Of a stretch of 41,187 bases of DNA, positions 1-41,187 are shown piece by piece. This DNA comes from an uncultured beta proteobacterium (GTDB taxonomy: Bacteria > Pseudomonadota > Gammaproteobacteria > Burkholderiales > Burkholderiaceae_C), in the NCBI GenBank assembly GCA_903945325.1, contig CAJAVE010000160.1, positions 1-41,187 of the forward strand. The letters are read 5' to 3'. A model generated the notes under the pieces. The model did no database searches. It was not told the origin of the DNA and saw only the letters and a program-made list of their open reading frames with translations. Position 1 is the first letter of the stretch; each line of letters starts with the position of its first letter. The position numbers were made by a program, and so were the translations under genes.

Positions 1-978
1 AGCATGATGCCGCGCAAACCCCGCAATGAAATCTACAACGCGCTGGGCCTGGCCAAGCAGGGCAAGACCCTGTTCTACCGCGACTTTTTGTTCCATCTGC
101 GCCATTCCAGCGACCAGTTTCGCATTGCGCCGGGTATCAAGGGCATGGTCATGCTGGTGTTTGACCTGCCCTCATTTCCCTACGTGTTCAAGGTCATCAA
201 GGACTACTACCCGCCGCAGAAAGACACTACGCGGGAGCAGATCAAGGGCAAGTATCTGCTGGTCAAGCAGCACGACCGCGTGGGCCGCATGGCCGACACG
301 CTGGAGTACAGCGAAGTGGGTTTTCCGCGCGACCGTTTCAGCGATGAACTGATAGCCGAACTGGAAAAGTTTGCGCCCAGCCAGCTGGAGGTCAGCGACC
401 GCGATGGCGATGGCCGGGTCGAGGTCATCATCAAGCACGTCTACATCGAGCGGCGCATGATCCCGCTCAACATCTATTTGCAGGAGGCGTTTGACGCTGG
501 TGGCGCCAACGCCGCCGACACCAGCCCGGCGGCCGTGCGCGCCCGCGAGCAGATCGAGCGCGGCGTGGTGGAGTACGGCAAAGCCATCAGGGATTTGGTG
601 TCCGCCAACATCTTCCCCGGCGACATGCTGTGGAAGAACTTCGGCATCACCCGCCACGGCAAGGTGGTGTTTTACGACTACGACGAGATCGAATACATCA
701 CCGATTGCAACTTCCGCAAGGTGCCCGCGCCGCGCAATGAGGAAGAAGAGATGTCAGGCGAGGTTTGGTACAGCGTTGGCCCGCACGATGTGTTCCCCGA
801 AACCTTTGGCCCCTTTCTGCTGGGCAACCCGGTGGTGCGCAGCATCTTCATGCAACACCATGCTGACTTGCTGGAGGCGTCGTTCTGGCAAGCACACAAG
901 GATCGCATCCTCGCAGGGTACGTGCATGACGTTTTTCCGTATGATCAGGACAAGCGATTCAAGGGTTCGGTGAAGTGA
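1..978 (+). CDS. aceK: Isocitrate dehydrogenase kinase/phosphatase, C-terminal part (cut by window start)
   Basis: AceK phosphorylates and dephosphorylates isocitrate dehydrogenase, which sets the split of carbon between the TCA cycle and the glyoxylate bypass. The frame is open from base 1, so the start lies outside the window; about 325 residues of a family of roughly 600 are visible. Seen: the nucleotide-binding segment [19 protein letters not shown] followed by VFKVIKD, whose lysine matches the ATP-contacting lysine of the family, and the catalytic stretch [13 protein letters not shown] followed by [11 protein letters not shown]. The methionines at 4 and 7 are internal and are not starts. 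A 91-bp gap without recognisable signals separates it from the next gene. Identification is secure. Confidence 0.97.
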
Positions 979-1069
979 CCCAAAGTCAGCGTTCAGTGCC
1001 AAAGTTGGCTATACGGGGCTCCATCGCTTTGCGTTCAACCCTTCCTTAAAACTAATACAAAGCAAGCGC

Positions 1070-2497
1070 GTGCGGTCCATCAAGAATTTCCTTGTTACGT
1101 TTCTCGATACACTGTTTATTCACACGATTCGAGGGTCACTCTTGATTGGCGGCGCGGTGTTGCTGCTATCTCACACCGGCGCATGGCAATACTTTTCCAG
1201 CAGCATGTTGGCCCATGATATGAAGCGGGCGGCGCATTGGGCCCCCAATGCTTCGATGAGCCCCAAGGTCGTGGTCGTCGCGGTTGATGACGCCGGCTAC
1301 CAAGGGTTTTTCTCCGCGAAATCACCCGTTGACCGACACCAGGTTCGACAACTGCTGGAAGCGGTGGCTCTCCATGCGCCCAATGCGAAACAAATTGTTG
1401 TAGACCTTGATCTCTCTCCAGTTCCCGGGCAGGTTACCGGACAACAGGCACTGGACGATTTGCTGCTGCAATCACCCGCGCGATGGGTGCTGGTTGCTGC
1501 CAACTCTGGAGCCGCTGCCGACATGGCCGCGCAAACCCAATGGCGAGCAAAGCTGTGCGAGCGCGGTGTGCGCTTTGGTATGCCCAGTGTTCCCATGGAG
1601 TTTGGCTACCCTCGATTGACGCACCAATACCAAAATGGGCTGGCCGCGACAGCCTTGCTGCCAGCTGCCAGCTGTGCGGAGCCAATAACAACGCTCAGCC
1701 AGACGGTTATGCCCCTGTCAGCCCCTATGTTGCAGGGTGGGCTGGTTATTCCGTTTAGTGGCGATACGAATGTGCTCAGGGGTGTGCTGGATGCGATCGA
1801 CCCCGAATGGGTGGTGGTGGGTGGGGCATGGGGTAGCACCGATATTTTTGCTACACCGTTTGGTGACCGCTTTGGTGTCCAGGTGCATGCGGCAGCCCTT
1901 GTCGGGGCGGCAGAGCATCAACGCGTTGCACCCTACATAGTCCAACTGCTGATCGCTTGGCTTTTTGTGGGGTTCATCACAGTGGTGCTTGGTGTTTTTT
2001 CTACCATTTCGAATCGCTGGTTTAAGCCGCCTAACGAGGCAATGGTCGGACACACGTTCTTTGTGACGAGTGTGCAGCCACTAGTATTCACATTGCTGGT
2101 CCTTGGTCTGCTACTCGCTCTTGCCGAAGCGTTGAGCGTTGTTCACGCACGCACTGGTTTCTGGATCCCGTCCGGCGTTGTCGGTTGCACGACCCTTGCG
2201 GCGGTGTTCTTTGTTTGGAATTGGGGCAAGGCTGCTGCACGCGCGCATGACGGGTTCAAAGCGGCGTGGGCCAAAGTGGTCAGTCAGCCCATCAAGAAAG
2301 ACATTCAGAGTATTCTTATTGCGTTGAAAACCCTCAGGCGAGGCTCCCAACCCTGTGCGTGGGGTTTGGGGCATGACAATGTGTTGATCAGTCGGCAGCG
2401 GGCAGCTTTCGAAGGAGTTTTTGCATTGGTTAGCCTGACAATGCAAACGATAGCGCCGTTGGCATCGGTGGCGTACGCGGTGCTCAAACCGCTTTGA
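1070..2497 (+). CDS. CHASE2-domain membrane sensor without an output domain
   Basis: CHASE2 is an extracytoplasmic sensory domain usually joined to a kinase, cyclase, GGDEF or CHAT/caspase output. Seen in this 475-residue protein: an N-terminal membrane helix (about 20-35), a periplasmic CHASE2-like region (about 50-285) with KVVVVAVDDAGY, the strand QIVVDLDLSP and the terminal GVQVHAAALVGA, then three membrane helices (about 288-310, 331-350, 364-384) as in CHASE2 proteins. Only about 90 cytoplasmic residues follow, and no catalytic domain is recognisable in them. The start is GTG with a weak ribosome site; no better start precedes the CHASE2 region. It is the first of five same-strand genes ending with a caspase-like protein, which may supply the missing output in trans (inference). 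CHASE2 assignment is by motif and topology. Confidence 0.8.
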   Translation: MRSIKNFLVTFLDTLFIHTIRGSLLIGGAVLLLSHTGAWQYFSSSMLAHDMKRAAHWAPNASMSPKVVVVAVDDAGYQGFFSAKSPVDRHQVRQLLEAVALHAPNAKQIVVDLDLSPVPGQVTGQQALDDLLLQSPARWVLVAANSGAAADMAAQTQWRAKLCERGVRFGMPSVPMEFGYPRLTHQYQNGLAATALLPAASCAEPITTLSQTVMPLSAPMLQGGLVIPFSGDTNVLRGVLDAIDPEWVVVGGAWGSTDIFATPFGDRFGVQVHAAALVGAAEHQRVAPYIVQLLIAWLFVGFITVVLGVFSTISNRWFKPPNEAMVGHTFFVTSVQPLVFTLLVLGLLLALAEALSVVHARTGFWIPSGVVGCTTLAAVFFVWNWGKAAARAHDGFKAAWAKVVSQPIKKDIQSILIALKTLRRGSQPCAWGLGHDNVLISRQRAAFEGVFALVSLTMQTIAPLASVAYAVLKPL

Positions 2498-2521
2498 ATA
2501 TGATGAAGTGTGGAGAAGTGA

Positions 2522-3265
2522 ATGAACTTTCGCGCAATTTTGATGTTGCTGATCGGGCTGGTCGGTGCACAGAGCAGTCAGGCAACATCGTGTATGGTCA
2601 TTGGAGAAAAATCCGCACGGGTTCAATCCGCTGAAGGTCAGAAGTCGCCGTATTTTTTTACCCAATCCTGCGAAAGTTTGCGCCTGATTTCTGGTAGGGC
2701 CATGGTGACGTGGGTTGCCCGCGACGGGAAACCCAACTTTGCCCCTATTGCCTCTACTGGCCCAGAGCGGGTTCCGAACGCGGGAGTGGAGGAGCGGGCG
2801 GGTGAAGCGTTCTGGAGCGAGCTGACATCCAAGCGCGAATTGCAGCGCTCAGCGTCCATGCGCGGTTTCGGCGATCCCAAACCTGCACCTGTATATATTC
2901 CAGTGGAGGGGTTGGAGCTGCCGTTAAAGGCAGACCTTGCCTTTCGCATCTATGCGCTGGATGGCGATACCAGGAGTCTTGTTCTTGAAGCGCCCAATGC
3001 CGCACGGGTTCGTTTGACTCGGGAGTTGATCAAGCCGGGGCTCACCTACATCTTGGATTGGAACCATGGTGAAGGGCCGAACAAGTGGAAAGTCCTGGGT
3101 CAGCAAGAGATGAACCATATTGATGTGCAATACCAAGAGGTACAGAGAGTGGTATCTGATGAAGCCCAGCGCCTACTGGTTATCGCGCTGCTGTACCGAC
3201 AATTGAAATTGTCCGTGAACGCAGACGTTGCAACGTCTGAGCTTCAGTCCATGCTGCAACCATAG
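2522..3265 (+). CDS. Exported protein of unknown function in the CHASE2-caspase cluster
   Basis: I do not recognise this 247-residue protein. It begins with a signal peptide (hydrophobic about 4-16, likely cleavage near QSSQA-T at 22). The mature part has two cysteines (about 24 and 50) that could form a disulfide, a beta-rich middle section with FRIYALDGDTRSLVLEAP (about 141-158), and a helical C-terminus (about 183-245). No catalytic motif is evident. The ATG follows a GGAGAAGTG-type ribosome site and lies 24 bp after the CHASE2 gene; the next gene starts 11 bp after its stop, so co-transcription is likely. A periplasmic role beside the CHASE2 sensor is inferred from location only. Confidence 0.75.
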   Translation: MNFRAILMLLIGLVGAQSSQATSCMVIGEKSARVQSAEGQKSPYFFTQSCESLRLISGRAMVTWVARDGKPNFAPIASTGPERVPNAGVEERAGEAFWSELTSKRELQRSASMRGFGDPKPAPVYIPVEGLELPLKADLAFRIYALDGDTRSLVLEAPNAARVRLTRELIKPGLTYILDWNHGEGPNKWKVLGQQEMNHIDVQYQEVQRVVSDEAQRLLVIALLYRQLKLSVNADVATSELQSMLQP

Positions 3266-3276
3266 AAACTCCCTCG

Positions 3277-4035
3277 ATGCACAATTTCCGAACAACATTG
3301 CTGCTGCTGGTCTCATTGGCTGGCGTGCACTGCTTGGCCCAACCGATCAGCAGCCAATCTCAGCCATCAGAATCTGCTGTCGCAGCCGCACAGCAAAGAG
3401 TTTTGGATTGCACCCGCACGCTGCCAATTCTGGTGCAGGAGGCATCGATCCAACAGATTCAGCAGGCCTGCCAGGACAAGTACGGGCTCGAAGGCAGCTA
3501 TGTGAATACGTGCCTGACCCAAATTCGGCAGATTTATACCGCCGAGGGCAAGTCTTTCCCTCTCGATGACTTGGCCATTCGGGGCCAATGTTCGGCGCGG
3601 GAACGCATTGCAGGCATCACCCGGCAGCCATTTGATGCGCCGGAGGTCGTTCAATCAAAGCCAACCGACGCCGCTTCGTTGATCTGGCCTATGGGTGGTG
3701 ATGTGGTCGACGGGTTTAAGGAAGGTGGTGACGTCGGAATTGGCATCACCGGGTTCAAAGGGGCAACGGTGGTTGCTGCGGCAGACGGTACGGTCGTTGG
3801 TTTAGAGGCCGCTGGGCTGTTCAATGGGAGTCGTTTGCTCATCCGCTCTGCAGCGCTTTTTACCGCTTACGCCAACTTTGGAACGGCGAATGTGAGGAGG
3901 GGTGATGCCGTCTCACAAGGTCAGAAAATTGCCGAGATGGGGGACGACAAAAAGTTGTTCTTCAAAGTTTTTACAGTGGTTTCAGATCGAAAAATTGTGG
4001 CACTTGACACATTGAAATCATTGCCAACACGCTGA
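3277..4035 (+). CDS. Exported LytM/M23-like protein, apparently non-catalytic, with an N-terminal four-cysteine domain
   Basis: The 252-residue product has a signal peptide (1 to about 21), a domain with DCTRTLP and QACQDKYGLEGSYVNTC (about 41-95) and a LytM-like domain (about 135-245) with IWPMGGDVVDGF, GATVVAAADGTVVG and RRGDAVSQGQKIAEMG. In active M23 peptidases zinc is bound by an HxxxD motif and an HxH motif. Here the first position reads GDVGIGITG and the second LFFKVF, so the ligands are missing. Family members without these ligands (EnvC, NlpD) act as activators of cell-wall amidases rather than as enzymes. The cysteine domain recurs in the next gene. The start follows the previous stop by 11 bp. 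Fold assignment is fairly sure; an activator or binding role is inference. Confidence 0.8.
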   Translation: MHNFRTTLLLLVSLAGVHCLAQPISSQSQPSESAVAAAQQRVLDCTRTLPILVQEASIQQIQQACQDKYGLEGSYVNTCLTQIRQIYTAEGKSFPLDDLAIRGQCSARERIAGITRQPFDAPEVVQSKPTDAASLIWPMGGDVVDGFKEGGDVGIGITGFKGATVVAAADGTVVGLEAAGLFNGSRLLIRSAALFTAYANFGTANVRRGDAVSQGQKIAEMGDDKKLFFKVFTVVSDRKIVALDTLKSLPTR

Positions 4036-4101
4036 GCACTTGGCCGGCAATTGGCACAGCATCCTCTTCTTGCAAACGGTTTATTCGATCTGTCCCACAC
4101 A

Positions 4102-4464
4102 ATGAACGTCACTTTACGCCTCGCCATCACCTTACCGTTCATACTGAGCGCTTGCAGTGTCCCCGTTTCCGTAGACCCCGCCCGGGAGGCCAATGAGCAG
4201 GCGGTTGCGCCGCGCATTGCGGATTGCATGCGCACGCTGCCGTCGTTGGTGCCAGGCATTGATGCCAAACAGGTGCGTCAGGCCTGCTGGGACAAATATG
4301 GGCTGCATGGGACTTACGTCGACGCTTGTTACCAACGCGCGGTGCGCATTGCGGCAAGCGAGAAGATTGCGCCGCCAAAAGATACGACCGAATCCTACGA
4401 GTGGCGCCGGCGCTGCTCGGACCGGCAAGACTTTCCCCAGTTCAAATCACAACCCTACAACTAG
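4102..4464 (+). CDS. Small lipoprotein with the four-cysteine domain of its neighbour
   Basis: This 120-residue protein has a lipoprotein signal ending in a lipobox, LSAC (Cys18), so it should be anchored to a membrane facing the periplasm. Residues 38-82 match the N-terminal domain of the preceding LytM-like protein closely: DCMRTLP against DCTRTLP, and QACWDKYGLHGTYVDAC against QACQDKYGLEGSYVNTC. A further shared cysteine follows in RRCSDR / GQCSAR. The even set of conserved cysteines suggests two disulfides. An upstream TTG at 4051 would add 17 residues that spoil the lipoprotein signal, so the ATG at 4102 is preferred. The next gene starts 20 bp downstream. Function unknown; the two proteins probably arose by domain duplication. 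Confidence 0.78.
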   Translation: MNVTLRLAITLPFILSACSVPVSVDPAREANEQAVAPRIADCMRTLPSLVPGIDAKQVRQACWDKYGLHGTYVDACYQRAVRIAASEKIAPPKDTTESYEWRRRCSDRQDFPQFKSQPYN

Positions 4465-4484
4465 CCTCAGGCTACGATGAATCC

Positions 4485-5426
4485 ATGAATCGCATTCTGT
4501 TGAAATTTAAGTTTGTCCTGTCGTGTGTGGTGATGGGTTCGGCTGCCTGCCTCGTACTGCAATCGAATGCGGCGGTTGCAGCCGTGTCTGAGCGGCGCGT
4601 CGCACTGGTCATTGGTAATGCCAACTACGCGGGAGTGGCCAAACTACGGAATCCGGCCAATGATGCACGTGCGATGACACGCGCCTTGAAGGACCTGGGG
4701 TTTGATGTCATCGAGCGCATTGATGCGACGCAGAAAGAAACCAACCGCGCCATTGCTCAATTTGGCGAGAAACTGGATGCCGGCACTACGGCTGTGTTTT
4801 ATTACGCTGGGCACGGGATGCAGGTCAGGGGGAAAAATTACCTGATTCCCGTGGATGCTGAAATTAGTTCCGAGTCTGCGGTGCGTACCGAAACGGTCGA
4901 TGTGGACGTGCTGCTGGATCAGTTTGCTACCCGCAGCAGCACGCTCAATGTGGTGATTCTGGATGCCTGTCGCAATAACCCGTTTGAACGCAAATTCAGG
5001 AGCGCAGCGGGCGGTGGTCTGGCACAAATCGAGGCGCCAGAAGGCACCATGATTGCCTATGCCACTGCGCCGGGCAAAGTTGCATCAGACGGTACTGGAG
5101 AAAACGGGTTGTTCACGCAGGAATTGCTCAAAGCTATTCGTCAGCCTGGCCGTGCTGTCGAGCAAGTTTTCAAGGACGTCAGGCGCAATGTGATGAAAGC
5201 GACCGGCGGCGAGCAGACGCCATGGGAGTCATCATCGCTTACTGGTGATTTCTATTTTGCGGCACCCAATACCAAAGCAAATGCCGTCGCTATGGAAGCC
5301 CCCCAGCCTGCAGTTGGAGAGACGGATGCGACAGGCAAAGGGAAAACCACTGCTCCCTCAAGCACGGATGCACAGACAAAGGCTGCAATCGAAAAAAGGC
5401 TGCGCGATTTCGTAAACGCACGGTAA
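4485..5426 (+). CDS. Exported caspase-like cysteine peptidase (family C14)
   Basis: The 313-residue product has a signal peptide (1 to about 33, ending AVAA) followed by a caspase/metacaspase p20-type domain (about 37-255). Seen: RVALVIGNANYAGVAKLRNPANDA at its start, the catalytic histidine in FYYAGHG (His110) and the catalytic cysteine in ILDACRNNPF (Cys162), so both dyad residues are present. The C-terminal 50 residues are low-complexity with a short helix. The signal peptide puts the enzyme outside the cytoplasm, unlike most bacterial caspase-like effectors. Start: the ATG at 4485 gives a clean signal peptide, whereas the longer frame from 4326 overlaps the lipoprotein gene. It is the last gene of the cluster. 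Substrate and trigger are unknown; control by the CHASE2 sensor is inference. Confidence 0.92.
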   Translation: MNRILLKFKFVLSCVVMGSAACLVLQSNAAVAAVSERRVALVIGNANYAGVAKLRNPANDARAMTRALKDLGFDVIERIDATQKETNRAIAQFGEKLDAGTTAVFYYAGHGMQVRGKNYLIPVDAEISSESAVRTETVDVDVLLDQFATRSSTLNVVILDACRNNPFERKFRSAAGGGLAQIEAPEGTMIAYATAPGKVASDGTGENGLFTQELLKAIRQPGRAVEQVFKDVRRNVMKATGGEQTPWESSSLTGDFYFAAPNTKANAVAMEAPQPAVGETDATGKGKTTAPSSTDAQTKAAIEKRLRDFVNAR

Positions 5427-5439
5427 CCATGCGTCTGGC

Positions 5440-5910
5440 CTAAGCCTCCCCCCCAAAGCGTTTGACCAGGTTGTCAATGTACTGCTCGGTCATCTTTTCG
5501 AACTCGGCTTCAACCAGCGGTGCCACCACGATTTTCATCAGCGCAGGCAGGGGAATGGTCAATGCTCCTTCGATGCTCAGCACCACTTTGGTGGATTTCT
5601 TGTTGCCGGTGATCTGCCAGTTACCCGACACCAAAGCATTGCCTTCGCCCGCCACCGGTGTCCAGACGACCGTGCCTTTGGCCTTGTCGCTCACATGCCT
5701 GGATGCATACACGGTTTGCAGGTTGACCTGTGCCAGTCCGATTTTTGCCATCTCCCAGCGGTAGGCACCGCCACCCAGATCGATGAGCTTGTCAACGCCG
5801 GGGTAAAAGCTGGCGGATGTGGGCACGTCGGCCAGTACATCAAAAACTTCCTGGAAAGACGCCTTGACGTCGAACTCATAACCCAATTCGACATTGACTG
5901 TAATAGACAC
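5440..5910 (-). CDS. SRPBCC (START-like) family protein
   Basis: This 156-residue protein shows the SRPBCC pattern: an N-terminal strand, then the helix FQEVFDVLADVPTSASFYPGV typical of polyketide-cyclase/CoxG-like members, alternating beta-strands (VVWTPVAGEGNALVSGNW; TKVVLSIEGAL), and a long C-terminal helix (about 125-152, ending IDNLVKRFGG). The fold forms a hydrophobic pocket; the ligand cannot be read from sequence. It is convergent with the caspase gene (stops 13 bp apart) and shares its direction with the exonuclease gene upstream. A GGAGCAA ribosome site sits a few bases before the ATG. The family call is good, but a specific role is unknown. Confidence 0.82.
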   Translation of the reverse strand: MSITVNVELGYEFDVKASFQEVFDVLADVPTSASFYPGVDKLIDLGGGAYRWEMAKIGLAQVNLQTVYASRHVSDKAKGTVVWTPVAGEGNALVSGNWQITGNKKSTKVVLSIEGALTIPLPALMKIVVAPLVEAEFEKMTEQYIDNLVKRFGGEA

Positions 5911-5969
5911 GGTTTGCTCCTTGAATCGTTTGGCTGTACCACGGTGAATCCTACTTCAGCACCTGGCGC

Positions 5970-6479
5970 TCAAACCAGAGTGCGCAGCCTAATGAGCGTG
6001 AGTTGGAGCAGTCGGGCGTCGGCGCTGGCTCGGTGGCGCTGAATGCCGTTTTCGCTGGTGACCTGGGCCTTGACGGTGTGCCATTGGTCGGCCTGCTGCT
6101 CGTCGAGCAGGGCGCGCAGGTTTTCCAGCTTGAAGGCCGGCGTCATGTCGGCTGCGTCAAACAGGGCGCCCAGCCAGCTGTAGTCATTGGCCCAGCCATC
6201 GGAGTAGACGGTTTTTCCGGCAAGCTGCTGGTTGATTTTGCGTGCGACTTCCGGCACCGGCAGGCCGCGCTCCAGTATCAGTGAACGCGAAATGTGGTGG
6301 GTTGCTTCGGCTTGGGCATCCCAGTGCGTCCAGTGTTGCTCGGGCCGGATCAGCGTGCAATAGCCCTGTCCGTCGGGCAGCACGAAGCCCACTTCAATCG
6401 GGTAACTGTTACGCCCGAAACCGGAGGCCTCGACGTCCAGAATCGTGGGGGTGTGCTGGCTGCTGGTATCGGTTCTCAT
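5970..6479 (-). CDS. DEDDh-type 3'-5' exonuclease family protein
   Basis: The product (about 169 residues) has the marks of the DEDD exonuclease superfamily: ILDVEASGFG near the N-terminus (the DxE pair, Exo I), a second acidic segment around YSDGWANDYSWL (Exo II), and HRASADARLLQL near the C-terminus (H-x4-D, Exo III of the DEDDh subclass). It is a stand-alone small exonuclease, not fused to a polymerase. Substrate (RNA or DNA ends) cannot be told. Start: the ATG at 6479 is chosen; a TTG at 6515 would add 12 residues with no better ribosome site. It is divergent from the DUF808 gene, so promoters for both should lie in 6480-6544. Confidence 0.78.
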   Translation of the reverse strand: MRTDTSSQHTPTILDVEASGFGRNSYPIEVGFVLPDGQGYCTLIRPEQHWTHWDAQAEATHHISRSLILERGLPVPEVARKINQQLAGKTVYSDGWANDYSWLGALFDAADMTPAFKLENLRALLDEQQADQWHTVKAQVTSENGIQRHRASADARLLQLTLIRLRTLV

Positions 6480-6544
6480 GGGGAGTGATTTTGTCGTGCA
6501 ACTGAGCGGCGACAATGGGTATTTTCCCGTTGAGAAAGTGAACC

Positions 6545-7480
6545 ATGTCCAGCAGCCTGCTTGCCCTGATTGACGACATCGCCACCATTCTGGACGATGT
6601 CGCTGTGTTATCCAAAATCGCCGCGAAAAAGACGGCAGGTGTGTTGGGTGATGACCTGGCGCTCAATGCGCAGCAGGTGTCGGGTGTAAGCGCTGACCGC
6701 GAGTTGCCTGTGGTGTGGGCCGTGTGCAAGGGCTCGCTGGTGAATAAGCTTATTTTGGTGCCGTCGGCGTTGGTGATCAGCATGGTTATGCCCTGGGCGG
6801 TCACGCCCTTGCTGATGGTGGGTGGCGCCTACCTGTGTTTTGAAGGTTTCGAGAAGCTGGCGCATAAGTTTTTTCACAGCCCGCAGGAAGACCAGGCGCA
6901 CGCGCAGGAGTTGATGCAGGCGCTGGCTGACCCACAAGTGGACCTGTTGGCGCTGGAGCGCGACAAGGTGAAGGGCGCCATTCGCACCGACTTTGTGCTG
7001 TCCGCCGAGATCATTGCCATCACGCTGGGCACGGTGCAGAGCAGCCCGTGGCAGACGCAACTGGCGGTGCTGAGCGGTATTGCACTGGCAATGACATTTG
7101 GTGTCTATGGCTTTGTTGCCGGTATCGTCAAAATTGACGACGCCGGTCTGTACCTGAGTCGCAGGCCGGGCGCGGGTGCATGGGGTCGGTTGCAGCAGTC
7201 GTTTGGGCGCGGCCTATTGCGTGCAGCACCGTGGCTGATGAAAACTCTGGCTGTGGTGGGTACGGCAGCCATGTTCCTGGTGGGTGGTGGCATTCTGGTG
7301 CACGGTTTGGGACCCCTGCACCATGCGGTAGAGGCTGGGCTGGCACAGATCGGTGCTGTGGATGGAGTGCGGTCACTCTTGTCAGCAGTTGCCGATGCGC
7401 TAACCGGTGTGGTGGCGGGCGGGTTGGTTTTTGCGGGGTTATTTGCGTGGAATGCCGTGCGGCGGATGGGGAGGCGCTGA
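6545..7480 (+). CDS. DUF808 family inner-membrane protein (YedI-like)
   Basis: The 311-residue protein matches the DUF808/YedI family: the N-terminus reads [21 protein letters not shown], then [20 protein letters not shown] and the conserved [12 protein letters not shown]. Several hydrophobic helices follow (about 70-100, 150-195, 235-260, 290-305), so it is an integral inner-membrane protein. The family has no established biochemical role. A GAGAAAGTG ribosome site precedes the ATG. Downstream is a repeat element and then the mrr gene, so it is probably monocistronic. Confidence 0.9.
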
Positions 7481-7492
7481 CGTTGGTGGGGC

Positions 7493-7620
7493 GGGCAGAT
7501 CGGGTACCCGTTCCCTGGCCCTGCTCTCGGGCGAACTTGGTTGGCGAGCGGAGACGGGTTCGTGAACTCCATGGTTGGCAAGCCCACTCTGTGGCAACCG
7601 CGAATTGGGGCCGATGAACG
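7493..7620. repeat. Dispersed intergenic repeat, family 2, copy 1
   Basis: This stretch aligns with 21501-21628. Shared blocks, in order, are CGTTCCCTGGCCC, GGGTTCG, ACTCTGTGGCAAC and GGGGCCGA at closely matching spacing, separated by diverged sequence. Both copies lie between genes on the left side of a plus-strand gene (mrr here, msrA there). No long open frame is conserved between the copies, so it is more likely a non-coding dispersed element than a gene remnant. I cannot define its ends precisely. The rest of the interval up to the mrr start (7621-7717) holds no recognisable gene. Confidence 0.6.
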
Positions 7621-7717
7621 GACACCCGATCCACCCACCTTCGGTGCACTGTGGGCGTTCGTTGCAAGGGTTTGCAGTCATTCGGGTGTCGTGGCTGCTG
7701 GGCTATATAGTGGGGGA

Positions 7718-8629
7718 ATGGCAATACCTGACTACCAAACATGCATGCTTCCGTTCTTGCGCCACTTGGAAGATGGCGACGAACATTCGCTTCGAGACAC
7801 CGAAGAAGCACTTGCCAAACACTTCAACCTAGCGCCTGCCGAGAGGGCTGAACTGCTGCCGAGCGGGCAACAAGGCATATTCAGAAACCGAATTGGTTGG
7901 GCTCGAACTTATTTGAAAAAGGCGGCGTTGATTGAAGCGCCGAAAAGAGCGGTGTTCAAGATCACCGAACGAGGCTTGCAAACTTTGGCCACGAATCCCG
8001 CACGAATCGACGCCAAATCTCTAGAAAAATGGCCTGAGTTCGTCGAGTTTCGGGACCTATCCAAAGGTAGCACCGAGCCAACACAACCTGCGGAATTGCC
8101 GCTGACAACAACCACGCCAGAAGAGGCTATCGAGATTGCCTATCAGGGTTTGAGAGAGCAGCTAGCCCAAGAATTACTCGCCAGAATCTTGGCGTGCTCA
8201 CCGACCTTCTTCGAACAACTTGTTGTTGAACTCCTCGTAAAAATGGGCTATGGCGGGTCGCGTCGAGATGCAGGCGAGCGAATTGGTCAAACCGGAGATG
8301 GTGGCATCGACGGCATCATTAAGGAAGATCGGCTTGGCCTCGACACAATTTTTATTCAGGCGAAACGCTGGCAAGGGTCAGTGGGAAGGCCAGAGATACA
8401 AAAGTTTGTAGGTGCCTTGCAGGGGCAGCGCGCGCGCAAGGGCGTTTTTATTACAACCTCGTTCTACACGGTTGACGCCATTGACTACGCATCGCGCATT
8501 GACACAAAGGTTGTTCTCATCGACGGAAAGCAGCTTTCCGCACTGATGATTGACTTTGACGTTGGGGTTTCTGTAGCGGCCTCGTATGTGGTCAAACGTA
8601 TTGACTCTGATTACTTTGAGGAAAACTAA
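7718..8629 (+). CDS. mrr: Mrr-type restriction endonuclease (type IV, modification-dependent)
   Basis: Mrr cuts foreign DNA bearing methylated bases. The 303-residue product has an N-terminal winged-helix Mrr_N domain (about 5-92; IPDYQTCMLPFLRHLEDG, LPSGQQGIFRNRIGWARTYLKKA, ITERGL) and a C-terminal Mrr_cat PD-(D/E)xK nuclease domain (about 160-275) with FFEQLVVELLVKMGYGG, GDGGIDGII (Asp198) and FIQAKRW (Gln214-x-Lys216). All catalytic residues appear intact. Start: the ATG at 7718 is preceded by GGGGGA and begins the conserved Mrr_N sequence; the frame upstream of it is repeat sequence. No methylase or other restriction subunit adjoins, as expected for type IV. The gene appears more AT-rich than its neighbours and lies between two repeats, which suggests acquisition by transfer. 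Confidence 0.92.
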   Translation: MAIPDYQTCMLPFLRHLEDGDEHSLRDTEEALAKHFNLAPAERAELLPSGQQGIFRNRIGWARTYLKKAALIEAPKRAVFKITERGLQTLATNPARIDAKSLEKWPEFVEFRDLSKGSTEPTQPAELPLTTTTPEEAIEIAYQGLREQLAQELLARILACSPTFFEQLVVELLVKMGYGGSRRDAGERIGQTGDGGIDGIIKEDRLGLDTIFIQAKRWQGSVGRPEIQKFVGALQGQRARKGVFITTSFYTVDAIDYASRIDTKVVLIDGKQLSALMIDFDVGVSVAASYVVKRIDSDYFEEN

Positions 8630-8677
8630 GGGCATGCATTCACGGACGTTAGACCGATTGGTCACTACCACCCGCCA

Positions 8678-8824
8678 GGCGGATAGCGTGGCTTGCGTGC
8701 GCAGGCCGCACTTGCGGTCGCCACAGAGCGGGCGCACACGCACTGGTGTTGACGCCAACCTGCAAGCGCCCCAAACCCGCTAGACTGCGACGCGAGCCGG
8801 AGAACGCAAGCCACGCTATCCGCC
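8678..8824. repeat. 147-bp element with 20-bp perfect terminal inverted repeats
   Basis: The left arm GGCGGATAGCGTGGCTTGCG (8678-8697) is repeated exactly in reverse complement at 8805-8824. The 107 bp between the arms carry no convincing reading frame. The arrangement resembles a miniature inverted-repeat element, but no clear target-site duplication is visible, and it could instead be a large transcribed hairpin. It lies in the 327-bp gap 8630-8956 between mrr and an EamA gene; the rest of that gap shows nothing apart from the family 1 repeat at its right end. Confidence 0.6.
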
Positions 8825-8950
8825 GTGCGCCATCCACAAACTGTCCAAGCGTCGCCAAAGACTCCTTTACCTCCGGTGGTATCGTGATGCCTACTGCGCA
8901 AGCAAAGTCTGTTTGCCTGGCGTAACTTCAACACCAGCTCAAAATTTGCA

Positions 8951-9006
8951 CAAAATATGGCTGTAGCCCCCGTAGGATATGCGCAAGCAGCTCCTAAATC
9001 AATAGC
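8951..9006. repeat. Dispersed ~50-bp repeat, family 1, copy A
   Basis: The core TAGCCCCCGTAGGATATGCG, followed by CAAGCAGCTCCTAAATCAAT and AGC, matches copies at 21406-21451 and 35531-35586, and inverted copies at 12819-12875 and 30367-30418. Common blocks are TAGC(C/G)CCCGTAG, GCGCAAG(C/G) and a 3' GCT-ACTAAAA-TAGC motif. This copy contains the start codon and about the first 16 codons of the adjacent EamA gene. Confidence 0.7.
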
Positions 9007-9892
9007 GACTGGTTTGGCGCTGGCGACTCTGGGTGCCATCGCGTTCAGCGGAAAAGCCATCATTGTGAAGCTGGCGTATCGCCACGGTGTCGATGCGGTC
9101 ACCCTCATCATGCTGCGCATGCTGTTTGCATTGCCGTTTTTTCTGGTGATGAGCTGGTGGGCCAGTCGCCACACACCGCAGCGCAAGCCCGCACCCCTGA
9201 CGCGCAAGGACGTGCTGGGCATTGCCTGGCTGGGTTTTACCGGCTATTACCTGGCGAGTTACCTGGATTTTGCCGGGCTGCAGTACATCACGGCCTCATT
9301 GGAGCGCCTTATTTTGTACCTGAACCCGACGCTGGTCTTGCTGCTGGGGCTGGTGTTTGTGGGGCGGCGCATTGGGCGGCGCCAAGCAGCTGGCATGGCC
9401 ATTAGCTACGGTGGCGTGTTGCTGGTGTTCGGCCACGAGGTAACACTTCAAGGCGCCGACGTCGCGCTGGGTGCGGTGCTGGTGTTTCTGAGTGCGGTCA
9501 GTTATGCGCTGTATCTTTTTTACAGCGGCGAGATGGTTCAGCGCCTGGGCTCGATGCGGCTTGTAGGGCTGGCAACCTCGGTGGCTTGCGGGCTGTGCAT
9601 CCTGCAGTTTGTGGTGTTGCGCCCTTTGGATACTGCATGGGCTGTGGCTCCCGAAGTGCTATGGCTGTCGGTGCTCAATGCCACGCTGTGTACGGTTGTG
9701 CCAGTCATGATGGTGATGATGGCCATCGAGCGCATTGGCTCAGGCTTGGCGGCACAGGTGGGCATGGTGGGCCCCATGTCGACCATGATCATGGGCGTAG
9801 TGCTGCTGGGCGAGCCGTTCACCGCCTGGCTGGTGGCGGGCACCCTGCTGGTGATTGCGGGTGTTTTTGTGTGCAGCCGGGTGCGGGCGTAG
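8957..9892 (+). CDS. EamA/DMT family transporter
   Basis: The 311-residue protein has ten predicted membrane helices in two repeats, each matching an EamA domain: the first starts about residue 17 (ATGLALATLGAIAFSGKAII), the second about residue 160 (GADVALGAVLVFLSAVSYALYLFYSG). Members of this drug/metabolite transporter superfamily export metabolites or amino acids; the substrate here is unknown. The first 16 residues (MAVAPVGYAQAAPKSI) are encoded by a copy of a dispersed repeat, and no other start lies before the first helix, so the repeat apparently supplies the start codon. A ribosome site is not obvious. The HDOD gene follows 48 bp later. Confidence 0.88.
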   Translation: MAVAPVGYAQAAPKSIATGLALATLGAIAFSGKAIIVKLAYRHGVDAVTLIMLRMLFALPFFLVMSWWASRHTPQRKPAPLTRKDVLGIAWLGFTGYYLASYLDFAGLQYITASLERLILYLNPTLVLLLGLVFVGRRIGRRQAAGMAISYGGVLLVFGHEVTLQGADVALGAVLVFLSAVSYALYLFYSGEMVQRLGSMRLVGLATSVACGLCILQFVVLRPLDTAWAVAPEVLWLSVLNATLCTVVPVMMVMMAIERIGSGLAAQVGMVGPMSTMIMGVVLLGEPFTAWLVAGTLLVIAGVFVCSRVRA

Positions 9893-9940
9893 TCGTTTGA
9901 TTGCAGATGCCCTCCCGCAATTTTCTATACTGGAGGCACC

Positions 9941-10750
9941 ATGCCCACATTGACCGCTTTTTTTGAATCCGCCAAGTTGCCCGTGATGTCCGAGGTGGCC
10001 CATGCGCTGATCCGTACACTGAACGACGAGTCGGCCACCGCGGCGCAGGTAGAAGCCATCATGGCAAAGGACCCGGCCATGACGGCCACTCTGCTGCGCA
10101 TGGCCAACAGCGCCCAATTTGGCTTGAGCCGCCAGGTGTTGTCACTGGACCATGCTATTGCGCTGATGGGTATGTCCCGGGTTCGTGCCCTGGCCTTGTC
10201 GGCCAGCATGGGCGCTGCGTTCCCAGAGGTTCCCGGCTTGGACCGAAACGAGTTCTGGAAGTTCAGCATGGCGTGTGCCGGCTATGCGCAGTGGCTGGCC
10301 GGTGGCGCCGGACTCGACCCCCAGCAGGCATGGCTGGCAGGCATGATGTTGCGCTTGGGCGAACTGCTGATTTGCCAGCGTGCGCTGCAAAGTCTTGAGG
10401 AAATTGAGGCCTTACCCAAACAGGCCCTGTCGCGCTGGGAATGTGAGTTGCGCCTGCTGGGCTTTGACGAGGCACAGGTGACTGCCGTGCTCGCGCGCCA
10501 CTGGAATTTTCCCGATGCGATCATCACCGGACTGCAAAGTGCGGCTGACCCCATGTCGGCCGAGCCATTCGATCCGCTGGCAGGCGTTGTGCATCTCGCC
10601 GCGTTATTGGCCGATTGTCCCAGTCCCCATCCGGATCTGGTCGCCGATTTGCCCCTCGCGGTGATCAATGCCCTGGAACTGGACCGCCACTGGATGGTGG
10701 CCCGGTTTCCGCGACCGGACGCCTTTGTGGACGTGAGCGGTTTGGCCTAA
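9941..10750 (+). CDS. HDOD domain protein
   Basis: HDOD domains are relatives of HD phosphohydrolases without the metal-binding residues and act in bacterial signalling. The 269-residue protein is mostly one HDOD domain (about 10-205): LPVMSEVAHALIRTLND, the signature MAKDPAMTATLLRMANSAQFGLSRQV, then LDHAIALMGMSRVRALAL. No additional output or receiver domain is present. It follows the EamA gene by 48 bp with a GGAGGCACC ribosome site directly upstream. Its TAA overlaps the stop of the convergent acetyl-CoA hydrolase gene. The partner pathway cannot be inferred from the neighbours. Confidence 0.9.
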   Translation: MPTLTAFFESAKLPVMSEVAHALIRTLNDESATAAQVEAIMAKDPAMTATLLRMANSAQFGLSRQVLSLDHAIALMGMSRVRALALSASMGAAFPEVPGLDRNEFWKFSMACAGYAQWLAGGAGLDPQQAWLAGMMLRLGELLICQRALQSLEEIEALPKQALSRWECELRLLGFDEAQVTAVLARHWNFPDAIITGLQSAADPMSAEPFDPLAGVVHLAALLADCPSPHPDLVADLPLAVINALELDRHWMVARFPRPDAFVDVSGLA

Positions 10751-12618
10751 AACAACTGCGTCAGTTGCACGGAGTCACTGGACCGTTCAACCTGAACCGC
10801 TGGCGGGCCGCTTTGGGCCAGACGCAGCATGCGGGTGTTACCCGGCAGGACGTCGGCCACAAAGCCGCGCAGACCGCGCTTTTTGGCATGCATGGTCATG
10901 CAATTCTGCATCGCCGTGCCCAGGCCACAACCCTGCCAATCGGGGTGGACCATGAATGCGGTGTCCGCCAGGTTGGTTGTCGGGTTGATGAAATAGCACG
11001 ATTGCGCCACGATCAAAGACTCTTCACGCGATCCGGCCGTTGCTACAAACGCCACTTCAGTTTCATAGTTCAGATTGCACAGGCGCTGCACTTCGGCGTT
11101 GGACAGACCCCGCACATGGCGGAAGAACCGGGTGTACACATCGGCCTCGCTCAGGTGGTGAAACAGGTCGCGAATGCCCTGTGCATCACTGGAGAGGGCC
11201 GGGCGCAGCATGACTGTGCGGTTGTCTTTCAGCGTGATGGTGAGTTCATCTTCCACCGGGTAGGCTCGCAGGTTTTGCAACGTTTGGTCCTGGCTCAAAT
11301 AGCCCAGCTCCTGTGCCTTGGCGAACAGCTCGGGCCGGAACAGCGGGTGTGCCAGCTCGATCAATGCAGTCGCTCGCTCGCGGATGGACTTGCCAAACAG
11401 GTAGGCAATACCGTACTCGGTGACCACGTAGTGCACGTCGGTGCGGGCCACGGTGGCCGCCTCACCTTCCAGAAGCGAGGCGCGAATCCGCGACTGCGTG
11501 CCGTCCCAGGTGGTGGAGGTCATGCACACAATCGGCTTGCCGCCGGGCGAGCGCGATGCGCCGCGCAAAAACTCGCCCTGGCTACCAATGCCCCCGTAAA
11601 ACTCGCCGCCAAACTGGTCGGTGCAGACCTGGCCGGTCAGGTCGATGGAGTAGGCGTGCGCAATCGCCACCATCTTGTGCTGCGCAGCAATCGTGGCCGG
11701 GTTGCAGACCGCGTCCATGGGCTCCATGGAAAACAGCGGGTTGTTGTCAATCAGGTCGTAGAGCTCACGTGAACCCAGTGCCACACTGGCCACGATTTTG
11801 AAGGGTTTGCTGGTCTTGCAGGCACCGGTCAGGCTGCCGTTTTGCAGCAGGGGAATGATGGCGTCTGAAATGACGTCGGAATGCACACCCAGATTTTTGC
11901 GGTCAGTCAGGTACTGCAGCGCTTCGTGCGCCACCTGGCCCAAGCCGATTTGCAGGGTGGAGCCGTCTTCAATGATGCCGGCGATGTAGCGTGCAATGCG
12001 CTGCACGCTTTCCTCCTGCACGGGGATGCGTTCCAGCTCGGTGATGGGGGTGTTGACCGGCACCAGCTGGTGGATGCGGCTGATGTGCATCGTCGAGTCG
12101 CCCATGGAGCGCGGCATGGCCGGGTTGACCTCGGCAATCACCAACCGGGCACGCGCCACCGCAGCGGGAATGATGTCCACCGAAATACCCAGGCTCACGT
12201 AGCCAAAGGCGTCGGGCAGCGAGACCTGGATCAGCGCCACATCCACCGGTATGCGCCCCAGTGCCATCATCTCTGGTACCCGGGCAATCGACATGGGCAC
12301 GTAATCCACCAATCCCTGTTTGGTGGCTGCACGCATGTCGCTTCCCACAAAAAACGTGCGGTGGCGAAACCGCGTGGTGCAGCGCCCCCCTTCGTCGTGG
12401 TTGAAAGCTTTGATAGTGAAGAAGTGCAGAAGCTCGATATCGGCTGGCGGCCTGGTCATGTTTTCCAGCGCTTGCAGCAGCGTGCCAGGCGCAGCGCACC
12501 CGGTACCAACAAAGACATGGTCACCGTTGAGAATTCCGGTAATGGCCAGCTCGGGCGTAACGACCTTGTCGGCAAACGGTTTCAGGGCGGGGTGAAGGGG
12601 TGGAGGTTTTCTTGCCAT
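10747..12618 (-). CDS. Acetyl-CoA hydrolase/transferase fused to a GNAT acetyltransferase domain
   Basis: The 623-residue protein has two parts. Residues about 10-430 are an acetyl-CoA hydrolase/CoA-transferase: an N-terminal region with GDHVFVGTGCAAPGTLL, and a C-terminal half with GIGSQGEFLRGAS and VTEYGIAYLFGKSIRERA, whose glutamate corresponds to the CoA-thioester-forming residue. Residues about 460-623 form a GNAT domain (VMLRPALSSDAQGIRDLFHHLS; HPDWQGCGLGTAMQ is the acetyl-CoA-binding loop). Such fusions are known in proteobacteria; they may couple CoA transfer to acetylation, but the substrate is unknown. Start: the ATG at 12618 begins the family homology; the frame upstream to 12849 runs antisense through the SDR gene. 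Its stop overlaps that of the convergent HDOD gene by 3 nt. Confidence 0.9.
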   Translation of the reverse strand: MARKPPPLHPALKPFADKVVTPELAITGILNGDHVFVGTGCAAPGTLLQALENMTRPPADIELLHFFTIKAFNHDEGGRCTTRFRHRTFFVGSDMRAATKQGLVDYVPMSIARVPEMMALGRIPVDVALIQVSLPDAFGYVSLGISVDIIPAAVARARLVIAEVNPAMPRSMGDSTMHISRIHQLVPVNTPITELERIPVQEESVQRIARYIAGIIEDGSTLQIGLGQVAHEALQYLTDRKNLGVHSDVISDAIIPLLQNGSLTGACKTSKPFKIVASVALGSRELYDLIDNNPLFSMEPMDAVCNPATIAAQHKMVAIAHAYSIDLTGQVCTDQFGGEFYGGIGSQGEFLRGASRSPGGKPIVCMTSTTWDGTQSRIRASLLEGEAATVARTDVHYVVTEYGIAYLFGKSIRERATALIELAHPLFRPELFAKAQELGYLSQDQTLQNLRAYPVEDELTITLKDNRTVMLRPALSSDAQGIRDLFHHLSEADVYTRFFRHVRGLSNAEVQRLCNLNYETEVAFVATAGSREESLIVAQSCYFINPTTNLADTAFMVHPDWQGCGLGTAMQNCMTMHAKKRGLRGFVADVLPGNTRMLRLAQSGPPAVQVERSSDSVQLTQLF

Positions 12619-12678
12619 GGAGTCCGTATCATCGACCAGATCGGTTTTGTTTCGCAACAGTATCACAGGAGAACTCGC

Positions 12679-13473
12679 ATGGATTTGGGAATCGCTGGCA
12701 AATGGGCTCTGGTGTGTGGTTCCAGCAAAGGGCTGGGACTGGGCTGCGCAAAGGCGCTGGCGCAAGAGGGTGTGAATGTGCTGATGGTGGCGCGTGGTGT
12801 AGAGCAATTGCAGGAATCTGCTACTAAAATAATAGCTGGTTGCGCACATTCCACGGGGTCTAGCGTGCTATTTTGTGCACAAGATATCACCACACAGGTC
12901 GGGCGGGACGCCGTGTTTGCCATGCGTAGCGACTTTGATATTGTGGTCACCAATGCTGGTGGCCCGCCACCGGGGGATTTTCGCGACTGGGACCGCGAGG
13001 CCTGGATCAAAGCGGTGGATGCCAACATGCTCACGCCAATCGAGCTCATCAAAGCCACGGTGGACGGCATGGCGCAGCGTGGTTTTGGGCGCATCGTCAA
13101 TATCACGTCCAGCTCGGTCAAGGCACCTATTGACATATTGGGTCTGTCCAACGGTGCGCGCAGTGGTCTGACCGGCTTTGTCGCCGGAGTGGCACGCAGT
13201 GGCTTGGCAGCGCAAGGGGTCACCATCAACAACCTGTTGCCAGGGGTGTTTGACACCGACCGCATCAAGACCATGCTGCATAGCAATGCCCAAAAAACCG
13301 GTCAAACGGTGGAGGCGCTGGCCGACGCCCGGCGCAAAACCATACCGGCACGGCGATTTGGCAACCCCGACGAGTTTGGTGCCATTTGCGCCTTTTTGTG
13401 CAGCGTCCAGGCGGGTTATATCAACGGACAAAACGTGCTGGCCGATGGCGGGGCGTATCCGGGAACCTATTAG
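12679..13473 (+). CDS. Short-chain dehydrogenase/reductase family protein with an atypical active site
   Basis: The 264-residue protein has an SDR Rossmann fold: ALVCGSSKGLGLG (the TGxxxGxG loop with Cys for Thr), VVTNAGGPPPGDF (NAG), VNITSSSV (catalytic-serine strand) and the C-terminal GNPDEFGAICAFLCS ... YINGQNVLADGG. At the place of the usual Tyr-xxx-Lys it reads SNGAR, so tyrosine is serine and lysine is arginine. A subgroup of SDRs with SNxxR in this position exists; its activity is unclear. Residues about 47-66 are encoded by an inverted copy of the dispersed family 1 repeat. A CAGGAGAA ribosome site precedes the ATG. It is divergent from the acetyl-CoA hydrolase gene. Confidence 0.88.
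   Translation: MDLGIAGKWALVCGSSKGLGLGCAKALAQEGVNVLMVARGVEQLQESATKIIAGCAHSTGSSVLFCAQDITTQVGRDAVFAMRSDFDIVVTNAGGPPPGDFRDWDREAWIKAVDANMLTPIELIKATVDGMAQRGFGRIVNITSSSVKAPIDILGLSNGARSGLTGFVAGVARSGLAAQGVTINNLLPGVFDTDRIKTMLHSNAQKTGQTVEALADARRKTIPARRFGNPDEFGAICAFLCSVQAGYINGQNVLADGGAYPGTY
12819..12875. repeat. Dispersed ~50-bp repeat, family 1, copy D (inverted, inside the SDR gene)
   Basis: TGCTACTAAAATAATAGCTG, followed by GTTGCGCA, ACGGGG, CTAG and a terminal TATTTTG, matches the reverse complement of copy C (35531-35586) block by block. It lies within the SDR reading frame and is translated as SATKIIAGCAHSTGSSVLFC in the variable segment before the third strand of the Rossmann fold, adding only a few residues compared with typical SDRs. 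Confidence 0.6.
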
Positions 13474-13507
13474 CGAAGGTTTACCGGGCGTCCATGGCCG
13501 CAGCCCT

Positions 13508-14410
13508 TCAGCGCCGGGACGACAGCACAATGCCCGACACAATCAAGGCAAATGCCAATGCGTGAAACAGCTGGGGTGCCTCGCCCAGGAAGGCCAAAGA
13601 GAGCAGCGCGGTGAACAACGGCGTTAGGTTCATGAAAAAGCCAGCGACGGCAGGGCCAGTCAGAGCCACGCCAGCTCCCCAGGTCCGATACGCCAGCACG
13701 GCTGGCCCTGCGGAGATGAACGCCAGTGCCGCAAGCAGTGGCCAGCCCCATTGCAGACGCACATCAGTGACGGTCCATTCTGCCGCCGCAAACAGCAGTG
13801 ACCAGCCCAGCCCAAACACGACTTGCCCCAACAAAAATCCTGCCCAATCTGCCCGCAGCGAGGCAGACTGCGGCGTCGGGTGGGCCAACATCCAGCTGTA
13901 GAGGGCCCACCCCATGCTGGCGATCAGGATGTACAGATCACCGGCAACCAGATGGAAACCCATCAGAACGGTCCACTGGCCCCGGCACAATACCAGCACG
14001 ACGCCCCCAATGGACAGCACGGCCCCCAGGAGCTGTCGTCCCGATATAGCGGTGCCAAAGAAGATACGACCAATCAGCAACATCCACACCGGCGTACTGG
14101 CGCCCACCAGCGTGACGTTGATGGGGGTTGAGGTGTTGAGGGCCAGGTACAACAGCGCGTTGTAGCCGCTGGTGCTCAGCAGGGCCAAAAAGGCAAAACG
14201 GCGCCATTGGCTCCACAGCGGGCTGTCACGGCGCAGCACTCCATATGCCAACGGCAGCAAAAGCAAAAAGGCCAACGTCCAGCGCAGCAGGTTCAGCGTC
14301 ATGGGCGAAATCAGCTGACTCACTACCCGCCCAACCACCGCATTGCCAGCCCACAGCATGGGCGGGATGATCAGCAGCACGGCGGCGGTCGGGGTGAGGC
14401 GTTGGGTCAT
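13508..14410 (-). CDS. EamA/DMT family transporter
   Basis: The 300-residue product has about ten membrane helices in two EamA repeats: the first from about residue 8 (AAVLLIIPPMLWAGNAVVGR) with the typical LLRWTLAFLLLLPLA, the second from about 150 (GDLYILIASMGWALYSWMLA). The conserved late-repeat motif AGFFMNLTPLFTALLSLAFLGEA is present. Substrate unknown. Start: the ATG at 14410 begins the hydrophobic domain; the frame continuing to 14638 runs antisense into the quinone oxidoreductase gene. It is convergent with the SDR gene (34 bp) and divergent from the oxidoreductase. It is not closely similar to the other EamA protein in this window. Confidence 0.9.
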   Translation of the reverse strand: MTQRLTPTAAVLLIIPPMLWAGNAVVGRVVSQLISPMTLNLLRWTLAFLLLLPLAYGVLRRDSPLWSQWRRFAFLALLSTSGYNALLYLALNTSTPINVTLVGASTPVWMLLIGRIFFGTAISGRQLLGAVLSIGGVVLVLCRGQWTVLMGFHLVAGDLYILIASMGWALYSWMLAHPTPQSASLRADWAGFLLGQVVFGLGWSLLFAAAEWTVTDVRLQWGWPLLAALAFISAGPAVLAYRTWGAGVALTGPAVAGFFMNLTPLFTALLSLAFLGEAPQLFHALAFALIVSGIVLSSRR

Positions 14411-14521
14411 GGTCCGAATGTAACAAGGGCAACGTCCGCTAGCGGGCGTGCAGCGGCATTTCGTGGCACCATGGTGACCATGACGCGCACGGTGCGCGTC
14501 CCATAATGATCGGAGACCACC

Positions 14522-15517
14522 ATGAGCCAAAACCAGTCCAGAGCCATTCGTATTGACCAGCATGGAGGCCCGGAGCAGCTCAAGCTGGTGCAGGTCACCG
14601 TGGGCGAGCCCGGCCCCGGCGAGATTCGTATCCGCCACAAAGCCGTTGGGCTGAATTTCATTGATGTGTACCAGCGCAGCGGTCTATACCCCATGGCCAT
14701 GCCATTGCAACTGGGCATGGAGGCGTCTGGGGTTGTTGAGGCTGTGGGCGAGGGCGTTACCCACCTGCAAGTGGGCGACCGTGCTGCCTATGCCAGCCAG
14801 CCACCGGGCAGCTACTGTGACCTGCGTGTCATGCCCGCCAAATGTGTCTGCAAGCTACCCGATGCGATTTCCTTTGATACGGGTGCGGCCATGATGCTCA
14901 AGGGCCTGACGGCACAGTACCTGCTCAAGAAGACCTTGCCGCAAGGTGGCTTGAATCCGGGCGATTTTGTGCTGTTCCACGCCGCTGCGGGTGGGGTGGG
15001 CTTGATTGCCTGTCAGTGGGCGCGCGCGCTGGGCTTGCGTTTGATTGGAACGGCAGGTTCAGAAGCTAAATGTGCTCTAGCCCTCGCCAATGGTGCGGAG
15101 TATGCTATCAATTACGCAGCGGATGACTTCTTGGCCCGTGTGAAGGACATTACGGGTGGCAAGGGTGTCAAGGTGGTCTACGACTCGGTTGGCAAGGATA
15201 CCTGGGACAAATCGCTCGATTGCCTGGCACCGTTCGGATTGATGGCCAGCTTTGGCAACGCATCGGGCCCCGTGGCACCCATGGCACCCGGCATGCTTGG
15301 CCCCAAAGGATCGCTGTACTTGACGCGGCAAACCCTGTTCACGCATATTTTCACCCGCGAAAGCACGCAGGCCATGGCGGATGACCTGTTTGATATGGTG
15401 GGCAGTGGCAAGGTACAGATTCACATTGCCCAGCGCTATACGCTGGAAAACGTGCGGCAAGCGCACCAAGACCTTGAGGCGCGTCAAACAACGGGCTGCA
15501 CGATTCTGACGCTGTGA
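14522..15517 (+). CDS. qor: NADPH:quinone oxidoreductase (zinc-free MDR family, QorA-like)
   Basis: This 331-residue enzyme belongs to the zinc-free branch of the medium-chain dehydrogenases and should reduce quinones with NADPH in the cytoplasm. Seen: AVGLNFIDVYQRSGLY near the N-terminus, the nucleotide-binding loop LFHAAAGGVGLIACQWAR (about 155-172), INYAADDFLARVKDITGG, VVYDSVGKDTWDKSLDCL and LMASFGNASGPV. All are close to E. coli Qor, and the cysteine/histidine zinc ligands are absent. Length is normal. The ATG follows CGGAGACC. It is divergent from the EamA gene, and the outer-membrane protein gene follows 34 bp later. Confidence 0.93.
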   Translation: MSQNQSRAIRIDQHGGPEQLKLVQVTVGEPGPGEIRIRHKAVGLNFIDVYQRSGLYPMAMPLQLGMEASGVVEAVGEGVTHLQVGDRAAYASQPPGSYCDLRVMPAKCVCKLPDAISFDTGAAMMLKGLTAQYLLKKTLPQGGLNPGDFVLFHAAAGGVGLIACQWARALGLRLIGTAGSEAKCALALANGAEYAINYAADDFLARVKDITGGKGVKVVYDSVGKDTWDKSLDCLAPFGLMASFGNASGPVAPMAPGMLGPKGSLYLTRQTLFTHIFTRESTQAMADDLFDMVGSGKVQIHIAQRYTLENVRQAHQDLEARQTTGCTILTL

Positions 15518-15551
15518 GTGTGTCGTCATATGCGCCAGATAAAATCCGTCG

Positions 15552-16457
15552 ATGAACACCAGACCTCTCAAGCATCTTCTATTCGCGGCGATTTTGGCAA
15601 TATCGCCTTGTTCGATGGTTCTGGCGCAAGGCATTGCCAATGCCCCATCCACCAGCCCTCAAAATTCGACCACTGCAAAAGTGGATCGCGCCCTGAGCGA
15701 AGAACCCAACTGGTATTTCTCGTGGGGTTATAGCCGCCAGCAATACGCGCCGTCGGACATTCACGTGTCACAGCCCGGTCTGGGCAATGATTTCACCGTG
15801 CGTCAGGCCGCAGGGAGCGACTTTCCGGCCACGATGCAGGAAACGTTTACGGCGATACGCAACTTCGATCTCACGCTGCCCCAGGAGAATGTGCGGGTGG
15901 GCAAGTTTATGAACCCGGAGAAGACCTTCGCCATCGAGTTCTCTCTGGACCATACCAAATACCAAACCGATCTGGGCCAGGTTGCGCAAGTGAACGGCAC
16001 GATCAACAACCAGCCCTACAACGCGAACATGGTGTTGGACGCCAATAACTTTTTCTACGCACTGCACAACGGTTTGAACCATCTGATGGTCAATGCTGTG
16101 TGGTTGCACCATTTGGCAGGACCCGAAAAGCAGGCCGGCGACTTGCAGTTGATCAGCCGTGTTGGGGCGGGCATTTTGTTGCCGCATGCGGACAACACGA
16201 TTCTGGGCAAGCAGAACGAGGTTGGCCCCAAGAGCGAGAACATCTGCTGTTTCGCCAGTAACGACTGGTGGCAGGTGAACGGCTGGACGGCTGGCGTGGA
16301 AGTGGGCGTGCGCTACCGGGTGTACAAGTCCATCTTCCTGGAACTTACACAAAAATTTGCCTACGGTGCCCTGCGCAAAGTGCCGGTGTACCAGGGCACG
16401 GCGGACCAGACGCTGTGGATGAGTGAGCAGGTGCTATCGGCTGGTTTTCTGTTTTAG
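15552..16457 (+). CDS. Putative outer-membrane beta-barrel protein
   Basis: The 301-residue product starts with a signal peptide (1-25, ending MVLA-Q). The mature part alternates polar and hydrophobic residues in many strands and ends in ...VLSAGFLF, a C-terminal phenylalanine strand typical of outer-membrane barrels recognised by BamA. Recurrent aromatic girdle residues (WYFSWGYSRQQY; WWQVNGWTAGVEVGVRY) support a barrel. I do not recognise a specific family. It could be a porin-like or PagL/OmpW-like protein, but their catalytic or ligand motifs are not seen. Its TAG overlaps the convergent fbpC stop, so neither gene has room for a separate terminator. Confidence 0.7.
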   Translation: MNTRPLKHLLFAAILAISPCSMVLAQGIANAPSTSPQNSTTAKVDRALSEEPNWYFSWGYSRQQYAPSDIHVSQPGLGNDFTVRQAAGSDFPATMQETFTAIRNFDLTLPQENVRVGKFMNPEKTFAIEFSLDHTKYQTDLGQVAQVNGTINNQPYNANMVLDANNFFYALHNGLNHLMVNAVWLHHLAGPEKQAGDLQLISRVGAGILLPHADNTILGKQNEVGPKSENICCFASNDWWQVNGWTAGVEVGVRYRVYKSIFLELTQKFAYGALRKVPVYQGTADQTLWMSEQVLSAGFLF

Positions 16458-17524
16458 GCACCACCACGCTTGAACGTCACCACATGGTCCACCTGGGCGC
16501 GTATGCCAATCCACTCACCGAGGCGGTGGTCGTGGTGGCTGGGTACATGGGCCTGGATGATTTGACCACCTGTCAGGCGCAAGGTGTACAAAAATTCCGA
16601 ACCGCGAAAGGCCTTGCGCAGAATCTCGGCTTTGACCGGCGCATCGTCGTCGTGGACGATGTCATCGGCCCGCAGCAGCACGTCGCACAGGCCGGATTCA
16701 AAGGCCGATGGCAGCGGACACTCCGCAATGTTTTTCAGTTCACCCAAAGCCGTTTGCACCACGGTCTGGCCGTCGACTCCGACCAGGGTGGCGGGTGCAA
16801 ACACACCATGGCCAATGAATTCCGCCACAAACCGCGTCGCCGGTCGGTGGTAGAGCGAATAGGCGTCGTCCCATTGGTGCAGCGCGCCTTCGTGCATCAC
16901 GCCAATCATGTCGCCAATGGCAAAGGCTTCGAGCTGGTCATGGGTCACAAACAGCGCCGTGGCGCCGGCGGCTTTCAGAATGCCGCGCACCTCGTGCGCC
17001 AGGCGTTCGCGCAGGTCCACATCCAGGTTGGAAAAGGGTTCATCCAGCAACAGCAGTTGCGGCCTGGGTGCCAGTGCACGGGCCAAGGCAACGCGTTGTT
17101 GTTGCCCGCCCGACAGCGCATGCGGGTAGCGCTTTTGGGTGTCGGATAGCCCCACCCACTCCAATACCTCGTAAACCCGCGCATCGCGTTCGTGTGACGG
17201 CCAGTCGTGGATGCCAAAGGCCACGTTGCGGCCGACATCCAGATGCGGAAAGAGTGCGTAATCCTGGAACACCATGCCGATGCGGCGCTTCTCGGCTGGT
17301 ACATGCGTGTCGGCGCTACTGACCGTGTGCCCACCCAGCTTGATGTGGCCGCCGTTGGCACGCTCCAGACCGGCCACGGCACGCAGCAGCGTGGTTTTGC
17401 CGCAGCCCGACGGACCAATCAGGACCCCTATGTCGCCAGCGCGCAGGCCGAATGTGACATCCCGCACCGCCGCGCGATCCTGGCCCGCGTAACGGACGTG
17501 CAATTGGGACACTTGCAGAAACAT
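16454..17524 (-). CDS. fbpC: Fe(III) ABC transporter ATP-binding protein (FbpC-like)
   Basis: This 356-residue cytoplasmic ATPase powers ferric-iron import with an FbpB-type permease. Seen: Walker A GPSGCGKTT (about 38-46), Q-loop MVFQDYALFPHLDVGRNVAFG, signature LSGGQQQR (about 138), Walker B LLLLDEPFSNLD, and the switch histidine in FVTHDQ. A C-terminal TOBE-like regulatory region follows (about 280-350), as in FbpC. The ATG at 17524 is 44 bp from the start of the divergent permease gene, and a Fur-like box lies between them, so iron repression of both is likely. Confidence 0.9.
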   Translation of the reverse strand: MFLQVSQLHVRYAGQDRAAVRDVTFGLRAGDIGVLIGPSGCGKTTLLRAVAGLERANGGHIKLGGHTVSSADTHVPAEKRRIGMVFQDYALFPHLDVGRNVAFGIHDWPSHERDARVYEVLEWVGLSDTQKRYPHALSGGQQQRVALARALAPRPQLLLLDEPFSNLDVDLRERLAHEVRGILKAAGATALFVTHDQLEAFAIGDMIGVMHEGALHQWDDAYSLYHRPATRFVAEFIGHGVFAPATLVGVDGQTVVQTALGELKNIAECPLPSAFESGLCDVLLRADDIVHDDDAPVKAEILRKAFRGSEFLYTLRLTGGQIIQAHVPSHHDHRLGEWIGIRAQVDHVVTFKRGGA

Positions 17525-17537
17525 GGGTTTGATTTTA

Positions 17538-17556
17538 GATGATTACAATTCTCATT
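17538..17556. promoter_or_regulatory. Fur-like box between fbpC and fbpB
   Basis: On the minus strand the 19 bases read AATGAGAATTGTAATCATC. Compared with the repeated-hexamer Fur consensus in the form AATGATAATGATTATCATT, 14 of 19 positions agree. It sits in the 44-bp gap between two divergent iron-transport genes, the place expected for iron repression of both. Confidence 0.6.
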
Positions 17557-17568
17557 TAGCCCGGGCCG

Positions 17569-19215
17569 ATGGCGACCATGCCTCATTTGTTTTTTCTATC
17601 AAATCTCTCCCGTTGGGCGTTGCTGCTGTTGATCGCCGCACTGATGCTGCCGGTGCTGGCTGTGCTGGCGTCGTGGTGGCCGGCGGGTGATTCTGGCGCC
17701 CAGGCGGTTGCCATCCTGAGGGAAATGGCCAGCACGGTGTTGCCGGATTACGTGGGAACCACCCTGCTGCTGTGCCTGCTGGTGACGGTTGGTGTGGCGT
17801 TGGTGGGTCTTTCAACCGCCATCGTGGTTACGCTATTTGAGTTTCCCGGTCGGCGCTTTTTGGAGTGGGCCTTGCTGCTGCCGTTGGCCATGCCGGCCTA
17901 TGTGGTGGCGTATGCCTATACCGATTTCCTGCAGTTCAGCGGCCCCTTGCAAACGGGCTTGCGCAGTGCCTTGGGGTTGCAAGGGCGCGTGTTTCCCGAG
18001 GTGCGCAATGTGGCGGGCGCCGCCTGGGTCTTTACATTTACTCTCTATCCGTATGTTTATCTGCTGGCGCGTACCGCCTTGGGGGAGCGCACGGTGCATC
18101 TGATGGAGGCTGCACGACTGATGGGCGCGCCGCTGCGCCGGCGCATGCGCGAGGTTGCACTGCCGCTGGCCCGCCCGGCTGTGGCGGCGGGCGTGGCGCT
18201 GGCGTTGATGGAGACGCTGGCCGATTTTGGAGTGTCGAGCTACTTTGGCATTCAGACCTTCACTGCAGGGATTTACAAAGCATGGTTGTCCATGGACAAC
18301 CGCATTGCCGCAGCCCAGCTGGCCACCCTGCTGCTGGTTCTGGTGGCGGTATTGCTAGGCCTGGAGCGCCGTGCCCAGCACCGCATGCGTTTTGCGGTCA
18401 CCAAGGGCGCACGTGCCGGCTCAGCCGATGCCCAGACTGTGCGGCTGGTTGGACGGCAGCGTATCGGGGCCTGGTTGTTGTGCGGCACGCCCATCCTGAT
18501 GGGTTTCGTACTGCCGATTCTGTTCATGTTGCGACCCTTGAGTGCTGATTGGGGGGCGCTGCCGTGGTCGCGTTTTGGCGAGTGGGCGTTCAACAGCATG
18601 CGGCTGGCCGCCATGACTGCGGCGCTGGCGGTCGCTGTGGCCCTGATGCTCGCCTTCAGCGTGCGGAGAAGCGACCACTGGGCGGTTCGGGCTGCGGCAC
18701 AGCTGGCCAGTTTGGGCTATGCCATTCCAGGTGCGGTGGTGGTGGTGGGCTTGTTGCTGCCGGTGGGCTGGTTGCAAGCCTGGGCGCCCGACTGGCAGGT
18801 GGGCTACTGGGTTACTGCCACGGCGGTTGGCATTGTCTGGGCCTACCTGGTGCGTTTTTGCGCGGTGGCCTTGCAAGCGCTGCAAAGCGGCTACGCGCGA
18901 CTGCCACTGAGTCTGGACGAATCGGCCCGTATGCTGGGTGCATCGGGGCTCCAAACGTTGGCACGCGTGCACTGGCCATTGTTGCACCGCTCGGTCGCAG
19001 TTGCCGCATTGCTGGTGTTTGTGGACGTGATGAAAGAACTGCCTGTAACCCTGGTGCTGCGCCCCTTCAACAGCGACACCCTGGCTGTCGTCGCCTACCA
19101 GCTGGCGCGGGATGAGCGCTTGGGCGAGGCCGCCTTGCCATGCCTGGCGCTGGTGTTGGTGGGACTGATTCCGGTCATACTGCTGAGTCGCACCTTGCAG
19201 GGGGCTGACCGCTAG
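17569..19215 (+). CDS. fbpB: Fe(III) ABC transporter permease (FbpB-like, two-domain)
   Basis: The 548-residue inner-membrane protein holds two fused BPD_transp_1 permease units, each with the EAA-type loop that contacts the ATPase: EAARLMGAPLRRRMREVALPLARP (about 181-203) and DESARMLGASGLQTLARVHWP (about 447-467). About twelve membrane helices are visible. This two-unit layout is typical of FbpB/AfuB ferric-iron permeases. The ATG at 17569 is chosen; 17578 is an alternative. No periplasmic iron-binding protein (FbpA) gene is next to either transporter gene; it must be encoded elsewhere or be missing. Confidence 0.9.
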   Translation: MATMPHLFFLSNLSRWALLLLIAALMLPVLAVLASWWPAGDSGAQAVAILREMASTVLPDYVGTTLLLCLLVTVGVALVGLSTAIVVTLFEFPGRRFLEWALLLPLAMPAYVVAYAYTDFLQFSGPLQTGLRSALGLQGRVFPEVRNVAGAAWVFTFTLYPYVYLLARTALGERTVHLMEAARLMGAPLRRRMREVALPLARPAVAAGVALALMETLADFGVSSYFGIQTFTAGIYKAWLSMDNRIAAAQLATLLLVLVAVLLGLERRAQHRMRFAVTKGARAGSADAQTVRLVGRQRIGAWLLCGTPILMGFVLPILFMLRPLSADWGALPWSRFGEWAFNSMRLAAMTAALAVAVALMLAFSVRRSDHWAVRAAAQLASLGYAIPGAVVVVGLLLPVGWLQAWAPDWQVGYWVTATAVGIVWAYLVRFCAVALQALQSGYARLPLSLDESARMLGASGLQTLARVHWPLLHRSVAVAALLVFVDVMKELPVTLVLRPFNSDTLAVVAYQLARDERLGEAALPCLALVLVGLIPVILLSRTLQGADR

Positions 19216-19304
19216 CCCGAATCCAGACACTGTTGGGGACCTGCGCTTTCGAAATTTGACACATCTCAAGGAAAGCTCTCAAATCTGCCCCCGAGGGGTT
19301 ACCC

Positions 19305-19386
19305 CATATTGCAATGCGGCGTAAAGTCTGCCGAAGCGCGATTCTGGCTTTTTTTGGGCGCCAGAGCCGTTCGATTCTGCAATATG
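19305..19386. repeat. Nested inverted repeats upstream of the hemerythrin gene
   Basis: CATATTGCA (19305-19313) is repeated in reverse complement as TGCAATATG (19378-19386). Inside lie a TCTGGC / GCCAGA pair (19343-19348, 19360-19365) and CGGC/GCCG. The right end is 22 bp before the hemerythrin start. It could be a folded leader or the end signal of fbpB, but there is no terminal T-run. Confidence 0.35.
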
Positions 19387-19407
19387 CACTTCAACTAGGA
19401 ATAACCC

Positions 19408-19887
19408 ATGAAAGAAACACTAGAGGTCAAAAAAGCGCCTTACGTCATCGAGTGGCGCGATGGATTCAAAATAGGGGTTGCCCAGGTCGACCAGGAACAC
19501 CGCCACCTCTTTACGCTGGTACGTGCACTCAATCTGGCGTCAGTGGATCAGACGGTTGAGGAGTTGCTGGACTACGTGGTGACACATTTTTCCAATGAGC
19601 AGGAACTGATGGAAAAAAGTGGCTACCCGGCATTTGAGCAGCATTTGAAATTACACGAGGAATTTGCAGCGCAAGTGGCCGACTTTCTGGGCAGCGGTAT
19701 TGAATGGTCAGAAGAGCGGGTGCAGGAGTTGCGACGCTTCCTGAATAAATGGCTGATCGGCCACATCATGACGCACGACCTGCGCTTTGGTAAGTGGCAA
19801 GCCAGCCACAGCGCAGTTGAATCGCCCGTAGTTCAAGCGGCACCCGCAGCGCGTGGCTTTTTTGCCCGCTTGTTTGGGGCCAGATAG
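19408..19887 (+). CDS. Bacteriohemerythrin
   Basis: This 159-residue cytoplasmic protein carries a full hemerythrin domain, a four-helix bundle with a di-iron site that binds O2 (or NO). All ligands are visible: His31 (QVDQEHRHLF), His60 and Glu64 (VTHFSNEQE), His79 and His83 (FEQHLKLHEEF), His119 and Asp124 (GHIMTHDLRFGKW). The last 30 residues are a short tail without a known domain. Proximity to the iron transporter may be coincidental, as a 192-bp gap with nested inverted repeats separates them. The ATG follows TAGGAATAACCC. Oxygen storage or sensing is the usual proposal for single-domain members. Confidence 0.95.
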   Translation: MKETLEVKKAPYVIEWRDGFKIGVAQVDQEHRHLFTLVRALNLASVDQTVEELLDYVVTHFSNEQELMEKSGYPAFEQHLKLHEEFAAQVADFLGSGIEWSEERVQELRRFLNKWLIGHIMTHDLRFGKWQASHSAVESPVVQAAPAARGFFARLFGAR

Positions 19888-20088
19888 GGTTTTGTACCCC
19901 TCCTGCGGCTGGAGAAGATGCCCTGCAATAGCCGTCAATGAAAGTCACCAGCCAGGGCTTGTGGTGGTGCGCCTTGGAGATGCGACCGGTGTAGCGGCGC
20001 GTTAGGCCTGATGCTGGCAGCCGTGCAGCCCACGGCTACTGTCACCTGTGTTCGGACAGCGGTCTATAGCCACGTCGACAATTGATCA

Positions 20089-21396
20089 ATGGACTTTGCA
20101 CATTCGCCCCGGGCGCAAGAACTGCGCCAGCTTCTTGAGGCCTTCGTGCAGCGCTACGTGCTGCCGTACAACGCCGCCTGGCACGCCTCGGTGCTGGCGG
20201 GGGTCTATCCACCACCGTTTCTGGAAGACCTCAAGGCGTTGGCGCGTGAAGAAGGACTATGGAATTTATTCCTGCCTGCACTGGGTGTGAACGAGCCCGG
20301 CACGCGCTTGAGCAACCTGGACTACGCCCCGTTGGCCGAAATAATGGGCCGCCTGCACTGGGCGCCTGAGGTCTTCAACTGCAGCGCGCCGGACACCGGC
20401 AACATGGAGCTGCTGCACCGCTTTGCCAACCCCCCGCAGCGCACGCTGTGGCTACAGCCGTTGCTGAGGGGCGACATTCGCTCCGCCTTCGCCATGTCGG
20501 AGCCCGATGTAGCCTCCAGCGACCCCACCAACCTGCAGACCACGGTGCGCCGCGACGGTGAGCAACTGGTGCTCAACGGCCGCAAGTGGTTCATCACCGG
20601 CGTGGCCCATCCGCAGTGCAAGCTGATGATCGTGATGTGCCGCAACGCGTTGGACGGGGATGACGGCGCGTCCGATCACACCAGCGCCCACCACCAGCAC
20701 AGTATGATGCTGGTCCCCATGGACACACCCGGCGTGCAGGTGGTGCGCAATATCGCCGTGGTGCATCACCATTCGCCCGAAGGCCATTGCGAAATCGTGT
20801 TGCGCGACGTGCGCGTCAGCGCCGACCATTTGCTGGGCGAGTGGGGCGCTGGCTTTGCGATGGCGCAGGCGCGCCTGGGGCCGGGGCGCGTGCACCACTG
20901 CATGCGCGCCATCGGCCAGTGCGAGCTGGCCCTCGAATTGGCCACCGAGCGCACGCTGGAGCGCCAGGCCTTTGGCAAATACTTGTCGGATTTCTCCAAT
21001 GTGCAGGACTGGATTGCCGAGTCGCGCATGGAGATTGACCAAGCCCGCTTGCTGGTTTTGCAGGTCGCATGGATGCTGGACCAGCCGCCCGGAGTGGTCG
21101 TGCCCGCTGCACTGCGTGCCCAGGTCGCCGCCATCAAGGTGGTAGCCGCGCGCCTGCAATCCCGCGTGGTAGACCGCGCCATGCAGGTCTTTGGCGCCAT
21201 GGGCCTGTCGCCTGACACTCCGTTGGCCTTTTTCTGGACCTGGGGTCGTGCGCTGCATTTGATGGACGGGCCGGACGAGGTGCACCTGCGCACCGTGGCG
21301 CGGCATGAGTTGGCACAGACGCGGGCTAGGGCGGGGTCGACGGCGGCCTATTTCACGACGCCGGAGCAAATGCAGGCGTTGCCGCGGATTCGGTAG
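20089..21396 (+). CDS. Acyl-CoA dehydrogenase (ACAD10/11-like)
   Basis: The 435-residue flavoenzyme should oxidise an acyl-CoA to the trans-2-enoyl-CoA. Seen: an N-terminal helical domain (1-130, with NCSAPDTGNMELL), the FAD/substrate loop FAMSEPDVASSDPTNLQTTV (about 139-158), NGRKWFITGV, ERQAFGKYLSDFSNVQDWIAE, and the C-terminal QVFGAMGLSPDTPLAFFW. The pattern resembles the dehydrogenase part of ACAD10/ACAD11; substrate length is unknown. The preceding 201 bp (19888-20088) show no gene that I recognise and no strong ribosome site, so the start is likely but not certain. Downstream lies a repeat-filled gap. Confidence 0.92.
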   Translation: MDFAHSPRAQELRQLLEAFVQRYVLPYNAAWHASVLAGVYPPPFLEDLKALAREEGLWNLFLPALGVNEPGTRLSNLDYAPLAEIMGRLHWAPEVFNCSAPDTGNMELLHRFANPPQRTLWLQPLLRGDIRSAFAMSEPDVASSDPTNLQTTVRRDGEQLVLNGRKWFITGVAHPQCKLMIVMCRNALDGDDGASDHTSAHHQHSMMLVPMDTPGVQVVRNIAVVHHHSPEGHCEIVLRDVRVSADHLLGEWGAGFAMAQARLGPGRVHHCMRAIGQCELALELATERTLERQAFGKYLSDFSNVQDWIAESRMEIDQARLLVLQVAWMLDQPPGVVVPAALRAQVAAIKVVAARLQSRVVDRAMQVFGAMGLSPDTPLAFFWTWGRALHLMDGPDEVHLRTVARHELAQTRARAGSTAAYFTTPEQMQALPRIR

Positions 21397-21405
21397 CGAA
21401 TTGAG

Positions 21406-21451
21406 CGCTAGCGCCCGTAGATATTGCGCAAGGCGCTCCTGAATTTATAGC
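21406..21451. repeat. Dispersed ~50-bp repeat, family 1, copy B
   Basis: CGCTAGCGCCCGTAGATATT, followed by GCGCAAGGCGCTCCTGAATT and TATAGC, matches copies A and C over nearly the whole length. It begins 10 bp after the acyl-CoA dehydrogenase stop, in the 327-bp gap 21397-21723, which also holds a family 2 repeat (21501-21628) and nothing else that I recognise. Confidence 0.7.
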
Positions 21452-21500
21452 TCATTGCTTTATTGGCCGGCATTTTGTGCCTGCGGGCTTGAGGGCTGGC

Positions 21501-21628
21501 GGATTGGGTATTCGTTCCCTGGCCCACGCTCGCCGTCTTGCATGGTTGGATCGCCCGCTTGGGTTCGGTAACGTGTTGATGGGCTTGCCGACTCTGTGGC
21601 AACGTCGAATGGGGCCGACGCCCGAACG
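21501..21628. repeat. Dispersed intergenic repeat, family 2, copy 2
   Basis: It aligns with 7493-7620 through the blocks CGTTCCCTGGCCC, GGGTTCGGTAAC, ACTCTGTGGCAAC and GGGGCCGA. It occupies the gap before msrA. The sequence from here to the msrA start (21629-21723) has a short open frame, but nothing indicates that it is a gene. Confidence 0.6.
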
Positions 21629-21723
21629 CAGACCACGCCGTCCGCCTTGCGCGCGAAAGGTCTTTCCTTCCCGCGTAAGATTCTTCATCCCTGCGCGACC
21701 AACCCGCATCACCGGAAAACACC

Positions 21724-22278
21724 ATGACAAACGCATCTCCCCACCCCCTGCAAATCATCTCCCTGGGCGGCGGCTGCTTCTGGTGCACTGAGGCGGTCTA
21801 CGTGCAGGTCAAAGCTGTGGTCGATGTGGAGAGCGGCTACTGCAACGGACAGATGCATCAGCCCACCTACGAGGACGTGTGCACAGGCACTACCGGGCAT
21901 AACGAAGTGGTCAAGCTGGTGTATGACCCGGCGCAAATCAGCACGCGCGAAGTGCTGGAGATTTTCTTTGTCATCCACGACCCCACCACTCTCAACCGCC
22001 AGGGGAATGACAGCGGAACACAGTACCGCAGTGGCATCTATTTCACGACGCCCGAGCAGCAGGCGGTGGCACAGGAAGTGATTGCCGAGATGGCCGCCAG
22101 CGGCGTTTATAGCCGCCCAATTGTCACCGAGGTTGTTCCCCAAGACAACTATTGGGCGGCGGAGGACTACCACCAGGACTTTTTTGAACGCAACCCGCAC
22201 CAGGGTTATTGCATGGCAGTGGCGGCGCCCAAGGTGGCCAAATTTCGCAAGACGTTTGCGCGGTTGCAAAAAGCCTGA
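21724..22278 (+). CDS. msrA: Peptide-methionine (S)-S-oxide reductase MsrA
   Basis: MsrA reduces the S epimer of methionine sulfoxide in proteins using thioredoxin. The 184-residue protein has the catalytic motif GGGCFWC with Cys18 as nucleophile, then the conserved YEDVCTGTTGHNEVV, FFVIHDPTTLNRQGNDSGTQYRS and EDYHQDFFERNPHQGYC, where the last cysteine (about 163) can serve as the recycling residue. The family's usual GYxGG is SGYCNG here. No MsrB gene is adjacent. The ATG at 21724 follows a repeat-filled gap; the promoter could not be identified. Confidence 0.96.
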   Translation: MTNASPHPLQIISLGGGCFWCTEAVYVQVKAVVDVESGYCNGQMHQPTYEDVCTGTTGHNEVVKLVYDPAQISTREVLEIFFVIHDPTTLNRQGNDSGTQYRSGIYFTTPEQQAVAQEVIAEMAASGVYSRPIVTEVVPQDNYWAAEDYHQDFFERNPHQGYCMAVAAPKVAKFRKTFARLQKA

Positions 22279-22351
22279 CCTGCATCAACGTTTTCGCGGA
22301 TGAAGCACACGCTGGTGCGCCACACGGGGCTTGCGACGGTAAGATGGAATC

Positions 22352-24406
22352 ATGACAAATACCCCCAGCACCAACATTCGTACCGTTGCCCTTGTAGGCC
22401 ACGGAGCCGCAGGCAAGACCACCCTGGCCGAAAGCCTGTTGGCGGCAACCGGCGCCATTACCAGCCGTGGCACTGTCGAAAAGGGCAATACCACGTGTGA
22501 CTTTGACGCCATGGAAAAGGAATTCGGTCATTCGCTGCAAACAGCCTTGGCCAGCATGCAGTGGGCCGGCGCCCAAGTGCACCTGATTGATACACCGGGA
22601 TACCCAGATTTTGCGGGTCAAGCCATTGCCGCGCTGGCCGGCGTGGACACGGCCCTGGTCGTGGTCAACGCACAAACCGGCATCGAGCTGGCAACCGAGC
22701 GCATGTTCACACTGGCCGGTGAGCGCGGTCTGTGCCGCATGGTTGTGATCAACAAAATCGATGCGGATAATGTGGATTTGCCCGCCTTGGTCAACACCAT
22801 TCGCGAACGGTTTGGCAAGCAGTGCCTGCTGCTGGATCTGCCTGCGCATGATGGCAAAGACGTCGTCGAACTACTGGGCCATGCGGATGGCGAGAGCGAT
22901 TTCGCGTCCGTGGCCGCTGCGCACCGTGCGCTGATTGACCAGATTGTCGAAGAAGACGATAGCCTGATGGCACGCTACCTGGAAGACGGCGTGGACCCTA
23001 CCCCGCAGGAGCTTCATGCGCCGTTTGAGGCTGCGTTGCGCGCCGGTCATTTGATCCCCATTCTGTTTGTTTCGGCCAAGACGGGCGCTGGCGTTCCCCA
23101 GTTGCTGGATGCCTTGGCCAAATTGGCTCCCAATCCGGCTGAGGGCAATCCGCCTCCTTTCTACCGTGGCGAGCCCGGCGAGCAGCCGCAGGCGTTTGAA
23201 GCACAGCCCGACGATGCCCTGCACGTGCTGGCCCATGTGTTCAAGGTGGTGATGGACCCCTTTATCGGCAAGCTGGGCGTGTTCCGTGTGCACCAGGGTA
23301 CCGTGCGTAAAGATGCACAGCTATTTGTGGGTTCTGGCAAACGCGCCTTCAAGGTGGCACACCTGTATCGACTGCAAGGCAAGGACTATGTGGAAGTGCC
23401 CAGCCTGGTGCCCGGCGATATTGGCGCCGTGGCCAAAGTGGACGAGATCGAGTTTGACTGTGTATTGCACGACTCGCACGACGAAGACAACATCCACCTG
23501 TCACCTCTGCAGTTCCCCTTACCAATGCAGGGCCTGGCGGTTCAGACCAAACGCAAGAGCGACGAGCACCGTTTGTTTGAAATTCTGCACAAGTTGGAGC
23601 TGGAAGATCCCTGTTTCAAGGTGGAGCGCCATCCCAGCACCAATGAAACTGTGATTCGCGGCCTGGGCGAAATGCATTTGCGCACCAAGCTGGCACGCAT
23701 GCAGCAGCAGTTCAAGATGGAGCTCGACACCAGCCCACCTCGTATTGCTTACCGCGAAACCATTACCCAGGGCGCGGAAGGCCACTGCCGCCACAAAAAG
23801 CAAAGCGGTGGTGCCGGGCAGTTTGGTGAAGTCATGCTACGCATTGAACCGCTTGATCGGGGCGCCGGGTTTGAATTTGTCGACGTGGTCAAGGGCGGTG
23901 CCATTCCGGGCGTCTTCATGGCTGCCGTCGAAAAAGGTGTGCGCCAGGCTTTGACAGATGGTGTCGTTGCCGGCTACCCGGTGCACGATCTGCGGGTCAC
24001 CGTGTACGATGGAAAAACGCATGCGGTAGACGGCAAGGACATTGCGTTTACCCTGGCGGGCCGCAAAGCCACGATTGAGGCGGTGCGCAAGGCTACACCT
24101 ATCGTGCTGGAGCCTATGGTCAACATTGAGGTCCTGGCGCCTGAGGCCTCCATTGGTGATCTGACGGGCGACTTGTCCAGCAAACGTGGTCATGTCACTG
24201 GCACTCAGCCGCGCCTGGCGGCAACGGCTGCCATCAGCGGGCAGATCCCGTTGGCTGAATTGGACGACTATCAGGGCCGTCTAAAGTCGTTGACCGCGGG
24301 AAAAGGCAGCTACAGCATCGATTTCTCTCACTATGCCCAGGTGCCGGCACAGACACAGGCGCATTTGATGGCCGCGCACAAGGCGATTAATCTGGACGAC
24401 GAATAG
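22352..24406 (+). CDS. Elongation factor G-like GTPase (second EF-G type)
   Basis: The 684-residue protein has the full EF-G layout: a GTPase domain with P-loop GHGAAGKTTL (about 12), DTPGYPDF (G3) and NKID (G4), a beta-barrel domain II, domain III with HRLFEILHKLELEDPCF, domain IV and a C-terminal domain with LEPMVNIEVLAPEASIGDLTGDLSSKRG. The switch-I region is unlike canonical FusA (DFDAMEKEFGHSLQTA), which matches the divergent EF-G-like paralogs found beside a standard EF-G. It is not in a str (rpsL-rpsG-fusA-tuf) operon, which supports the paralog view. Its ribosomal role is uncertain. It stands alone, 73 bp after msrA. Confidence 0.9.
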   Translation: MTNTPSTNIRTVALVGHGAAGKTTLAESLLAATGAITSRGTVEKGNTTCDFDAMEKEFGHSLQTALASMQWAGAQVHLIDTPGYPDFAGQAIAALAGVDTALVVVNAQTGIELATERMFTLAGERGLCRMVVINKIDADNVDLPALVNTIRERFGKQCLLLDLPAHDGKDVVELLGHADGESDFASVAAAHRALIDQIVEEDDSLMARYLEDGVDPTPQELHAPFEAALRAGHLIPILFVSAKTGAGVPQLLDALAKLAPNPAEGNPPPFYRGEPGEQPQAFEAQPDDALHVLAHVFKVVMDPFIGKLGVFRVHQGTVRKDAQLFVGSGKRAFKVAHLYRLQGKDYVEVPSLVPGDIGAVAKVDEIEFDCVLHDSHDEDNIHLSPLQFPLPMQGLAVQTKRKSDEHRLFEILHKLELEDPCFKVERHPSTNETVIRGLGEMHLRTKLARMQQQFKMELDTSPPRIAYRETITQGAEGHCRHKKQSGGAGQFGEVMLRIEPLDRGAGFEFVDVVKGGAIPGVFMAAVEKGVRQALTDGVVAGYPVHDLRVTVYDGKTHAVDGKDIAFTLAGRKATIEAVRKATPIVLEPMVNIEVLAPEASIGDLTGDLSSKRGHVTGTQPRLAATAAISGQIPLAELDDYQGRLKSLTAGKGSYSIDFSHYAQVPAQTQAHLMAAHKAINLDDE

Positions 24407-24506
24407 ACCGGGTGGTTGCTCCCTATTTAAGAGCAGAACATGCCGATCTGACGAGGGTAAGGGTATGGGCGGGCTGCGACTCGGTTGTGCGAGAATCTTA
24501 GCCAAC

Positions 24507-26546
24507 ATGAACCCATCAAAGGTCGGAAAAATCGCTTCGGGAGTGGCGCTAATGGTTGTCGCCATGGGCAGCGCTGCCTTGACCCTGGGCCGAACGCAGG
24601 ATGTTGCTTGGGTTGGTAAACCGCTGGACGCACTATTTCAAGTGCAGTTTGAAAATGTTGGTGACTTGCTGCCCGACTGTCTGGCCGCTGAGGTTTTTTA
24701 CGGCGATACCCAACTAGACCCGTCACGCGTGTCGGTGACGGTATCCCAAGCCCCAGGCATTGTTGGAGTTCAAAGCCTGCGTGTTCTGACAACGCTACCC
24801 ATTGACGAGCCGATTGTTACGGTGCAGCTTCGCATCGGTTGCCAGCAAAAACTCGCTAAGCGATACACCTTGTTTGCCGAGTTGCCCACCAATGTCGTGG
24901 AGCCCGTGGTGCCCAACGCGCCCCGAAGCAACAGTGGCAACGCTCGTGTGACTTCCATAGGCTTGCCTGTGAAGCCTGTACAGTCTGGTTCTGCCGACCG
25001 AGCCCCCGTGGTCGTTGGCGAACCCGCCGTAGCCCAGTTCAAGAAACCCAGACAGGTCAAGCCAGCCGTGCAAACCACGCCGGCTTTTGCTCCGGCGGTT
25101 GAACCCAGTACCAGAAAGCAATCCACCAGGGTTCCCGCTAGATCGCGACTGAAGCTTGATTCGCTGGATTTGTTGATCGAGCGTGATCCCATCCTGCGCA
25201 CATCAACTGAACTGTTGGCTTTGCCGCGGGAGGACGACCCAAAGCGCACCGAAGCAGCGGCCCTTTGGCGTTCCCTGAATGTGAGTCCGGAGCAACTACT
25301 AGTAGACGAAGCCAAGGCTCAGTCGTTTGAAAGAGACATCAAGTCTTTGCATGCCCTGACCACACAAAACCAAAAGGCCTTGATTGACCTCGCGGGCAAG
25401 GTGCGACAGGCTGAGTCCGAGCGTTACGCCAACGGCTTGGTTTACATTTTGATGGGGCTGTTGATAGCCATTCTTTCGGGGGTGCTGTGGTTCTGGCGGC
25501 GTACCCGTGTTGAGCGTGCGAGCGACTGGTTACATGGACAAGATGCGCAAGAGAGCCTGCTGGCGGAGATTGTGCAAAGTTCGTCGAAACAGCGCTCTGT
25601 CGCGGCCGTTGGTGAATCTACATCTTCGCCCGTGGTGGGCGCTGGGGTCGTCACTTCTTCGGTTGCCCCCGCTCCGATGACGGAGGTTGACTTCGACTTT
25701 GATCTCGACGTAACAGAGCCGCCGGGCAGTGGCACTGTTCCTCCAATTGGCCCTACCCACTCTCGCGCTGCAGCGCGCAGCGAAAGTCACCGCGATTTCT
25801 CTGTCAGCCTTCCGCTGGGCACGCGTCCTTTTGACTCAGAAGAGTTGGTTGATGCGCGGGAGCAGGCCGAGTTTTTCGTGTCGTTGGGGCAACACGACAA
25901 AGCCATTGATATTTTGACAACCCGCATTGCGCAATTTGGCGAGTCCAGTCCATTGGTTTGTCTGGATTTATTGAAGATTTACCACGCATTGGGTCGCGAA
26001 ACCGACTTTGAATTCATGCGAGCCGAATTCAACCATTGGTTTGCCGGATATGTTCCCGAGTTTTCGGCGTTTGGTGACTACGGACGGGCACTGGAGCAGT
26101 ACCCGGAAATCATGGATCGGATTTCCGCCCTGTGGCCAGTGTCAGTGGTGCTGGAATACATCGAGGGTTGCCTGTACCACCATGCTGACGATGGAACTGG
26201 AGAAGGCGTTGTGTTTGATTTGCAGGCCTACCTTGACCTGCTTTTTTTGCATGGCGTTGCAAAACAGATCATTCGACAGCCGCAGTCTGCGGATGCCGGA
26301 CCTATGTCAGAGGCGTTGCGGATACCGGTCGGTGCCCAAGGAACCCCAATAGATGATGCCTCACAATCGACCGGTGTCCCAGTAATCGCGCGTCGGGCGG
26401 GGGCGCACCATCGGGGGGCACAGTTCGGTACGATGAAGTACCCACCGACAGCACCTCCACTGGAAAGCACTACCGATCTGAAAACGCAAACAGAAGCACG
26501 AATTGATCGAACTCACACCGACTTCAACTTCCTGGGTTTAGGCTGA
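24507..26546 (+). CDS. FimV-like membrane protein
   Basis: The 679-residue product starts with a signal peptide (about 1-25), then an extracytoplasmic domain beginning ALTLGRTQDVAWVGKPLDAL with DCLAAEVFYGDTQLD (about 25-125), a Pro/Ala-rich linker, a coiled segment (about 285-315), a membrane helix (321-340) and a cytoplasmic part with an acidic stretch (DFDFDLDV) and a TPR-like region (EQAEFFVSLGQHDKAIDILTTRI, about 452-475). This resembles FimV/HubP-type polar proteins in layout, although no LysM domain is obvious. The ATG at 24507 gives the signal peptide; an earlier TTG/ATG at 24465 is unlikely. It is convergent with another FimV-like gene, 21 bp apart. Confidence 0.7.
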   Translation: MNPSKVGKIASGVALMVVAMGSAALTLGRTQDVAWVGKPLDALFQVQFENVGDLLPDCLAAEVFYGDTQLDPSRVSVTVSQAPGIVGVQSLRVLTTLPIDEPIVTVQLRIGCQQKLAKRYTLFAELPTNVVEPVVPNAPRSNSGNARVTSIGLPVKPVQSGSADRAPVVVGEPAVAQFKKPRQVKPAVQTTPAFAPAVEPSTRKQSTRVPARSRLKLDSLDLLIERDPILRTSTELLALPREDDPKRTEAAALWRSLNVSPEQLLVDEAKAQSFERDIKSLHALTTQNQKALIDLAGKVRQAESERYANGLVYILMGLLIAILSGVLWFWRRTRVERASDWLHGQDAQESLLAEIVQSSSKQRSVAAVGESTSSPVVGAGVVTSSVAPAPMTEVDFDFDLDVTEPPGSGTVPPIGPTHSRAAARSESHRDFSVSLPLGTRPFDSEELVDAREQAEFFVSLGQHDKAIDILTTRIAQFGESSPLVCLDLLKIYHALGRETDFEFMRAEFNHWFAGYVPEFSAFGDYGRALEQYPEIMDRISALWPVSVVLEYIEGCLYHHADDGTGEGVVFDLQAYLDLLFLHGVAKQIIRQPQSADAGPMSEALRIPVGAQGTPIDDASQSTGVPVIARRAGAHHRGAQFGTMKYPPTAPPLESTTDLKTQTEARIDRTHTDFNFLGLG

Positions 26547-26567
26547 AACTGTGCCAACATTTGGCGC

Positions 26568-27566
26568 TCAGAGCTCGATGTCCAGCATCCGGGAATCCTG
26601 AGCTACTTCCTGCCCTTTGGAGTCTATGCGCTTTAGCAGATCCAGAGCCTGTTCTCGCAATGCAGGATCTGCAGTTTCCAGCGCCTCGGTGGCCAATTCG
26701 CGCGCTTCATGCCACATTTCAAGTGTTTCTGACTCTTGTGCCAGAGCCAAAGTGATACTGAAGTCGGGGTCCGCCGTTTGTTCAGGAACTTGTTCGGGTT
26801 CAGGTCTTTGCTCCAACTTTTTTGTAGTGCCGACCATTGACATGAATACATCCGGGTCACTTGGATCGGATGTCTGCGATGCGTTGACTGGCGCCGTAGC
26901 GATAGGATGAAGCGGGGCCAAGGATGGCTGTTCATCCCGCTCAAGCAGAAGCGCGCGCGCCTCGCGCTTTACAGCCAACGACTTGCGAACGCGAATGACC
27001 TCACTGGCTGCCGCTTCGGAGTCAAATCCCACCGGCGCCTCAAATCGGGGGAACACGTTCTTTGACAAAGGTGTTTGTGCCGAGGGCTTCGCTTCTGCCC
27101 CGATAGCGTGGGCCTGGGACCTCCCGTTCGCTTCTTGCGGAGGGTTCTCATTGGATTTTGGATCTGGCGCTGACACTGGTTCATGCAGGACGCCAAAGTT
27201 GCTCAGGGGTTCGTGGATTTCCAGGTACTCATCGCTGTCTTGGGAACGCCGTGTCCGCTGGCGTTGCCAGACAAACCACAAGACCAAAGCCAGCGCTGCG
27301 CTTGGCACCAAAAAAGCGCCAATGGCCGTTGTGTTGATGGCAGGGATGGCTGGAATCTCAGACAGTATGGTCGTCAATGGATCCACCGTCGGCCGTCCCA
27401 GTAGTTGCTGGACGGTAGTCTGCGTTGCCATTGCCTCACGCTCCAGTGCATGGATATCGATGGCCATATGCTCAAACGGCGTGACTGCGGTCACAGCAGG
27501 ACTCTGTGGCTGGTCAGTATGATCCGGCAATGAATTGGAATTGGACAAAATTAGTGCACCTTGCAC
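26568..27566 (-). CDS. FimV C-terminus-like membrane protein
   Basis: The 332-residue protein has one membrane helix (about 80-101), an acidic/proline-rich cytoplasmic linker, and a C-terminal segment SITLALAQESETLEMWHEARELATEALETADPALREQALDLLKRID (written here only to place it, residues about 275-320) that resembles the terminal TPR-like helix pair of FimV, in which a lone repeat precedes the acidic tail. No enzymatic motif is seen. Start: a GTG at 27566 is the longest choice; an ATG at 27467 would remove 33 residues before a polar stretch, and neither has a strong ribosome site. It faces the other FimV-like gene, and the two may function together (inference). Confidence 0.6.
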   Translation of the reverse strand: MQGALILSNSNSLPDHTDQPQSPAVTAVTPFEHMAIDIHALEREAMATQTTVQQLLGRPTVDPLTTILSEIPAIPAINTTAIGAFLVPSAALALVLWFVWQRQRTRRSQDSDEYLEIHEPLSNFGVLHEPVSAPDPKSNENPPQEANGRSQAHAIGAEAKPSAQTPLSKNVFPRFEAPVGFDSEAAASEVIRVRKSLAVKREARALLLERDEQPSLAPLHPIATAPVNASQTSDPSDPDVFMSMVGTTKKLEQRPEPEQVPEQTADPDFSITLALAQESETLEMWHEARELATEALETADPALREQALDLLKRIDSKGQEVAQDSRMLDIEL

Positions 27567-27724
27567 GGTAATGACTGCCTCGAACAGTTACTCGCTCGCG
27601 ATGCGGCGAATGATAGTGCACAACGGGGCGCGAATGCCACGGTATTGGTGGGGAGGTACCCCAGAGTCGCCCTGTTTGTGGCCTTGTCGGTAGCCGCAGA
27701 ATGCGGTTTCACGATAATGGAGCC

Positions 27725-28495
27725 ATGCTGTTTTTACTCTCACCCGCCAAGTCGCTCAACTACGACACCCCTCTTGCACCCCACACGCCAACTGCCCCTC
27801 TGTTCGTCAAGCAATCTCAAGCGCTGATTGCGCTCTTGCGCAGCCAGTCTGTGCAAGGCATTGCCGGCTTGATGTCGCTCAGTGACAAGCTCGCGGCGCT
27901 CAATGTGGCGCGCTACCAGGCCTGGTCTACCCGCGCTACGGTCAAGAATGCGCGAGCCGCCGCGCTGGCTTTTGATGGCGATGTGTACGACGGGCTGAAC
28001 GCCCGCAACCTGGGTGAGGCCGACCTGGCCTGGGCGCAGGAACACCTGTGCATCCTGAGCGGCCTCTATGGCGTGCTGCGCCCTCTGGATCTGATGCAGC
28101 CCTACCGGTTGGAGATGGGCACACGCCTGGCCAACCCGCAAGGGCGTGACCTTTACCAATTCTGGGGTACACAAATCTCCGAGTATCTGAACAAGCGCTT
28201 GCGCGACGATATCAGCCCCGTGGTCATCAACCTGGCGTCACAGGAATACTTCAAGGCGGTGGACATCAATGCACTCAAGGCCCCTGTGGTGGAATGTGTG
28301 TTTGAAGAACTGCGCAACGGCCAATACAAAATCGTCAGCTTTTCGGCCAAGCGCGCGCGCGGCCTGATGGCACGCTTTGCGGTAATCAACCAACTGGTGC
28401 AGCCCGATCAACTGCGTGCCTTTGATGCCGGCGGCTACGCGTGGGACGCAGCACATTCCACACCACAGCGCCTGGTATTCCGACGTAAAGCATGA
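27725..28495 (+). CDS. yaaA: Peroxide stress protein YaaA (DUF328/UPF0246)
   Basis: YaaA lowers free iron and oxidative DNA damage during peroxide stress in E. coli. The 256-residue product matches the family throughout: MLFLLSPAKSLNYDTP at the N-terminus, LMSLSDKLAALNVARYQAW, FDGDVYDGLNA, LSGLYGVLRPLDLMQPYRLEMGT and INLASQEYFKAV; the C-terminus includes FSAKRARGLMARF. The ATG at 27725 begins the conserved start; the upstream frame to 27701 is not needed. The 158 bp before it (27567-27724) hold no recognised feature. A hairpin sequence lies just downstream. Confidence 0.96.
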   Translation: MLFLLSPAKSLNYDTPLAPHTPTAPLFVKQSQALIALLRSQSVQGIAGLMSLSDKLAALNVARYQAWSTRATVKNARAAALAFDGDVYDGLNARNLGEADLAWAQEHLCILSGLYGVLRPLDLMQPYRLEMGTRLANPQGRDLYQFWGTQISEYLNKRLRDDISPVVINLASQEYFKAVDINALKAPVVECVFEELRNGQYKIVSFSAKRARGLMARFAVINQLVQPDQLRAFDAGGYAWDAAHSTPQRLVFRRKA

Positions 28496-28503
28496 GACTT
28501 TGT

Positions 28504-28539
28504 GGGTCAGACCACTCGCGCACGAATGTGCTCTGACCC
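28504..28539. repeat. Palindrome after yaaA (possible terminator or REP-like element)
   Basis: GGGTCAGA (28504-28511) pairs with TCTGACCC (28532-28539), with an inner GCAC/GTGC pair around a GAAT loop. A short run of cytosines, not thymines, follows further on, so a classical rho-independent terminator is doubtful. Confidence 0.4.
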
Positions 28540-28587
28540 CAGCCAATTGAGAGACCCCCCCCCAACGTAAAACGTGCGTAAGCAGCT

Positions 28588-29499
28588 ATGAAAATTAGAG
28601 CAAACGGACTCGACATCGAAGTTGAAGATACCGCCGAGATCAATCCCCAGGACACCGAGGTCTATACCCGTCCTGCGGTGCTGCTCATCATGGGCCTGGG
28701 CATGCAGCTCATCGCCTGGCCGCCCCAACTGGTGGACGAACTGGTGGACGCGGGCTTTCGTGTGATCCGCATGGACAACCGCGACATTGGCCTGAGCCAG
28801 CACTTTGACCATCTAGGCAAGCCCAACATTTTGATGGCCGGCATCCGCTACAAGCTGGGCTTGCGAGTTCGGGCGCCCTATATGCTGGAAGACATGGCAA
28901 AAGACGCCCTGGGCGTGCTAGACGCCCTCGGAGTGACCAGCGCCCACATCGTCGGGGTCAGCATGGGCGGTATGGTCGCGCAGCGGGTTGCCATTGCTGC
29001 GCCCCAGCGCGTGCTGAGCCTGACCAGCATTATGAGCAGCAGTGGTGCCAAGGCGTTGAAGCAGGCACATCACGACGTCACGCGTGTGCTACTGCGCCGC
29101 CCCGCCAGTACAGCGCTGGAGGCGGTGGTAGACCACTATGTGACTCTGTACAAGACCATTGGCAGCCCTGGCTTTCCCACACCAGAGTTCGAGTTGCGCA
29201 GCAGGATCACCCGCGCTGTCCAGCGCAGCTATCACCCGGCGGGAACTCAGCGCCAGATGGTGGCCATCGTGGCGGATACGACCCGCGCCGCGCAGCTCTC
29301 AAACATTACCTGTCCTACTCTGGTGTTGCACGGCAAATCAGACCCGCTGGTGCCGTTTGAGCATGGTGAAGATGTGGCGCAGCGCATCCGTGGCGCACGC
29401 CTGGTAGGCATTGACGGAATGGGACACGACCTACCGCCCGAGCCGGTATCGCAAATCCTGGATGCGCTGATTCCCCACTTGCAGGCAACCAAACCATGA
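28588..29499 (+). CDS. Alpha/beta hydrolase
   Basis: This 303-residue enzyme has the alpha/beta-hydrolase fold: [15 protein letters not shown] (oxyanion region), the nucleophile elbow GVSMGG (Ser125), the acidic residue in [12 protein letters not shown] and the histidine in [11 protein letters not shown]. The catalytic triad is therefore complete. The closest known pattern is the esterase/lipase group with IMGLGMQ, but the substrate is unknown. It is translationally coupled to queF: its TGA overlaps the queF ATG by 4 nt. Confidence 0.9.
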
Positions 29500-30353
29500 A
29501 CACACCCGAACAATCGCAGCTGGGCAAAGCATCCGCGTACATTGACCAATACGACGCCACGCTGCTGTTCCCGATTCCCCGCGCGGGCAAGCGCGCAGAG
29601 ATCGGTATCACCGGCGCTGCGCCGTTCTTTGGCGCCGATATGTGGACTGCGTTTGAGTTGAGCTGGCTGAACCCGCGTGGCAAACCGCAGGTGGCGCTGG
29701 CGCACTTCACGATTCCGTGCGAGAGCCTGAACATCATCGAGAGCAAGTCCTTCAAGCTCTATCTCAACAGCTTTAACAATACGAAATTTGCCGACTTTGA
29801 TGCGGTGAAAGCCCGTCTGCGCGCCGACCTCTTTGAGGCCGTGTGGCGCACAGACGGTGAACCTGTGGCGGCGCCAGCATCCATCGGCGTGACGCTGCTC
29901 GGCTACGAGATGTTTGACCGCGAACCGGTGCACGAGCTTGACGGTCTGAACCTGGACCGTCTGGACATCGAGTGCACCCAGTTCACGCCGGCACCTGAGC
30001 TGCTGACGGCTACGCAGTATGAGGCACCGGTGTCTGAAGTATTCGTGAGCAACCTGCTCAAGAGCAACTGCCTGGTCACCGGCCAGCCCGACTGGGGCAG
30101 CGTGCAGATCAGTTACACCGGCGACCAGATCGAGCAGGGCGGCCTGCTGCAATACCTGGTGAGTTTTCGCAACCACAATGAATTTCACGAGCAGTGCGTG
30201 GAGCGCATCTTCATGGACATCTGGACGCGCTGCAAGCCGCTGAAGCTGTCGGTCTATGCGCGCTATACGCGCCGCGGCGGACTGGATATCAATCCCTTTC
30301 GCACCAGTCACCCGCAGGTGCTACCCCGCAATATCCGCACTGCACGCCAATGA
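29496..30353 (+). CDS. queF: NADPH-dependent 7-cyano-7-deazaguanine reductase QueF
   Basis: QueF reduces preQ0 to preQ1 in the synthesis of queuosine, the wobble-position tRNA modification. The 285-residue length and duplicated layout match the type II (E. coli-like) enzyme. Seen: the conserved [13 protein letters not shown] motif (about 85-97), the catalytic-cysteine segment [14 protein letters not shown] (about 190-203), and [11 protein letters not shown] with the catalytic histidine/glutamate region, then the arginine-rich GGLDINPFR. Its ATG overlaps the hydrolase stop by 4 nt, so the two are probably co-transcribed. No other queuosine gene is in the window. Confidence 0.97.
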
Positions 30354-30366
30354 CATCCGGCGCGAG

Positions 30367-30418
30367 AGTAGCTATATAAAAGATAGCTAGTTGCGCTTGT
30401 TTGATAAGGGTTGGGGCC
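30367..30418. repeat. Dispersed ~50-bp repeat, family 1, copy E (inverted, diverged)
   Basis: AGTAGCTATATAAAAGATAG, followed by CTAGTTGCGC and GGGTTGGGGCC, matches the reverse complement of the family 1 consensus at its conserved blocks but is more diverged than copies A-D. It fills the queF to GGDEF-EAL gap and runs over the last codons of the GGDEF-EAL gene. Confidence 0.5.
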
Positions 30419-32258
30419 TTATTCTCTCAATATCTTCCAGATCGGCTGCCGGTGACGGTCGGCCAAAGTAGTAGCCCTGAAAGGCGTCGCAGCCCAACGA
30501 GGCCAGCAAGTTGCGTTGCTCGGCAGTCTCTACGCCTTCGGCAATCACGGTCAGGCCCAGGCTGTGGCCCAGCGCGATGACCGAGCGCGCCACGGCGGCA
30601 TCGCCTGGCTGGGTGAGCAGGGTCTGCACAAATGACTGGTCGATCTTGAGCTGGTCCAGCGGCAGACGCTGCAAGTGCACCAGGGATGAGTAGCCGGTTC
30701 CAAAATCATCCAGCGAAAAGCCCACCCCCAGCGCCTTGATGGCATGCATGCGGGTGCGGGTCTCACTGGTGTCGTTCATCAGCATGCGCTCGGTCAACTC
30801 CAGCCGCAGCTGCTGGGGTTTGGCGCCTGCTTTGCGCAGTGCGTTGGCCACCTGGCTGACAAAATTGGCATGCTCAAACTGGCTGGGGCTGATGTTGATG
30901 GCCAGCGTCCACTGCGCAGTGCTGGCCTGGTCGGCCCATACTGTCAGCTGGGCGCATGCGGTTTCCAGCACCCACTGGCCCAGCAAATGCCCGACACTGG
31001 TCTCCTCAGCCAAAGCAATGAACTGGGACGGCGGCACCACGCCCCGCGAGCTGTGGTTCCAACGTAAAAACGCTTCGGCCCCAATGGGTGCACCCTGCAC
31101 ATTGACCTGAAACTGGTACAGCAGCATGAATTCCTGGTGGGCCAGTCCGCGGCGCATATCGCGCTCCAGCGCGGCGTGCGCTGTCACGGCGGCCTGCATG
31201 GCAAGATCAAAAAAACGGACCGTGTTGCGCCCGGCTGCCTTGGCCTGGTACATGGCTATATCGGCTTTCTTGAGCAAGGCTTCGGTGTTGTCGTCTTCGC
31301 CGGGAAACAACACAATCCCGATGCTTGGCGTACTCTCAAACGGGTGGCCGCGCAACTGATAGCCTTGGCCCAAGGCGCCCAAGACTTTGGCTGCAACGGA
31401 TTCGGCCTGTGCTGCGCTCTCGTGGGACGTCGGGCTCAATCCTTCGAGCAGCACCACAAACTCATCACCCCCCAGGCGGGCCACCGTGTCGCCCTCGCGA
31501 ACGCAGGTTTTCAGACGAGTCGCCACCTGCTTGAGCAGTTCGTCACCCAGGTCGTGTCCCAGCGTGTCGTTGAGGTGTTTGAAGTGGTCGAGATCCAGGA
31601 ACATCAGCGCGCCATGTTGCGCGGTCCGTGACGAGGTGATCAGTGCTTGCTCCAGCCGGTCTTGCAGCAGCCGCCGGTTGGGTAAATGGGTCAGCGGGTC
31701 GTAGAAAGCCAAGCGCTGGATCTCTTCCTTGGCGTTGCGCTGTTGAGTGATGTCACGAATGACACCTACGAAGATCGGTTCACCCGCACGTTCCACTCGT
31801 GATACCGACAGGCTGATGGGGAACAGGCTGGTGTCTTTGCGCCGCCCGAGTGTCTCGATGCTTTGGCCAATGACAAAGGGTGTGTCGCTTGTTTCGAGAT
31901 GCTGTAAGTCAGCATCGCGTTGGGCTGCGTGGTCGCCAGACAATAGCAGGTTTGCAGGGTGTCCGATGGCCTCTGCTGCGGTGTAGCCAAAGATGTGGGT
32001 CGCAGCCTTGTTGAACGATTCAATCTGCCCATGTTCACTGAATGTGAGAACTCCGTCGAGCAGATTGTCCAGAATGTCGAGTGTGTGCTGCGCGGCTTCA
32101 CGCAAAGCCACCAAATTGGTCTGATGCTGTTGCGCTACCGCGTCATACTCGTCTGCAAGGGCGTCCAGTCGCGTGCATCTTTGGTTTTGCTGCTCTTTGG
32201 GGCAGCTGAAACCCGACAGAACCTCCGACTTTTCTTGCATGCGAACATCCCTGGCCAT
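30387..32258 (-). CDS. PAS-GGDEF-EAL cyclic-di-GMP signalling protein
   Basis: The 623-residue protein has no membrane helix. Domains: coiled N-terminus (1-58), PAS (about 59-175), GGDEF (about 183-345) and EAL (about 365-610). The cyclase half looks active: RLGGDEF (263-267) with the RxxD inhibitory site REGD (254-257). In the EAL half the usual EAL triplet is EAF (395-397) and the preceding QP is QF (382-383). The other catalytic residues are present: Asn455 in NISP, Glu487 in ELTER, Asp517-Asp518 in DDFGTG, Lys538, Glu574 and Glu577. Phosphodiesterase activity is thus uncertain. The start is the ATG at 32258; TTG at 32261 is an alternative. Standing alone, it is convergent with queF. Confidence 0.93.
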   Translation of the reverse strand: MARDVRMQEKSEVLSGFSCPKEQQNQRCTRLDALADEYDAVAQQHQTNLVALREAAQHTLDILDNLLDGVLTFSEHGQIESFNKAATHIFGYTAAEAIGHPANLLLSGDHAAQRDADLQHLETSDTPFVIGQSIETLGRRKDTSLFPISLSVSRVERAGEPIFVGVIRDITQQRNAKEEIQRLAFYDPLTHLPNRRLLQDRLEQALITSSRTAQHGALMFLDLDHFKHLNDTLGHDLGDELLKQVATRLKTCVREGDTVARLGGDEFVVLLEGLSPTSHESAAQAESVAAKVLGALGQGYQLRGHPFESTPSIGIVLFPGEDDNTEALLKKADIAMYQAKAAGRNTVRFFDLAMQAAVTAHAALERDMRRGLAHQEFMLLYQFQVNVQGAPIGAEAFLRWNHSSRGVVPPSQFIALAEETSVGHLLGQWVLETACAQLTVWADQASTAQWTLAINISPSQFEHANFVSQVANALRKAGAKPQQLRLELTERMLMNDTSETRTRMHAIKALGVGFSLDDFGTGYSSLVHLQRLPLDQLKIDQSFVQTLLTQPGDAAVARSVIALGHSLGLTVIAEGVETAEQRNLLASLGCDAFQGYYFGRPSPAADLEDIERIRPQPLSNKRN

Positions 32259-32310
32259 CAAATATTTTTTGAAAACCGTGAATCAAATCACAAAATGCTG
32301 CATTTGTACA

Positions 32311-32326
32311 CACCCCAAATGGGGTG
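32311..32326. terminator. Short palindrome downstream of the decarboxylase gene (weak terminator candidate)
   Basis: CACCCCAAATGGGGTG forms a six-pair stem with a four-base loop about 20 bp beyond the decarboxylase stop on the minus strand. No T-run follows, so factor-independent termination is doubtful. It also lies in the region upstream of the GGDEF-EAL gene and might be an operator instead. Confidence 0.35.
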
Positions 32327-32344
32327 GGCAACCTCGGCGTGGGG

Positions 32345-33964
32345 CTATTTTGGGTTGAGTCGCTTGACCCCTGCCACAAAGCGCTGCAACGCCTCGGACA
32401 GCACGCCGCGCGGAATCATGATCTCGATTAACTGGAACTGGCCCCGGGTGGCATGTGCCTGGTCCAGCGCCGTCTTTAGTTCGGCACGCGTATGCACCCG
32501 CACACCGGCGCCGCCCATGCCGGCGGCCATGTGGGCAAAGCCCCATTCGTCCAGGTCGGTAAATTTGGATTCGGGCTGGAAGGTGCGCAGCATTTCCCAG
32601 CTGGCGTTGTTGAACACCAGCACGATGGGGTCCCAGCCGTAACGGCGGCAGTTGCCCAGTTCCCAACCGGTCATCTGGAAAGCGCCGTCGCCCACCAGGA
32701 TCAGCGGACGTTGGCCGGTTTCGGCTTGGAGCCCCAGCCCGGCGGGCACGCCAAAGCCCATGGTGGCGTAGTAGCCCGGGCCCACCAGCGCGGTGTGCTC
32801 GATGTCCATGGCGGTGAACAGGCAGTCCCCCACGTCTGATGCAATTGGCATGCGCCCGTGCTCGGCCATCAGGTCATTCACCGCCGTGGCGATGTCGTTG
32901 GGTGCGATGGTGGCGCCGTCTGCAACCAGGCCGCGCGGGAATATCTGGCGGGTTACGGCAAAGCGCTTTTCGGTGGCGTTGATGCGCAGCAGCATGTGGT
33001 CTACCAGCGCTGTGAGAGTGACCTTGGCGTAGGTGTGGTAGCCGATGGTGAGCTGCGAGTCGAACGCCAGAATCGCCTTGCGCATGTCAATGGTTTTTTC
33101 AGATACCGCAAAGTTGGTGTCGCAGACGATCACGCCCAGCATGAACAGCGCGTCCGACGACTCCACCAGATGCGTGACTTCCGGCAGGCCCGCCACGCCC
33201 ATGTAAGTACCCACCAACGGCGCATCGGCCTCGGTCAGCAGGCCGCGGCCCATAAAGGTGGTGACCACCGGCAGGCCCAGGCGGCGCGAGAGTTCGGCCA
33301 CCTTGTCTTCCAGACCAAAGCGGCGCACTTCCACGCCCGCCATCAGGACCGGGGCGCTGGCCTTGGTCAGGCGGTCCAGAATTTCGTCGACGCAGGCGTC
33401 CAGTTTGTCGGTATCGATAGCGGCTGCGGCCAGGGGCGGCACCGGCATGCACTCCACGCCCACCATGTCGCGAGGCAATTCGATGTAGACCGGCCGCGAC
33501 TGGCGCATGCAGTTGGCCAGCACGCGGGCAATGTCGGCCGGGGCGCGTTCAGCGTCGTCCAGGCGCACCTGGTCGCAGGTAATCTGCTCGAAGATCTGGC
33601 GCTGCGAGTCCAGCGTCTTGGCCTGGTGGTGCAGTAACAGGCCAGAGCTTGCCTCGCCTTTTCCTGGCCCACCCGAAAGCACGACCAGTGGCGACTTCTC
33701 GGCATAGGCTGAGGCCACAGCGTTGACCATGTTCAGTGCGCCCGCGCCATAGGTGACCGCTGCCACGCCCAGTGCGCAGTTGATGCGCGCCGCCGCATCG
33801 GCCGCAAAGCCCACGCCGGGCTCGTGCGACAGGGTGTGCAGGGGCAGGATTTCCGACTCTTCAATGATGCGAAAGAAGGGCAGGGCGAAGTCGCCCGGAA
33901 TGCCAAAGATGCGGGTGGCGCCGTGCGCCTTGAGGGCGTGCAGCAGGGATTCGGTGATGTTCAT
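32345..33964 (-). CDS. ipdC: Indolepyruvate/phenylpyruvate decarboxylase (ThDP-dependent)
   Basis: The 539-residue enzyme has the three-domain ThDP-decarboxylase layout. Seen: FGIPGDFALPFF and LHTLSHEPGVGFAADAAAR, containing the activating glutamate; GAGALNMVNAVASAYAEKSPLVVLSG; and the cofactor site GDGAFQMTGWELGNC with a downstream NN (about 425-457). The sequence is close to the Azospirillum-type IpdC/phenylpyruvate decarboxylase, which makes aryl-acetaldehydes, an intermediate in indole-3-acetic acid synthesis. Precise substrate preference cannot be decided. Start: the ATG at 33964; a GTG at 33979 would add five residues. It stands alone; palindromes lie upstream. Confidence 0.88.
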   Translation of the reverse strand: MNITESLLHALKAHGATRIFGIPGDFALPFFRIIEESEILPLHTLSHEPGVGFAADAAARINCALGVAAVTYGAGALNMVNAVASAYAEKSPLVVLSGGPGKGEASSGLLLHHQAKTLDSQRQIFEQITCDQVRLDDAERAPADIARVLANCMRQSRPVYIELPRDMVGVECMPVPPLAAAAIDTDKLDACVDEILDRLTKASAPVLMAGVEVRRFGLEDKVAELSRRLGLPVVTTFMGRGLLTEADAPLVGTYMGVAGLPEVTHLVESSDALFMLGVIVCDTNFAVSEKTIDMRKAILAFDSQLTIGYHTYAKVTLTALVDHMLLRINATEKRFAVTRQIFPRGLVADGATIAPNDIATAVNDLMAEHGRMPIASDVGDCLFTAMDIEHTALVGPGYYATMGFGVPAGLGLQAETGQRPLILVGDGAFQMTGWELGNCRRYGWDPIVLVFNNASWEMLRTFQPESKFTDLDEWGFAHMAAGMGGAGVRVHTRAELKTALDQAHATRGQFQLIEIMIPRGVLSEALQRFVAGVKRLNPK

Positions 33965-34042
33965 GGCAGGCGGCTTCACAAGGTAGCGAAGTGAAAATTA
34001 TGCGGCTTGAATCGTGCAATGGGTGTTCGTAATGGATGCTGA

Positions 34043-34073
34043 ATGCGCATTTGAGTGCACGTTTTGTGCGCAT
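34043..34073. promoter_or_regulatory. Palindrome upstream of ipdC (candidate operator)
   Basis: ATGCGCA (34043-34049) and TGCGCAT (34067-34073) are exact reverse complements, 17 bp apart, about 80-110 bp upstream of the decarboxylase start. The spacing suits a dimeric regulator. No specific regulator can be named. Confidence 0.35.
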
Positions 34074-34131
34074 ATTTCCGAAATTCAGAAGACATGACTC
34101 TCTGGGTGGCAACGTGGCGCAGACAGGGTGA

Positions 34132-34177
34132 ATGCCGGGGGCTCATACGCTGCGCTTTTTGAAATCGCCCCCGGCAT
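34132..34177. repeat. Strong hairpin sequence in the ipdC-ccdA gap
   Basis: ATGCCGGGGGC (34132-34142) pairs perfectly with GCCCCCGGCAT (34167-34177) around a 24-base loop. It lies in the 320-bp gap 33965-34284, in which no gene is seen. It may be a terminator for something no longer present, a structured transcript, or a repeat element. Confidence 0.45.
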
Positions 34178-34220
34178 CCGCCCAGCCTGCGCCCCTCACT
34201 TCGCTTGGGCACTTGTGTCA

Positions 34221-34265
34221 TTGACTCGTCTTCTTTCATGCGGCATGATGGCATGATGGCATGAA
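34221..34265 (+). promoter_or_regulatory. Candidate ccdAB promoter with tandem GGCATGAT repeats
   Basis: TTGACT (34221-34226) and CATGAT (34244-34249) are separated by 17 bp, a good sigma-70 spacing. The -10 hexamer lies in the first of three tandem 8-bp units: GGCATGAT at 34242-34249, again at 34250-34257, and GGCATGAA at 34258-34265. Repeats overlapping the -10 region are typical of toxin-antitoxin autoregulatory operators. Confidence 0.5.
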
Positions 34266-34284
34266 TGTTTTGTCGGAGACCACC

Positions 34285-34620
34285 ATGCTCAAGGAAGTTG
34301 GCGCCAGCGGTCAGATATCGCTAGGCAAAAAGTATGCGGGGCAGTTGTTTGACATGCAAATCGCTGCGGATGGTGCGGTGACGCTGACGCCGGTGAAGGT
34401 GGTGCCTGTGGCTGCAGCGGTGAAAGAAGAGCTTGCGGTTTACAAGGTGAGCGGCGCTACAACGCCAGATCCTGCGGCCACGCGCGAGTGGGCCGATGCC
34501 AATGCCGCACAAATCGCGCAATACAACGCATGGGTAACCCAGCGCGAGCCGTATGCCCAGCGCGTGCGTCGCTGGCGCGAACAGGGGCAGAGTCTGCCTG
34601 GTCAAGAAGGCAAGCCCTAA
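34285..34620 (+). CDS. ccdA: CcdA-like antitoxin with an AbrB-like N-terminus
   Basis: This 111-residue protein should neutralise the CcdB-like toxin encoded next door. The N-terminus (MLKEVGASGQISLGKKYAGQ; 1-40) resembles the swapped-hairpin AbrB/SpoVT DNA-binding domain, while the C-terminus (about 70-105, WADANAAQIAQYNAWVTQR) resembles the CcdA tail that wraps CcdB (WxxxNxxAIxxYNxxV). Classical CcdA (72 residues) has a ribbon-helix-helix N-terminus instead. Start: the ATG at 34285 is preceded by GGAG at ideal spacing; the ATG at 34261 would add eight residues. The toxin starts 4 bp after its stop. The AbrB part is less certain than the CcdA tail. Confidence 0.72.
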   Translation: MLKEVGASGQISLGKKYAGQLFDMQIAADGAVTLTPVKVVPVAAAVKEELAVYKVSGATTPDPAATREWADANAAQIAQYNAWVTQREPYAQRVRRWREQGQSLPGQEGKP

Positions 34621-34623
34621 GCC

Positions 34624-34929
34624 ATGGCGCGGTTTGATATCTACCCCAACCCGATTCCTGAAGACCGTGGCGACTTTCCGTTTGTTATGGAAATACAGAG
34701 CGACCTGCTTTACCGCTTTGCTGAGCGAGTCTGTGTGCCACTGGTGCGCCCAGGCGCTATTCCCGGATTGACCGAGCGCTTCAATCCCGCAGTAAGGGTT
34801 CAGGGTGAAGCGCTGCAACTGCATCCATTGGGCATTTCCGTATTTTTTGCCAGCGAACTGCGTGGTCGCGTGGATTACGCGAGTGCCCAGGCCCTTCCCA
34901 TAGAGACCGCCCTCGATATGCTGCTGTGA
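34624..34929 (+). CDS. ccdB: CcdB-like toxin (gyrase poison)
   Basis: CcdB poisons DNA gyrase when not bound by its antitoxin. The 101-residue length equals F-plasmid CcdB, and the pattern is similar: MARFDIYPN..., FVMEIQSDLLYRFAERVCVPLV (VDVQSD... VIPL in F CcdB), FNPAVRVQGEALQLHPLGISVF and a C-terminal helix ending in ...IETALDMLL in place of ...INLMFWGI. The terminal GWI residues essential to F CcdB for gyrase poisoning are not seen; some chromosomal members also lack them. It follows the antitoxin by 4 bp and precedes the restriction-methyltransferase remnant by 12 bp. Confidence 0.82.
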   Translation: MARFDIYPNPIPEDRGDFPFVMEIQSDLLYRFAERVCVPLVRPGAIPGLTERFNPAVRVQGEALQLHPLGISVFFASELRGRVDYASAQALPIETALDMLL

Positions 34930-35530
34930 GGCTACTGACCCATGACACCCCAGGAATTCATCCAAAAATGGGGCCCCGGTGGCCCGGCGTTTGAACTGAA
35001 CGAACGCCAGGGCGCGCAGCCTCATTTCATCGACCTGTGCCAGTTGCTCGGCGTGCCCACACCCAGCAGCAGCGGCGACTATATTTTTTAGCAGGACACC
35101 CTGGTGCTGGGCGAGGCGCGAGGCTACGCCGATGTGTGTTATCGCGACCGGTTCGCCTGGGAAAACAAGGCCCCGGGCCGCAATCTGGACACCGCCCTCA
35201 AGCAGTTCTCACCTACTGCCGCGCTGAACTGGAGCGCCATCGACGTGTCGATCTTCGGCACGTTGTTCGAGCGGGGTCTGGACCCAAGCAAGCGCAGCCA
35301 GTTGGGCGCGCACTACACCGATGACACGACATTCGGCGTCTTATCCAGTCGCATTCATGTAGCCTGGGCAATAAGTTGCGGCAGTACGTTGGAAGATCGT
35401 CCAGGCTACAACACCAAGGTTTGCTTTTTGCCTTTCCCTTTCCCCGTAGGCCTCACACCCGCCGACACCGCCCACCAGCGCACGGAGACACTGGAGAGCG
35501 GCGCCGTCATTCCGGCCGATATTTTGGATT

Positions 35531-35586
35531 CAAATCGGCCTCTAGCCCCCGTAGAGCATGCGCAAGCAGCTACTAAAACAGTAGCA
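35531..35586. repeat. Dispersed ~50-bp repeat, family 1, copy C (inside the pseudogene)
   Basis: CAAATCGGCCTCTAGCCCCC, followed by GTAGAGCATGCGCAAGCAGC and TACTAAAACAGTAGCA, matches copies A and B and the inverted copies D and E. It sits in the segment that interrupts the C-terminal part of the methyltransferase remnant. Confidence 0.7.
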
Positions 35587-35630
35587 TCTATCAGGCCGTT
35601 TCTTCCCTCACGCCCACTCGCTGACCGGCA

Positions 35631-35726
35631 GGGTGGCTGGGCGGCAGAGGGTTCTGCGCAGGTCAAGGAGGAGCCCGCACAGCGGGCGGGGGACACGGAG
35701 CAGAACCCTCTGCCGCCCAACCACCC
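35631..35726. repeat. 96-bp palindromic element with 27-bp arms
   Basis: The left arm (35631-35657, GGGTGGCTGGGCGGCAGAGG...) and the right arm (35700-35726) are reverse complements with a single mismatch (G/A). The 42-bp centre carries a smaller CCCGC/GCGGG palindrome. It lies inside the methyltransferase pseudogene, 44 bp after a family 1 repeat. It resembles a small non-autonomous inverted-repeat element; no clear target duplication is visible. Confidence 0.7.
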
Positions 35727-36106
35727 GGCGCGCGCACCCACCCCGCAGGCCGTGCGTAACAACGCAATCGCCATAGCCATAGCAGCCAAGCGCCTCAACG
35801 ACCTGCGCGACAACTGGCTCAACCCCCAAGAGTGGACCGACCGCGTGCCCGAAGTCACGCCCCTGGGCATGAACAAAAGCCCCTACCCCGACCGCATCCT
35901 GCCCAAACCCGGCCACGAGAAAGACCTGGCCGAGCGCACCCTGACCAAACTCTACAACCAGCGCCCCGCCTGGCTTGATGCGGCGCACAAGGCGTTCGAC
36001 ATGGCAGTCGCCCAGGCCTACGGCTGGAGCGACTACACCGCAGCCATGCCCGACGAAGAAATCCTCAAGCGCCTGCTGGCGCTGAATCTGGAGCGGACTG
36101 GCGGCA

Positions 36107-36135
36107 TTGCAAGAGACACCACAAAGTAGTATCAT
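36107..36135 (+). promoter_or_regulatory. Candidate hicA promoter
   Basis: TTGCAA (36107-36112) and TATCAT (36130-36135) are separated by 17 bp. A start point seven bases beyond the -10 box would fall on the hicA ATG at 36142, and no ribosome site is visible, so the transcript may be leaderless. The -35 box lies within the end of the pseudogene. Confidence 0.4.
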
Positions 36136-36141
36136 AAAATC

Positions 36142-36396
36142 ATGCAACGGAAGCACCAACGCACGCTGGACTTGATCTTTTCCCGCCCGGTGTCGGGAAG
36201 CATCAAGTGGCGTGACATCGAGGGACTGCTCATAGCATTGGGTGCCGAGGTTTCCGAGCGGGAAGGGTCGCGTGTTGGCGTGAAGTTGTTTGCAGATAGA
36301 AGGGTTTTTCACCGCCCGCATCCGTCACCCGATACGGATAAAGCGGCGGTGGAGAGTGTTCGCAAGTGGTTGGAAGCCCATGGAGTGAAGCCATGA
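36142..36396 (+). CDS. hicA: HicA-family toxin
   Basis: HicA toxins are small mRNA interferases with a double-stranded-RNA-binding fold. The 84-residue product matches the HicA subfamily with TLDLIFSRPVSGSIKWRDIE, LGAEVSEREGSRVGVKLF, VFHRPHPSPDTDKAAVESVR and KWLEAHG. In the best-studied HicA proteins a catalytic histidine lies in a GSH motif; this protein has GSR, with histidines only in FHRPHP. The same replacement is common to its subfamily, so it may still be active. It overlaps hicB by 4 nt and follows the methyltransferase remnant by 12 bp. Confidence 0.88.
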   Translation: MQRKHQRTLDLIFSRPVSGSIKWRDIEGLLIALGAEVSEREGSRVGVKLFADRRVFHRPHPSPDTDKAAVESVRKWLEAHGVKP

Positions 36397-36728
36397 AGAA
36401 TGTGATGGAAATTAAGGGGTACAAGGCGCTGATTGCATTTGACCCGGAAACCAGTTTGTTCCGTGGCGAGTTCATCGACCTGAACGGAGGCGCGGACTTT
36501 TATGCGGCTGACGTCAAGGCGCTTCAACGTGAAGGCGAGGTTTCGTTGAAGGTGTTTTTGGAGATGTGCCGCGAAGACGGAGTAGAGCCGCGTAAATGCT
36601 ACTCCGGCAAGTTGATGGTGCGCTTGCCCGCAGAACTCCATGAGCGTGCCGCCGCTGCGGCTGCTTCTAACGGCAAGAGTTTGAATGCGTGGTTTGCAGA
36701 TGCGGTTGCGCAGGCTGCGCAGGTTTGA
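36393..36728 (+). CDS. hicB: HicB-family antitoxin
   Basis: The 111-residue antitoxin has an N-terminal HicB domain, a partly degraded RNase H-like fold (YKALIAFDPETSLFRGEFIDLN, then FYAADVKALQREGEVSLKVFLEMC), and a C-terminal ribbon-helix-helix DNA-binding segment (SGKLMVRLPAELHERAAAAAASNGKSLNAWFADAV), here cited as residues about 75-108. It should bind HicA and repress the operon. The ATG at 36393 overlaps the hicA stop (ATGA), as usual for such pairs; the frame from 36366 lies inside hicA and is not needed. Confidence 0.9.
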   Translation: MKNVMEIKGYKALIAFDPETSLFRGEFIDLNGGADFYAADVKALQREGEVSLKVFLEMCREDGVEPRKCYSGKLMVRLPAELHERAAAAAASNGKSLNAWFADAVAQAAQV

Positions 36729-36809
36729 CCCCGCTGTCCTCACCTGCACCCCTTCAACCCGAGGCGAAGCTGCTATGTGGCAGAAAACCCCTCAGTTTTC
36801 GCCGACCTG

Positions 36810-37676
36810 CTACAGGCGACTCAGCAGTTCAGCCTTTTTGCTGGCATATTCCTGCTCGCTCAAAATGCCACGGCTCTGCAGCGCGGCAAGTTTTTCAATG
36901 CTGGCAAAAATATCGCCATCGCGATTCGAGGCCATCACGGAGTTGTTGACGGGCGCGTAACCGCTCTGGTCCGTATTGCTGTAGCTCGGTGCGTACGTTG
37001 GTGGGGGAGGCGGTGCCGGGGCCAATGGCGGCTGGCCATTGATGCTGATCACTGGCAGGCGTGACACATCCACATAGCCGTATTGGCTGGAAAACGTCAC
37101 CGAATAGCCACCGCTTTGCTGTTGCGAGACGCCACCAATATTGTGGTCCAGCGTGTCATAAATGATGACCTGTCCGTTGGACTCAATGGCCAGGCGACGT
37201 GCTTGCGAAAACCAGGCGTAACGCATGCCGTTCTGGCCACCCGAGCTGTTGGGGAATTTGAGATCCGGCCCCCACCAGTTGGCTTGCGCGGGCGCAGCCA
37301 CAAAGAGACTGTTGGGGTTGCTGCCATCGTTGGATGCGTCGCCAATGCTGTTGTACGACGTATTGCCATTTTGGGTCTGGCTCTGGAAACTGCCGGTCCG
37401 TATTAAACCGCTCTGATTGGAGATCAAGCGAGACAGTTCGGAGCACAGATTGTCGACCCTGCCCTTGAGGTAGTTGTTGAACATGTCGCCAATCATGGTC
37501 ATGCCACCTTGCATCCACTGGCCGGAGCCACCGAATTCATAGTGGCTGAACTGCGCCATGCTGCCATTGCCGTTGAGAACGGCATCCAGCATGGTTTGGA
37601 CGGCATCAAAGCTGAAGCCGTGGCGCTGTGCGATGTCTTGTACGGCACTGATGCCAGCAGGGGAAAGTTGAGCCAT
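36810..37676 (-). CDS. SHOCT-domain protein
   Basis: The 288-residue protein is of unknown function. Its C-terminal 38 residues are a SHOCT domain, a short helical oligomerisation module: DIFASIEKLAALQSRGILSEQEYASKKAEL. The N-terminus (about 1-50) begins AQLSPAGISAVQDIAQRHGFS and appears helical; the middle is Ser/Asn/Gln-rich with WWGPDLKFPNSSGG and NGQVIIYDTLDHNIGG, followed by a proline-rich linker (about 219-231). No signal peptide or membrane helix is present. It stands alone, convergent with hicB, about 80 bp away. The 145-bp stretch upstream (37677-37821) shows no feature that I can assign. Confidence 0.8.
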   Translation of the reverse strand: MAQLSPAGISAVQDIAQRHGFSFDAVQTMLDAVLNGNGSMAQFSHYEFGGSGQWMQGGMTMIGDMFNNYLKGRVDNLCSELSRLISNQSGLIRTGSFQSQTQNGNTSYNSIGDASNDGSNPNSLFVAAPAQANWWGPDLKFPNSSGGQNGMRYAWFSQARRLAIESNGQVIIYDTLDHNIGGVSQQQSGGYSVTFSSQYGYVDVSRLPVISINGQPPLAPAPPPPPTYAPSYSNTDQSGYAPVNNSVMASNRDGDIFASIEKLAALQSRGILSEQEYASKKAELLSRL

Positions 37677-37821
37677 AGGAAACCCAGGTTGGGATCACAA
37701 AACAGAGCCCCGAACGCCTGACGCATGCGGGGAAACCCTTGGACTGTAATTCATTCCCAACTTGGTGCATGAATGGGCATCGGCCGGGCACCGATACCGT
37801 TGGCCGTGCCGGACGGGAAAA

Positions 37822-38667
37822 CTACAACCCCACATCCGCAAACCGCTTGAGCGTTTGCAGCGCCGGGAATTCTCCCGTCCGTTTGGACTTCATGGCCATG
37901 ACGGCTTCCATGACGTGGCGGTTGCTCCAGATGGCGCCTTGCAGCCAGCCCATTTGCTTGAGTGCATCGTCAACCGAGTGGTCGCGCGCGTAGTGAATGG
38001 TCTGCTTGGTGCCCCAGATGGCGATGGGCGGCTTGCTGGCAATTTCGGCGGCGCATTGCAGGGCGGCTTCCAGCATTTGGGCGTCGGTATCAAACACCGC
38101 GTTGACCAGCCCGTATTGCAGCGCGCGCTGGGCGTCCAGGCGTTTGCCGGTGTACGCCATCTCCTTCACGATCGCCAACGGAATGAGCTTGGGCAGGCGC
38201 TGCAGTGTGCCCACGTCGGCCACCATGCCAATGTTGATTTCCTGGATACAGAAAAAAGTCTGTGCCGTCGCGTACCGGATACAGCAGGCGCTGACCATGT
38301 CTACCGCACCGCCAATGCAGCCACCCTGGATGGCCGCGATGACCGGCATGCGCAGCGTTTCCAGCTTGGTGAAGGTGGCTTGCATATCAGCCAGCACGTC
38401 GAAGATGGCGGCGCGCCCTTCGGGGCTCTGGTCGTCCATGGTGATTGCGCCCGCGAAGGTCTCCAGCGCCATGCCGGCGCTGAAGTGCTTGCCGGTGCTG
38501 CTGATGACCAGCGCACGGGCACTGCCATCCTGGTGAAGTTGCGTTAGCACCTGGTCCAGTTCGCGCCAGAACGTCGGGTGCATGGTGTTCATTGCCTCGG
38601 GCTTGTTGAGCACCAGGTGGGCGATATGGTTGTCAGTCGTCAGGGAAAAGCATTGCAGTGGGGTCAT
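37822..38667 (-). CDS. Enoyl-CoA hydratase/isomerase family protein, dienoyl-CoA isomerase-like
   Basis: The 281-residue protein has the crotonase fold: VLNKPEAMNTMHPTFWREL, SSTGKHFSAGMAL (oxyanion loop) and AAIQGGCIGGAVDMVSACCIRYAT. Its active-site segment EINIGMVADVGTLQRLPK resembles ECH1-type delta(3,5)-delta(2,4)-dienoyl-CoA isomerase (DVGLAADVGTLQRLP), with the Asp of ADVGT instead of the usual second hydratase glutamate. It should act in beta-oxidation of unsaturated acyl chains. Start: the ATG at 38667 gives the family start; it lies 35 bp inside the end of dinB, so the two are probably translationally coupled. Confidence 0.88.
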   Translation of the reverse strand: MTPLQCFSLTTDNHIAHLVLNKPEAMNTMHPTFWRELDQVLTQLHQDGSARALVISSTGKHFSAGMALETFAGAITMDDQSPEGRAAIFDVLADMQATFTKLETLRMPVIAAIQGGCIGGAVDMVSACCIRYATAQTFFCIQEINIGMVADVGTLQRLPKLIPLAIVKEMAYTGKRLDAQRALQYGLVNAVFDTDAQMLEAALQCAAEIASKPPIAIWGTKQTIHYARDHSVDDALKQMGWLQGAIWSNRHVMEAVMAMKSKRTGEFPALQTLKRFADVGL

Positions 38668-39901
38668 GGTCGGGGTGTTCCTTGGAGGTTTTCGAAAGTT
38701 TAGCCTCATCCGCGCTGACCAAGGTGCCCACCCTGACGCCCAGAAGACGCAGCCGCTGCTGTAGGGGCACGCGCTTGAGGCACAGACCGGCGTTGTGGCG
38801 TATGGTTTTGGCGTCGGCCGTGTAGTCGGCAATGGTCAGGTCGCGCGTCACGCTTTTGAAGTCGTCATAGCGCAGCTTGATGCCAATGGTCTTGCCCACG
38901 TACCCCTTGCGTTGCAGGTCGGCCGCCACCTGCTCGCACAGCCGGGTGAAAACAGCGCCCAACTCGGCCTTGTCGCGTACTGCGTGCAGGTCGCGCTCAA
39001 ACGTGGTCTCGCGGCTCATGCTCACCGGTTCGCTCTCAAGCGACACTGGCCGGTCATCCTGCCCATGGCTGGCAGCGTGCAGCCAGGCACCGGTGCGTTG
39101 GCCAAAGGTGTCCATCAACCACTGCGGGTCGCGTGCGGCCAGTTGGCCTATGGTTTCAATGCCATGGCTCTTGAGCCTCTCGTCGGCCTTGGGGCCAATG
39201 CCATTGATTTTGCGGCAGGCCAGCGGCCAGATCAGGGTCTGCAGATCGCTCTCATGGACGATGGCAATGCCCTTGGGCTTGTTGAACTCGCTGGCCATCT
39301 TGGCCAGTAGCTTGTTGGGCGCCACTCCCACCGAGCATGTCAGGCCGGTGGCTTCAAAAATGCTTTTTTGGATCAGCCGGGCCAGCACCCGCCCGCCTTC
39401 GCGCTGGCCGCCGGGCACGTCAGTGAAGTCGATGTAGACCTCATCCACACCACGGTCCTCCATCAGCGGGGCGATCTCGGTGATGATGCCCTTGAACAGG
39501 CGCGAGTATTTCCGGTATTCCTCAAAGTCCACTGGTAACAGAATGGCTTGCGGGCACAGCTTGGCGGCCTTCATCAACCCCATGGCCGAGCCCACGCCAA
39601 ACTGGCGGGCGGCATAGGTGGAAGTAGTGATGACGCCGCGCCCGGTGTAGCTGCTTAGCCGTGCGAATGCGTCCAGCGGAATGCGGCGCATTGCGGCGCG
39701 CTGGGCGGCTGCGTCCCACGGTGCTTCAGGTTCACTGGGGTCGGCGTTGGCCAAGTCGGCGGTGCGCAGTGCCTCCAAAGCGTCGTGGATGGCGCTGCGC
39801 CCCCCGCCAATAACGACGGGAAGCTCCTTGAGCTGGGGGTAGCGCAACAACTCCACCGACGCGTAGAACGCGTCCATATCCAGATGGGCAATGCGGCGCA
39901 A
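38633..39901 (-). CDS. dinB: DNA polymerase IV (Y family)
   Basis: DinB is an error-prone translesion polymerase. The 422-residue protein has the palm motifs LDMDAFYASVE and VDEVYIDF (catalytic carboxylates), RGVITTSTYAARQFGVGSAM, GVAPNKLLAKMASEFNKPKG and a little-finger domain. A segment of about 45 residues (about 36-82, rich in Ala, Asp and Glu) lies between the first strand pair and RGVITT, where E. coli DinB has only a short loop. The start is TTG; no ATG precedes LDMDAF in frame. The C-terminus ...TAMLFPDD could contain a clamp-binding motif. It overlaps the downstream isomerase gene by 35 bp and follows the RskA-like gene by 14 bp. Confidence 0.94.
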   Translation of the reverse strand: MRRIAHLDMDAFYASVELLRYPQLKELPVVIGGGRSAIHDALEALRTADLANADPSEPEAPWDAAAQRAAMRRIPLDAFARLSSYTGRGVITTSTYAARQFGVGSAMGLMKAAKLCPQAILLPVDFEEYRKYSRLFKGIITEIAPLMEDRGVDEVYIDFTDVPGGQREGGRVLARLIQKSIFEATGLTCSVGVAPNKLLAKMASEFNKPKGIAIVHESDLQTLIWPLACRKINGIGPKADERLKSHGIETIGQLAARDPQWLMDTFGQRTGAWLHAASHGQDDRPVSLESEPVSMSRETTFERDLHAVRDKAELGAVFTRLCEQVAADLQRKGYVGKTIGIKLRYDDFKSVTRDLTIADYTADAKTIRHNAGLCLKRVPLQQRLRLLGVRVGTLVSADEAKLSKTSKEHPDHDPTAMLFPDD

Positions 39902-39915
39902 AGTGGGCGCCCGCT

Positions 39916-40431
39916 TTACAGGGCTTTCTGGACGACCGGTCCCTTGAACAGGTAAGGTAGTCGCGGACCCTTGGCTTGTGTGACGCCACCTTTGTCTTCA
40001 ACGCTGACGCCTATGCTGGTGGCGCTGGCAAAGTCGCGCTCCGTAGCAGTCAAACGCAGCGTTTTACCCTTGCTCTCCAACACGCCCAACGAACGCGCCG
40101 GGTCGCCGTCGGACAGTGCCCACAACTGCATGGTGTCTTCGCGGCCTTCGGTCACGGCATTGAGCCGTTGCACCTGCAAGGCGTTGTCCTGCAGGGCCAT
40201 GGTGACCAGCATGGCAGGTGCCTGTTTATCGTCCATGAGGACGGCAATGTATTTGACCTGCGCCGTGTCTTTGAGCTTGCCCTGCACATGCTCGATTTGC
40301 GCCTTGAACTGCTCAAACATGCTCATGCCGGTTGCAATGCCGATGGACAGCACGACCAGGCATGCATAGGTGGCCGAACGCCACCAGCTGGAGACAACGC
40401 GGGGGGATAATTGTGGTGTCGCTTCAACCAT
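39916..40431 (-). CDS. Anti-sigma factor RskA C-terminal-like protein
   Basis: The 171-residue protein has an N-terminal membrane helix (about 18-38) and then the periplasmic RskA domain of anti-sigma factors: YIAVLMDDKQAPAMLVTMAL, MQLWALSDGDPARSLGVL and FASATSIGVSVEDKGG, ending LPYLFKGPVV. The cytoplasmic zinc-finger domain that binds a sigma factor in RskA is missing, since only about 17 residues precede the helix, and no sigma-factor gene is adjacent. So it is unlikely to act as a classical anti-sigma factor. It overlaps the DHH gene by 8 nt. Confidence 0.78.
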   Translation of the reverse strand: MVEATPQLSPRVVSSWWRSATYACLVVLSIGIATGMSMFEQFKAQIEHVQGKLKDTAQVKYIAVLMDDKQAPAMLVTMALQDNALQVQRLNAVTEGREDTMQLWALSDGDPARSLGVLESKGKTLRLTATERDFASATSIGVSVEDKGGVTQAKGPRLPYLFKGPVVQKAL

Positions 40432-41187
40432 CGGAATTGATCTGGTTGATCAGTGCGCCCAGCACTTCGTCTGCCTGGTCGTTCTCGACCTGGCAGGTGC
40501 CAGCCGCATTGTGGCCACCACCACCGTATTCCAGCATCAGTTCGCCCACATTGGTCTTGCTGCCGCGGTCCAGAATGGACTTGCCGGTGGCAAACACTGT
40601 GTTCTGCTTTTGTACACCCCACAGTGCGTGGATGGAAATATTGCACTGGGGATACAGCGCGTAAATCATGAAGCGGTTGGCCGCGAAAATGGTTTCTTCG
40701 TTGCGCAGGTCCAGCACCACCAGGTTCTTGTACACCTTGGCACAGCGCTCCATCTGCTCACGGGCCTTGACGGCATGGTCGAAGTAGAGATCAATGCGTT
40801 CCACCACGTCGGGCAGTTTCAGAATGTCTTCGATTCCGTGGTTGCGACAGTATTTGATCAGGTCCATCATCAGCTGGTAATTGCTGACGCGGAACTCGCG
40901 AAAGCGCCCCAGGCCGGTGCGCGAGTCCATCAGGTAGTTCAGCAGCACCCAGTCGGTAGGGTTCAAGATTTCATCGTGACTGAACTGGGCCGAGTCGGCC
41001 TTGTCCACCGCAACCATCATGTCAACGCTGATATTGGGGAAGGCCTTGGCGCCGCCGTAGTAGTCGTACACCACGCGTGCCGCCGATGGGGCATGGGCCG
41101 AGATGATGTGGTTGGTAAGCTCGCCGGTGTTGCGGATGGTCTCCGACTCATGGTGGTCAAAGGCCAGATGCGCTGCGGCCACGTAGG
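40424..41187 (-). CDS. DHH-family phosphoesterase, 3' part (cut by window end)
   Basis: DHH phosphoesterases cleave phosphodiesters or polyphosphate with manganese. The frame is open to the window edge, so the N-terminus is missing; about 254 residues are visible. Seen: the namesake motif FDHHESE near the start of the visible part, a central helical region, and a DHHA1 domain at the C-terminus with GGGGHNAAGTCQVEND. These show a DHH/DHHA1 protein of the type that includes nano-RNases and exopolyphosphatase-like enzymes; the substrate is unknown. The apparent GTG at 41182 is internal. It leads a minus-strand run with the RskA-like, dinB and isomerase genes. Confidence 0.88.
   Translation of the reverse strand, partial: YVAAAHLAFDHHESETIRNTGELTNHIISAHAPSAARVVYDYYGGAKAFPNISVDMMVAVDKADSAQFSHDEILNPTDWVLLNYLMDSRTGLGRFREFRVSNYQLMMDLIKYCRNHGIEDILKLPDVVERIDLYFDHAVKAREQMERCAKVYKNLVVLDLRNEETIFAANRFMIYALYPQCNISIHALWGVQKQNTVFATGKSILDRGSKTNVGELMLEYGGGGHNAAGTCQVENDQADEVLGALINQINSDG

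Follow-up and report, generated by a model that had tools for sequence, protein, structure and literature searches.

Two neighbouring plus-strand genes of an uncultured beta proteobacterium encode P1 and P2, diverged tandem paralogues that share a domain of ~85 residues with four aligned cysteines. The genes lie in a stretch of 41,187 nucleotides, positions 1–41,187 of its contig, which is referred to here as the window. The domain is lineage-specific and was duplicated inside one locus. In P2 it stands alone behind a predicted lipoprotein signal, and in P1 it is followed by a LytM domain of the NlpD type. The locus therefore presents an NlpD-type regulator, apparently devoid of a metal site and of LysM, that carries an orphan domain and sits in a row of CHASE2 and caspase genes.

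Two copies of a four-cysteine domain

P1 (3277..4035, plus strand; 252 amino acids) consists of a signal peptide, the four-cysteine domain (3382..3639; C45, C65, C79 and C105) and a degenerate LytM domain at approximately residues 130–252 (3664..4032), the last delimited by alignment with NlpD-like sequences. P2 (4102..4464, plus strand; 120 amino acids) is a predicted lipoprotein that carries the four-cysteine domain only (4201..4461; C42, C62, C76 and C105). Both copies of the domain match a profile built from our own alignment, and their limits were drawn with the help of the alignments for P1 and of AlphaFold2 helices for P2. The start of P2 was taken, as a matter of judgement, to be the ATG at 4102, which gives a 120-residue protein with a lipobox, in preference to the TTG at 4051. 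Each protein has one extra cysteine in its signal region. In P2 this is C18, which ends an LSAC lipobox and is directly followed by serine (both by eye). In P1 it is C19, which is preceded by histidine, so that there is no standard lipobox; judging from these residues, the site may be a decayed one.

The first-pass annotation had placed a shared domain at 3277–4464 on the strength of two motifs and a further common cysteine, and both the coordinates and the motifs are right. DCTRTLP contains D44-C45 of P1 and DCMRTLP contains D41-C42 of P2. The second motif reads QACQDKYGLEGSYVNTC in P1 (C65 and C79) and QACWDKYGLHGTYVDAC in P2 (C62 and C76), and the further cysteine is C105 in each protein. 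BLASTP aligns P1 with P2 at 65.1 bits (E 2e-18; 41/117 identical, signal region included). The mature proteins reach a local alignment score of 150, a value attained by 0/5000 shuffles (mean 26.3, sd 4.6, maximum 55), and with all cysteines masked the score is still 110, whereas 5000 shuffles then reach 48 at most. The likeness is thus far above chance and is not due to the cysteines alone, and the proposed tandem duplication is borne out. Over 84 aligned codons, P1 and P2 agree 47 times in position 1, 47 times in position 2 and 31 times in position 3, and the third base is shared at 18 of their 33 identical residues. Selection acting on the protein is expected to leave such a pattern, and the codon agreement indicates that the duplication is not recent.

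When P2 was modelled with AlphaFold2 on the alignment of the two domains, a single model out of five was confident, at 83.3, against 55.4, 51.9, 50.5 and 49.8 for the rest. In this model, helices span residues 26–49, 55–66, 71–86 and 95–107, each bearing one cysteine, and a hairpin turn is predicted at 67–70. The model of P1 was poor overall (46.0); its first part has helices at 29–52, 58–69, 74–89 and 98–107, and the P1 and P2 models are alike in having four helices with one cysteine per helix.

A known family that explained both copies would, by the first-pass annotation, have refuted its reading, and no such family turned up in Pfam, NCBIfam, PHROGs, PADLOC or the sequences of the PDB. The domain matched no family at E 1 in the first four libraries and none at E 10 in Pfam, and no PDB sequence scored below E 0.43. 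No Foldseek match fell under E 2.9 in the PDB or under 0.75 in a viral library. The best VIA Z-score among 145 chains was 4.7, which means little for a helical bundle.

Searches for further copies used a profile of two rows, the domains of P1 and P2, and hence two copies from one genome. Within the genus this profile matched the source genome only (0/102 others at E 0.01). P2 was searched against 101 genomes, namely the source genome and its relatives, and gave two weak matches elsewhere (E 0.004 and 0.008); on inspection by eye, one lay in a transposase-like ORF and the other in a frame overlapped by other ORFs, and both were rejected. The corresponding search with P1 found matches in 96/101 genomes, to the LytM part. 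Two P1 matches that reach N-ward, in NlpD-like proteins of G064 (from 37) and G083 (from 79), were set aside, the four-cysteine profile being unmatched there at E 10.

Wider samples gave a similar picture; the genus, family, order and phylum samples overlap, so their counts are not summed, and in the last three no more than 13 candidates were scored in any genome. The order sample yielded matches in 15/398 other genomes at E 0.05 (best 0.006). Thirteen of these 15 were read, all except the 20-residue matches in L059 and L060, and none has the cysteine pattern. Two order-level loci, L052 and L058, contain DCYRTLPKLV, which is near the first motif; the second motif is absent from them. In the family sample 3/398 others matched (E 0.0045–0.0088), none of them credibly. 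The matches in L169, from this sample, and in G041, from the P2 search, were judged to be chance, falling in a transposase-like ORF without the DC-x-RTLP motif. Transposase-like proteins from two genomes (L005 532–2547 and L169 near 1501) share the string GACWDEFSVDGAxANIC, which resembles the QACWDKYGL...C motif in its C-x13-C spacing and a matching glycine. The phylum sample contained no match to the profile (0/387 others).

Other sources gave at most matches that were judged to be chance. A scan of genome contigs examined 145 candidate stretches and found no relative. Among 88 genome stretches with a cysteine-KYG-G-Y-cysteine pattern, the best (L078, E 0.008) was a 53-residue frame inside a long ORF and was discarded. 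No relative was found in 25 stretches of viral contigs or in 10 further stretches that were read, and phages gave nothing for P1 or P2. A plasmid match at E 0.2 has cysteines at the positions of C62 and C105 and not at that of C76; it lies in a regulator-like ORF and was taken as chance. Among the matches listed in a search of the open-licence literature, in the portions of text available, neither the P1/P2 pair nor the domain is named.

Small helical cysteine-rich domains drift fast. It is accordingly an appreciable, if minority, chance that the four-cysteine domain belongs to a known family from which it has diverged too far for these searches. The two-row profile is weak and the candidates scored were capped at 13 per genome in the family, order and phylum samples, so distant relatives may have been missed; against this reading, the library searches were empty, and neither the PDB sequences (none below E 0.43) nor Foldseek (none below 0.75) offered a candidate.

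The LytM half of P1

P1 matches Pfam Peptidase_M23 over residues 154–225 with 44.2 bits (cut-off 28.7). Its best NCBIfam matches are ActS (3.6e-14) and NlpD (3.7e-13), with scores of 52.6 and 49.6 that are far below the respective cut-offs of 375 and 311. LysM is unmatched in P1 at E 1, and the four-cysteine domain occupies the position that LysM holds in NlpD. The genome, whose assembly is ~90% complete, has its own LysM-LytM NlpD elsewhere (LysM 71–113, LytM 194–288), encoded on contig C366 between pcm-like and rpoS-like genes (by eye).

For comparison, 33 M23 frames were aligned, 31 of them NlpD-like and two other M23 proteins. The rows came from the 29 loci with the best P1 matches in other genomes, supplemented by two regions of the source genome, a region of G007 and an M23 gene from a sister locus. 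Over ~118 residues, the LytM part of P1 shares 40–48% identity with the 28 NlpD-like rows from the genus, which include the own NlpD, 36–42% with three NlpD-like rows from elsewhere in the order and 28–29% with the two other M23 rows, figures that are favoured upwards by the choice of rows mainly as best P1 matches. In the tree, the two other M23 rows split from P1 and the NlpD-like rows with support of 100/100; the outgroup consists of those two rows, the branch of P1 is extremely long, the tree carries a long-branch warning, and the place of P1 inside NlpD is unsettled.

At the five metal and catalytic positions of M23 peptidases, P1 has D152, G156, N200, K226 and F228, and none of the expected residues is kept. 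All five are kept in the two other M23 rows, and the NlpD-like rows keep D in 29/31 cases and H362 and H395 in 31/31. By these alignments, the LytM half of P1 is a degenerate LytM of the NlpD type and not an active peptidase. The D/H/H remnant found in ActS is likewise missing, its positions being G156, N200 and F228 in P1. The EnvC groove residues Tyr350, Val353, Val355 and Arg405 correspond to G184, L187, I189 and D237 of P1. The hydrophobic pair is therefore kept as L187 and I189, and the Y and R, present in 31/31 NlpD-like rows, are lost; the pairing of D237 with R405 is less sure because a 5-residue insertion lies beside it.

The first-pass annotation had left it open whether the duplicated domain was fused to LytM in one copy or lost LytM in the other. 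That one copy is joined to LytM holds, and fusion is the likelier course, because the domain profile has no match in the loci of the 31 NlpD-like rows (contig ends truncate two of these frames, L011 and L023). Two copies do not suffice to prove the direction.

The NlpD-type LytM and the NCBIfam ranking of ActS and NlpD raise the question of whether P1 is a working amidase activator like these proteins, re-addressed so as to open an AmiC-type amidase when the cassette is switched on. A possible target exists, as the assembly contains one Amidase_3 match, in a protein that also has an AMIN domain, and L187 and I189 preserve the V353/V355 positions as in NlpD. This role is nevertheless doubtful for P1. 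Y350 and R405 are replaced by G184 and, in the less certain part of the alignment, D237. In the available part of a study of DipM, exchange of R589, at the R405 position, harmed both function and binding (PMC10336132). P1 has lost the D, H and H retained by ActS according to the accessible text on that protein (PMC8360153), and the NCBIfam scores are far short of their cut-offs.

The same losses might instead mean that the LytM part is a relic, with the protein kept solely for its four-cysteine domain or the gene itself decaying. The five metal and catalytic positions and two of the four tested groove positions are gone, the P1 branch is very long and the other genomes searched hold no credible copy. 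We regard this reading, too, as unlikely. The frame is intact over 252 codons and ends in LPTR, much as the own NlpD ends in LPAR. Moreover, P1 and the own NlpD agree at 68, 72 and 37 of 116 codons in positions 1, 2 and 3 (59, 62 and 32%), in keeping with protein-level selection during much of its past.

The gene row and its sister loci

On the plus strand, the final part of an aceK-like gene (by eye) is followed by the genes for a CHASE2 protein, P3, P1, P2 and a caspase-like peptidase. The CHASE2 protein (1070..2497, upstream of P3) matches Pfam CHASE2 with E 1.9e-11 and 44.5 bits (cut-off 26.3). P3 (2522..3265) has a signal-like start and nothing in Pfam over cut-off; besides the signal-like start it contains two cysteines. 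The caspase-like peptidase, downstream of P2 (4485..5426), also has a signal-like start, matches Pfam Peptidase_C14 (E 2.1e-48) and contains GHG at residues 109–111 and a DAC motif with C162. The gaps measure 24 bases between CHASE2 and P3, 11 between P3 and P1, 66 between P1 and P2 and 20 between P2 and the caspase gene. No promoter-like site was found in 900–5600, and the four terminator-like sites there compare with 5.8 in shuffles, so that the case for co-transcription is drawn from gene order and spacing. One plus-strand terminator-like site lies inside the end of P1 (3938–3964). By eye, there is no clear ribosome-binding site 5′ of P1, P2 or the caspase gene.

P3-like proteins occur in 4/102 other genomes of the genus and in 0/398 others of the order sample, and in pieces of all four congeners a CHASE2-like protein precedes P3 (by eye). 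The expectation that the four-cysteine domain would recur near other CHASE2 or caspase genes was disappointed: it is absent from five pieces of these four congeners, three of the four contigs being short. The pieces differ in their other genes, all named by eye. G102 (L046 6391–11951) has two CHASE2-like genes and a caspase-like protein whose N-part is repetitive, G045 (L047 192–8297) has CHAT/TPR-like and haemagglutinin-like proteins, and G124 (L048 1882–5277) has a caspase-like protein.

The fourth congener, G121, has aceK-like, CHASE2-like and P3-like genes in the same order as the window, on a contig that ends inside P3. A second G121 contig overlaps the first exactly by 141 bases and leads from P3 to a thiolase-like gene (names by eye). 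Because the overlapping contigs run from P3 to the thiolase-like gene, P1, P2 and the caspase gene are absent from the corresponding place in G121. The shared order argues against a mis-binned contig. The aceK-like gene (by eye) lies directly 5′ of CHASE2 in the window and in G121 alike, the two genes together spanning window 4–2497 and L049 3281–6735, which points to a shared place of the module.

A docking proposal and known systems

It is tentatively proposed, at somewhat less than even chances, that the domain shared by P1 and P2 is a periplasmic docking module, stabilised by disulfides, within a CHASE2/caspase cassette particular to this lineage. Both proteins would be exported. P2, with serine after its lipidated cysteine, would be anchored in the outer membrane, and P1 would be soluble in the periplasm. 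The shared part is most likely a small helical domain held by two disulfides. Residues C62 and C76 appear to face each other across the predicted P2 hairpin, and from this geometry the pairing would be C1–C4 and C2–C3. The C2–C3 bond would staple helix 2, the KYGLxGxYV turn and helix 3, and the C1–C4 bond would join helices 1 and 4. The genome has a single DsbB match, at E 4.4e-30, which is consistent with the predicted disulfides. A role in metal or haem binding, or in redox sensing through reversible cysteines, in place of structural disulfides is improbable for the domain: four cysteines, one per predicted helix, could serve such a role, but CxxC is absent from both copies (by eye), the proteins bear signal peptides and the genome encodes the DsbB match, and C62 and C76 seem to oppose each other across the hairpin.

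In the docking proposal, the four-cysteine domain would have taken the place of LysM, the targeting module, in an NlpD-like ancestor and would serve for docking. In Escherichia coli, NlpD is brought to the septum by its LysM domain, and its degenerate LytM domain activates AmiC, as described in the available part of PMC5533458; exchange of LysM would accordingly change the address of P1. P1 would present the groove of its metal-free LytM to a partner protein at the envelope. P2 would either anchor P1 to the outer membrane by domain–domain pairing or compete with it for the same docking site. As for the setting, CHASE2 and P3 would sense the envelope, and the exported caspase would be the component that is controlled and acts. 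Weighing against the proposal are the lone confident model of P2 and the poor one of P1, the empty fold searches, the failure to find promoter-like sites or clear ribosome-binding sites, and the want of a third copy in the genomes searched.

A bolder version is that a new disulfide-bonded domain was recruited twice into one cassette, as an outer-membrane anchor and on a metal-free, NlpD-derived LytM reader, so that the cell-wall or envelope-redox state gates the exported caspase. We consider this version a long shot; if true, a twice-recruited docking domain would tie cell-wall regulators to bacterial caspase-like proteases. To our knowledge, the cues answered by exported bacterial caspases are largely open, and the docking proposal, if true, would provide a testable handle on them. 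If it is false, the locus would still be a clear case of a lineage-specific domain duplicated within one locus.

Among known systems, NlpD itself is the nearest to P1, which is a lineage-specific variant of this known kind of regulator. The two are alike in the LytM domain (40–48% identity to the genus rows) and in the LP-x-R end that P1 has in common with the own NlpD. NlpD is an outer-membrane lipoprotein with LysM and a degenerate LytM, whereas P1 has neither LysM nor a standard lipobox and carries the four-cysteine domain instead. P1 also lacks the D, H and H and the groove Y and R of the NlpD-like rows, and it adjoins a caspase cassette rather than pcm- and rpoS-like genes.

With ActS, EnvC and DipM, P1 would share the use of a catalytically dead LytM as a docking groove, a theme of the accessible portions of PMC8360153, PMC10268282 and PMC10336132. 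ActS keeps three of the five catalytic residues (PMC8360153, in the part available), and P1 differs in keeping none. DipM conserves the four EnvC groove positions, which are linked to activation of amidases, according to the available text of PMC10336132.

The surrounding genes also have counterparts. Burkholderia BiofilmReg CHASE2 operons with LysM/FecR, as described in the accessible part of PMC5192318, place CHASE2 beside an exported protein, as here. They differ in that CHASE2 is part of a histidine kinase, and that part of the text mentions no caspase or four-cysteine protein (PMC5192318). A metacaspase–CHASE2 protein of a cyanobacterium brings both domains together, so this link is already in print (PMC3501461, in the part available). 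In that source the two domains form one protein, whereas here each is encoded by a gene of its own, and P3, P1 and P2 lie between the two. What is new here is the NlpD-type LytM partner within P1, whose metal site, judged from its aligned residues, is lost.
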